This document shows, piece after piece, positions 1-43,499 of a DNA stretch of 43,499 nucleotides. Source of the DNA: Oceanibaculum indicum P24 (lineage in GTDB: Bacteria > Pseudomonadota > Alphaproteobacteria > Oceanibaculales > Oceanibaculaceae); the NCBI RefSeq assembly GCF_000299935.1, contig NZ_AMRL01000028.1, positions 1 to 43,499 on the forward strand, written 5' to 3'. The position numbers and the translations under genes are program-made. Under the pieces are notes generated by a model that searched no databases, was not told the DNA's origin, and worked only from the letters and a program-made list of their open reading frames with translations. How positions within the stretch are numbered: position 1 is the first letter of the stretch; every line of letters starts with the position of its first letter.

Positions 1-757
1 GCTGGATCTGCAGGGCCTGCAGCCTTGCCGATTCCTTTGCCAGGTCGGCATCGACGATGGACCCGAGGCCCACTTCCACGGCATCAGCGATCTTGCCGAT
101 GAAATCGTCCTGGAAGTTCAGCTTACGGGTATCGGCACCGATGTTGCCGAGCGCGGTGTTGACCGCCGACTCGAAGGTGGCCAGCGCATCCAGCGTCGAG
201 GTCGCCGCCGAGGCGCTGCTGACGTCCGCGGCACCCGAGAAGGTGTCCAGATCGCCGATCAGGTCATTCGGACGCAGTTCGATGGTCGAACCATCGATGT
301 CCGAGATGACGTTGGTCGTCGCCGCGCCGGAGTTCAGCAGGTTGTTGCCCTGAAACGTCGCCTGGTTCAGGAAGGCACGGGCCTGATCGACCAGCTGATT
401 GAAGTCAGAAGTCAGGATCGAGCGCTGTGCCGTCGTGATGGCGGCGTTCGCCAGCTCAACGACCTTCTTCTTGATGTCGCCGACCAGATCGGACACCGCC
501 GTGGCGCCGGCTTCGGCAACCTTCATGACACCGCGCGCATTGGCGAGGCCCTGAGAGACGGCACCGTAGGCCTTCATCTCGCCGCGCAGACCCTGAGCGA
601 TCGAGAAGCTGGAAGCGTCATCGACAGCGCCAGTCACCTTGAAACCGGTCGAAACACGGTTCTGCGTCGTATCCAAACGGCTGTTGATGCTGTTCAGATT
701 CTGCAGGGCGACGAGAGCGCCGACATTGGTATTGATGGAGTTATTACCTGCGGCCAT
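1..757 (-). CDS. Flagellin, C-terminus cut by window edge
   Basis: This is the filament subunit of the bacterial flagellum. The reading frame gives 252 residues from an ATG at 757, preceded by an AAGGAA ribosome site 7 bases upstream. The N-terminal D0/D1 helix is clear (NTNVGALVALQNLN, then GAVDDASSFSIAQGLRGEM), and the C-terminal coiled-coil D1/D0 begins near the window edge (VDADLAKESARLQALQIQ). About 20-30 residues are missing past base 1. The middle is short and rich in Ser/Thr/Ala (for example SGAADVSSASAATSTLDAL), as in the roughly 270-residue flagellins of Caulobacter-type alphaproteobacteria. Such surface Ser/Thr stretches are the usual O-glycosylation targets, which fits the pseudaminic acid genes in this window. 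That link is inference. Confidence 0.95.
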   Translation of the reverse strand, partial: MAAGNNSINTNVGALVALQNLNSINSRLDTTQNRVSTGFKVTGAVDDASSFSIAQGLRGEMKAYGAVSQGLANARGVMKVAEAGATAVSDLVGDIKKKVVELANAAITTAQRSILTSDFNQLVDQARAFLNQATFQGNNLLNSGAATTNVISDIDGSTIELRPNDLIGDLDTFSGAADVSSASAATSTLDALATFESAVNTALGNIGADTRKLNFQDDFIGKIADAVEVGLGSIVDADLAKESARLQALQIQ

Positions 758-923
758 GATCAAATTCCTTTTTCTAAGGGTTAGCCGATATGCCAGCCAC
801 GCCTTCGTTTTGATTGCGTAAAATGCCAGCTATCGGAATAAATGCTATTTCCGCGCCCGCCTGTCAAACAAAAAACATCAGCAAAGTGAAATTTTCTTCA
901 GGCTGGGGATTTGGGCCGGGGGC

Positions 924-1745
924 TCAGGTGCCGACCCGCATCGGCGCGACCAGCCCACGCAGGCAGGCAATGGCGCTGAGCGCGGTGATCTTGCCGGTTT
1001 TCGGATTCTCCTCGGACGGCACATTCTCGATGCTCATGGCAAAGCGCGCGCTGTCTGCCTCCACCTCGATGCGGTGGGTGTTGCGCGTCACCGCCGGGTC
1101 AGCCCAGATCTGCAGCCGCGTGCGGTCCGGCCCGATGCCGGCCAGGCTGAGGGCGGCAGCAACATTCACATTGGCCGGGAACCCCTTGGCGCCATCGCGG
1201 GCGGAACCGTCGAAGATCAGCTTCGCCTCGTTCAGCCCTTCCAGCGAGATGTTATTCTGCTCCAGATAGGGCGCGCCCATCAGCCCGCGCGGCGGCTTGC
1301 GGGTCACCATGGTCACGCTCTCGATGTTGCCCTCGGCGGCGGCGCGCACCGCGTCCAGCCCGATCAGCGCGCCGGTCGGCACCACGATGCGACCGCCATG
1401 GGCGATGGCGATGTCCTTCAGATCGTCATGCACCAGCAGCTGGCCAACGCTGAGCGGCACGAAGATGCGGCCCGCCTTCAGGGCCGGCTCGCCGATGGAA
1501 CGGAACACGGTGGACGGCGCGCATTCGACGACGATGTCCGCCAGTTCCGCCAGTGCCTCCAGATCGACCACCGGGACCGGTGCTCGGAAACCTTCCATCT
1601 TGTCGGCGGCCTTCTTCTTGTCGCGAGCGGAGACCGCCGCCAGCGCCAGCCCGTCGATGCCGTCATCCAGGGCCTTCGCCAGGGCGAAGCCGATGGCCCC
1701 GAAACCGCCGACAGCAACACGCAAGGGGGCGCTTGAAACGGACAT
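924..1745 (-). CDS. L-aspartate dehydrogenase-like (NadX/AspDH family)
   Basis: The 273-residue protein has an N-terminal Rossmann fold with a glycine-rich NAD(P) loop (VGGFGAIG, residues 12-19). Its C-terminal half carries the family block GFPANVNVAAALSLAGIGP and the later NTHRIEVEAD stretch that holds the conserved histidine. These match the aspartate dehydrogenase family, which interconverts L-aspartate and oxaloacetate/iminoaspartate with NAD(P). Length is normal for the family. It is transcribed away from the TctC-TctB-TctA transporter genes, with 245 bp between. This suggests it metabolises the transported compound or feeds NAD or nitrogen metabolism. The family call is firm, but the true substrate is not shown by sequence. 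Confidence 0.85.
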   Translation of the reverse strand: MSVSSAPLRVAVGGFGAIGFALAKALDDGIDGLALAAVSARDKKKAADKMEGFRAPVPVVDLEALAELADIVVECAPSTVFRSIGEPALKAGRIFVPLSVGQLLVHDDLKDIAIAHGGRIVVPTGALIGLDAVRAAAEGNIESVTMVTRKPPRGLMGAPYLEQNNISLEGLNEAKLIFDGSARDGAKGFPANVNVAAALSLAGIGPDRTRLQIWADPAVTRNTHRIEVEADSARFAMSIENVPSEENPKTGKITALSAIACLRGLVAPMRVGT

Positions 1746-1990
1746 GAAAACCTCTTCCTGTTCTGTGGTCGGGCGTTTGATGCCGGTGCCGTCAGGGCAT
1801 GGCTGGCAAAACTAGTAACAATGCCTTACTTTCCTGCCCGGAAGTTTGTCCAGAACTATAAAAACAACCCGCTCCCGCGGAAACGAACAAGAGGAATTGC
1901 AGAGTGTCCAAGCGCCCCTACGGCGCGCGGGCATCGAAGGCGCTTCATCCGGTCCGATAAACCAAAAGGACACAACAAGGGGGTCCGAAT

Positions 1991-2965
1991 ATGTATAAGC
2001 GCACACTTCTCTCCACCGCTGCCGCGGCTCTGATGGCCGCAACGGCGTTCTTCCCCGGCGAAAGCCGCGCGGCAGCGCCCGATTGCTCGACCGCGCAGCT
2101 GATCGTGCCCTGGGGTGCTGGCGGCGATACCGACATCGTGTTCCGCACCTTCGTCGATGCGATCAACAAGAGCGGCGTGAAGCCCGAGCTGCAGGTCGTA
2201 AACATCGGCGGCCAGGGCGGCAACCGCGGTTCCGGCGAGGCCCGCAAGGCGAAGCCCGACGGCTGCACCCTGGTGGCAATCCATGAAAGCGTCATCACCA
2301 GCTTCCTGACCGGCCGCGTCGATTACACCTATGACGCGTTCGAGCCGATCTCGCTGGTGACCTACACCCCGTCGATCATCGGTGCCTACGCCAAGGCCCC
2401 CTACGCCACCATGAAGGAGATGATCGACGCGGCGAAGAAGGAGCCCAAGAGCATCACCGCCGGTGTCACCCTGGGCTCGACCAGCCATTTCATCTTCCTG
2501 CTGGTCGAGGACGCGACCGGCGCCGAGTTCCGCTACGTCTCCTATGAAGGCACGCGCGAGCGCAACACTGCCCTGCTGGCCGGCAACGTGATGCTTGGCG
2601 AGACCAACATCCTGACCGCCAAGCAGTATATCTCCGAGGGCTCGCTGAAGGCGCTCGGCATCGCCACGGAGAAGCGCGACGAGCAGGTCGCCGACATCCC
2701 CACCCTGAAGGAGCAGGGCGTCCCGGTAACCTACGGCCTGGCGCGCGGCGTCATGGCGCCGAAGGGTACCCCGCCGGAGATCATCCGCTTCTGGGAAGGC
2801 GTGTTCGAGAAGGCCGCCATGGACCCGTCGCTGACCAAGGCGATCACCGGCGCCAGCTCGGTCGTCATGTACAAGAATGCCGCCGACTATGCCGCCTTCC
2901 TGAAGTCGAGCTTCGCCGAGCATGAAAGGCTGGCGATCAAGATCGGGATGTACAAGAAGCCGTAA
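1991..2965 (+). CDS. Tripartite tricarboxylate transporter substrate-binding protein (TctC family)
   Basis: This 324-residue periplasmic solute receptor belongs to the TctC/Bug family. A Sec signal peptide is visible (MYKR, then a hydrophobic Ala-rich core, cleavage near SRA-AAP around residue 28). The mature start has the family pattern CSTAQLIVPWGAGGDTDIVFR followed by NIGGQGG. An AAGGGGG ribosome site lies 7 bases before the ATG. It is the first gene of a three-gene transporter unit with the small (TctB) and large (TctA) membrane subunits downstream. TctC proteins bind dicarboxylates, tricarboxylates or related compounds. The ligand here cannot be read from sequence, although the divergent aspartate dehydrogenase-like gene makes an aspartate-related acid possible. 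Confidence 0.9.
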   Translation: MYKRTLLSTAAAALMAATAFFPGESRAAAPDCSTAQLIVPWGAGGDTDIVFRTFVDAINKSGVKPELQVVNIGGQGGNRGSGEARKAKPDGCTLVAIHESVITSFLTGRVDYTYDAFEPISLVTYTPSIIGAYAKAPYATMKEMIDAAKKEPKSITAGVTLGSTSHFIFLLVEDATGAEFRYVSYEGTRERNTALLAGNVMLGETNILTAKQYISEGSLKALGIATEKRDEQVADIPTLKEQGVPVTYGLARGVMAPKGTPPEIIRFWEGVFEKAAMDPSLTKAITGASSVVMYKNAADYAAFLKSSFAEHERLAIKIGMYKKP

Positions 2966-3054
2966 ACCGGCCTTCCCGGCAGTATCTAGACAACGTGGCG
3001 GGCTGCGGATATCCGCGGCCCGCCTGCGGCTATTCCCCTTCTATCGGTGCGCCC

Positions 3055-3531
3055 ATGAACCGCCTCAACCGCGACACGATCACCGCCATCGTGCTGCTGC
3101 TCGTCTGCGGAGCCTTCTTCTGGCAGACCTTCTACATCCGCGAAATTCCCTTCTCCACCATGGGCTCGGACGTCTGGCCGCGTTTCGCGCTGACGCTCAT
3201 GTTCGTCCTGGTGATGATCTATCTGGTGCAGTCGGTCGCCACGCCGCCCGCAGAGGGCGAGCGCCGCAGCCTGCGCGCCTGGCTGAAAGGCTACAGCAGT
3301 GCGATCACCTGCTTCGGCATGTTCTTCCTGTTCCTGCTGGCCCTGCCCTATCTCGGCATGCTGGTCAGCGGCGCGCTGTTCGTCTTCCTGACGCAGGGCA
3401 TCATCGGCCGGCGCGACCCGCGCAGCCTGCTGCTGCACGCAATCATCTCCATCGTCGCCGTTGGCGGCATGTGGGCGATCTTCCGCTACGGGCTTGGCGT
3501 CGCCATGCCCGTCGGCGAGCTGTTCCGGTAA
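3055..3531 (+). CDS. Tripartite tricarboxylate transporter small membrane subunit (TctB family)
   Basis: The 158-residue hydrophobic protein starts MNRLNRDTITAIV and has about four membrane helices, including AIVLLLVCGAFFWQTFYI near the N-terminus. It sits between TctC and TctA, 89 bp after the first and 15 bp before the second, which is the canonical order. I chose the ATG at 3055 because the frame upstream of it (open from a GTG at 2995) reads as non-conserved linker. No convincing ribosome site precedes this ATG, so the exact start is less certain than the identity. TctB forms the membrane channel with TctA, driven by a cation gradient. Confidence 0.85.
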   Translation: MNRLNRDTITAIVLLLVCGAFFWQTFYIREIPFSTMGSDVWPRFALTLMFVLVMIYLVQSVATPPAEGERRSLRAWLKGYSSAITCFGMFFLFLLALPYLGMLVSGALFVFLTQGIIGRRDPRSLLLHAIISIVAVGGMWAIFRYGLGVAMPVGELFR

Positions 3532-3546
3532 GGCAGGGGCTGAACG

Positions 3547-5190
3547 ATGATCTTCGAGAATCTGTTCTCCGCCTTCGAGGCTGTCTTCGCCCTGCATAAT
3601 CTGGGGCTGATGGCTGCCGGCGTGGCCTGCGGCCTGATTGCAGGCTCGATCCCCGGCTTCACCATCACCATGGCGGTGGTGCTGACCCTGCCCTTCACCT
3701 TCGGGATGAGTTCCGTCGAGGGCTTGTCCACCATGCTGGGCGTCTATGTTGGCGGCCTGACCGGCGGCATGTTCGCCTCGGCGCTGATCGGTATTCCCGG
3801 CACACCATCCGCCATATCGACGACCTTCGACGGCTTCCCGATGTCGCGCGCCGGCCGGCCCGGCCTGGCGCTGGGGCTTGGCCTGTGGTCGTCCTTCCTG
3901 GCCGGCATCCTTTCGGCCATCGTTCTGGTCGTCATGGCGCCAACGCTGGCCGCCATCGGGCTGGAATTCGGCCCCTGGGACTTCTTCACCCTGGTCTGCT
4001 TCGCGCTGACCATCGCCGCGAGCCTGTCGGACGGCGCGCTGGTCAAGGGGCTGATCGCCGGCGTGTTCGGCATGGTGCTGGCCGCCGTCGGCGAGGATGC
4101 TATCAACGGCGCCGAACGGCTGACCTTCGGCATCGAAAGCTGGCGCGCGGGCTTCGACTTCCTGCCCGTGCTGATCGGGCTGTTCGCCTTCAGCCAGTTG
4201 CTGTCCGACATGCAGGATACGGAGGCGGCCCGGAAGCCGATGCTGTCCGGCAGGCACGCCGCCGTGCGCATGGAGCATCTGGAATCCATCCGCCTCAATT
4301 TCCGGCACTGGCTCACGGTGGTCCGGTCCTCCGCCATCGGCCTGTTCATCGGGCTGTTGCCGGCGGCCGGCAGTTCGATCTCGAATATCCTGGCCTATGA
4401 CCAGGAAAAGAAGGCTTCGAAGCATCCCGAGAAATTCGGCACCGGCATTCCCGAAGGCGTGATCGCCTCCGAAGCCTCGAACAACGCCACGGCGGGTGGC
4501 GCGCTCATCATGATGATGGCGCTCGGCATCCCCGGCGACGCGGTGACGGCAGTGATGCTGGGCGCGCTGACCATCCACAATATCGCACCCAGCCCCACCT
4601 TCATCTCCACCCAGCCGCAGCTGGCCTACGCCATCATGGTCGCCTATTTCCTGGCGAACTTCATGACGCTGGCGCTGACCTCCGGCTGCCTGCGCATCTT
4701 CATGCTGGTCACGCGGGTACCGCTCTACATTCTGGGCGTCGTCATCCTGGCTTATTGCGCCATCGGCGTGTTCACGCTGAGCAACGTGATCTCCGACATC
4801 TGGACGCTGCTGATGTTCGGCATATTGGGCTTCGTCATGCAGCAGCGCGGCTTCCCGCTGACGCCGATGGTGCTGGGCGTGGTGCTGGGGCCAGTGGCGG
4901 AGCTGAACCTGTCCCGCGCGCTATCCACCAGTGACGATCTGACCCTGTTCGTCACCCGCCCCTGGGCGCTGTTCTTCACGGTGATGGCGGTGTTCTCGAT
5001 CTGCTTCCCGCTGTACCAGCGCGCACGGGAGAAGGGCTATGCCTGGAGCCGCTATTACGGAGCGGCCTTCATGGCCGCCATCGGCCTGCCGCTGCTGATG
5101 ATGGAGGGCTGGTTCCGCACCGGGCTTGGCGGGTTGCTGATCCTGGCGGCGGTCGCCATCGCCTGGCGCCGCCAGCGTAATGCCGGCTGA
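3547..5190 (+). CDS. Tripartite tricarboxylate transporter large membrane subunit (TctA family)
   Basis: This 547-residue protein has about a dozen hydrophobic segments and the usual TctA length. The repeated glycine-proline signatures are present: GLIAGSIPGFTITMAV (near residue 30), GIPGTPSAISTTFDGFP (near 80) and GIPGDAVTAVMLGALTIHN (near 325). A good ribosome site (GCAGGGGC) precedes the ATG. It completes a TctC-TctB-TctA operon and would form the secondary transport pore in the inner membrane. Its stop codon falls inside a perfect inverted repeat shared with the convergent downstream gene. Confidence 0.95.
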   Translation: MIFENLFSAFEAVFALHNLGLMAAGVACGLIAGSIPGFTITMAVVLTLPFTFGMSSVEGLSTMLGVYVGGLTGGMFASALIGIPGTPSAISTTFDGFPMSRAGRPGLALGLGLWSSFLAGILSAIVLVVMAPTLAAIGLEFGPWDFFTLVCFALTIAASLSDGALVKGLIAGVFGMVLAAVGEDAINGAERLTFGIESWRAGFDFLPVLIGLFAFSQLLSDMQDTEAARKPMLSGRHAAVRMEHLESIRLNFRHWLTVVRSSAIGLFIGLLPAAGSSISNILAYDQEKKASKHPEKFGTGIPEGVIASEASNNATAGGALIMMMALGIPGDAVTAVMLGALTIHNIAPSPTFISTQPQLAYAIMVAYFLANFMTLALTSGCLRIFMLVTRVPLYILGVVILAYCAIGVFTLSNVISDIWTLLMFGILGFVMQQRGFPLTPMVLGVVLGPVAELNLSRALSTSDDLTLFVTRPWALFFTVMAVFSICFPLYQRAREKGYAWSRYYGAAFMAAIGLPLLMMEGWFRTGLGGLLILAAVAIAWRRQRNAG

Positions 5191-5207
5191 GGGGTTCCCT
5201 CAGCCGG
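5183..5207. terminator. Perfect 11-bp hairpin spanning two convergent stop codons
   Basis: CCGGCTGAGGG (5183-5193), a 3-base loop GTT and CCCTCAGCCGG (5197-5207) form a perfect stem. The TGA of the TctA gene (5188-5190) and the TGA of the convergent ACT-like gene (5200-5202) both lie inside it. There is no T-run on either side, so it may act as a bidirectional transcript-end stabiliser or barrier rather than a classical intrinsic terminator. Confidence 0.55.
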
Positions 5208-5529
5208 TCAGGACCACGCAGCCGGTGACGCCGGGAATCTGCGCGAGGCAGCGGCCGACATACTGGGCCGTATCGGCGTCGCGCAGATGGCATTCCGCCT
5301 CCACCTGCAGCAGGTCGCCGTCAGTATCGTCCACGCGCTGGCTCAGCCAGCGCTCCGGCACCAGGCTGCGTTTGGCGAAATGCTCCAGCAGCCGCGACAG
5401 CATGTTCGGGTCGGCCAGGGCGGTCAGACGGAAATGGGCGAGGACGGGATCACCGGCAGCCGGATGGTCGGCGTCAGCAGGAAGATCAGTCGAAAGAACG
5501 CTCGAAACTGACATGGGCGAAACAGACAT
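5200..5529 (-). CDS. Small ACT-like protein, possible regulatory subunit of the divergent ThDP enzyme
   Basis: From the ATG at 5529 this gives 109 residues. The core (FRLTALADPNMLSRLLEHFAK, then LLQVEAECHLRDADTAQYVG, then IPGVTGCVVL) has the beta-alpha-beta-beta-alpha-beta pattern and phrasing of ACT domains in small acetolactate synthase subunits (IlvM/IlvN type). I chose this start because a GAGGG ribosome site lies 8 bases upstream. The frame also stays open to a GTG at 5574, and a second ATG lies at 5514. It is divergent from an acetolactate-synthase-like catalytic gene, so a regulatory partner role is plausible. The ACT assignment is from pattern only and is moderately sure. Confidence 0.65.
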   Translation of the reverse strand: MSVSPMSVSSVLSTDLPADADHPAAGDPVLAHFRLTALADPNMLSRLLEHFAKRSLVPERWLSQRVDDTDGDLLQVEAECHLRDADTAQYVGRCLAQIPGVTGCVVLTG

Positions 5530-5573
5530 GGGATGTACCCTCAAAAACGGTAACAGAACGCGACTCGACGACA

Positions 5574-5597
5574 CCCGGCGTCTCGACAGACGCCGGG
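5574..5597 (-). promoter_or_regulatory. Perfect 10-bp inverted repeat in the leader of the ACT-like gene
   Basis: CCCGGCGTCT (5574-5583) and AGACGCCGGG (5588-5597) are separated by the 4-base loop CGAC. The hairpin lies 45-68 bases upstream of the chosen start of the ACT-like gene. In its transcript direction it is followed about 30 bases later by GTTACCG and a T5 run. It could be an attenuator-like leader structure or an operator in the divergent control region; I cannot tell which. Confidence 0.45.
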
Positions 5598-5808
5598 GCG
5601 ATAATTCGAATCGCGTTGCTCCGGACCGGATACATCATGGAAATATAATTACCCGTCCTGGCTGGCACGGTCAACAGGCGGCAGGTGCAAGGCATGCCCC
5701 CTTTCCTGCATGACAGACTTCCCCATATGGGTCTTGCCCATAACAGGGTGAGGCTTTAGCCATTCTGCACACATCTGGATACACTTACCGCAGCGCAGGA
5801 ATGCCCCC

Positions 5809-7449
5809 ATGCCGAACGCCGCCCAGGCCCTTGTCGAAATTCTGCACCGCAACGGCATCGACCGGGTGTTCTGCGTGCCGGGCGAAAGCTTCCTCGGCAT
5901 CATGGACGCGCTGCACGACTCCCCCATCGATGTGGTGACGGCCCGGCACGAGGCCAGCGCCGGCTTCATGGCGGTCGCCGATGCAAGGCTGACCGCCCGG
6001 CCTGGCGTGCTGCTGGTCAGCCGCGGCCCCGGCGCCACCAATGCCGCGATTGCCCTGCACACGGCGGAGCAGGACGCGGTGCCGCTGATCCTGATCGTCG
6101 GCCAGATCGAGAAGAAGGATCTGCGGCGCGAGGCGTTCCAGGAAATCGACTATGGCCGCATGTATGGCGGCATCGCCAAATGGGTGGCCGAGGCCATCGA
6201 CGCCGAGCAGGTGCCAGAGCTGACCGCCAAGGCGGTGCGCATCGCCACCAGCGGCACGCCGGGCCCGGTCGTGCTGGTGGTGCCGGAGGATCTGCAGTTC
6301 CCGGAAGCGCCAATGTCGGCCGGCGTGGTACAGCAGCGCCGGCCCTCCGTTCCCGCTCCTCAGGATATTGCCGATGTGCGCGCGCTGCTGGAAAAGGCAC
6401 AGCGTCCGCTGATCATCGCCGGCGGCGGACTGGATGTGCCGGGCGGGCGCGAGGCGCTGCTGGCCTTCGCCGAACGCTGGAACGTGCCGGTCGCGGTCAG
6501 CTTCCGCCGGCAGGATCTGTTCCCCAACGCGCATCCGCTCTATGCTGGCGATCTGGGCCTCGCCAACCCGAAGCAGCAGATCGCTGCCTTCCAGGACAGC
6601 GACCTGATTCTGGCGCTGGGCACAAGGCTGGGCGACATCACCACGCAGAATTACAGCTTCCCGGACTACCCGCGTCCTCGTCAGGCGCTGGTGCATTGCC
6701 ATGACGATTCCCGCATCATCGGCCAGCATTTCATCGCCGATGTCGGTATCGCGGCCTCGCCAAAGGCGCTGGCGGAGACACTGGCAGACGGTACGGCTCT
6801 GCCCGCGCGCGACTGGTCGGGCATGGTTCGCGCGCTCTACGAGGACTATGCAACCTGGACCGTGAAGGCGGCGCCGGACGGTGTGGTGTTCGGCAATGTC
6901 GTCCATGCGCTGAACGAGGTGCTGGAGGAAGACGGCATCGTCGTCGCCGATGCCGGCACGCTGTCCAGCCATGTCTATCGCCATGTCCCCTTCCGCCATC
7001 CGCAGCGCCTGCTGGCGCCGATCTCCGGCGCCATGGGCTATGGCGTGCCTGGCGCGGTCGCCGCCGCCCTGCGCCATCCCGGGCGGCAGGTGATCTGCCT
7101 GGTCGGCGATGGCGGCTTCATGATGACCGGTTCGGAGTTCATGACGGCTGTGGCGCGCCAGCTGCCGCTGCTGATCCTGCTGTCGAACAACAGCAGCTAT
7201 GCCTCCATCCGCATCCATCAGGAGCGGCATTATCCGGGGCGCGTGGTCGCCACCGATCTGGTGAACCCCGACTTCGCGGCGCTGGCACGGGCCTATGGCG
7301 CCGCCGGCTACATCATCGAGCGCGAGGAGGACATCCGCCCGGTGCTGCGCGAGGCGGTGCAGGCGACCGGTCCGCGTCTGGTCGAGGTGAAGGCGAGCCT
7401 TGAAACCTATCTGCCGGCCACCGTCTCGCGGGCGAACGCGGCGGACTGA
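5809..7449 (+). CDS. Thiamine diphosphate-dependent enzyme, acetolactate synthase large-subunit-like
   Basis: The 546-residue protein has the three-domain layout of the pyruvate oxidase/acetolactate synthase superfamily. The N-terminal Pyr domain carries the ThDP-activating glutamate at E48 (TARHEASAG). A central domain follows (PLIIAGGGLDVPGGREALL, near 200). The C-terminal PP domain has the ThDP/Mg motif GDGGFMMTGSE (near 433) ending in LSNNSSYASIR. An AGGA ribosome site is 8 bases before the ATG. The family spans acetolactate synthases, sulfoacetaldehyde acetyltransferase, benzoylformate decarboxylase-like enzymes and others. The divergent ACT-like gene favours a synthase role, but the substrate is not fixed by what I see. 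Confidence 0.85.
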   Translation: MPNAAQALVEILHRNGIDRVFCVPGESFLGIMDALHDSPIDVVTARHEASAGFMAVADARLTARPGVLLVSRGPGATNAAIALHTAEQDAVPLILIVGQIEKKDLRREAFQEIDYGRMYGGIAKWVAEAIDAEQVPELTAKAVRIATSGTPGPVVLVVPEDLQFPEAPMSAGVVQQRRPSVPAPQDIADVRALLEKAQRPLIIAGGGLDVPGGREALLAFAERWNVPVAVSFRRQDLFPNAHPLYAGDLGLANPKQQIAAFQDSDLILALGTRLGDITTQNYSFPDYPRPRQALVHCHDDSRIIGQHFIADVGIAASPKALAETLADGTALPARDWSGMVRALYEDYATWTVKAAPDGVVFGNVVHALNEVLEEDGIVVADAGTLSSHVYRHVPFRHPQRLLAPISGAMGYGVPGAVAAALRHPGRQVICLVGDGGFMMTGSEFMTAVARQLPLLILLSNNSSYASIRIHQERHYPGRVVATDLVNPDFAALARAYGAAGYIIEREEDIRPVLREAVQATGPRLVEVKASLETYLPATVSRANAAD

Positions 7450-7716
7450 TCCGCGCCTTACCGAAATACGCAAAAAATTTTCGGCTATTTTTCAGTGTCG
7501 CGGTAGTCGCCTCCGCCGCGACAATGATTCCAATATCTGGCCTAAGTTTATGGAAAATTTGAGTCATTTCCAATGACATGAATTCGCATTTGCAATTTCT
7601 CCATATATTCAATGGTATGCGTAATATCTGATTAACTTTAACGAAAGGTTTTATTAATTTTTTGGGAGCATGTTCCGGCCATGCGCAGACGCGCAAGCAT
7701 ATAGGAGCATGTAACG

Positions 7717-8331
7717 ATGACATCCCGCATTGCCGCGACCCTTGCCGCGACTTTCCTTTTCTCCGCCCCATTGCTGGGCGTGGCGCACGCCTCCGATGCC
7801 GCGCCGGCCCAGATCGATGATGCGCTGATCGAACAGATACGCGATATCACGGCGCATCAGACCGTGCTGATCTCGATCAAGGCGCAGAATGAGCGCCACA
7901 AGACGCTGACCCAGGCCGATATCGATGCGCTGGACAAGCAGTGGGTCGAGCAGCGCAAGTCAGACAAGCAGCCGCTGATCGCGCAGGTGCTGGGTTCTCC
8001 CCTTTCCGGCTATCTGATCCGCGAGATGGCACAGTCGCGTGGGCTGTTCGTCGAGATGTTCGTGATGGACAACAAGGGCCTGAATGTCGGCCAGAGCAGC
8101 ATCACCGGCGATTACTGGCAGGGTGACGAGGCGAAGTACCAGAAGACCTTCCTGGTCGGCCCGGATGCGGTGTTCGCCGACAAGGTCGCGGTCGAGAAGG
8201 ATACCGGCCACCGCCTGCAGCAGGTGAACTTCACCATCAAGGACCCGGCCGACGGCAAGCCTGTCGGTGCGATCACCGTCGAAGTCGATCTTGACATGCT
8301 GGCAATGCGCCGCCAGCAGGCCGCCCGCTGA
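7717..8331 (+). CDS. Secreted PDC/Cache-like sensor protein
   Basis: This 204-residue protein begins with a Sec signal peptide ([20 protein letters not shown], cleaved near AHA-SDA at residue 25). It has no later membrane helix, so it should be periplasmic. The remaining region matches the single PDC-fold proteins of Rhodospirillales: [19 protein letters not shown], then [15 protein letters not shown], then a terminal [12 protein letters not shown] strand. An AGGAG site lies 9 bases before the ATG. It ends 26 bp before a chemoreceptor gene in the same direction, so the two are probably co-transcribed. I infer that it binds a small molecule and may present it to the receptor, but no direct evidence for an interaction exists here. 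Confidence 0.75.
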
Positions 8332-8357
8332 CCCCGCCTAGCGAAGGAACACTTCCC

Positions 8358-10043
8358 ATGCTGAACAATCTTCGAATTTCCGCGAAGCTGCCCCTCGCCT
8401 TTGCGATCATCGTCGCCATCATGTTCGCGGTCAGCGCCGTATCCTTCTGGAAAGTTTCAGAAGTGCAGGACGCAATCGAGCGTGTCGAAGCGACCGACAT
8501 GATGCTCAGCCATATTGAGGAGCTTGGCACGGCCATCATCGATCAGCAGCGCGCCATCCGCGGCTATCTGATCAGCGGCGATCCTTCCTATCTTGCGCCC
8601 TACAACAGCGGTGCCGAGAATTTTGCTGCCGCGTTGACCGCCCTGAAGGCTGACATGCAAAGGGATAACGATCCCCAGCAGAGTCAGCGCCTGGAGCAGG
8701 TGGTGGGCCTTCATAAACAATGGATCGATACGGTCGCCTCCCGCCAGATTGCCGCGATGGGGGCTGTGGATACCATCGAGGAAGCCCGTACCCTGGAGGC
8801 CGTCGGTGCTGGCAAGGCCTTCGTGGATGACATGAATGCTCTGCTCCGGGAGATGAAGAAGGCTGAAAACGCGCAGGTTGCGGAGGCTGTCGCTATCCAG
8901 ATATCGGCTATCACCGTGACTTACACCGTGATCATTGTCGGCGGCATCGCCGCCCTGGCGGTTGCAATCACGCTGGCCCTGATGCTGTCCCGTGGCATCG
9001 TCACCCCGATCAGCCGCATGACTGACGCCATGACCCGTCTGGCCGGTGGCGACAAGACCATCGAGATCCCGGCGGTCGGCCGCAAGGACGAGGTCGGCGA
9101 GATGGCCGAGGCGGTTCAGGTCTTCAAGGACAATCTGATCCGCAATGAGGAGATGGCCGCCGCCGCCGCCCGCGAGCAGGAGGAACGGAACGCCCGTGCC
9201 ACCCGCATCGAGCAGCTGACCAACAGCTTCCGCACCAGCGTGGAAGCGCTGCTGGAGAACGTCTCGCACTCCGCCGAGACCATGCAGGCGACCGCCCGCT
9301 CGATGAGCGACACTGCGGTCGAGACCACCGAACGCGCCACCTCCGTGGCTGCCGCCGCCGAGCAGGCCTCGCAGAATGTGAACGCCGTCTCCGCCGCTGC
9401 GGAAGAGCTGGCCAACTCCATCGCCGAGATCAGCCGGCAGGTGTCGCAGTCCACGACCCTAGCGACCGAGGCCGCCAAGGAAGCCGAGCAGACCAACAAT
9501 GTGGTGCAGGAACTGGCGGAAGCCGCCAACCGCATCGGCGAGGTGATCAGCATGATCAACGACATCGCCGAGCAGACCAACCTGCTGGCGCTGAACGCCA
9601 CCATCGAGGCCGCACGGGCCGGCGACGCCGGCAAGGGCTTCGCGGTCGTGGCCTCCGAGGTGAAGAGCCTGGCCAGCCAGACCGCCCGCGCGACCGAGGA
9701 TATCGGCAGCCAGATCGGTTCGATCCAGGCCACGACAAACTCGGCTGTCGAGGCGATCCGCCGGATCGGTGAGCGCATCAACGAGATGAACGGCATCACC
9801 ACGATGGTCGCTGCCGCCGTCGAGGAACAGCAGGCCGCCACCTCGGAGATCGCCCGCAATGTCGAGCAGGCCGCCGCCGGCGCCAACGAGGTGTCGAGCA
9901 ACATCGGCAGCGTCAGCTCCGCCGCGCAGGTCACTGGTGCCTCGGCCAACGAGGTGCTGACCTCCTCGGTCGAGCTGGGCGACAAGGCCGGCACGCTGCA
10001 GCGCGAAGTCAGCGGCTTCCTGCGGGATGTGAACGCCGCCTGA
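8358..10043 (+). CDS. Methyl-accepting chemotaxis protein with CHASE3-like sensor
   Basis: This is a 561-residue inner-membrane chemoreceptor. The domains in order are: a first membrane helix (about 13-30); a periplasmic helical CHASE3-like region (about 35-185) with the hallmark [19 protein letters not shown]; a second helix (about 190-212); HAMP (about 213-268, [16 protein letters not shown]); and a long signalling coiled coil with the conserved hairpin tip ([19 protein letters not shown], near 410). The C-terminus lacks an NWETF-type tether. It signals through CheW/CheA to the flagellar motor. The gene follows a periplasmic PDC-like gene and is closed by a strong terminator. Confidence 0.95.
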
Positions 10044-10066
10044 CCGGCAAGGAAACCCGCAACGCG

Positions 10067-10099
10067 AAGGCCCGGCAGTCCCTGCCGGGCCTTTTTCTT
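10067..10099 (+). terminator. Intrinsic terminator after the chemoreceptor gene
   Basis: A perfect 12-bp stem (10067-10078 with 10082-10093, sequence AAGGCCCGGCAG and its complement) has a 3-base loop. It is followed by a T-rich tract TTTCTTT. It begins 24 bases after the chemoreceptor stop codon. Confidence 0.92.
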
Positions 10100-10149
10100 T
10101 CGCTTCGCCACCTATGTCTTTACGCTGGCTTTTAAGCAAAGGAGTGTCA

Positions 10150-10704
10150 GTGACGGATCAAACGGGTAACGCCAAGACCGAAACAGAGATGCGGCCCACA
10201 ATCCGCAGGCTGCTGCGCCTTTGGCGTGCGCAGAGGGACCGGCACGGCGGCGCCCTGCCCCGCCGGCAGGATTTCGATCCGCTGGAGCTGGGGCCGAAGC
10301 TGCTGCCCTATGTCAGCATCGTCGAGCTGGACGGGGGGCGTCTACGCTTCCGCCTGTGCGGCACTGGCCTTGCCAAGGCCGCCGGCCTCGACCTGACCGG
10401 CGCCTATGTGGACGAGTTGAACCCCAACAAGGACTATGCGCGCTACATCACCGGCCTGTACGAACAGGCAAGGATCGCGCGCCTGCCATTGCTGTCCGAA
10501 TCGGTCTTCATTGGCGCCCTGGAGGTTGCCAAGGGCCGCACCCAGCGGCTGATCTGCCCCCTCGCCCAGGATGGCGAGAGGGTCGATCATTTCATCGGCA
10601 CGCAGGTTTTCGAGAAAAGTCCCGATTCGGTCGGCGACCTGACGATGACCTACGCCGCCGGCTTTGCACCCGGCTTGACCAGGGTGATCGGCGACGAGGC
10701 CTGA
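10150..10704 (+). CDS. PAS-domain-like protein (PAS_5 type)
   Basis: The product is 184 residues from a GTG at 10150, chosen because AAAGGAG ends 5 bases upstream. An upstream ATG at 10114 in the same frame has no ribosome site and overlaps the terminator outflow. The sequence follows the alphaproteobacterial single-PAS family: LLRLWRAQRDRHGGALPRRQ, then FDPLELGPKLLPYVSIVEL, then LRFRLCGTGLAKAAGLDLTG. These proteins have no enzymatic output domain and are of unknown role. Its 3' end overlaps the convergent aminotransferase gene by 55 bp. Confidence 0.75.
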   Translation: MTDQTGNAKTETEMRPTIRRLLRLWRAQRDRHGGALPRRQDFDPLELGPKLLPYVSIVELDGGRLRFRLCGTGLAKAAGLDLTGAYVDELNPNKDYARYITGLYEQARIARLPLLSESVFIGALEVAKGRTQRLICPLAQDGERVDHFIGTQVFEKSPDSVGDLTMTYAAGFAPGLTRVIGDEA

Positions 10705-11900
10705 TCCATCCGCTTGCGCGACGCGGCGATGCTGCGGATCGCCGCATCGACGCCGCCGCGCTCGTAGGGGATGTCGAGATAGGACAGCGACGCCTCAACC
10801 GCCGAGAGCGCGCCCAGCAGCATCGGCTCGTTCATGTCGCCCATATGGCCGATGCGGAACGCCTTGCCCTGCAGCTTGCCTAGGCCGCCGCCAAGACCCG
10901 TCTGGAAGACCTCGCGGGCAACCTCGCGGATCGCCGCCCCGTCATAGCCGTCGGCAACCAGGATGGTGGTCACACCGTTGGATCGCTCGGCCGGGTTGAC
11001 CGCGTTGAAGGACAGCACGTTGGCCTTGCTCCACACCTCGATGGCCGCGCGGGTGGCGTCGGCCAGCATCTGGTGGCGGCGGAAGGCATTCTCCAGCCCC
11101 TCCTCCAGCAGCATGTCGAGCGCGGCGCGCATGCCGAACATGTGATGCTCCGGCGCGGTACCGCAGAACCGGCGATAGCTTTCCGGCTCCAGCCTGGCAC
11201 CCCAGTCCCAGTAGCGGCGCGGTGCGGTCGCCTTCCTGTGCGCCTCGATGGCGCGCGGGCCGGCGGCCACGAAGCCCAGGCCCGGCGGCATCATCAGCCC
11301 CTTCTGGGAGGCGGCGACAGCCACGTCCACGCCCCAGTCATCCATGCGGAAATCGACCGTGCCCAGCGAGGCGATGGTATCGACCATCAGCAGCGCCGGA
11401 TGGCCGACCTTGTCCATGGCCTCCCGCACCGCCTTCACATCGGCAGTGATGCCGACGGCAGTGTCGGTATGGACCAGCAGCACGGCCTTGATCTTCTTGT
11501 CCTTGTCAGCAGCCAGACGCTCGGCGATCTGCGACGGCTGGATCGCCTTGCGCCAGTCGTTCGGAATCTCCTCGATCTCGGCGCCATAGGCGGCCGCAAC
11601 ATCGCGCCAGCCGGCAGAGAAATTACCGGTTTCCGGCACCAGCAGCTTGTCGCCGGGGCTCAGCACATTCACGAGGGCTGCTTCCCAGGCGCCATGGCCG
11701 TTGGTGATGTACATGAAGATACGGCCTTCCCTGGTACGGAAGACCGTCCGCATATCCTCGAAGCAGGACGCGACAGTGTCGAGCAGGCGGGGATCGTTCA
11801 GATCCACGGCCGGGGTGTGCATCGCATTCAGCACGCGGTCCGGCACATTGGTCGGCCCCGGTGTGTTCAGGAAGCCCTTGCCCCTCTTAACCTGTGTCAT
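10650..11900 (-). CDS. Class V aminotransferase, serine/alanine-glyoxylate aminotransferase type
   Basis: The 416-residue pyridoxal-phosphate enzyme starts MTQVKRGKGFLNTPGPTNVP. The likely PLP lysine is K200 in the motif AASQKGLMMPPG. Other family blocks are LVPETGNFSAGW and the late QGKAFRIGHMGDMNE. Family members transfer the amino group of serine or alanine to glyoxylate (serine cycle or photorespiration-like salvage), or act on related substrates. The frame is open 16 codons further upstream, but a GAAGAGA site precedes the ATG at 11900. Length is normal. The next upstream gene is an amidase on the same strand, 147 bp away. Which donor it prefers is not visible. Confidence 0.88.
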   Translation of the reverse strand: MTQVKRGKGFLNTPGPTNVPDRVLNAMHTPAVDLNDPRLLDTVASCFEDMRTVFRTREGRIFMYITNGHGAWEAALVNVLSPGDKLLVPETGNFSAGWRDVAAAYGAEIEEIPNDWRKAIQPSQIAERLAADKDKKIKAVLLVHTDTAVGITADVKAVREAMDKVGHPALLMVDTIASLGTVDFRMDDWGVDVAVAASQKGLMMPPGLGFVAAGPRAIEAHRKATAPRRYWDWGARLEPESYRRFCGTAPEHHMFGMRAALDMLLEEGLENAFRRHQMLADATRAAIEVWSKANVLSFNAVNPAERSNGVTTILVADGYDGAAIREVAREVFQTGLGGGLGKLQGKAFRIGHMGDMNEPMLLGALSAVEASLSYLDIPYERGGVDAAIRSIAASRKRMDQASSPITLVKPGAKPAA

Positions 11901-12047
11901 CGCGTCTCTTCTCAGCTGCTGGTCATGGATCAAAGCGCCACGAATCATCCTTTCGCAGCGCGGTTGAAGAGTGGAGCATTTTTCAGCCCGGCTTGGTCAA
12001 GCCTTTTCTTGTATCCGCGACACTTCCGGGCAAAAGAATGCGCCTCT

Positions 12048-13502
12048 TCACGCCGCGTAGGCGGGCGGCGCGACGAAGCCGCCATAGCCCTTCTCGATCA
12101 TCCCGGCGAAGGCGATGCAGTTGCGGTCGCCATATTGCGGGCCGACGATCTGCACGCCGACCGGCAGCCCCTCCGGCGTCAGGCCGATGGGCGCCATGGT
12201 CGAGGGCAGATAGAAGGCACCAGTATAACCGGCCCAGAACAGCTGGTCGGTCGAGGGCTGGTCCTTGCCGTTCACCGGGATCATGCGCTCCCAGCGCTCG
12301 CCCTTCTGGTTCTGCGTGAAGGCCGCCGTGGTCGCGGTCGGGCACAGCAGCAGATCGTACTGGGTGAAGAACTCCGCCCATTTCAGCCGCAGCTGGTGGC
12401 GGCGCTCGTTAAAGGCCAGCCAGTCCTTGTGCGGCATGGTGACGGCGCGGAGCATGCGGGCGGCATAGCCCTGGTCCTTCGGGTCCAGCTTTTCCGCCAG
12501 CGCCAGGTTCGCCTTGTACTGTTCCGCCGTCTGCCGGCCGGAGGTCGCCCCGCGCAGCAGTGCGACATAGATCGCCATCGCCTCGTCGGTATCGATATCC
12601 GGGCGCGCGCGCTCGTCCACCGTCGCCCCTTCCTTGCGCAGGAAATCCGCCAGCGCCAGCAGCCGGTCCTGCACGCTCTTATCGACCTCCGCATTGCGGT
12701 CGGTCAGCATCAGGGCGACCTTGTAGTCCTTCAGGCTCTTCTTCTTCGGCGCCGGCAGAACAAGCTTGTAGCCCGCCCCTTCGATATCGTCCGGCCCGGC
12801 CATCACATCGAGGCCGATGGCAAGGTCGGCGGCGCTGCGCGCCATCGGACCGATCACCGAGATATCGGAGGCCGAAACCCGGCCCGGCAGCGCCTGGCCG
12901 CGCGGCGGGCAGATGCCATAGGTCGGCTTGTGCCCGAAGACGCCGCAATAATGCGCCGGGTTGCGGATCGAGGCGCCGATGTCGCTGCCCGCCTCAATGC
13001 CGCAGAAGCCGGCGGCCAGCGACGCCGCCGACCCGCCGGAGGAACCGCCCGGCGTGCGCGTCAGGTCCCAGGGGTTGTTGGTGGTACCATAGACCTCGTT
13101 GAAGCTCTGCCAGTCGGACAGCAACAGCGGCACGTTGGACTTGCCGTAGAGCGTCACGCCGGCCTGCTTCAGGCGGGTGACCGACAGCGCGTCCTGCTTC
13201 GGGAAATTGTCCTTCATCTCCGGCAGGCCCCAAGTGGTGGGCATGCCGACCACGTCGAAGGATTCCTTGATCGTCATCGGCACGCCGTGCAGCGCCCCCC
13301 AGACAGAGCCCTTGGCCAGCGCCTTGTCAGCCTCCTTCGCGCGCTTGCGCGCACCCTCGACATCCTTCACCACCACGGCATTGATGTCGCCATCATGCTT
13401 TTCGACCCGCGCCAGGCAGTGATCCAGCAGTTCGAGGGCACTGATCTTCTTGTTCTTGATGGCCGCTGCCTGCTTCTTCGCCGGCCAGAATGCGATGTCC
13501 AT
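12048..13502 (-). CDS. Amidase (amidase signature family)
   Basis: This 484-residue enzyme hydrolyses a carboxamide or related bond. The Lys-cisSer-Ser triad is recognisable: K79 in TIKESFDV, S154 in GGSSGGSAA and S178 in GASIRNP. The spacings of 75 and 24 residues equal those of the fatty acid amide hydrolase triad. The start at the ATG at 13502 (MDIAFWPAKKQ) fits the normal N-terminus, because the longer open frame upstream is not conserved-looking. It is divergent from the Pha antiporter operon and on the same strand as the aminotransferase. The substrate is unknown, and members include acylamidases and 6-aminohexanoate-type hydrolases. Confidence 0.9.
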   Translation of the reverse strand: MDIAFWPAKKQAAAIKNKKISALELLDHCLARVEKHDGDINAVVVKDVEGARKRAKEADKALAKGSVWGALHGVPMTIKESFDVVGMPTTWGLPEMKDNFPKQDALSVTRLKQAGVTLYGKSNVPLLLSDWQSFNEVYGTTNNPWDLTRTPGGSSGGSAASLAAGFCGIEAGSDIGASIRNPAHYCGVFGHKPTYGICPPRGQALPGRVSASDISVIGPMARSAADLAIGLDVMAGPDDIEGAGYKLVLPAPKKKSLKDYKVALMLTDRNAEVDKSVQDRLLALADFLRKEGATVDERARPDIDTDEAMAIYVALLRGATSGRQTAEQYKANLALAEKLDPKDQGYAARMLRAVTMPHKDWLAFNERRHQLRLKWAEFFTQYDLLLCPTATTAAFTQNQKGERWERMIPVNGKDQPSTDQLFWAGYTGAFYLPSTMAPIGLTPEGLPVGVQIVGPQYGDRNCIAFAGMIEKGYGGFVAPPAYAA

Positions 13503-13815
13503 GATGCTTGAGGCTCCCTGCTTGGCTTGATTTCCGCGAATGGTGCGAAATGTTAGCGATGCTGACAGAAAGCGCCAAGCCGAACCGCCGCATGGCCGGT
13601 CTGCACCCCGCTGGCGTCGGATCGGGTGTCGAAAATCGGTAACCACCCTGACCGACTTTTCTGGACAGCGCGCGGGATATTCGCTTTATTTCGCCAGCCT
13701 CGCGCCAACAAGAACGGCACAAAAGCGGGTTTACCGCGCCGCACACCAAATAAGTAAGCCTCACACAGTCCCATCCGGACAGGGCATACGTCGCAGGGAG
13801 ACGCAAGGGATACCG
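13503..13815. other. Divergent intergenic region, 313 bp
   Basis: This gap separates the amidase and the antiporter operon, which run away from each other, so it should hold both promoters. I find no convincing -35/-10 pair, no strong dyad and no supported small gene in it. An AAGGGA ribosome site for the antiporter gene lies at its right end. Confidence 0.5.
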
Positions 13816-16680
13816 ATGAGCCTCCTTCTGATCGTTTTGCTGCCGTTTATCGGCGCCATTTTCGCTGCGCTGTCGATACGGGCGGGCCGCAATGCCTGCA
13901 GCATCGCCGCGCTCGCCACCACGCTGACCAGCCTCACATTGCTGCTGACGCACGCCCCCGCCGTCTTTCGCGGCGAGGTGGTGACTGCGCGGTTCGAATG
14001 GCTGCCGGCACTTGGCCTCAACGTGAACTTCTTCGTGGACGGGCTGGGGCTGTTCTTCGCCGGGCTGATCCTGGGCATTGGCGCGCTGATCATCATCTAT
14101 GCCCGCGCCTACCTGTCGAAGGACGACCCGATGGGCCGCTTCATGGCCTATCTGCTGTTGTTCCAGGGCGCCATGGTCGGCATCGTGCTGTCCGACAACA
14201 TCCTGCTGCTGCTGGTGTTCTGGGAGCTGACAAGCCTGTCCTCCTTCCTGCTGATCGGCTACTGGAACCACCTGCCGGAAGGCCGCCAGGGCGCGCGCAT
14301 GGCGCTGGCCGTCACCGGCGCCGGCGGCCTGTCGCTGATTGCCGGCATGCTGATCCTGGGCCATATCGCCGGCTCCTACGACCTGACCGTGATCCTGCAG
14401 AATGGCGACGTCATCCGGCAGTCGCCGCTGTACCTGCCGGCATTGCTGCTGATCCTCGGCGGCTGCTTCACCAAGTCGGCGCAGTTCCCGTTCCATTTCT
14501 GGCTGCCGCACGCGATGGCCGCCCCCACCCCGGTCAGCGCCTATCTGCACAGCGCCACCATGGTGAAGGCCGGCATCTTCCTGATGGCGCGGCTTTGGCC
14601 TGTGCTGTCGGGCACCGAGGAATGGTTCTACCTGGTGACCACCGCCGGTCTCGCGACCATGGTCATCGCGGCGTGGATCGCCCTGTTCAAGGATGATCTG
14701 AAGGGGCTGCTGGCCTTCTCCACGGTCAGCCATCTGGGGCTGATCACCATGCTGCTGGGCTTCGGCACGCCGATGGGCGCGATGACCGCGGTGTTCCACA
14801 TCCTGAACCATGCGACCTTCAAGGCGGCGCTGTTCATGACCGCCGGCATCGTCGATCACGAGGCCGGCACGCGCGACATCAAGCGGCTGGGCGGCTTGCT
14901 GTTCCTGATGCCGATCACCGGCACCATCGCCATGGTAACCGCCGCCTCGATGGCCGGCCTGCCGCTGCTGAACGGCTTCCTGTCGAAGGAGATGATGCTT
15001 GAACAGGCCGGGCTGACCGTCTGGCTGGGCAATGACTGGATCGTGCCCGTGCTGGCGACGATCGGCGCGCTGTTCTCCGTCGCCTATTCCTTCCGCTACA
15101 TCGCGCATGTCTTCCTGGGCGAGCAGCGCCATGACTATCCGCATCATCCGCACGATCCGCCCTTCCTGATGTGGGCGCCGCCCGCGCTGCTGGCGGTGCT
15201 GGTGGTGCTGATCGGCCTGTTGCCGGCGGTGATCGCCGGGCCGCTGGTCGCCACCGTCTCCGCCGCCGTCATCGGCGCGCCGGCGCCGGACTACAAGCTG
15301 GCGATCTGGCATGGCCTCACCCCGGCCCTGTTCATGAGCGTGATCGCGGTGGTCGGCGGCGCGCTGCTGCTGTGGCGCCACGCCACGGCCAAGGCGATCC
15401 GCGAATCGGTGCCGCGACCGGAGGCCAAGACGATCTTCGAGGCCTGCATCGCAGCACTGGTGAGCCTGGCAAGCCGCTTCACGGACGGGCTGCAGAACGG
15501 CTCGCTGCAGCGCTACCTCGCCTGGCTGGTGGGCGCGGCGCTGGTGATCGGCTATGGCGGCTATTTCGGCACCACGAACGCGCCGGGCGGCCGACCGACC
15601 CTGCCTGCTCCGCCGCTTGCCATCATTGCCTGGCTGCTGCTGATCGCCGCCAGCATCGGCGCGGTGACGATGCACCGCCAGCGCCTGTTCGCGCTGATGC
15701 TGGTCAGCGTGGTCGGCCTCATCGTCTCGCTGGGCTTCCTGTATCTGTCCGCCCCCGACCTTGCGCTGACGCAGATCTCCGTCGAGGTGGTGACGGTCAT
15801 CCTGATGCTGCTGGCGCTGAACTTCCTGCCGAAGGCAACGCCGGTCGAAAGCAGCATGCCGCGCAAGACGCGCGACGGCATCCTCGCCGGGCTGGCCGGG
15901 CTGGGTGTCGGCGGTGCGGTCTGGGCGGTGATGACCCGCGATTTCGAGACCATCTCCAGCTACCATCTGGAGAATTCCAAGACCGGCGGCGGCGGCACCA
16001 ATGTGGTGAACGTGATCCTGGTCGATTTCCGCGGCTTCGATACATTCGGCGAGATCATCGTGCTGGGCATCGCCGCGCTGGTGATCTTCGCCCTGCTGGA
16101 CAGCGCGATGCATGGCGAATGCCGGCGCAAGCTGATGAACTGGCAGTTCGAGACCGCGCGCGCCGCCGACCGGCACCCGCTGATGATGGTCGTGGTGTCG
16201 CGCGTCATGCTGCCGCTGGCGCTGATGGTCGGCGTCTATATCTTCCTGCGCGGCCATAACGAGCCGGGCGGCGGCTTCATCGCCGGCCTGATCGTCGCCA
16301 TCGCGCTGGTCATGCAGTACATGGCCAGCGGCCTTGGCTGGGCAGCACAGCGCATCCGCATCGACTATCACATGACGATTGGCCTCGGCGTGCTGTTCGC
16401 CGCGCTGACCGGCGTCGGCGCCTGGCTGGCCGGGCGGCCGTTCCTGACCAGCGACTACGGCTATTTCACCCTGCCGCTGGTCGGCACCTTCGAGCTGGCG
16501 ACCGCGATGCTGTTCGATATCGGCGTGTTCCTGACCGTGGTCGGTGCGGTGATGCTGGCGCTGGCGAACCTGTCGCGCATCGGCATGAAGGCGGAGCATC
16601 TGACCGTCTCGAAGGAGCCGATGGACCTCGACCCGTCACGCGACGGCACAGCGGCGAAACCCGCCGGTCAGGAGAGCTGA
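13816..16680 (+). CDS. phaAB: Mrp/Pha-type cation/proton antiporter, fused subunit A/B
   Basis: This is a 954-residue, highly hydrophobic protein. Residues about 1-500 are the NuoL-like antiporter core, with the conserved glutamate in LLVFWELTSLSSFLLIGYW and the lysines in FTKSAQFPFHFWLPHAMAA and SATMVKAGIF. A DUF4040-like middle follows (YLSAPDLALTQISVEVVTVI). From about 775 to 930 lies an MnhB domain (RVMLPLALMVGVYIFLRGHN, then PGGGFIAGL), which is a separate protein in Bacillus Mrp. This A+B fusion is typical of alphaproteobacterial Pha systems. The ATG at 13816 is chosen because AAGGGA lies 7 bases upstream. It is the first gene of a six-gene operon exporting Na+ or K+ in exchange for protons. 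Confidence 0.95.
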   Translation: MSLLLIVLLPFIGAIFAALSIRAGRNACSIAALATTLTSLTLLLTHAPAVFRGEVVTARFEWLPALGLNVNFFVDGLGLFFAGLILGIGALIIIYARAYLSKDDPMGRFMAYLLLFQGAMVGIVLSDNILLLLVFWELTSLSSFLLIGYWNHLPEGRQGARMALAVTGAGGLSLIAGMLILGHIAGSYDLTVILQNGDVIRQSPLYLPALLLILGGCFTKSAQFPFHFWLPHAMAAPTPVSAYLHSATMVKAGIFLMARLWPVLSGTEEWFYLVTTAGLATMVIAAWIALFKDDLKGLLAFSTVSHLGLITMLLGFGTPMGAMTAVFHILNHATFKAALFMTAGIVDHEAGTRDIKRLGGLLFLMPITGTIAMVTAASMAGLPLLNGFLSKEMMLEQAGLTVWLGNDWIVPVLATIGALFSVAYSFRYIAHVFLGEQRHDYPHHPHDPPFLMWAPPALLAVLVVLIGLLPAVIAGPLVATVSAAVIGAPAPDYKLAIWHGLTPALFMSVIAVVGGALLLWRHATAKAIRESVPRPEAKTIFEACIAALVSLASRFTDGLQNGSLQRYLAWLVGAALVIGYGGYFGTTNAPGGRPTLPAPPLAIIAWLLLIAASIGAVTMHRQRLFALMLVSVVGLIVSLGFLYLSAPDLALTQISVEVVTVILMLLALNFLPKATPVESSMPRKTRDGILAGLAGLGVGGAVWAVMTRDFETISSYHLENSKTGGGGTNVVNVILVDFRGFDTFGEIIVLGIAALVIFALLDSAMHGECRRKLMNWQFETARAADRHPLMMVVVSRVMLPLALMVGVYIFLRGHNEPGGGFIAGLIVAIALVMQYMASGLGWAAQRIRIDYHMTIGLGVLFAALTGVGAWLAGRPFLTSDYGYFTLPLVGTFELATAMLFDIGVFLTVVGAVMLALANLSRIGMKAEHLTVSKEPMDLDPSRDGTAAKPAGQES

Positions 16681-16681
16681 C

Positions 16682-17029
16682 ATGGAATTCCTCATGGCAT
16701 CCGGCATTGGCGTGATGACGGCGGCGGGCGTCTATCTGCTGCTGCGCGCCCGCACCTTCCCGGTCATCGTCGGGCTGACCTTCCTGTCCTATGCGGTGAA
16801 CGCCTTCATCTTCGCCATGGGCCGGCTTGAGACCGAAAAGCCGCCGATCCTGGCCCTGAAGCTGGCGCAGTACACCGACCCGCTGCCGCAGGCGCTGGTG
16901 CTGACCGCCATCGTCATCGCCTTCGGCATGACGGCGATGGCCGTGGTGCTGGTGCTGCGCGCCTATCTGGAAGTTGACAGCGACCATGTCGATGGCGACA
17001 GCGATAACCGGGAGGGAACCGGGCGATGA
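16682..17029 (+). CDS. phaC: Mrp/Pha antiporter subunit C
   Basis: The 115-residue protein has three hydrophobic helices and resembles NuoK. The typical block is ALVLTAIVIAFGMTAMAVVL. It starts one base after the phaAB stop codon, and its own end overlaps phaD by 4 bases (ATGA), indicating translational coupling. It is a membrane subunit of the heteromeric antiporter. Confidence 0.93.
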   Translation: MEFLMASGIGVMTAAGVYLLLRARTFPVIVGLTFLSYAVNAFIFAMGRLETEKPPILALKLAQYTDPLPQALVLTAIVIAFGMTAMAVVLVLRAYLEVDSDHVDGDSDNREGTGR

Positions 17030-18543
17030 GTCACTGGATCATTCTGCCGGTCATCCTTCCGGCCATCGCCGCCAGCCTTCTTCTGCTTGGCCTGAACAAG
17101 GACCAGGCGCTGGAGCGTACCGTCGCCCTGACCTCGACCGCTGCGCAGTTCGCCGTCGCCGTGGCACTGACCGTGGCCGCAACGCAGACCCCGGCGGAGG
17201 CTTATCTGCTGGGCAACTGGCCGGCGCCGTTCGGCATCGTGCTGGTGCTGGACCGGCTGTCGGCGATGATGCTGCTGCTCACATCCGCGCTGGCGCTGTT
17301 CGTGCTGCTCTATGCCCTTGGCGGCTGGGACAAGCGCGGCCGGCATTTCCACGCGCTGTTCCAGTTCCAGCTGATGGGCGTGAATGGCGCCTTCCTGACC
17401 GGCGACGTGTTCAACCTGTTCGTGTTCTACGAGGTGCTGCTGATCGCCTCCTACGGGCTGATGGTGCATGGCAGCGGCGGCGAACGTCTGAAGGCCGGCA
17501 CGCATTATGTCATCACCAACCTGACCGGCTCCGCGCTGTTCCTGATCGCGGTCACCATGATCTATGGCGTCACCGGCACGCTGAACATGGCCGACCTTGC
17601 GGTGAAGGTGCCGCAGGTGGCGGCGGGCGATCAGGGGCTGCTGCAGGCCGGCGCGCTGTTGCTGCTGCTGGTGTTCGGCATCAAGGCGGCGCTGGTACCG
17701 CTGCATTTCTGGCTGCCCGGCACCTATGCCGCCAGCTCTGCCCCGGTGGCCGCCCTGTTCGCGATCATGACCAAGGTCGGTGCCTATTCGATCCTGCGCT
17801 TCTACACGCTGGCCTTCGGCGCCGACGCCGGCCCCGCCACCTTTGTCGCCGGCCCCTGGCTGCTGCCGGCCGCGCTGGTCACGATGGTGATCGGCATGGT
17901 CGGCATGCTGGCCGCACGGCAGCTGCGCTGGCTGGTCGCCTTCGGCGTCGTCGGCTCGATGGGCACGCTGCTGACCGGCTTCAGCCTGTTCACGGCGGAA
18001 GCGCTGTCGGCCGGCATGTATTACATGCTGCATTCGACCTTCATCGCCGCCGGCCTGTTCCTGCTGGTCGAGCAGATATCGATCCGGCGTGGCAGCGATG
18101 CGGTGGCGCCGGGTAGCAGCTTCGCCGGGATTGGCCTGACCTCGTCGCTGTTCATGGCCGCCGCCATCGCCATGGCCGGCCTGCCGCCGCTGAGCGGTTT
18201 CCTGGGCAAGCTGCTGATCCTGGACGCCGCGCGCGACAGCGGGGCGATGGGCTGGATCTGGACGCTGATCCTCGTCACCTCCTTCCTGTCCATCGTCGCC
18301 TTCGCCCGGGCCGGCAGCCTGGTGTTCTGGAAGCGCGGCGGGGATGTCGCCCCCGAGAGCCCCACCGGTCCGCAGCCGGTCCTGCCACTGGTCGCCACCA
18401 TCGGCGTGCTGGCGATGACGGCCCTGCTGTCCGCTTTCGCCGGGCCGGTTTCCGGCTATCTGGACGAGACGGCGCGGCAGCTGATGGCCCCGACGGACTA
18501 CATCGCCGCCGTGCTGGGCGCCGACGCGCTGGCGTCGCGTTGA
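17026..18543 (+). CDS. phaD: Mrp/Pha antiporter subunit D
   Basis: This 505-residue NuoM/N-like subunit carries the conserved FYEVLLIASYGLMVHG glutamate and the lysines of GIKAALVPLHFWLPG and IMTKVGAYSIL. These are expected for proton-conducting antiporter modules. A GGAGGG ribosome site lies inside the end of phaC, and the genes overlap by 4 bases. With PhaAB it forms the ion-translocating core in the inner membrane. Length and order are as usual for the family. Confidence 0.95.
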   Translation: MSHWIILPVILPAIAASLLLLGLNKDQALERTVALTSTAAQFAVAVALTVAATQTPAEAYLLGNWPAPFGIVLVLDRLSAMMLLLTSALALFVLLYALGGWDKRGRHFHALFQFQLMGVNGAFLTGDVFNLFVFYEVLLIASYGLMVHGSGGERLKAGTHYVITNLTGSALFLIAVTMIYGVTGTLNMADLAVKVPQVAAGDQGLLQAGALLLLLVFGIKAALVPLHFWLPGTYAASSAPVAALFAIMTKVGAYSILRFYTLAFGADAGPATFVAGPWLLPAALVTMVIGMVGMLAARQLRWLVAFGVVGSMGTLLTGFSLFTAEALSAGMYYMLHSTFIAAGLFLLVEQISIRRGSDAVAPGSSFAGIGLTSSLFMAAAIAMAGLPPLSGFLGKLLILDAARDSGAMGWIWTLILVTSFLSIVAFARAGSLVFWKRGGDVAPESPTGPQPVLPLVATIGVLAMTALLSAFAGPVSGYLDETARQLMAPTDYIAAVLGADALASR

Positions 18544-18559
18544 GGAAGGGAGGATACTG

Positions 18560-19048
18560 ATGCAGCGTTATCTTCCGCACCCGATCATGGTCATTATCCT
18601 CACCCTGCTCTGGATGGTTCTGCTGAACGACTTCTCGGTCGGCGGACTCGTGCTGGGCATCCTGCTGGGCATTGGAATCACGCTGCTGACCAGCCGGCTG
18701 TGGCCGGGCGCGCCGCGCATTGCCAGCTACCCGAAGGCCTTTGCCTATTTCTTCCTGGTGCTGTGGGACATCGTCGTCGCCAACGTCCAGGTTGCCGGGC
18801 TGATCCTGTTCAAGCGCAATGCTGACCTGAAGCCGGATTTCATCTCGATCCCGCTGGATATCCGCACGCCGGAAGCGATCACCCTGCTGGCCGGCACCAT
18901 CACCATGACGCCAGGCACCGTGTCCTGCGACCTGTCGGCCGATGGCCGCAGCCTGCTGGTGCACGGGCTGAACATTGAGGATGCGCCGGCAACCATCGCC
19001 GATATCAAGAAGCGCTACGAGGCCCGCCTGAAGGAGATTTTCGAATGA
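18560..19048 (+). CDS. phaE: Mrp/Pha antiporter subunit E
   Basis: The 162-residue MnhE family protein has two N-terminal membrane helices, then a cytoplasmic domain with the family motif LLAGTITMTPGTVSCDLSAD (near 110-130). A strong GGGAGG ribosome site precedes it. It ends in a 4-base overlap with phaF. Confidence 0.94.
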   Translation: MQRYLPHPIMVIILTLLWMVLLNDFSVGGLVLGILLGIGITLLTSRLWPGAPRIASYPKAFAYFFLVLWDIVVANVQVAGLILFKRNADLKPDFISIPLDIRTPEAITLLAGTITMTPGTVSCDLSADGRSLLVHGLNIEDAPATIADIKKRYEARLKEIFE

Positions 19049-19314
19049 TCTTCTACGCCATCGCCTTCTGTTTCGCCTGCATCGGCCTGGCACTGCTGAT
19101 GAATCTGTGGCGCCTTGCCACCGGGCCGACCATACCGGACCGCATCCTGGCGCTGGACACCATGACCATCAACGCCATCGCGCTGATCGTGCTGTACAGC
19201 CTGATGAGCGACACTTCCATCCTGTTCGAGGCGGCGATCCTGTTCGCCATGGTGGGCTTCATCTCCACCGTGGCCTACTGCAAGTTCCTGCTGCGCGGCG
19301 ACGTGATCGAGTAA
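19045..19314 (+). CDS. phaF: Mrp/Pha antiporter subunit F
   Basis: The 89-residue MnhF protein has three hydrophobic segments and the family block ATGPTIPDRILALDTMTINA. An AAGGAG ribosome site lies within the end of phaE. It is a small membrane subunit needed for assembly of the antiporter in studied systems. Confidence 0.94.
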   Translation: MIFYAIAFCFACIGLALLMNLWRLATGPTIPDRILALDTMTINAIALIVLYSLMSDTSILFEAAILFAMVGFISTVAYCKFLLRGDVIE

Positions 19315-19324
19315 GGAGCGGATC

Positions 19325-19705
19325 ATGGATTTCATTCTCGAACTGCTGCTCTCCGCCTTCATCGTCATCGCCGGCTTCTTCTCTCTGGTGGGTTCCTTCG
19401 GCCTGCTGAAGCTGCCCGACGTGATGACCAGGCTGCATGCCCCGACCAAGGCGACGACTCTGGGCGTCGGCGGCATCCTCGTTGCCTCCATGCTCTATAA
19501 CCTGATGGCGCATGGCACCGTGTCGGTGCATGAGCTGGCGATCACGCTGTTCCTGTTCATCACGGCGCCGATCACCGCCAATTTCATCGCCAAGGCCTAT
19601 CTGCACGAGCAGCGCGCCGAGGCGGCAAAGAGCCTGCCGAAGCCGGACGCCAAGGCATCCGACTGGGCGACCTACAAGGTCCCGGAGCGTCAGGCGGAGA
19701 GCTGA
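19325..19705 (+). CDS. phaG: Mrp/Pha antiporter subunit G
   Basis: The 126-residue MnhG protein has the signature GLLKLPDVMTRLHAPTKATT followed by two more helices. A TAAGGAG site sits before the ATG, overlapping the stop of phaF. It is the last gene of the operon. Its final 16 bases overlap the end of a convergent gene, and no separate terminator is visible. Confidence 0.94.
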   Translation: MDFILELLLSAFIVIAGFFSLVGSFGLLKLPDVMTRLHAPTKATTLGVGGILVASMLYNLMAHGTVSVHELAITLFLFITAPITANFIAKAYLHEQRAEAAKSLPKPDAKASDWATYKVPERQAES

Positions 19706-20160
19706 GCCTCCCGCAGCCAGTCCAGAGCCTCCAGCCGGTCCGTGAACAGGCGGTGGTTGGCTCTCGGAAAGATGCTGGCGGCGATCTTCACGAGCTGAAA
19801 GAAGAAGCCGTCCCGCGCGACATAGGCGACGCGGGATTCGGGTGGCGGCGCGCTGCCCCATGGCGCCAGCTTGACGATGTCGTACAGCACCTCCCACTCG
19901 ACGATGCCATGGAACCTTGTGGCATCGACGAGCGTCAGCATGTTGGTGCGGACCATGCCGCGCGACAGCGCTTCCTGAAGGCAGGCGCGGACATCGCTCA
20001 ACCCCGCCTCGTTCTCGACCGTGATGAAGAGCAGGTCCCCCGTGACGGAGAGGGTTACCCGATTATCGGCTGAGCCGCTGACGATTATCTCCGAACTTCG
20101 ATTGTCATTTGCCTGCCTTGCCTGTGCCCTGTCCGAAGCATCATCGTCCCGGCCCGTCAT
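19690..20160 (-). CDS. STAS/SpoIIAA-like domain protein
   Basis: This is a 156-residue soluble protein. After a charged, probably disordered N-terminus (residues 1-30), the pattern VTGDLLFITVENEAGLSDV, then MLTLVDATRFHGIVEWEVL, then RVAYVARDGFFFQLVKIAAS, then DRLEALDWLRE is that of the SpoIIAA-like/STAS-fold family. That family is often found as single-domain proteins in alphaproteobacteria, with a final helix containing ALDWL. The function of this family is not established, and protein-protein regulation is a guess. It is convergent with and overlaps phaG by 16 bp. Confidence 0.7.
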   Translation of the reverse strand: MTGRDDDASDRAQARQANDNRSSEIIVSGSADNRVTLSVTGDLLFITVENEAGLSDVRACLQEALSRGMVRTNMLTLVDATRFHGIVEWEVLYDIVKLAPWGSAPPPESRVAYVARDGFFFQLVKIAASIFPRANHRLFTDRLEALDWLREAQLSA

Positions 20161-20286
20161 CCCGCCCCCGGTTGAGAATTGAGCAACTTGGTATCCTTAG
20201 CGATACCACCCCAACCGCCGCGATAACAGGCTTAAATATATATAAAGAAACGATAATTCGACATGGCAACCATATGCCTGACAAGG

Positions 20287-21714
20287 TCAGGCGCGGCCGA
20301 AGGCATCCTCGATGCGTACGATATCGTCCTCGCCGAGATAGGCGCCGGACTGCACCTCGATTAGGTTCAGCGGCACCTTGCCCGGGTTCTCCAGCCGGTG
20401 GACGCAGCCCAGCGGCAGATAGACCGACTCATTCTCCTGCAGCAGCATCTGCTCCTCGCCGCGCGTGACCAGCGCGGTGCCGTTCACCACCACCCAGTGT
20501 TCGGCGCGGTGGAAGTGCTTCTGCAGCGACAGCTTGCCGCCCGGCTTCACGGTCAGCCGCTTCACCTGGAAGCGGTCGCCGGCATGCAGGGTCTGGTAAT
20601 AGCCCCAGGGGCGGTAGATCTGGCGATGCGCGCTGGCCTCGCCGCGGCCTTCGGCCTTGAGCAGCTCCACCGCGTCCTTCACCTGTTGCACGGCATCCTT
20701 GGAGACGACCAGCACCGCATCCTCGGTGGCGACGACGATCAGATTCTCGACACCGACCGCCACCGTCGCGATGCCCTCGCCGCGTACAAGGCTGTTCTTC
20801 GTGCCGATGGTCCAGGCGTCGCCCTGCAGCACATTGCCGTCTGCATTCTTCTCACCAACCTGCCAGAGCGAGGACCAGGAGCCCAGATCGGCCCAGCCGA
20901 TATCTGCCGGCACGACGGCGGCATGGTCCGTTCGTTCCATCACCGCATAGTCGATGGAGATCGAGGGCGCCTCGGCGAATGCCGCGCCCAGCCGTCGGAA
21001 GGACAGATCGCTGGTCGCCATGGCGACAGATTCCTCCGCCGCCTTCAGCACCTCCGGCGCGTGGCGCGCGATCTCCGCCAGGCAGGCCTCGGCGGACAGC
21101 AGGAACATGCCGGAATTCCAGAGATAGCCCTCGGCGACAAAAAGTTCCGCCGTGGCACGGTCCGGCTTTTCAACGAAGCGTTCGACGGCCTGCACACCAT
21201 CGCCCAGAGACTCGCCCGGCTTCACATAGCCATAGCCGGTCTCCGGCGCGTCCGGCACCATGCCGAAAGTGACCAGCTTGCCGGCCCGCGCCAGCGGCAG
21301 GCCCGCCGCCACAGCCGCACGAAGCCCTGCCGGGTCGGCAATATGATGGTCCGCCGGCAGCACCAGCAGGATGGATTCGGGCGTCTTTTCGCGTGCGACC
21401 AGCGCGGCGGCGGCCAGCGCCGGCGCGGTGTTGCGCCCCTTCGGCTCCAGCAGGATGGCTGCCGGCTCGATATCGAGCTGGCGCATATGTTCGGCAACGA
21501 TGAAGCGGTGATCCTCCGCGCAGACGATCATCGGCGCGCCGAAACCCTGGGCCGGCGCGGTGCGCAGAACGGTGTCCTGGATCAGGCTGCTGTCGCCCAG
21601 CAGAGGCAGGAACTGCTTGGGGTAGCTGAGACGCGACACCGGCCATAGCCGCGAGCCGCTGCCGCCGGACAGGATGACGGGAATGACGGAACTGAAATCG
21701 GCGGATTGGGGCAT
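20287..21714 (-). CDS. manC: Mannose-1-phosphate guanylyltransferase / mannose-6-phosphate isomerase
   Basis: This 475-residue bifunctional-type enzyme makes GDP-mannose for polysaccharide and LPS synthesis. The N-terminal nucleotidyltransferase signature is LSGGSGSRLWP (residues 15-25), followed by SYPKQFLPLLGD. The C-terminal cupin of type II phosphomannose isomerase is present (RPWGYYQTLHAGDRFQVK, then HFHRAEHWVVVNGTA, near 350-420). Length equals the AlgA/ManC/CpsB family. It stands alone, not in an operon with other sugar genes, so the GDP-mannose may serve general surface polysaccharides rather than the nonulosonate locus 6 kb away. Confidence 0.93.
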   Translation of the reverse strand: MPQSADFSSVIPVILSGGSGSRLWPVSRLSYPKQFLPLLGDSSLIQDTVLRTAPAQGFGAPMIVCAEDHRFIVAEHMRQLDIEPAAILLEPKGRNTAPALAAAALVAREKTPESILLVLPADHHIADPAGLRAAVAAGLPLARAGKLVTFGMVPDAPETGYGYVKPGESLGDGVQAVERFVEKPDRATAELFVAEGYLWNSGMFLLSAEACLAEIARHAPEVLKAAEESVAMATSDLSFRRLGAAFAEAPSISIDYAVMERTDHAAVVPADIGWADLGSWSSLWQVGEKNADGNVLQGDAWTIGTKNSLVRGEGIATVAVGVENLIVVATEDAVLVVSKDAVQQVKDAVELLKAEGRGEASAHRQIYRPWGYYQTLHAGDRFQVKRLTVKPGGKLSLQKHFHRAEHWVVVNGTALVTRGEEQMLLQENESVYLPLGCVHRLENPGKVPLNLIEVQSGAYLGEDDIVRIEDAFGRA

Positions 21715-21780
21715 TGCGCTATCCGGATACGGGCGACGGGTCCGTCATCCCTTCGCACAAGCCCTTCCCGCCTGCAAGGG

Positions 21781-21906
21781 CTAGGCGATGACCGCCGGTT
21801 CGTGACCGATCGACAGCAGCAGCCCGGCCACCGCCGTTACCAGCATACCGAGCGTGACCGACCGCCACACGATTCCCGCCAGCTTGTTCTTCTTGTCGTC
21901 CTTCAT
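21781..21906 (-). CDS. 41-residue single-helix membrane peptide
   Basis: This small open frame is supported by a consensus ribosome site (GGAGG, 5 bases before the ATG at 21906) and by an upstream promoter-like element. The product starts MKDDKKNKLAGIVW, a lysine-rich cytoplasmic head. A single hydrophobic helix follows (about residues 17-33, VTLGMLVTAVAGLLLSI), then a short tail ending HEPAVIA. I do not recognise a family. It may be a small regulatory or transporter-associated membrane protein. manC lies 66 bp downstream on the same strand. Confidence 0.65.
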   Translation of the reverse strand: MKDDKKNKLAGIVWRSVTLGMLVTAVAGLLLSIGHEPAVIA

Positions 21907-21925
21907 GACCGCCTCCATTGCGGCA

Positions 21926-21972
21926 CAGTCGCAAACTAGATGCATTCTAATTTAGTTGCGACTGGCTCGCAA
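21926..21972 (-). promoter_or_regulatory. Sigma-70-type promoter embedded in a TTGCGA/TCGCAA dyad
   Basis: Read on the minus strand, TTGCGA (21967-21972) is followed by a 17-base spacer and TAGAAT (21944-21949), a near-consensus -35/-10 pair. The same element holds three half-sites of one sequence (21929-21934, 21956-21961, 21967-21972). The outer arms CAGTCGCAA (21926-21934) and TTGCGACTG (21956-21964) form a perfect 9-bp dyad. Overlap of half-sites with the core promoter suggests repression. Half-sites of this kind resemble some proteobacterial iron-regulator (Fur) sites, but the regulator is not identified. Confidence 0.55.
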
Positions 21973-22040
21973 TCAAGAAGTCAAATCGATATCGCCTTGC
22001 CTGAAATGACGATTCGCCGGCAGCACCTCCTATTCTAACC

Positions 22041-22140
22041 GTCACCCCCGGTCTTGTACCGGGGGTCCAGGGTCCAGCATGCTCAGGCTAGGCCGAAGCA
22101 AGCCGAGGCCTGGATTCCCGCAACAAGTGCGGGAATGACG
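22041..22140. repeat. Dispersed 100-bp double-palindrome repeat, copy 1
   Basis: The unit has two hairpins. The first is CCCCCGG..CCGGGGG at the left. The second is ATTCCCG..CGGGAAT at the right, ending in GGGAATGACG. A second full copy is at 36451-36550 with exactly the same length, and a right-half copy is at 37394-37423. It lies in the gap upstream of the 41-residue peptide gene and after the amidohydrolase stop codon. It is of the REP-like type found between genes in many alphaproteobacteria. Confidence 0.85.
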
Positions 22141-22203
22141 GCAGGAGGAACCCGGACGCCAGCACTTCAAACCCGGCCTTTCAGACAAAAATGCCGACAC
22201 CCC

Positions 22204-23661
22204 TCACATTTCCTCCAGCGCCAGCGGGGAGATATCGCGGCCCGACAGACCTTTCGGGTTGCGCTGCGCGACCGTCGCCTCAGCCCGGCGCTGCCCCTGC
22301 TCCACCGCCTCGGCGGCGGCGGCGAAGTCGAAGCCCAGCACCTGCCCGTTCTCGACGCGCAGCACGCCATCGACATAGACGTCGCGCACCGCGCGTTCCG
22401 CCGCCGTATAGACGAGGCTGCGCAGCGGGTCGCGCAGTGGCCGCATGATCGGATGCGTGGCATCGACCAGCACGATGTCGGCCTTGGCACCCGGCGCCAG
22501 CCTTCCGATATCATCGCGTCCCAGCGCTTTGGCCGGGCCGGTGGTGACGGCATTGAACATGTCGGCGGTGGTCACGGCGCGGAAATCCTTGGCGTTCACC
22601 CGCGCCAGGATGGCAGCGGTGCGCATCTCCTCCCACAGATTATGCGGGTGGGTGTCGGTGCCGATCGCCATGTTCACCCCGGCCTCCAGATACTTCCCGA
22701 AATGCTCCAGCGTATGGCCATAGCGCGAGAACACCGTCGGGCAGTGCGCCACCGTCGCGCCGCGCTTCGCCAGCAGGCCGAGGTCACTGCGGCTCTCCCA
22801 ATGGATCAGCGAGTGATGGTCGAGGAACATGCCATGGCCGATGGTCACGTCCGGCGCCAGGAACCCCACCTCGTCCAGCCACTGGATCGGCGTGAGCCCG
22901 TGCCGGCGGGTCATCTCGTGGAACTCGACCACGCTCTGCGCCGCATGGGTCTGCAGCGGCAGCTTGCGGGCGCGCGCCGCCTTCACCGACTCCTGGAACA
23001 TCTCCGCCGAGCAGGTATCGACCTGCGCCGGCATGACGATGCCGGACAGCCGGCCGGACGGATGCGCCACCGCCTCGTCCACCAGCGCCAGCGCCTTCTC
23101 GAACTGCTTTTGGCCGGCTTCCTTGTCCCAGACGAAATCCAGCCGATGGCCGGTCGGCACGTCCCAGCGCGCCTCGCGGAACTGCGGCGTCACATAGGCG
23201 CGCACGCCGCTCTTGGCCAGCAGCTCGATCCAGCCGGGATAGCTCGGTGACAGGTCGGCAATGGTGGTCACGCCGGACAGCAGCATTTCCGACAGCGCAT
23301 AGGCGCACGGCGCCTCCGGCCCGCCCTCATGGTCCTGGAACAGCGCCGTGCGGTCGTACAGCGCGCTCATATAGAGCTTCGGATTCCCCAACTCCTCGCG
23401 CACGCCCTTGTAGGTCGGCTGGTTGTAAGGGTGGCAGTGAATATTGATGAGGCCCGGCAGCACGACCGACTGCCGCCCGTCGATCTCGCTGTCCGCCGGC
23501 CCGTCATAATCCGGCCCGACATGCAGGATCGCGTTGCCCCAGAAGGCAATGTCGATGCCGCGGCGATAGACATGGCGGTTCTTCCCGGCATCCCAGGCAA
23601 CCGTCCAGTCGGCCTTGCGGATCACCACGGTCTTGGCGGTCTTGGCGTCTGTGCTGTTCAT
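22204..23661 (-). CDS. Amidohydrolase (chlorohydrolase/cytosine deaminase-like superfamily)
   Basis: This 485-residue metal-dependent hydrolase has the HxH metal pair H75 and H77 (LINIHCHPYNQ), later histidines in LPLQTHAAQS and IGHGMFLDHHSL, and an aspartate in AIGTDTHPHNLWEE. The C-terminal beta-sandwich resumes with GRLAPGAKADIVLVDA. These are marks of the AtzB/TrzN/SsnA/guanine deaminase group, which hydrolyses ring C-N or C-Cl bonds. The ATG at 23661 (MNSTDAKTAK) is chosen because GGGGGGC lies just upstream. An in-frame ATG 13 codons earlier is less well placed. The substrate is unknown. A methyltransferase gene is divergent, 128 bp away. Confidence 0.87.
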   Translation of the reverse strand: MNSTDAKTAKTVVIRKADWTVAWDAGKNRHVYRRGIDIAFWGNAILHVGPDYDGPADSEIDGRQSVVLPGLINIHCHPYNQPTYKGVREELGNPKLYMSALYDRTALFQDHEGGPEAPCAYALSEMLLSGVTTIADLSPSYPGWIELLAKSGVRAYVTPQFREARWDVPTGHRLDFVWDKEAGQKQFEKALALVDEAVAHPSGRLSGIVMPAQVDTCSAEMFQESVKAARARKLPLQTHAAQSVVEFHEMTRRHGLTPIQWLDEVGFLAPDVTIGHGMFLDHHSLIHWESRSDLGLLAKRGATVAHCPTVFSRYGHTLEHFGKYLEAGVNMAIGTDTHPHNLWEEMRTAAILARVNAKDFRAVTTADMFNAVTTGPAKALGRDDIGRLAPGAKADIVLVDATHPIMRPLRDPLRSLVYTAAERAVRDVYVDGVLRVENGQVLGFDFAAAAEAVEQGQRRAEATVAQRNPKGLSGRDISPLALEEM

Positions 23662-23789
23662 GCTGCCCCCCGGCTTGTTCGCTTCGTTGACAGGTAGCAT
23701 GGCAAGAATCGGCGACCGCTCATAGAGCCTATCGTCTCGACCATCCGTCCCTTCTGCGCTATGCCGGTTCGGCGCAGAGAGGATATTGC

Positions 23790-24995
23790 ATGACCGATCC
23801 GGTACAGGACCAGTACGAGGCCTATCCCTATCCCGGCCGCAACCCGGCAGAGGAAGCCACGCGGCTCGTCACCGGCTCGCCCAGCCGGGTGCTGGAGATC
23901 GACCATTACCTGTTCGGCGGGCGGCGCGACTGGAGCCAGCCCTTCCGCGTGTTGGTGGCCGGTGGCGGTACCGGCGACGCCACGGTGATGCTGGCGCAGC
24001 AGCTGCACGATAAGGGCATGAAGGCCGAGATCACCTATCTCGACCTGTCCACGGCCTCGCGCCGCATCGCGGAGCAGCGGATCAAGATACGCGGCCTGAC
24101 AAACGTGACCTTCCTCTCCGGCTCACTGCTGGCCCTCGCGGAAATGGGCCTCGGCGGCTTCGACTACATCGATTGCTGCGGCGTGCTGCACCATCTTCCC
24201 GACCCGGATGCCGGCCTCGCGAGCCTGGCCGGCGCTCTGGCGCCCGGCGGCGGCATCGGCATCATGGTTTATGGCGAATATGGTCGCGCGGGCCTCTATC
24301 CGCTGCAGGCGGCGCTGCAACAGCTGGCCGGCGATCTGCCGCTGAAGGAGCAGGTGGCGCTGGCGAAGAAGCTGCTGCCCGCCCTCCCCGTCACCAACGG
24401 CTTCCGCAACAACCGCTTCCTCGGCGATCACCGGCGCGGCGATGCGGAGCTGGTGGATTTGCTGCTGCACCGGCAGGACCGCGCCTATACCGTGCCGCAG
24501 CTGGCCGAGCTGGTGGCGGGCGCAGGCCTCCAGATCGCCAGCTTCATCGAGCCGTTGCGCTACGACCCGTCCCTCTATCTCACCGACCCGGTGCTGGCCA
24601 AGCGGGCGGCTTCGCTGCCGGCGCCAGATCAGGCGGCGCTTGCCGAACGGCTGGCCGGCAACATGAAGCTGCACATCGCCTATCTCAGCCGCGAGTCCGG
24701 CACCGTGGCACAGCCCGCACCCGAGGCGATTCCGCTCTTCATCGAATGGGAGGCGGAGACTGTTGCAAAGGCGGTCCAGCAGCAGGGCGGCATCAAGGGC
24801 GCCTTCGACGGGCTGCCGGTCACCTTGCCGCTGCCGCGCCAGGCGCCTGCGATCCTGCGGCTGATCGACGGCACGCGCAGGATGGACGCGATCCGTCAGG
24901 AGACGGGATTCACCGACTGGGAGAACTTCATGGCCGTCTTCAGACCCGTCTGGCGCGCGCTGAACGGCATCAACCGGCTGGCGCTGCGGCACTAA
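23790..24995 (+). CDS. SAM-dependent methyltransferase, class I
   Basis: This 401-residue protein starts MTDPVQDQYEAYPYPGRNP, with GAGAGGA as ribosome site. The SAM-binding glycine loop is VLVAGGGTGDATVMLAQQL (about residues 54-72). An acidic strand end follows (EITYLDLS), then DYIDCCGVLHHLPDPDAGLA, typical of class I methyltransferases. The C-terminal part beyond about residue 230 is an extra domain (DRAYTVPQLAELVAGAGLQI, then helical) seen in a bacterial methyltransferase group of unknown target. It is followed by a dispersed repeat. I cannot name the substrate. Confidence 0.8.
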   Translation: MTDPVQDQYEAYPYPGRNPAEEATRLVTGSPSRVLEIDHYLFGGRRDWSQPFRVLVAGGGTGDATVMLAQQLHDKGMKAEITYLDLSTASRRIAEQRIKIRGLTNVTFLSGSLLALAEMGLGGFDYIDCCGVLHHLPDPDAGLASLAGALAPGGGIGIMVYGEYGRAGLYPLQAALQQLAGDLPLKEQVALAKKLLPALPVTNGFRNNRFLGDHRRGDAELVDLLLHRQDRAYTVPQLAELVAGAGLQIASFIEPLRYDPSLYLTDPVLAKRAASLPAPDQAALAERLAGNMKLHIAYLSRESGTVAQPAPEAIPLFIEWEAETVAKAVQQQGGIKGAFDGLPVTLPLPRQAPAILRLIDGTRRMDAIRQETGFTDWENFMAVFRPVWRALNGINRLALRH

Positions 24996-24998
24996 ATT

Positions 24999-25143
24999 CC
25001 CTCTCCCCCTTGCGGGAGAGGGTTGCGCAGCCTAATGAGCGGAGCGAATTAGGCGGAGCTGGGTGAGGGGGTATCGCAAGAACGGAACCGCCCCCTCACC
25101 CGGTTCGCTCACGCTCACCACCCTCTCCCGCAAGAGGAGAGGG
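24999..25143. repeat. Dispersed intergenic repeat with nested hairpins
   Basis: The 145-bp element is bounded by CCCTCTCC and GGAGAGGG. It contains a terminal hairpin CCCTCTCCC..GGGAGAGGG (24999-25022), a second CCTAAT..ATTAGG (25031-25053), a perfect 11-bp stem GGGTGAGGGGG with CCCCCTCACCC (25061-25071 with 25091-25101), and a last hairpin ending at 25143. It lies between two convergent genes and could also end both transcripts. Elements of this appearance are widespread in proteobacterial genomes. Confidence 0.8.
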
Positions 25144-25164
25144 TTTGGGGACAGGGTTCAGATA

Positions 25165-26112
25165 CTACTTCCCGCCGTGCAGCGCCGTTTTCGGCAGCAT
25201 GGCGTGGATGCCCTTGTGCTGGTTCACCAGCTGGCTGACGCGCAGGTCGCAGGCCAGGCTGCACAGGGTATAGGCGTCCTCGCGGCTGAGGTTGGACTTG
25301 GCGCAGATCAGCTCGATCATGCCGCGCAGCGCGATCTTCGCCGCCTCGTCGAGGTCGGGGTCGAGGCCGATGGTGATGTAGTGCTTCGCGGTTTCGGCCT
25401 GCGGCAGTTTCAGGCTCATATCCTTGCGCACGATGAATTCGAAGGTCCCGCTCAGCGCCGTCTCGATGGCGGTGATGCAGACCTCGCCATCGCCCTGCAC
25501 GGCATGGCCGTCGCCGCAGGAGAACAGCGCGCCCTCGTTGAACACCGGCAGATAGAGCGTGGCGCCGGGGCGTATTTCCTTGATGTCGAGATTGCCGCCC
25601 ATGGCGCGCGGGATGATCGAGGTCTGCGCGCCCCAGCCCGCCGGCGGGGCGACGCCCATCACGCCGAAGAACGGGTCGAGCGGCAGATCGACGCCCCAGG
25701 GGAGCTTCGCCACCATCTTTTCCAGATCCATGCGGATGTGCATCAGGCGGGTTTCCGGGAACTCGTCCGGCAGCGTCCCACCGAGCGGCCGGATGATGTT
25801 CCAGCCCCATTCGTCACGCAGCTTCACATCAATGATGCGCACTTCCAGCACGTCGCCGGGCATTGCCCCCTTCACCGCCACCGGGCCGGTGAGGATATGG
25901 CCGGGCAACAGGCGCGGTGACTTCTGGTGAATCTCCTTCAGCTCCGGGCGCACCTTCAGGTCGCCGCCCGGCATCACCTCCGGCGCGCCGGAGACAGTGT
26001 GGATCGTCACCCGGTCGCCGGACTCCACCTCCAGCACCGGCCTGATCTTTGCGTCGAACGCGCCCCAGTGGCAGGTTTCGGGGCTGGAGGAGAGTTCGTG
26101 ATGCTTGCTCAT
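25165..26112 (-). CDS. Acetamidase/formamidase family protein
   Basis: This 315-residue protein belongs to the FmdA/AmdA family, which hydrolyses formamide, acetamide or related small amides to ammonia and the acid. Family blocks are DRVTIHTVSGAPEVMP near the N-terminus, HILTGPVAVKGAMPGDVLEV, then GVMGVAPPAGWG and LFSCGDGHAVQGDGEVC, with conserved acidic and histidine residues. The ribosome site before the ATG at 26112 is weak. An SDR gene is divergent, 181 bp away. A transporter is not adjacent. Substrate is not determined. Confidence 0.92.
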   Translation of the reverse strand: MSKHHELSSSPETCHWGAFDAKIRPVLEVESGDRVTIHTVSGAPEVMPGGDLKVRPELKEIHQKSPRLLPGHILTGPVAVKGAMPGDVLEVRIIDVKLRDEWGWNIIRPLGGTLPDEFPETRLMHIRMDLEKMVAKLPWGVDLPLDPFFGVMGVAPPAGWGAQTSIIPRAMGGNLDIKEIRPGATLYLPVFNEGALFSCGDGHAVQGDGEVCITAIETALSGTFEFIVRKDMSLKLPQAETAKHYITIGLDPDLDEAAKIALRGMIELICAKSNLSREDAYTLCSLACDLRVSQLVNQHKGIHAMLPKTALHGGK

Positions 26113-26293
26113 GGGAAGCCTGCGTGTCTTTCGGAAGGGATCGGCATTTGAACAGAGGGAGCCGGCGCTTGCCAGTGCCTTTGGAGCGGAGAGGACCGCA
26201 TATCAGCTCCTATCATCGGGCCGATGGCGCATCTCTGCTGGCTTGCCTACACTCCGCCCATCAAACCGAAACACCACACAAGAAAGACCGAAC

Positions 26294-27058
26294 ATGGATC
26301 TGGGACTGAAGGGCAAGAAGGCCGTTATCACCGGCGGCACACGGGGCATTGGCCGCGCCATCGTCGATATTCTGGCCGCCGAGGGCTGCGATGTGGCCTT
26401 CTGCGCGCGCAAGGAGGATGAGGTGAAGGCCGCCGTTCAGGCCGTCTCCGCCACCGGTGCGAAGGCCTATGGCGGTACCGCCGATGTCGGCGATGGCGAC
26501 AGCATCCGCGGCTTCATCGCCGATGCGGCGGCGAAGCTGGGCGGTATCGATATCCTCGTCGCCAATGTCAGCGCCATGGGCGGCGGCAATGAGGAGAGCG
26601 CCTGGCGTGCCAGCGTCGAGGTGGACATCATGGGCACCATGCGCACGGTGGAGGCCGCCCTGCCCTTCCTGGAGAAGGCCGGCAACGGCGCCATCGTCGC
26701 CATCTCCAGCGTGTCGGGCATCGAGATTTCCGCCGATACCGTGCGCTCCTACAACACGGTGAAGGCGGCGGTCGTCGCCTACATGTCAAACCTTGCCAAG
26801 GCGCATGCCGGCAAGGGCATCCGCGCCAACACTGTTTCCCCCGGCACGATCTATTTCGAGGGCGGCGTATGGGGCCGCACCAAGATCAACGATCCGGCGC
26901 GCTACGAGCATTTCCTGAAGAAGAACCGCGCCGGCCGCATGGGCACGCCGGAGGAAGTGGCCCGCGCCGCCGTGTTCCTGGCGAGCCCGGCCGCCAGCTT
27001 CGTCTCCGGCACCAATCTGGTCGTGGATGGCGCCTACACCAACCGCATCCAGTTCTGA
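26294..27058 (+). CDS. Short-chain dehydrogenase/reductase
   Basis: This is a 254-residue classical SDR. The NAD(P) loop is TGGTRGIG (residues 13-20). The catalytic residues are the serine in ISSVSG (near 140), Y153 and K157 in SYNTVKAA. The C-terminus has the standard SPAASFVSGTNLVVDGAYT. An AAGAAAG site precedes the chosen ATG at 26294, and the frame open upstream to 26105 overlaps the divergent promoter region and is not protein-like. It lies just before the nonulosonate genes but is separated from pseF by a hairpin, so joint action is uncertain. The substrate is unknown. Confidence 0.9.
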   Translation: MDLGLKGKKAVITGGTRGIGRAIVDILAAEGCDVAFCARKEDEVKAAVQAVSATGAKAYGGTADVGDGDSIRGFIADAAAKLGGIDILVANVSAMGGGNEESAWRASVEVDIMGTMRTVEAALPFLEKAGNGAIVAISSVSGIEISADTVRSYNTVKAAVVAYMSNLAKAHAGKGIRANTVSPGTIYFEGGVWGRTKINDPARYEHFLKKNRAGRMGTPEEVARAAVFLASPAASFVSGTNLVVDGAYTNRIQF

Positions 27059-27070
27059 TCCAGCTTGCAT

Positions 27071-27103
27071 CCGCGCCCCGCTTCCGTTGAGGATGGGGCG
27101 CGG
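27071..27103. terminator. 9-bp perfect hairpin between SDR gene and pseF
   Basis: CCGCGCCCC (27071-27079) and GGGGCGCGG (27095-27103) form a perfect stem around a 15-base loop, 12 bases after the SDR stop codon. No T-run follows, so it may be a weak terminator or a transcript-stabilising structure. Confidence 0.4.
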
Positions 27104-27132
27104 TATTGGGAGCTGGACATGGACGGTAGCCG

Positions 27133-27828
27133 ATGAAGGTGGCGGTGATCCCGGCGCGGGGCGGCAGCAAGCGCATCCCGCGCAAGAACATCAAGGATTT
27201 CTGCGGCCGGCCGATGATCGCCTGGAGCATCATCGCGGCGCAGAAATCCGGCCTGTTCGACCATATCATCGTCTCCACCGAGGATGCCGAGATCGCGCAG
27301 GTGGCGCGCGAATGGCGGGCGGAAACGCCGTTCACCCGACCGACCGACCTTGCCGACGATCATACCGGCACCACACCGGTTGTCGCTCATGCCGTGGAGT
27401 GGATGCAGGACCAGGGCTGGCCAGTAGAGGCGGTGTGCTGCCTCTACCCCGCCTCCCCCTTCATCCATGCCGAGGATATCCGCGCGGGACTTGACCTGCT
27501 GCAATCGGGCGACTGGGCCTATGCCTTCACCGTCACGGACTTCCCCGCCCCGATCTTCCGCTCCTTCCGGCAATTGCCCGAAGGCGGGGTGGAGATGTTC
27601 TTCCCCGAACATGCCCTCACCCGATCCCAGGATTTGCCGGAGGCGCTGCATGACGCGGCGCAGTTCTACTGGGGCACGCCGGAGGCCTGGCGTTCCGGCA
27701 AGCCGATGTTCGCGCCACACACCATTCCGCTGCGCATTCCGCGCTGGCGCGTGCAGGATATCGACAATGAGGATGACTGGGTCCGCGCCACCCACCTCTT
27801 CCGATTGCTGGAACTGCATAAGGGCTGA
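27133..27828 (+). CDS. pseF: Pseudaminic acid cytidylyltransferase
   Basis: The 231-residue enzyme activates a nonulosonic acid with CTP to give the CMP-sugar donor. The signature IPARGGSKRIPRKNI occupies residues 6-20, followed by DFCGRPMIAWSI and IIVSTEDAEIAQVA. The blocks VCCLYPASPFIHAEDI and DNEDDWVRA fit the PseF branch better than NeuA or LegF. It is the first gene of a tightly packed plus-strand unit (pseF, methyltransferase, GNAT, ATP-grasp, HAD). The next gene begins 6 bases after its stop. The branch call (pseudaminic rather than legionaminic) is supported by pseB and pseC 10 kb away. Confidence 0.88.
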   Translation: MKVAVIPARGGSKRIPRKNIKDFCGRPMIAWSIIAAQKSGLFDHIIVSTEDAEIAQVAREWRAETPFTRPTDLADDHTGTTPVVAHAVEWMQDQGWPVEAVCCLYPASPFIHAEDIRAGLDLLQSGDWAYAFTVTDFPAPIFRSFRQLPEGGVEMFFPEHALTRSQDLPEALHDAAQFYWGTPEAWRSGKPMFAPHTIPLRIPRWRVQDIDNEDDWVRATHLFRLLELHKG

Positions 27829-27834
27829 CCGGGC

Positions 27835-28722
27835 ATGACGATCGACGATTCCCGCCTCAAGCGCCATCCGCTGGGTTTTCTCCAGGCGGCCCCGATGCCG
27901 ACCGCCCAGGAGCTGAGCGACTATTACGCCAGCTATTACCAGCAGGAGCGCAGCAACTACCGGAAATCCTACACTGCGCAGGAGCACGCCTTCTTCGACG
28001 CCAAGCTCGCTCAGCGCGCGGCCCTGGCGGAAAGACTGCGCGGCACGGGTACGCCCGGCCGCTTCCTGGATGTTGGCTGCGGCGAGGGTTTCGCGCTGGC
28101 CTGGTTCAGACGCGAAGGCTGGCACGTCGAGGGGATTGATCACAGCCTGGCCGGCATCAAGGCGATGAATCCCGATCTGTCGGACGCCGTCACTGCCGGC
28201 GACCTGTTCGGACTGCTGGATACGCGTATCGAGGCTGGCGAAAAACACGACCTCGTCTGGCTGACCAACGTGCTGGAACATGTGACCGATCCGGTCGGGC
28301 TGCTGGAACGGCTGCGCCGGCTGGTCGCCCCCGGCGGCGTGCTGGCGGTGACCGTGCCGAATGACGGCTCCGCCTATCAGGAAAAGCTGCTGGCCGATGG
28401 CCATATTCCGGAGCGGTTCTGGATCGCCCTGCCCGACCATCTGGCCTATTTCACGCGCGAGAGCCTGCGCTCCATCGCCGGGGCAACCGGCTGGGACTGC
28501 CGGGAGATCATCGGCGACTTCCCCATCGACCTGTTTCTGATGCATGACGGCTCCAACTATGTGCGCGACCGCGCGCAGGGCGCTTCAGCGCACCGCGCCC
28601 GCGTGGAGATGGAACTGCTGCTGGCCGAACAGCCGGCCGAGGCGGTGAACCGCTTCTATGCCGCGCTGGCCGAGGTCGGGCTGGGCCGCAACATCACCGC
28701 CTTCCTGATGCCGCGCGACTGA
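27835..28722 (+). CDS. Class I SAM-dependent methyltransferase in the nonulosonate cassette
   Basis: This 295-residue protein has a SAM-binding loop FLDVGCGEGFALAWFRREGW (near residue 77). An acidic EGIDHS follows, then HDLVWLTNVLEHVTDPVGLL (near 140) and the post-methyltransferase strand LVAPGGVLAVTVPNDGS. A short N-terminal helical part (HPLGFLQAAPMPTAQELSDY) looks like the entry module of bacterial glycan methyltransferases. It starts 6 bases after pseF and ends 5 bases before the GNAT gene, so it is co-transcribed and probably modifies the sugar or a glycan intermediate. The acceptor is unknown. Confidence 0.83.
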   Translation: MTIDDSRLKRHPLGFLQAAPMPTAQELSDYYASYYQQERSNYRKSYTAQEHAFFDAKLAQRAALAERLRGTGTPGRFLDVGCGEGFALAWFRREGWHVEGIDHSLAGIKAMNPDLSDAVTAGDLFGLLDTRIEAGEKHDLVWLTNVLEHVTDPVGLLERLRRLVAPGGVLAVTVPNDGSAYQEKLLADGHIPERFWIALPDHLAYFTRESLRSIAGATGWDCREIIGDFPIDLFLMHDGSNYVRDRAQGASAHRARVEMELLLAEQPAEAVNRFYAALAEVGLGRNITAFLMPRD

Positions 28723-28727
28723 CGCCG

Positions 28728-29324
28728 ATGGACAGCCCGCCCGTCACCTATGCCTGCATGCCGCATCCGGTACTGGAAGCCGGCAGCCTGTCGGTACGCG
28801 CGGTGCAGAAGACGGAGATCGAGGCGATCCGGCAGTGGCGCAATGCGCAGATCGATGTGCTGCGCCAGGCCGCGCCGATCACGCCAGAGCAGCAGGAGGC
28901 CTATTTCGCGCGGCATATCTGGCCACAGCTCGACAGTTCGCAGCCAGACACGATTCTGGTCAGCTATCGGGAAGAGGACCGGCTGATCGGCTATGGCGGG
29001 CTGGTGCATGTCGCCTGGGCGCACCGGCGGGCCGAGGTCTCCTTCCTGCTCGACCCGGTTCATATCGGCGACGAGAAGGTCGTTGCCCGCTATTTCGGTG
29101 CCTTTCTTGGCCTGATGAAAAGGCTGGCCTTCGCCGATCTTGGGCTGAACCGGCTGTGCACCGAGACCTATGCGATCCGCCCGCATTACGTCGCCATGCT
29201 GGAAGAGAACGGCTTCCGGCGGGAAGGCGTGCTGCGCCAGCATGTCTGGATCGGCGGGCAGCCGGTCGATTCGATCCTGCAGGGCTGTCTTGCCGGAGAC
29301 GGTGAGTGGGCGGATGAGCAGTAA
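28728..29324 (+). CDS. GNAT N-acetyltransferase, possible PseH role
   Basis: This 198-residue GNAT-fold protein has the acceptor and acetyl-CoA pattern IRQWRNAQIDVLRQ (near 35), LIGYGGLVHVAWAHRRAEVS (near 85) and LCTETYAIRPHYVAMLEENG (near 145), ending FRREGVLRQHVWIGGQPVD. The family includes PseH, which N-acetylates the C4 amine of UDP-4-amino-4,6-dideoxy-AltNAc. PseH proteins are usually shorter (about 160-180 residues). Given pseB, pseC, pseF and pseI nearby, this is the only candidate for that step in the window. It overlaps the next gene by 11 bases. Confidence 0.78.
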   Translation: MDSPPVTYACMPHPVLEAGSLSVRAVQKTEIEAIRQWRNAQIDVLRQAAPITPEQQEAYFARHIWPQLDSSQPDTILVSYREEDRLIGYGGLVHVAWAHRRAEVSFLLDPVHIGDEKVVARYFGAFLGLMKRLAFADLGLNRLCTETYAIRPHYVAMLEENGFRREGVLRQHVWIGGQPVDSILQGCLAGDGEWADEQ

Positions 29325-30279
29325 CCGCCATCTTCTGGTGACCAGTGCCGCGCGCAAGATCCCGCTGCTGCGCGCAGCGATCAGCGCCGCGCGGAAACTG
29401 TCGCCCGACATGCAGGTGCTGGCCGGCGATCTCGACCCGGACGCCCCGGCGCAATATGTCGCCGACGGGTTCTGGGTCATGCCGCGCACAGACGATACGG
29501 CACTGGACGCGCTGATTGCCGGCTGCAGGGAGCGTGGCATCGGCTTCGTATTGCCGACGCGCGATGGCGAATTGCTGTTCTGGGCGCGGCACAAGGCACG
29601 CTTCGCCGGCGAGGGCATCGCGGTGCTGGTCTCGCCGGAGGAGAGCGTGACGCGCTGCCTCGACAAGCTGGCCTTCGCGCGCTTCGGACAGTCGGGTGGC
29701 CTGCCCTTCATTCCGGCCTTCGAAGGGCTGGAGGATGCCGGCCCCGCTCCCTACGCCGTTAAGGAGAGATTCGGCGCCGGCTCGCGCGCCATCGGCCTGA
29801 ACCTCGATGCGGCTTCCGCGCAGGAGCATGCCAAGGGGCTGACCGCGCCGATCTTCCAGCCCTTCATCGAAGGTATGGAAATCAGCGTCGATGCCTGGAT
29901 CGACAGAAACCACAAGATGAAGGGGCTGGTCCTGCGTCGCCGCGACCGGGTGGTGGACGGCGAATCGCAGGTGACGACGACATTCCGCGATGCCGCCATT
30001 GAGGATGCCGCCCGTACGGCGCTGGAAGCGCTGCAGCTCTGCGGGCCGGTGGTCATGCAGATCCTGATCGACAGGGCCAGCCAGCCGCACATCATAGAAT
30101 GCAACAGCCGGTTCGGCGGCGCCTCCACCGCCGGCATCGCTGCCGGGCTGGACTCGCTGTACTGGAGCCTCGCAGAGGCCGCGGGCAAGGATGTCGTCGC
30201 CCTGCCCTTCGCCCGCATTTCCGGCGAGGTGCGGCAGGTGCGCCTGCCCGCCGACACGCATTTCATCCTGCCGGCATGA
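29314..30279 (+). CDS. ATP-grasp domain protein in the nonulosonate cassette
   Basis: From the ATG at 29314 (MSSNRHLLVTSAARKIPLL) the product is 321 residues. It follows the carbamoyl-phosphate-synthase-like ATP-grasp layout: an N-terminal Rossmann-like part (VLAGDLDPDAPAQYVADGFW), then YAVKERFGAGSRAIGLNL (ATP lysine and glycine loop, near 148), then IFQPFIEGMEISVDAW (near 185) and VVMQILIDRASQPHIIECNS, with the metal-binding Glu/Asn in IIECNSRFGG. A GTG at 29302 is an alternative start. It overlaps the GNAT gene by 11 bases and the HAD gene by 4. Such enzymes ligate an amine or thiol to a carboxylate using ATP. The partners here are unknown. Confidence 0.85.
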   Translation: MSSNRHLLVTSAARKIPLLRAAISAARKLSPDMQVLAGDLDPDAPAQYVADGFWVMPRTDDTALDALIAGCRERGIGFVLPTRDGELLFWARHKARFAGEGIAVLVSPEESVTRCLDKLAFARFGQSGGLPFIPAFEGLEDAGPAPYAVKERFGAGSRAIGLNLDAASAQEHAKGLTAPIFQPFIEGMEISVDAWIDRNHKMKGLVLRRRDRVVDGESQVTTTFRDAAIEDAARTALEALQLCGPVVMQILIDRASQPHIIECNSRFGGASTAGIAAGLDSLYWSLAEAAGKDVVALPFARISGEVRQVRLPADTHFILPA

Positions 30280-30947
30280 TCCTGGTCTTCGACCTCGACG
30301 ACACGCTGTACGACGAAAGCCGCTTCGTCGAGAGCGGCTTCCGCGCCGTCGCCCGTTTCGGCAAGCAGCAATTCGGCTGGGACGAACAGGACTCGCTGGC
30401 GCAGATGCTGGAGACGCTGGTGCGCGAGGGGCGTGGCGCGGTGTTCGACCGCTGGCTGGCGGCGCATGGGCAGCACGGCAAGGCGCTGGTTGCGGCCTGT
30501 GTGAAGGCCTACCGCCACCACAAACCGACGCTGTCGCTGTTCCCGAAAGCGGCTTCGCTGCTGCCCTCCTTGTCGGCCTATCCGCTCTATCTCGTCACTG
30601 ACGGGCACAAGATCGTGCAGGCCAACAAGGTGGAAGCACTCGGCATCGCGCCGCTGTTCCGCAAATGCTTCATCACGCACCGCTACGGCATCCGGCACGC
30701 CAAGCCCTCGCCCTACTGCTTCGAGCTGATCCGGCGGCGGGAAAAAGCGGACTGGCGGCAGATTGTCTATATCGCCGACGATCCGTCGAAGGATTTCGTC
30801 GGGCTGAATCCGCTGGGCGCGCAGACCGTGCGCGTGCTGACCGGCCGGCACCGGCATGTCGTGGCGAAACCGGGCTTCGAGGCGCGCCACACCATCCCCG
30901 ACCTGTTTTCCTTCTCTTCCCTGCTGGCGGAGATGGAACGAGGTTAA
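30276..30947 (+). CDS. HAD-superfamily hydrolase in the nonulosonate cassette
   Basis: This is a 223-residue phosphatase-like protein. Motif I is FDLDDTLYDES with nucleophile D6 and acid/base D8. Motif II is LVTDGHK, the lysine motif is AKPSPYCFELI, and motif IV is YIADDPSKDFVG, all intact. The start ATG overlaps the ATP-grasp stop codon (ATGA), which indicates coupled translation. It is the last gene of the plus-strand unit, ending 10 bp before the convergent pseI stop codon. In this setting it may dephosphorylate the nonulosonate-9-phosphate or an ATP-grasp product. In pseudaminic acid synthesis proper no phosphatase is needed, so the role is open. Confidence 0.85.
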   Translation: MILVFDLDDTLYDESRFVESGFRAVARFGKQQFGWDEQDSLAQMLETLVREGRGAVFDRWLAAHGQHGKALVAACVKAYRHHKPTLSLFPKAASLLPSLSAYPLYLVTDGHKIVQANKVEALGIAPLFRKCFITHRYGIRHAKPSPYCFELIRRREKADWRQIVYIADDPSKDFVGLNPLGAQTVRVLTGRHRHVVAKPGFEARHTIPDLFSFSSLLAEMERG

Positions 30948-30957
30948 AGCCTCCTGG

Positions 30958-32025
30958 TTAGGCCCCGGGCACGCCGCCTTCCACCATATCGGCCTTGAAC
31001 GCCTCGCCGCGCTTCAGGTCACGCGACGCCTTGCGGCCCAGCACGGCATCCAGATATTTCGGCAGCAACCCGTGTGCCGGGCGGATGGAGCGCACCGAGG
31101 CCTCGGTAATCGTCTCGCCCTTCTTCACATCCGCCACGACATAGAGCGAGCGGCGGAACCGCAAGGAATCCTGCTCCGCCTCGGTCGGGCCATAGACGGG
31201 CGTGCCCAGGGCGGCCTGCGCCGCGCACGTATCGGCCACCAGCGTTGCCAGCTCCGCCGGCTCCAGCGAGAAGGCGCTGTCCACGCCGCCATCGGCGCGG
31301 GCCAGGGTGAAATGCTTCTCGATCAGTGAGGCGCCCAGCCCGATTGCCACGGTGGAGGCCAGCGTGCCCATCGAATGGTCAGACAGTCCGACCACCGTGC
31401 CCAGCCGCGCCGCCAGATCGGGAATGTTCGACAGGTTCGCGCGCTCGATCGGCGTCGGATAGGCGCTGATGCAGTGCAGGACGGCGATCTCCTTCGCCCC
31501 GGCCTCGCGCGCGGCGGCCACCGCCTCCTCGATCTCCTCGAAGGTCGCCATGCCGGTGGACAGGATCAGCGGCTTGCCGGTCCGCGCCACGAGCCGGATC
31601 AGCGGGATATCGACGATTTCCGACGAGGCGATCTTGTAAACCGGCGCATCCAGCGATTCCAGCAGTTCGACCGCAGTCGGGTCAAACGGGGCGGAGAAGA
31701 TGGTGATGCCGATTTCCCGCGCGTGCCGGAACAGCGGTTCGTGCCATTCCCACGGCGTATGCGCGTCCTGGTACAGGTCATACAGGCGCTGGCCTTCCCA
31801 CAGCCCCTTGCCGACGCGGAAATCCGGCCCGTCATGGTCGATGGTGATGGTATCGGCGCGGTAGGTCTGCAGCTTCACCGAATCGGCACCGGCCGCCTTC
31901 GCCGCGTCCAGGATGGCGAGTGCGCGTCCGATATCGCCATTATGATTGCCCGACATCTCCGCCACGATATAGGGCGGATGACCCGGCCCGACCGGCCGGC
32001 CGTCAATGGTCATCATGGGAGGCAT
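30958..32025 (-). CDS. pseI: Pseudaminic acid synthase
   Basis: The 355-residue enzyme condenses phosphoenolpyruvate with a 2,4-diacetamido-6-deoxyhexose to give the nine-carbon acid. The NeuB-fold signature IVAEMSGNHNG is at residues 20-30, followed by GADSVKLQTYRADTITID, then ILSTGMATFEEIEEAV and VGLSDHSMGT. The C-terminal antifreeze-like SAF domain is complete (RSLYVVADVKKGETITEASV, then RPAHGLLPKYL, then AVLGRKASRDLKRGE). The start at 32025 has AAGG 7 bases upstream; the frame stays open far beyond but is not protein-like. It is convergent to the cassette, not inside it. Confidence 0.93.
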   Translation of the reverse strand: MPPMMTIDGRPVGPGHPPYIVAEMSGNHNGDIGRALAILDAAKAAGADSVKLQTYRADTITIDHDGPDFRVGKGLWEGQRLYDLYQDAHTPWEWHEPLFRHAREIGITIFSAPFDPTAVELLESLDAPVYKIASSEIVDIPLIRLVARTGKPLILSTGMATFEEIEEAVAAAREAGAKEIAVLHCISAYPTPIERANLSNIPDLAARLGTVVGLSDHSMGTLASTVAIGLGASLIEKHFTLARADGGVDSAFSLEPAELATLVADTCAAQAALGTPVYGPTEAEQDSLRFRRSLYVVADVKKGETITEASVRSIRPAHGLLPKYLDAVLGRKASRDLKRGEAFKADMVEGGVPGA

Positions 32026-32193
32026 GGCCGCACCTTTCCGCCTGTGCCGGATGCGGCGCCGGAGCTCAACCCCCTGCACAACCGCCGCATCTTGTGGTGT
32101 AGTAATGACTAACCCCATGATATACGCAAAGTGGGGGTGTGCGCCACAGCCTGTTGTCGTGACGTGCCGCAGCATGACCGAAGGAGCCGAAGC

Positions 32194-32949
32194 ATGGCCG
32201 AAGACAAGCCCATCCGTACCCTCGTCGGCTCGACGCAATCCGAATCCGAGCGCAAGCTGGAGCTGGTGCGGCGCCTGCGCAACTCGCCTATTCCGGATCA
32301 GGAACTGCTGGACAATATCGGCCTCTACCTCACCCGCCAGACCCTGTCGCGCATCAATTTCATGCAGATGCTCTACCGGATGATCGTGCCGGTGCATGGC
32401 GTGATCATGGAATTCGGCGTGCGCTGGGGGCAGAACATGGCGCTGTTCTCGGCGCTGCGCGGCATCCATGAGCCCTACAACTACAACCGCATGGTGATCG
32501 GCTTCGACACCTTCGAGGGCTTTCCGTCGGTCGGCCCGGAGGATGGCGGGCGCGTGCAGGCAGGCGATTACGGCGTTGCCGAAAACTGGATGGGTGAGCT
32601 GGAGGATATACTCGGCTTCCATACCCAGAATGCGCCGATACCGCACAAGACCAAGCACAGGCTGGTCAAGGGCGACGCCACCGAAACCCTGCCCGCCTAT
32701 CTGCAGGAGCACCCGGAAACCATCGTCGCGCTGGCCTATTTCGACTTCGATATCTACAAGCCGACGCGCGACTGCCTGGAGGCGATCCTGCCGCATCTGA
32801 CAAAGGGCAGCGTGCTGGCCTTCGACGAGCTGAACATGCCCGAATTCCCAGGCGAAACCCTTGCCGTGCGCGAGGTGCTGGGCCTGTCGCGCTACGCCAT
32901 CCGCCGCGACCCGTCGAGCCCGCTGACCTCCTACATGGTGATCGAATGA
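32194..32949 (+). CDS. TylF-like SAM-dependent methyltransferase
   Basis: The 251-residue protein starts MAEDKPIRTLVGSTQSE, with AAGGAG 7 bases before the ATG. It has the family blocks GVIMEFGVRWGQNMALFSAL (SAM entry, near residue 70), MVIGFDTFEGFPSVGPEDGG, then IVALAYFDFDIYKPTRDCLE and LAFDELNMPEFPGET. These resemble macrocin/TylF-type O-methyltransferases, a group common in bacterial glycan islands and often misannotated. It precedes the double TPR-glycosyltransferase gene by 142 bp on the same strand, so it may methylate the flagellar sugar. The acceptor is not known. Confidence 0.78.
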   Translation: MAEDKPIRTLVGSTQSESERKLELVRRLRNSPIPDQELLDNIGLYLTRQTLSRINFMQMLYRMIVPVHGVIMEFGVRWGQNMALFSALRGIHEPYNYNRMVIGFDTFEGFPSVGPEDGGRVQAGDYGVAENWMGELEDILGFHTQNAPIPHKTKHRLVKGDATETLPAYLQEHPETIVALAYFDFDIYKPTRDCLEAILPHLTKGSVLAFDELNMPEFPGETLAVREVLGLSRYAIRRDPSSPLTSYMVIE

Positions 32950-33091
32950 AGCAGGCCGGCGCAGCGCGGGGCATAATGTCTGGCATCGGCACCCCACTAT
33001 TACTACCCTGCTGGGGAACCGGACGGTGTTCTTGTATGTCCGCCCGTGAGCTGATCCGCCTTGTCCGCCCCCTTTCCCCGGCAAGCCAGAG

Positions 33092-36000
33092 ATGAACCGC
33101 AAGCAACGCCGCGCCAATCAGAAGCAGATCACTGCTACTACCCCCCTCGCTTCCGGCAAGGGTGTGCCGCTGACGCAGATGTTGCAGACAGCGGTCGCCC
33201 ATCACAGGGCCGGGCGCGAGGCCGAGGCCGAGGCGATCTATCTTCAGATACTGGAGAGACAGCCGCGCAACGCGACGGCGCTGCATTTTCTGAGCCTTAT
33301 CGCCAAGGATCGCGGCCAGCTGGACGAAGCGCTGGCACTGGTCGCCAAGGCGCTGGAGGCTGACCCCCGCTATGCGGAAGCGCACAACAGCGCCGGTACC
33401 TATCACAAGCTGAAACAGGATCTGGACAAGGCGGTCGCCAGTTTTCGCCGCGCGGCCGAACTGAAGCGCCAGTATGCGGAGGCACATTATAATCTGGGCA
33501 CCATCTTTGGCGATCAGGACAAGCTGGACGAAGCGGTCGAGCAGTACAGGATCGCGATCGATATCCAGCCGAACTACACCCAGGCCCTGAACAATCTCGG
33601 CATCGTCCTCAGCAAGCTGCTGCGGCTGGAAGAGGCGACAGACTGCTTCCGCCGCGCGCTGCGGATCGACCCGACGATGGCCTCGCTCTATTCGAACTTC
33701 GGCAATGCGCTGCGACGCCAGGGCAAATACGAGCAGGCCATGCAGGCATATGCCTGTGCCTCGGCCCTGTCCCCGGAGCTGATCGACCCGCGCTTCAACT
33801 ACGGCACCCTCGACCTTCAGGTCGGCCAGCTGGAGCCGGGCTGGAAACTCTACGAGCTGGGCTTCCCGCTCGGTGAGAGGCGCCCGCTGCGGCGCCTTGA
33901 ACAGCCGCGCTGGACGGGCGAGGACGCGCAGGACAAGTCGATCCTGGTCTGGCGCGAGCAGGGCATCGGCGACGAGATCATGTTCGGCACCTGCATTCCG
34001 GATCTGGTCCGCCAGGCCCGCAAGGTCATCGTCGAATGCGACACACGTCTGGTTCCGCTGTTCGCCCGATCCATCCCTGAAGCGCTCGTCAGGCCCTCGG
34101 ATTCCTTCGCCCCTTCGGTGCCCGATGCCGACGCGCATATCCCGATGGGCAGCCTGCCGGGCCTGTACCGGAACGCTATCGGCGATTTCCCGAAGACCCC
34201 CGGTTACCTGCGGGCCGACCCCGCCCGCATGGCGTACTGGAAGAAGCGCATCGATGCCCTGGGCGACGGCGTCAAGGTCGGCCTCTGCTGGCGCAGCCAG
34301 TTGCGCAGCCGCGACCGTAACCTTGCCTATGCCGAGATCGAGGATGTGAAGCCGCTGTTTTCCATCCCCGGCATCCGCTTCATCTGCCTGCAATATGATG
34401 CGAGTGCCGAGGAAGTGGCGGAGCTGAACCAGGCGCACGGCATCGACCTTGTCCATATCGACGGGCTGGACCAGCGCAACGACATCGACGGCGCCGCCGC
34501 GCTGATGGCCAATATCGATCTGGTCATCTCGGCGGCAACCTCGGTGGGTGAGATTGCCGGCGCGCTGGGCATGCCGGTCTGGCGCTTCAGCCTGGAAGCG
34601 GACTGGACGCGCCACGGCACCCGCAACCGCCCCTGGTTTCCCAGCATGCGGTGTTTCAGCCGCCACCCGGATTCGCCGTGGCGAAACCTATTCGCCGAGG
34701 TACAGCGCGAGCTGGCCGCCATCGCGGCCGACCCGAGGGCGTTGCGAGAACAGGGCAAGCAGGCCTTTACCTGGAGTGTGGCGCTGCCGGAAACGGCACC
34801 CGAGACCGATACGCCGCCCGTGCTGGGGCATGACGAGAAGAAGAAGCCTTCCTTCTCGATGATGATGCAGCAGCAAAAGGGTGATGCCGCGAACCCCGCC
34901 CTTGCCGCACAGGCCGAGACCGCGCGAAAGGCCGAGCTGGCCAGCAACTATTTCAAGTCCGGCGATTATGTTGCCGCGCTGGATATCTACCAGGAAATCC
35001 TCGCCGCCAATCCCATCGACAAGAACGCCCTGTTCGGCACGGCCAACATCGCGGCGGCGACCGGGCAGCCGGAGTCGGCCGTCGCCCTGTATCAGACCCT
35101 GCTGCAGATCGATCCGGACTCGGTGGAGGTCATCAACAATCTCGGCTCCGTCCTGCGCAAGATGGGCAGGCATGCGGAATCCATCGACATCGTCCGCGAG
35201 GCAATCAACCGCTATCCGCAGGAAGCCCGGCTCTGGCACAACATCGCTGCCACCCTGTCGCAACGCCACGAACCCGGCGATATCGACAATGCGATCCTGT
35301 TCTATGAGGAGGCGCTGCGCCTCGACCCCTCGCTTCCCGAACCGTTCAGCAATTACGCCATGCTGCAATGCATCCTCGGCAATGGGGAGAAAGGGCTGGA
35401 CCTCCACCGCAAGGCCCTGGAACTGGCGCCGGACAATAGGCAGCTTCAGCTGAACTACGCCGTCGATCTGCTGGCTACCGGCCATATCCAGGAAGGCTGG
35501 CAGCGCTACGAGGCCCGCCTTGAGCGCGGCATGGCACAGGCCATCGATTACCGTCACGGCCTGCCGCGCTGGCAGGGCGAGGACCTGTCCGGCAAGGCCA
35601 TCCTGGTGTCAGGCGAACAGGGGCTGGGCGACCAGATCTTCTTTGCCAATTGCCTGCCTGACGTGGCGGCGAAGGCGAAGCAGGTAACCCTCGATGTCGA
35701 GGCCCGTCTGGTGCCGCTGTTCCGCCGCTCCTTCCCCGGCATCCATGTCCATGCCAGCACCAGAACCGGAGAAGACGGCAACATCGTCTATACCTATGAC
35801 TGGCTGACCGAAAAGCATGATTACGCCTGCCCGGTCGGCAGCCTGCCGCTTTACCTGCGGCAAAGGCCGGAGGATTTCCCGGCGACCGGCGGCTATCTGA
35901 AGGCGGATGACCAGCGCATCGACAGCTGGCGCAAAAGGCTGGAGAAGCTGGGGCCGGAACCGAAGATCGGCATATGCTGGCGCAGCGGCCTGCGCACGCC

Positions 36001-36403
36001 CGACCGGCGACGCTTCTATACCGAACTGGCCGAATGGGGCCCGATCCTTACACTGCCGGGCCTGCGCTTCGTGAATTTGCAATATGACGATTGCGCCGAG
36101 GAACTGGCCGCCGCCGCCCGGCAATTCGGTGTCACGATCCAGAACTTCACCGATGTCGATCAGCGCAATGATCTGGACGAAACGGCAGCACTGATCACAG
36201 CGCTGGATATGGTGATCACCGCGCCGACCGCCGTCCAGGCGATGGCCGGCGCGCTGGGCGTGCCGACCCTGCTGCTGGGGGCAAGCTGGCTGTCTCTCGG
36301 CACTGACCGCTTCCCGTTCCAGCCCAGCGTGACGCCGGTGCGCGGCACGCCGGAGGTGCCGATGCTCGACCGCGCGGCGGAAATCCTGCGGGAGAGGTTC
36401 TAG
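33092..36403 (+). CDS. Double-module TPR-glycosyltransferase, candidate flagellin glycosyltransferase
   Basis: The protein is 1103 residues, starting MNRKQRRANQKQ. Module 1 has TPR repeats (about 20-250; for example AEAHYNLGTIFGDQDKLDEA) followed by a GT-B/GT9-like domain (about 265-555). After a linker (about 560-605) module 2 repeats this: TPRs (about 610-795) and a second glycosyltransferase domain (about 810-1100). Matching landmarks are REQGIGDEI (near 288) and GEQGLGDQI (near 840), VGLCWRSQLRSRDR (near 396) and IGICWRSGLRTPDR (near 958), and DQRNDIDGAAAL (near 460) and DQRNDLDETAAL (near 1023). Caulobacter FlmG, a TPR plus glycosyltransferase protein, moves pseudaminic acid to flagellin, so I infer the same role. 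It stays in the cytoplasm, as no signal peptide or membrane helix is seen. Confidence 0.85.
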   Translation: MNRKQRRANQKQITATTPLASGKGVPLTQMLQTAVAHHRAGREAEAEAIYLQILERQPRNATALHFLSLIAKDRGQLDEALALVAKALEADPRYAEAHNSAGTYHKLKQDLDKAVASFRRAAELKRQYAEAHYNLGTIFGDQDKLDEAVEQYRIAIDIQPNYTQALNNLGIVLSKLLRLEEATDCFRRALRIDPTMASLYSNFGNALRRQGKYEQAMQAYACASALSPELIDPRFNYGTLDLQVGQLEPGWKLYELGFPLGERRPLRRLEQPRWTGEDAQDKSILVWREQGIGDEIMFGTCIPDLVRQARKVIVECDTRLVPLFARSIPEALVRPSDSFAPSVPDADAHIPMGSLPGLYRNAIGDFPKTPGYLRADPARMAYWKKRIDALGDGVKVGLCWRSQLRSRDRNLAYAEIEDVKPLFSIPGIRFICLQYDASAEEVAELNQAHGIDLVHIDGLDQRNDIDGAAALMANIDLVISAATSVGEIAGALGMPVWRFSLEADWTRHGTRNRPWFPSMRCFSRHPDSPWRNLFAEVQRELAAIAADPRALREQGKQAFTWSVALPETAPETDTPPVLGHDEKKKPSFSMMMQQQKGDAANPALAAQAETARKAELASNYFKSGDYVAALDIYQEILAANPIDKNALFGTANIAAATGQPESAVALYQTLLQIDPDSVEVINNLGSVLRKMGRHAESIDIVREAINRYPQEARLWHNIAATLSQRHEPGDIDNAILFYEEALRLDPSLPEPFSNYAMLQCILGNGEKGLDLHRKALELAPDNRQLQLNYAVDLLATGHIQEGWQRYEARLERGMAQAIDYRHGLPRWQGEDLSGKAILVSGEQGLGDQIFFANCLPDVAAKAKQVTLDVEARLVPLFRRSFPGIHVHASTRTGEDGNIVYTYDWLTEKHDYACPVGSLPLYLRQRPEDFPATGGYLKADDQRIDSWRKRLEKLGPEPKIGICWRSGLRTPDRRRFYTELAEWGPILTLPGLRFVNLQYDDCAEELAAAARQFGVTIQNFTDVDQRNDLDETAALITALDMVITAPTAVQAMAGALGVPTLLLGASWLSLGTDRFPFQPSVTPVRGTPEVPMLDRAAEILRERF

Positions 36404-36450
36404 CCCTCCCCTTCTCCTCACGTCACTCCTACCGTCACTTCATTCTTTCC

Positions 36451-36550
36451 GTCACCCCCGCACCTGTTGCGGGGGTCCACGGTGCAGCCCATACGGGCTT
36501 CGATCCAGCGAACCGAAGCCTGGATTCCCGGGACAAGCCCAGGAATGACG
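36451..36550. repeat. Dispersed 100-bp double-palindrome repeat, copy 2
   Basis: This has the same length and architecture as the copy at 22041-22140. It opens with GTCACCCCCG and a CCCCCGC..GCGGGGG hairpin and closes with GGAATGACG. It lies 47 bp after the TPR-glycosyltransferase stop codon, on one side of the AT-rich orphan gene. The hairpins could also end the upstream transcript. Confidence 0.85.
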
Positions 36551-36638
36551 TTTTTTTTGAACTGCGAGAGAGCGATCATTAATCAAATCTGTTCTGAAAC
36601 CGAATCTTTAATTCTAATTTCTTGCTCTCCGGCAAACC

Positions 36639-37199
36639 TTACTCCTTTTTACGGAAAAGGCGCTTGACCGAAGTGCTCAGACCTGACCCAAGAGCATTTG
36701 CCAAACCGACTGCGGAACTCACGATTATTATTCCGCCGGGTACGGAGATAAATAACAGCACGGAGTCACCGGGAACCACACTCCATCCCATATATGTCCC
36801 GATCCATACTGGAAAATTAGTCTTAGTGATCGCGCCTTTCAAGCTCAGCAAATCAGGCGGAGAACGTTGAATAACAAAAGGTTCATTGATTACGAAATCA
36901 ACAAGGTCAGAATTCTTAATTGACCGATCTGGCCTAGAAAAATCGAATTCGTCTTCATCAAGAAGGAATGCGTCAATATATCTATGTAAAGCTGTCTCGT
37001 TAAATTCCTCGTTTAAATCCTGTAATTTACGGAAAGCTTTGAGGCTCGAAATTGGCATTAGAGTCGACGTGTCTCCGGCACACCAAGCGATTCCAATCCC
37101 CGGCTCGACTTTATCGCCGCGCCCTCTGCCGCGGCGATAGCTCTCATCGCCTGCAACCTGCGAGGGATCAAAATACATCCAGGTTGTGATAATTCGCAT
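36639..37199 (-). CDS. AT-rich orphan gene, unknown function
   Basis: The 186-residue product is not one I recognise. The start at 37199 (MRIITTWMYFDPSQ) is chosen because GGAGAG lies 6 bases before it; an ATG 6 bases upstream abuts the ribosome site. Residues 1-125 are polar and acidic (for example DAFLLDEDEFDFSRPDRS). One hydrophobic segment (about 142-165, GDSVLLFISVPGGIIIVSSA) is followed by a basic tail KRLFRKKE, suggesting membrane anchoring with the tail in the cytoplasm. Hand counts of two 60-base lines give 38% and 47% G+C against about 65% around it. It lies between two copies of a dispersed repeat, which suggests recent acquisition. Confidence 0.7.
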   Translation of the reverse strand: MRIITTWMYFDPSQVAGDESYRRGRGRGDKVEPGIGIAWCAGDTSTLMPISSLKAFRKLQDLNEEFNETALHRYIDAFLLDEDEFDFSRPDRSIKNSDLVDFVINEPFVIQRSPPDLLSLKGAITKTNFPVWIGTYMGWSVVPGDSVLLFISVPGGIIIVSSAVGLANALGSGLSTSVKRLFRKKE

Positions 37200-37263
37200 G
37201 ATCATCTCTCCGCCACCGCTGCTACTGGTTGAACTCCTTCAATATAAAGCGGCGTTATGAAAC

Positions 37264-37298
37264 ACAGAATTAGAAACAGGTTTACAGTATTCTGTTTC
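37264..37298. promoter_or_regulatory. Overlapping inverted repeats upstream of the orphan gene
   Basis: ACAGAAT (37264-37270) pairs with ATTCTGT (37289-37295), and GAAACAG (37273-37279) pairs with CTGTTTC (37292-37298). These two alternative 7-bp dyads share the right arm. They lie 65-100 bp upstream of the orphan gene start, in AT-rich DNA where a promoter is expected. They could be an operator; no regulator is identified. Confidence 0.35.
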
Positions 37299-37393
37299 AC
37301 TGATCGTACGGTCGGTTCGAAACACTAGGAGAACGATACTTACGTCTGCAATCGAGTCGAGGTCGAAATTCAGACTGAGAAACTACCGATACA

Positions 37394-37423
37394 TGGATTC
37401 CCGCGACAAGCGAGGGAATGACG
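37394..37423. repeat. Half copy of the dispersed palindromic repeat
   Basis: This 30-bp sequence, TGGATTCCCG..GGGAATGACG, is the right hairpin of the 100-bp repeats at 22041 and 36451, in the same orientation. It lies just downstream of pseC, and together with the copy at 36451 it flanks the AT-rich orphan gene. Confidence 0.8.
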
Positions 37424-37446
37424 GATGGGGGAGGAGCCAACGGTAC

Positions 37447-38685
37447 CTAGCGGTTGCCGAGGCCCAGCACCTCGCCCAGCGCCGCGACCGCGCGGTCCAC
37501 ATCGCCCTCTTCCATGCCGGCGAACAGCGGCATGGACAGGCAGCGCGCGTAATAGGCATCCGCGCCCGGCAGTGACACCGCGCCATACCGTTGGCGGTAA
37601 TAGGGCTGCAGATGGACAGGGATGTAATGAACCTGCGTGCCGATGCCCTTGCCGCGCAGCCGGTTCATCACCGCCGCCCGGTCCAGCCCGACACGCTGGA
37701 AGTCGATCAGGACCGGGTGCAGATGCAGTGCCGGCTCCAGCCCGTCACGCTTGTGGAGGCCCGTCACCACCGGCGCCCAGTCGGCCAGCAACTCGTCATA
37801 GCGCCGCGACAGGGCCAGCCGCGTGGCGGCGAAGCGCGGCAGCTTAGCCAGCTGGCTGCGGCCCAGCGCGCACTGAAAGTCGGTCGCCCGGTAATTGAAG
37901 CCGGGTTCCGGCATCTCGTAATACCAGGGGTTCGCACGCCCCTCCGCATCGAAAGCAAGGTCGGTTTCGGTGAATTCCTCCGGCGTGCGGGTCATGCCGT
38001 GGCTGCGGAAGGCCCGCAGCCGGGCCGCCAGGCCAGGATCGTTGGTGGTGACCGCCCCGCCCTCGCCCATCGTCACCGTCTTCACCGGATGGAAGGAGAA
38101 AGTGGTCATGTCGGCATGCGCGCCGGAGCCGACGGCGTTCCACGCCCCCGACGGATCGCGGTAGCGCGTGCCCAGCGCGTGGCTGGCATCATCGACGATG
38201 GCAAGCCCCTGCCGGCGGGCAATGGCATGGATGCCCTCGACATCGCCGACCGGCCCGCCCAGATGCACGTTGAACACCGCCTTCGCCTTGCCTTCAGCCG
38301 GCACGCGGGCGAGCGCCTGCTCCAGCGCCGCCTGCGTCATCAGCCCGGTATCGGGATCGACATCGGCGAACACCACCTCCGCCCCGACATAGCGCGCGGC
38401 ATTGGCGGTAGCGAGGAAGGTGACCGTCGGCACCACCACCCAGTCGCCGGGGCCGAGGCCCAGCGCCAGCGCGGCCAGATGCAGAGCCGCCGTGCCATTG
38501 GCGCAGGCCACGGCGTGGCGTGCTTCCGTCACTGCCGCGAGGTCTGCCTCGAAGCGGTCAACCTCCGGCCCGGTGGTCAGATAATCGCCGCGCAGCACGG
38601 CGGCCACGGCGGCGATATCGTCCTCCTCGATGAGCTGACGGCCATAGGGCAGGAACGCCCCGGCGCCCCCGCTATCCTTCGTCAC
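37447..38685 (-). CDS. pseC: UDP-4-amino-4,6-dideoxy-AltNAc transaminase
   Basis: This 412-residue PLP enzyme of the DegT/DnrJ/EryC1 family aminates the 4-keto sugar made by PseB. The PLP lysine is K202 in HPVKTVTMGEGG. Other blocks are DYLTTGPEVDRFE, ANGTAALHLAALALGLGPGD and the PseC-like C-terminal GIGTQVHYIPVHLQPYY. I place the start at a GTG (38685) because an AAGG site precedes it and it overlaps the pseB stop codon by 4 bases (GTGA), a coupled arrangement. The longer frame runs back into pseB and is not plausible. Confidence 0.93.
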   Translation of the reverse strand: MTKDSGGAGAFLPYGRQLIEEDDIAAVAAVLRGDYLTTGPEVDRFEADLAAVTEARHAVACANGTAALHLAALALGLGPGDWVVVPTVTFLATANAARYVGAEVVFADVDPDTGLMTQAALEQALARVPAEGKAKAVFNVHLGGPVGDVEGIHAIARRQGLAIVDDASHALGTRYRDPSGAWNAVGSGAHADMTTFSFHPVKTVTMGEGGAVTTNDPGLAARLRAFRSHGMTRTPEEFTETDLAFDAEGRANPWYYEMPEPGFNYRATDFQCALGRSQLAKLPRFAATRLALSRRYDELLADWAPVVTGLHKRDGLEPALHLHPVLIDFQRVGLDRAAVMNRLRGKGIGTQVHYIPVHLQPYYRQRYGAVSLPGADAYYARCLSMPLFAGMEEGDVDRAVAALGEVLGLGNR

Positions 38686-39755
38686 ACTACCTTGTCCTTC
38701 AGATAGAAGCCCAGATCCTCGCGGCCCAGCCATTCGTCATTGCGGTCGCTGGAATAGACGAAATCCTCCGGAACCGGCTTCGCATTCTTGTAGCCGGACG
38801 GGCGCGACCACCAGGCAAAGGAGGGCTGGATGACGTAACGGTCGCCCAGATCGACAGTGGTGCGCGAATCGTCGGAGGAGATCATCACCTCGTGGATCTT
38901 CTCGCCCGGACGGATGCCCACCACCCGGTGTTTCAGATTCGGGGCCAGCGCGATGGCGAATTCCGTCATCAGCATGCTGGGAATCTTCGGCACGAAAATC
39001 TCGCCGCCGCGCATCAGCGGCAGGCAGGACAGCACGAAATTCACGCCCTGCGTCAGGGTGATCCAGAACCGCGTCATGCGCAGATCAGTGATCGGCAGGT
39101 CCTCCGCCCCTTCCTCGATCAGCTTCTGGAAGAAGGTCACCACGCTGCCGCGCGAGCCGACCACATTGCCATAGCGCACGACCGAGAAACGGCAGCCATT
39201 GCCACCCGCCAGATTGTTGGCGGCGATGAAAATCTTGTCGGAGGCCAGCTTGCTGGCGCCATACAGGTTGATCGGGTTGGCCGCCTTGTCGGTGGACAGG
39301 GCGATGACCCGCTTCACCCCCGCGCCGATGGCGGCGCGCACCACATTCTCCGCCCCCATGACGTTGGTGTGGATACATTCGAACGGGTTGTACTCGGCAA
39401 TCGAGACATGCTTCATCGCCGCCGCATGGATCACGTAATCCACGCCGCGCATCGCCATTTCCAGCCGTTCGGCATTGCGCACATCGCCGATGAAATAGCG
39501 CATGAAGGGATAGCGGTCGGTGGGGAATTCCTGCGCCATCTCATACTGTTTCATCTCGTCGCGCGAGAAGACGATGAGGCGCTTGGGCGTATAGCGTGAG
39601 ATGACCTGCTTCACGAAGTGACGGCCAAAGGACCCGGTACCGCCGGTCACCAGAATGACCTTGTCGTTGAAGTCGGTTTCCTTGTCCAGGAAGTCGCGAT
39701 AGAAGCTGGGCGCGCTGATGCCGCCCTCGGTAACTGTCTGCTTTTCGATGTCCAT
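38682..39755 (-). CDS. pseB: UDP-N-acetylglucosamine 4,6-dehydratase (inverting)
   Basis: This 357-residue SDR-type dehydratase performs the first step of pseudaminic acid synthesis, converting UDP-GlcNAc to the UDP-4-keto-6-deoxy-AltNAc intermediate. The NADP loop GGTGSFG is at residues 38-44. The catalytic Y165 and K169 lie in LYGASKLAS, preceded by the STDKAANPIN block typical of PseB/FlaA1. A GAGGGGG site precedes the ATG. It has a roughly 25-residue N-terminal extension before the Rossmann fold compared with typical FlaA1. It lies on the minus strand behind a flagellar gene and a small TPR gene, and overlaps pseC. Confidence 0.93.
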   Translation of the reverse strand: MDIEKQTVTEGGISAPSFYRDFLDKETDFNDKVILVTGGTGSFGRHFVKQVISRYTPKRLIVFSRDEMKQYEMAQEFPTDRYPFMRYFIGDVRNAERLEMAMRGVDYVIHAAAMKHVSIAEYNPFECIHTNVMGAENVVRAAIGAGVKRVIALSTDKAANPINLYGASKLASDKIFIAANNLAGGNGCRFSVVRYGNVVGSRGSVVTFFQKLIEEGAEDLPITDLRMTRFWITLTQGVNFVLSCLPLMRGGEIFVPKIPSMLMTEFAIALAPNLKHRVVGIRPGEKIHEVMISSDDSRTTVDLGDRYVIQPSFAWWSRPSGYKNAKPVPEDFVYSSDRNDEWLGREDLGFYLKDKVV

Positions 39756-39844
39756 GTCCCCCTCAGCCGAGTACCGCAGCGAATACGCTAGATTGCGGAT
39801 TCAAAACGGTTTTCCTGTTGGCTGCCCCTTAGTGAAGAATCATA

Positions 39845-40231
39845 TCAGTCGGCAAGCGCCGCGTCATCCATGACCCGCGCGGTCCCGAGGGAGACCATCT
39901 CCGGCATCGGATGCAGCGCGAGGCCGAGGCGATACAGGCTGACCTCGCCGCTTGTCTTCAGCTGCGCGACATTGCGGGCGGCGGTGCGGCAGGTCGGATC
40001 GACCAGCAGCGCCAGCCGGTAACAGCGTACGGCGGCATCATTCTGGCCGAGCCGCACCAGCAGGTCGCCCAGCGCGGTCAGTGCCGGCACCGAGCGCGGC
40101 GCGTGAAAGATCGCCGTGCGGTAGCTGTCGATGGCGTCGTCGATATCGCCGCGCGCCTCCTGCTCCCGGCCAAGGCCGATATAATGCTCCGGGTCCGTCG
40201 GAAGGATGCGGATGGCGGAAAGGTCGGTCAT
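39845..40231 (-). CDS. Small TPR protein between flagellar DUF1217 gene and pseB
   Basis: The 128-residue protein starts MTDLSAIRILPTDPEHYIGL. Residues about 15-85 are two TPR units (LGREQEARGDIDDAIDSYRT and LGDLLVRLGQNDAAVRCYRL), followed by a short tail without recognised domain. It begins 7 bases after the DUF1217 stop codon and ends 89 bp before pseB, all on one strand. TPR proteins bind other proteins. Position suggests a partner of flagellin or of the glycosylation machinery, but there is no direct evidence. Confidence 0.78.
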   Translation of the reverse strand: MTDLSAIRILPTDPEHYIGLGREQEARGDIDDAIDSYRTAIFHAPRSVPALTALGDLLVRLGQNDAAVRCYRLALLVDPTCRTAARNVAQLKTSGEVSLYRLGLALHPMPEMVSLGTARVMDDAALAD

Positions 40232-40238
40232 AGCGGCC

Positions 40239-41042
40239 TCACACAAGGATGTTGAGATTGCCACCCTGCAGCAGCTGCAGAGCGATCTGGCCCGAGGAGC
40301 CGAAGGAGCCGCCACCCATGTTGGCGAGCTGCGCCTCGGCGTCCTTCTGCGTCAGGAAGCGGGCGATGAACTTGTCCACGAAGGCCGGGTCCTTGAAATC
40401 CTCCGGCTTAACCTTGGATTCGATGACCTTTGCCTGGCGTTCCAGGGACTGGTTCACGATCTCCTTGGGGATGCGCAGCGTGTCGGTAATCACCGAGCGC
40501 AGCACCTTGTCGCCCATCAGCTTGTAGATATCGCCATCCTCGGCAACCTCGGCGACCTTGCGGCGGAAATAGGCGGCCTCGCGCAGCGACTCGTTGCCAC
40601 CGCCCAGATTCTTCTCGAACTGGTTGGTCAGGTACTTGTCGGTGATTTCCTTGAGGAACTTCTCGTCCTTCAGCTTCTCCACGCCCGAGCCGGAGAAATC
40701 GAAGGCTTCCGAAATCTGCTTGTAGCGCGGTTCGGCCATCCGGTTGACCAGCGACTCCTTCGCCGCGGGGTCCTCGGTCATGATCGTCTTGATGCGCGCG
40801 GTGTAGTTCAGCTCCTGCTCCAGACCGAACGCGCCCAGCGCCACCTGCATTAGGCGGCGGTCCTTGAAGAAATCCTCTGGCGATTCGATCTTCTTCGCAT
40901 TCTCCAGGAAGTAATCGATCTCCCGCTGCATCTGTGGCTGCTTGGCGAACTGCTGCTTCTGCGCGTCGCCCGAATGCTGCAGCGTCCTGAACAGCAGCAG
41001 GGAGGACATGCCGCTCCCACTGGTCCCGGTTCCGATCTGCAT
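40239..41042 (-). CDS. DUF1217 flagellar protein
   Basis: The 267-residue soluble protein is mostly helical and contains the repeated pattern of DUF1217 proteins: REIDYFLENAKKIESPEDFF, RRLMQVALGAFGLEQEL, later DKVLRSVITDTLRIPKEI and DPAFVDKFIARFL. DUF1217 genes are found in flagellar loci of alphaproteobacteria, with unclear function. The chosen ATG at 41042 has AAGGGGA upstream. It is the first gene of a minus-strand group with the small TPR gene, pseB and pseC. This is the strongest contextual link between the pseudaminic acid genes and the flagellum in this window. Confidence 0.87.
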   Translation of the reverse strand: MQIGTGTSGSGMSSLLLFRTLQHSGDAQKQQFAKQPQMQREIDYFLENAKKIESPEDFFKDRRLMQVALGAFGLEQELNYTARIKTIMTEDPAAKESLVNRMAEPRYKQISEAFDFSGSGVEKLKDEKFLKEITDKYLTNQFEKNLGGGNESLREAAYFRRKVAEVAEDGDIYKLMGDKVLRSVITDTLRIPKEIVNQSLERQAKVIESKVKPEDFKDPAFVDKFIARFLTQKDAEAQLANMGGGSFGSSGQIALQLLQGGNLNILV

Positions 41043-41290
41043 GGCTTTCCCCTTCTCTTGCGAAACACTTGCGAACCTCTTGGGGAGGCAGGGAAGCAAG
41101 AGGCGGGCCAGCTATCCCACTCAGAACACGGACCAAGGCGAATGGCCGGTTTCCGGCAATTGCCATTGACCTTCCGCCGGGGCTGGCCGATGGTCGGCGC
41201 GTCGAACAAATGGCAGGCCGGCAGTTATTGCCGGGTGTTCCTTGCCCGGCCCGCCTGTCCTTCTCCTGCGTATCGAGGCGTACTCCTGAA

Positions 41291-42430
41291 ATGACTGAAA
41301 CCTGCGACTTCCTGGTAATCGGTGGCGGTATCGCCGGCGCGTCCGCCGGCTACGAGCTGGCCAAGCATGGCCGCGTCATCCTGGCCGAGAAGGAAAGCCA
41401 GCCCGGCTATCACACGACCGGCCGGTCGGCGGCACTGTTCGCGGAAGGCTATGGCAACGCCCCGATCCGCGCGCTGACCCGCGCCAGCCGCGCCTTCTTC
41501 GAGGCCCCGCCGGAAGGATTCACCGAGGCGCCGCTGCTGACCCCGCGCGGCGCGATGATCGTGGCAACCGCCGAGCAGATGCCGATTCTGGAAAAGGCCT
41601 ATGAAGAGACCCGGGCGACGCTACCCGGCGTCGAATGGCTGGATGCCGCCGGTGTGCTGCGCCACGCGCCGGTGCTGCGCGAGGGCTATGCCGTCGCCGG
41701 CTTCTATAATGAGGGCGAGCGCGACATGGATGTGAACGCCATCCATCAGGGCTATCTGCGCGGCATCCGCGCCGCCGGCGGACAGATCGTCACCGATGCA
41801 GAGATCACCAGCCTGGCGCGCGAGGGCGATGGCTGGCGCGTCGAGACCCGCGCCGGCAGCTTCTCCGCCGCCGTGGTGGTGAACGCGGCAGGCGCCTGGG
41901 CGGACGAGATCGCCGCCCTGGCCGGCGTAGCGAAGGTGGGATTGCAGCCCAAGCGCCGCACCGCCTTCACCTTCGATGCGCCGGACGGCATGGATGTCCA
42001 TGCCCTGCCCGCCGTCGTCGATGCCGAGGAGAACTGGTATTTTCGGCCCGAATCCGGCCGGCTGATGGGCAGCCCGGCGGACGAGATCGACTCGCCGCCC
42101 TGCGATGCGCAGCCGGACGAGATGGACATCGCCATCGCCGTGGACCGGATCGAACAGGCGACCATATTCCAGATCCGCCGCCTCGCCTCGCGCTGGGCGG
42201 GGCTGCGCAGCTTCGTCGCCGACCGCACCATGGTCGCGGGATTCGCGCCGGAGACGAAGGGATTCTTCTGGCTGGCCGGTCAGGGCGGCTATGGCATCCA
42301 GACCGCACCTGCCATGGGCCGGCTTACGGCGAGCCTCGCTACCGGCAATGGCCTGCCGGCGGATATTGCGGGCTTCGGCGTGTCGGCGGCCGATCTGGCG
42401 CCGGACCGGCCGGCGCTGCAAGAGTCATAA
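41291..42430 (+). CDS. FAD-dependent oxidoreductase (DAO/DadA family)
   Basis: This 379-residue flavoprotein has the dinucleotide loop GGGIAG at residues 11-16, followed by LAEKESQPGYHTTGRSAALF, the FAD pyrophosphate region of the D-amino acid oxidase/sarcosine oxidase/glycerol-3-phosphate dehydrogenase group. The conserved C-terminal FWLAGQGGYGIQTAPAMGRL is present. Such enzymes oxidise amino acids or hydroxy acids and pass electrons to oxygen or quinone. The ATG at 41291 lacks a strong ribosome site, and the frame extends upstream without protein-like sequence. It is divergent from the DUF1217 gene, and its substrate cannot be named. Confidence 0.88.
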   Translation: MTETCDFLVIGGGIAGASAGYELAKHGRVILAEKESQPGYHTTGRSAALFAEGYGNAPIRALTRASRAFFEAPPEGFTEAPLLTPRGAMIVATAEQMPILEKAYEETRATLPGVEWLDAAGVLRHAPVLREGYAVAGFYNEGERDMDVNAIHQGYLRGIRAAGGQIVTDAEITSLAREGDGWRVETRAGSFSAAVVVNAAGAWADEIAALAGVAKVGLQPKRRTAFTFDAPDGMDVHALPAVVDAEENWYFRPESGRLMGSPADEIDSPPCDAQPDEMDIAIAVDRIEQATIFQIRRLASRWAGLRSFVADRTMVAGFAPETKGFFWLAGQGGYGIQTAPAMGRLTASLATGNGLPADIAGFGVSAADLAPDRPALQES

Positions 42431-42527
42431 TCGTCAGAATTTTCAGGCGGCTAAGGATTCGTAAAGGATTGGCGGGTACCCTCGGCGGATTGAGAGCGCC
42501 TTTGCGTTGTCCATAACCGAGAATCCT

Positions 42528-43340
42528 ATGCCCGCTATGACTGACAGCATCGTGAACATCCTCCTGGTCGGCGACATCGCCAGCCGGCGGGTGTCGATTC
42601 GCGCGATGCTGGAAGCGGCGGATGAGTCGTTTCGCGTCGCCACGGCGGAGACCATCGGCCAGGCCGCCGCACGCCTGCAGGCTGGAGGCGTCGATCTGGT
42701 GATCCTCGACAGCCGCGAGGGGACGGCCATCGATCTCGGCAGCATCCCGGTGCTGCGCTGCCTCGCCCCGACCCTGCCGATCCTGGCGGTGGTACCGATG
42801 CTGGAGGAGATGGACAGCCGTGTTGCCGATTATCACGGCGCCAGCGGCTGCTTCGTGCTGGAAAATTACGACGAGAAGGGCATCGCCGCCTTACTGCGCC
42901 GTCATCTGGCGCGGCCGGTACAGAGTGACGCCACCCGCGTCCCGCATGTGCTGATCGTCGAGGACGAACCGGCGACGGCGGAAATCCTGACCCGCTATGT
43001 CGCCTGGCGCGGCTACCGTGTCAGCGTTGTCAGCAATGGCCGTGAGGCGCTCGACCTGATGGTGTCCGATCCCGCCGACCTGGTCATCACCGATCTCGAC
43101 ATGCCGGTGCTGGACGGCGAAGGGCTGATCGCGGAGCTGCAGGCCTGCGAAAAGCGGCCGCACATCATCGTCGTGACCGGCAACCCGGTCAGCGACCTGA
43201 CCTGGAAGAAGCTGCGCAACGCGGTCGTCGAACTCTACCAGAAACCGCTGAATTTGAAGGAGATCGGCCGGACGGTCGAACGGCTGATCGGCATCAGCCT
43301 GCGTCCCGTCCTTGGCACGCCGACGATAGAGGCACGCTGA
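42528..43340 (+). CDS. Response regulator with two receiver domains
   Basis: The product is 270 residues from the ATG at 42528; a TTG at 42507 and an ATG at 42537 are alternatives. Receiver 1 (about 10-130) is weakly conserved but keeps the aspartate D61 in VDLVILDSREG. Receiver 2 (about 140-255) is canonical: acidic pair E145-D146 (VLIVEDEPATAE), phosphorylation site D189 (VITDLDMPVLDGEG) and switch lysine K239 (YQKPL). There is no DNA-binding or enzyme output domain, so output would be through protein contacts, as in CheY-like or DivK-like proteins. No sensor kinase gene is next to it in the window. Confidence 0.87.
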   Translation: MPAMTDSIVNILLVGDIASRRVSIRAMLEAADESFRVATAETIGQAAARLQAGGVDLVILDSREGTAIDLGSIPVLRCLAPTLPILAVVPMLEEMDSRVADYHGASGCFVLENYDEKGIAALLRRHLARPVQSDATRVPHVLIVEDEPATAEILTRYVAWRGYRVSVVSNGREALDLMVSDPADLVITDLDMPVLDGEGLIAELQACEKRPHIIVVTGNPVSDLTWKKLRNAVVELYQKPLNLKEIGRTVERLIGISLRPVLGTPTIEAR

Positions 43341-43350
43341 TTTATTGGGT

Positions 43351-43370
43351 GGAGCAAGACCCTGCTCCTT
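43351..43370 (+). terminator. Weak hairpin after the response regulator gene
   Basis: GGAGCA (43351-43356) and TGCTCC (43363-43368) form a 6-bp stem with a 6-base loop, followed by only two T residues and CCTATAG. It may be a weak terminator. Confidence 0.3.
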
Positions 43371-43419
43371 CCTATAGTGGCCGCGTCCCTCCCTGCTGGC
43401 GCCAAGGCGCCCCGACACA

Positions 43420-43499
43420 GTGCCCCGCTATATCCGCCGCATTCCCCGCCCCGATATCCCGACATTCCCGCCCTTCGGCATCGGCCATAATGGCGGCCC
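43420..43499 (+). CDS. Possible start of a gene running off the right edge
   Basis: From a GTG at 43420 the frame stays open to the edge for 26 codons and encodes a proline- and arginine-rich N-terminus (PRYIRRIPRPDIPTF) leading into FGIGHNGG. The motif IGHNGGP recurs near the start of many unrelated-looking alphaproteobacterial small proteins, which favours a real gene. The ribosome site is poor (AAGG about 12 bases upstream). Function cannot be stated from this fragment. Confidence 0.35.
   Translation, partial: MPRYIRRIPRPDIPTFPPFGIGHNGG

Follow-up and report, generated by a model that had tools for sequence, protein, structure and literature searches.

A two-module TPR-glycosyltransferase encoded among pseudaminic acid genes of Oceanibaculum indicum is a probable two-headed flagellin glycosyltransferase

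The DNA analyzed here, referred to as the window, comprises 43,499 nucleotides of Oceanibaculum indicum P24 (assembly GCF_000299935.1, contig NZ_AMRL01000028.1, forward strand). The following genes are located in the window.

2..763, minus strand: flagellin gene, truncated at the end of the contig, encoding the probable acceptor (PF00669, 81 bits; translation)
27133..27828, plus strand: PseF, CMP-pseudaminic acid synthetase, maker of the probable donor (TIGR03584, 299 bits, cut-off 206)
30958..32010, minus strand: PseI, pseudaminic acid synthase (TIGR03586, 479 bits, cut-off 340)
32131..32949, plus strand: TylF-like methyltransferase, possibly sugar-modifying, just upstream of the two-module ORF (PF05711)
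33092..36403, plus strand: two-module TPR-glycosyltransferase (TPR-GT) ORF, 1103 amino acids (open over 1103 codons)
37447..38733, minus strand: PseC aminotransferase (TIGR03588, 472 bits, cut-off 424)
38682..39755, minus strand: PseB dehydratase (TIGR03589, 516 bits, cut-off 408)

All four Pse genes score above their NCBIfam cut-offs, which bears out the pseudaminic acid neighborhood described in the original prediction. PseB, PseC, PseF, and PseI flank the two-module ORF, and this genomic context points to the pseudaminic acid pathway expected of an FlmG-type system. The open frame of PseI extends to position 33117. Interspersed among the Pse genes around the two-module ORF are genes for methyltransferases and for GNAT, ATP-grasp, and HAD proteins; the ATP-grasp and HAD-family genes lie at positions 29170-30947, within the Pse cluster. 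PseG was not found in the window genome (G000) or in that of a relative (G001), which leaves the exact donor uncertain; a PseG-like gene lies beside PseI in two genomes of the sister lineage (G002 and G003). The HAD gene in the Pse cluster could stand in for PseG. The original prediction had noted that no Maf gene is seen in the window, and this extends to the whole genome, in which no gene matched PF01973 and none matched PF20157, the latter in a search that had no positive control. Two other TPR-containing frames were observed in the genome. One is a TPR-only ORF of 156 amino acids (positions 39845-40315) between PseB and a DUF1217 gene. It occupies the place of a single-module TPR-GT at loci L009 and L010 and is 31% identical to the TPR part of that protein (E 2.7e-4), a resemblance from which it is possibly a remnant of such a gene. 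The other is a distant TPR-GT elsewhere in the genome (G000:C17:55268-56566), with a frame of 833 amino acids and 31% identity.

The two-module protein is divided as follows.

33170..33862, plus strand: module 1 TPR superhelix, residues 27-257 (Pfam TPR; all-helical in the AlphaFold2 model)
33893..34759, plus strand: module 1 GT-B domain, residues 268-556 (profile A1, 452.9 bits; motifs; model)
34760..34894, plus strand: inter-module linker, residues 557-601 (between the modeled domains; in four of four genus members)
34895..35521, plus strand: module 2 TPR superhelix, residues 602-810 (Pfam; AlphaFold2 model)
35522..36400, plus strand: module 2 GT-B domain, residues 811-1103 (profile A1, 432.3 bits; motifs; structural match to 3tov_A)

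Aligning and modeling the two halves, the checks that had been proposed along with the claim of two complete TPR and GT modules, substantiated that claim. The halves (residues 1-560 and 561-1103) match each other by BLASTP at E = 7e-86, with 33% identity over 523 columns, and the two GT domains (GT1 and GT2) are 40% identical over 310 columns, with a Smith-Waterman score of 569, whereas none of 300 shuffles scored above 51. Pfam detects TPRs in both halves. AlphaFold2 models of each half, calculated separately from 13-sequence alignments, reveal a TPR superhelix and, C-terminal to it, an alpha/beta GT-B domain, with mean pLDDT of 88.4 and 91.4. The N-terminal TPR and C-terminal GT-B order of FlmG is therefore present twice in one chain, as the predicted FlmG-like architecture had it. 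The characterized enzyme, FlmG of Caulobacter crescentus (CCNA_01524; Ardissone et al. 2020), contains one module and 596 residues (PMC7591256); the window protein, with 1103 residues, departs from a single module of about 600 residues, a property of one characterized FlmG rather than a proven family requirement. FlmG has been expressed in E. coli together with a Pse pathway and a flagellin.

Neither half matched the Pfam family of GT41 at E values up to 0.01, and PF01973 (Maf) is absent from the Pfam matches of the protein. The sole GT family listed for the ORF is PF01075 (GT9), at 19.0 bits against a cut-off of 22. Of the families that the original prediction had named for such searches, GT41 thus gave no match and GT9 one below threshold. 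No solved structure related in sequence to the GT domain was found apart from a single chance match. In structural comparisons, the best overall Foldseek matches of the halves are SPINDLY and O-GlcNAc transferase, and the GT9 structure 3tov_A superimposes on the GT domain of module 2 (VIA-align; Z 17.5, rmsd 3.3, 259 residues). The GT domain of module 1 contains EQGxGD with D294, WRS at residues 400-402, and a donor-side TSVGE with E487. The corresponding landmarks of module 2 are EQGxGD with D847, WRS at residues 963-965, and a donor-side APTAVQA of the FlmG-like type, which contains no Glu. The Asp of GxGD presumably corresponds to the catalytic base of GT9 enzymes.

The two-module ORF occurs in four of four genomes of the genus examined, including Oceanibaculum pacificum (L010), and is thus not an assembly artifact. 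The proteins of the three relatives are 90, 51, and 51% identical to that of the window, and the MNRKQRR start is kept in them. Invariant columns among 16 aligned GT domains include E-Q-G-x-G-D and W-R-S, which both halves retain by definition, as both are rows of this alignment; EQGxGD is also kept throughout a wider set of 59 GT domains. Comparison of the window protein with its nearest relative yields dN/dS of 0.097 for GT1 and 0.102 for GT2, and higher values for the TPR parts (0.18 and 0.24). With dN/dS near 0.10, each GT domain is strongly constrained by purifying selection. The halves have diverged, as originally proposed, and neither looks dead. The intact motifs and dN/dS led us to reject a dead second half.

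Phylogenetic analysis revealed that the two halves may differ in ancestry. In a tree of the 59 GT domains, seven single-module proteins form a group with module 2 of the genus (99/94), and module 1 lies elsewhere. Most of the seven adjoin flagellin genes, and their frames of 588-624 amino acids are similar in length to FlmG; we designate them FlmG-like on the basis of architecture, length, and flagellin neighbors, the characterized C. crescentus FlmG being outside the sequence set. The split of the modules in the tree agrees with the difference in their donor-side motifs. Module 1 contains TSVGE-AGALG, as do multi-module proteins of family f46 and the single-module paralogue, whereas APTAVQA-AGALG of module 2 resembles APTAA of the FlmG-like proteins. 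Forcing module 1 together with the FlmG-like set was rejected (p-AU 0.0037). Forcing modules 1 and 2 together was likewise rejected with the FlmG-like proteins in the tree (p-AU 0.0057) but was allowed by an earlier tree that lacked these proteins (p-AU 0.30), and the separate ancestry of the halves, and with it the rejection of a simple tandem duplication, varies with taxon sampling. We prefer the tree that includes the FlmG-like proteins. Because the GT domains belong to different subfamilies and their union is rejected in this tree, the sequences favor fusion of two paralogues over duplication of a single gene, and the initial description of the protein as tandemly duplicated is not supported.

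ORFs of two, three, or four TPR-GT modules are found in several other families of Alphaproteobacteria; family f46 alone contains proteins of 2, 3, and 4 modules. The original statement that FlmG-type enzymes have one of each domain therefore holds for the characterized enzyme but not across the class, where proteins of two to four modules recur. Plasmid records of Azospirillum contain two- and three-module ORFs, and the gene order in Azospirillum ramasamyi is flagellin, flbT, and the two-module gene, the last of which is overlapped by flbT. A Thiotrichales bin contains a three-module ORF of 2069 amino acids (L011 6237-12443) with a C-terminal extension. By eye, this extension past the third GT domain looks like an FkbM-type methyltransferase. 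Modules in the multi-module proteins of other lineages group by lineage and share as much as 79% identity within a single protein, which indicates that multi-module proteins arose more than once. A four-module gene adjoins PseB and PseC at L090/L091, with PseI and flagellin within 25 kb in G158 (L090/L122). Flagellin-adjacent TPR-GT genes occur in several families, some of them also with PseB/PseC (L125-L127, L131-L133); for some other TPR-GT genes of the class (e.g., L092 and L093), the stretches read contain neither flagellin nor Pse genes. In annotated records, the names given to such proteins go no further than "tetratricopeptide repeat protein" or "TPR-containing glycosyltransferase family protein".

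Unfused counterparts also occur. In G130 and G358 (L106 7152-11120, L153 1694-5662), two single-module genes are arranged head to tail and share a frame; only TGA-CCG-ATG separates them, which leaves the pair one stop codon short of a two-module protein. The GT domains of this pair belong to another lineage in the 59-domain tree. A single-module TPR-GT pair in G218 (L154) is in different frames. On contig C1 of G343, all five TPR-GT matches contain an internal stop (TAA, and in one also TAG), and these are either pseudogenes or a matching artifact.

Across 386 genomes of the class, TPR-GT genes are associated with NeuB (99/45 versus 77/165; odds ratio 4.7, p 1.7e-12, by a Fisher test that ignores shared ancestry, with five candidates scored per genome); the odds ratio rises to 8.5 for the stronger TPR-GT matches. 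Counts of NeuB-family genes by PF03102 are one each in G000 and G001 and two each in G002 and G003, and PseI is the only such gene found in the window genome. In G002 and G003, the two-module gene is bordered by a legionaminic-type cluster (NeuB-like, NeuC-like, PtmE-like, and LegB-like genes) and, on its opposite side, by PseC/PseB; an additional single-module TPR-GT follows PseB. The legionaminic-type cluster is upstream of the two-module gene (L010 2635-7868, L009 2630-7815), where the window has PseI.

The window flagellin gene is about 32 kb from the two-module gene, and in G001 about 30 kb separate the TPR-GT gene from three flagellin genes of two sequence classes. The window contig ends inside its flagellin gene, and contig C13 of the same genome (G000:C13:2-190) starts inside one that is 97% similar. 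The two contigs are probably neighbors broken at a flagellin repeat.

The architecture, conservation, intact motifs, selection, linkage to Pse and flagellin genes, and precedent of FlmG lead us to read the window protein as a flagellin O-glycosyltransferase. Specifically, we consider it probable that the protein is a cytoplasmic enzyme with two active sites that uses CMP-pseudaminic acid or a derivative to modify different acceptor sites or flagellins. By analogy with FlmG, each TPR superhelix would bind flagellin, which we infer to be the acceptor, and each GT-B domain would use a CMP-activated nonulosonic acid to glycosylate Ser/Thr of flagellin in the cytoplasm prior to export. The likeliest donor is CMP-pseudaminic acid, or else a derivative that the products of neighboring genes make from it. 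The two heads would probably share this donor and divide their labor, with separate acceptor sites of a single flagellin, or several types of flagellin, as their targets, and their fusion may keep one flagellin chain close to both active sites.

The division of labor could be otherwise. If the modules transferred different sugars, such as pseudaminic acid and a second or modified sugar, flagellin would acquire two decorations or a short chain. The placement of the GT domains in different subfamilies, with TSVGE in module 1 and APTAVQA in module 2, is consistent with this arrangement, as are the possible sugar-modifying genes around the window gene (methyltransferases, GNAT, ATP-grasp) and the position of the gene between a legionaminic-type cluster and PseB/PseC in G002 and G003, which possess two NeuB-family genes. 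However, the two-module protein is kept in the window genome and G001 with a single NeuB-family synthase, and the extra single-module paralogue of G002 and G003 could serve the second sugar. Because that paralogue coincides with the second sugar pathway and the two-module protein is retained whichever complement is present, these findings favor the use of one nonulosonic donor by both heads in the window strain, where the single synthase makes two such donors unlikely. The equation of two modules with two nonulosonic acids is thereby weakened, as is that part of the earlier suggestion of different donors, and transfer of two sugars seems to us unlikely.

Replacement of E487 in module 1 by A1050 in module 2 raises the possibility that only one half is catalytic and the other provides a scaffold or flagellin-binding arm, a role for which there is precedent in the binding of flagellin by the TPR domain of FlmG alone. 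This possibility is quite improbable, given that both halves contain all invariant residues, purifying selection is equally strong on GT1 and GT2, and that Glu is likewise missing from the single-module FlmG-like proteins encoded next to flagellin. Finally, the distance to the window flagellin gene and the TPR-GT genes of L092 and L093, which stand apart from flagellin and Pse genes in the stretches read, could point to a different acceptor, for instance a surface polysaccharide or another cell-surface protein. We regard such an acceptor as very improbable: TPR-GT genes adjoin flagellin genes in several families, Azospirillum has its run of flagellin, flbT, and TPR-GT genes, and no Maf was found that could act as an alternative flagellin glycosyltransferase.

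Our preferred reading, a flagellin O-glycosyltransferase with two active sites, places the window protein in a wider set. The multi-module TPR-glycosyltransferases to which this two-headed FlmG-type enzyme belongs are without a description that we found in searchable literature; a mention of tandem TPR-GT flagellin enzymes in a 2023 EMBO J paper on the donor specificity of FlmG (PMC9975948) is possible. It is tempting to speculate, and we do so tentatively, that multi-headed TPR-glycosyltransferases of two to four modules and several origins constitute a distinct class in flagellin glycosylation, and that the differing donor pockets of the window protein put two different decorations, or two site-specific ones, on one flagellin chain. 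How the specificity of cytoplasmic O-glycosylation is set is an open question (PMC7591256). With two TPR-GT pairs in the window protein and three or four in relatives, specificity could be analyzed through the removal or exchange of entire modules, and multi-module TPR-GT proteins may prove useful for glycosylating one protein at several positions.

Comparison with known systems reveals both similarities and differences. The presumed reaction, transfer of a nonulosonic acid to flagellin, would be that of Maf flagellin glycosyltransferases, from which the window protein differs in having no Maf family match. GT9 heptosyltransferases (3tov) share the GT fold, as seen for module 2, together with the weak PF01075 match. 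Enzymes of GT9 typically have no TPRs and act on the lipopolysaccharide core. A TPR superhelix followed by GT-B is also the organization of the protein-acting GT41 enzymes O-GlcNAc transferase and SPINDLY, the best Foldseek matches; these have a single module, in contrast to the two of the window protein, which has no GT41 Pfam match. Multi-module ORFs of Azospirillum and other Alphaproteobacteria likewise contain two to four TPR and GT modules, some beside flagellin-flbT or PseB/PseC, but they represent a different GT lineage that was multiplied separately. C. crescentus FlmG shares with the window protein an N-terminal TPR domain and a C-terminal GT-B domain, a pseudaminic acid pathway, linkage to flagellin, and the absence of Maf. 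Unlike this single-module enzyme, the window protein fuses two modules, apparently of different subfamilies, in one chain.
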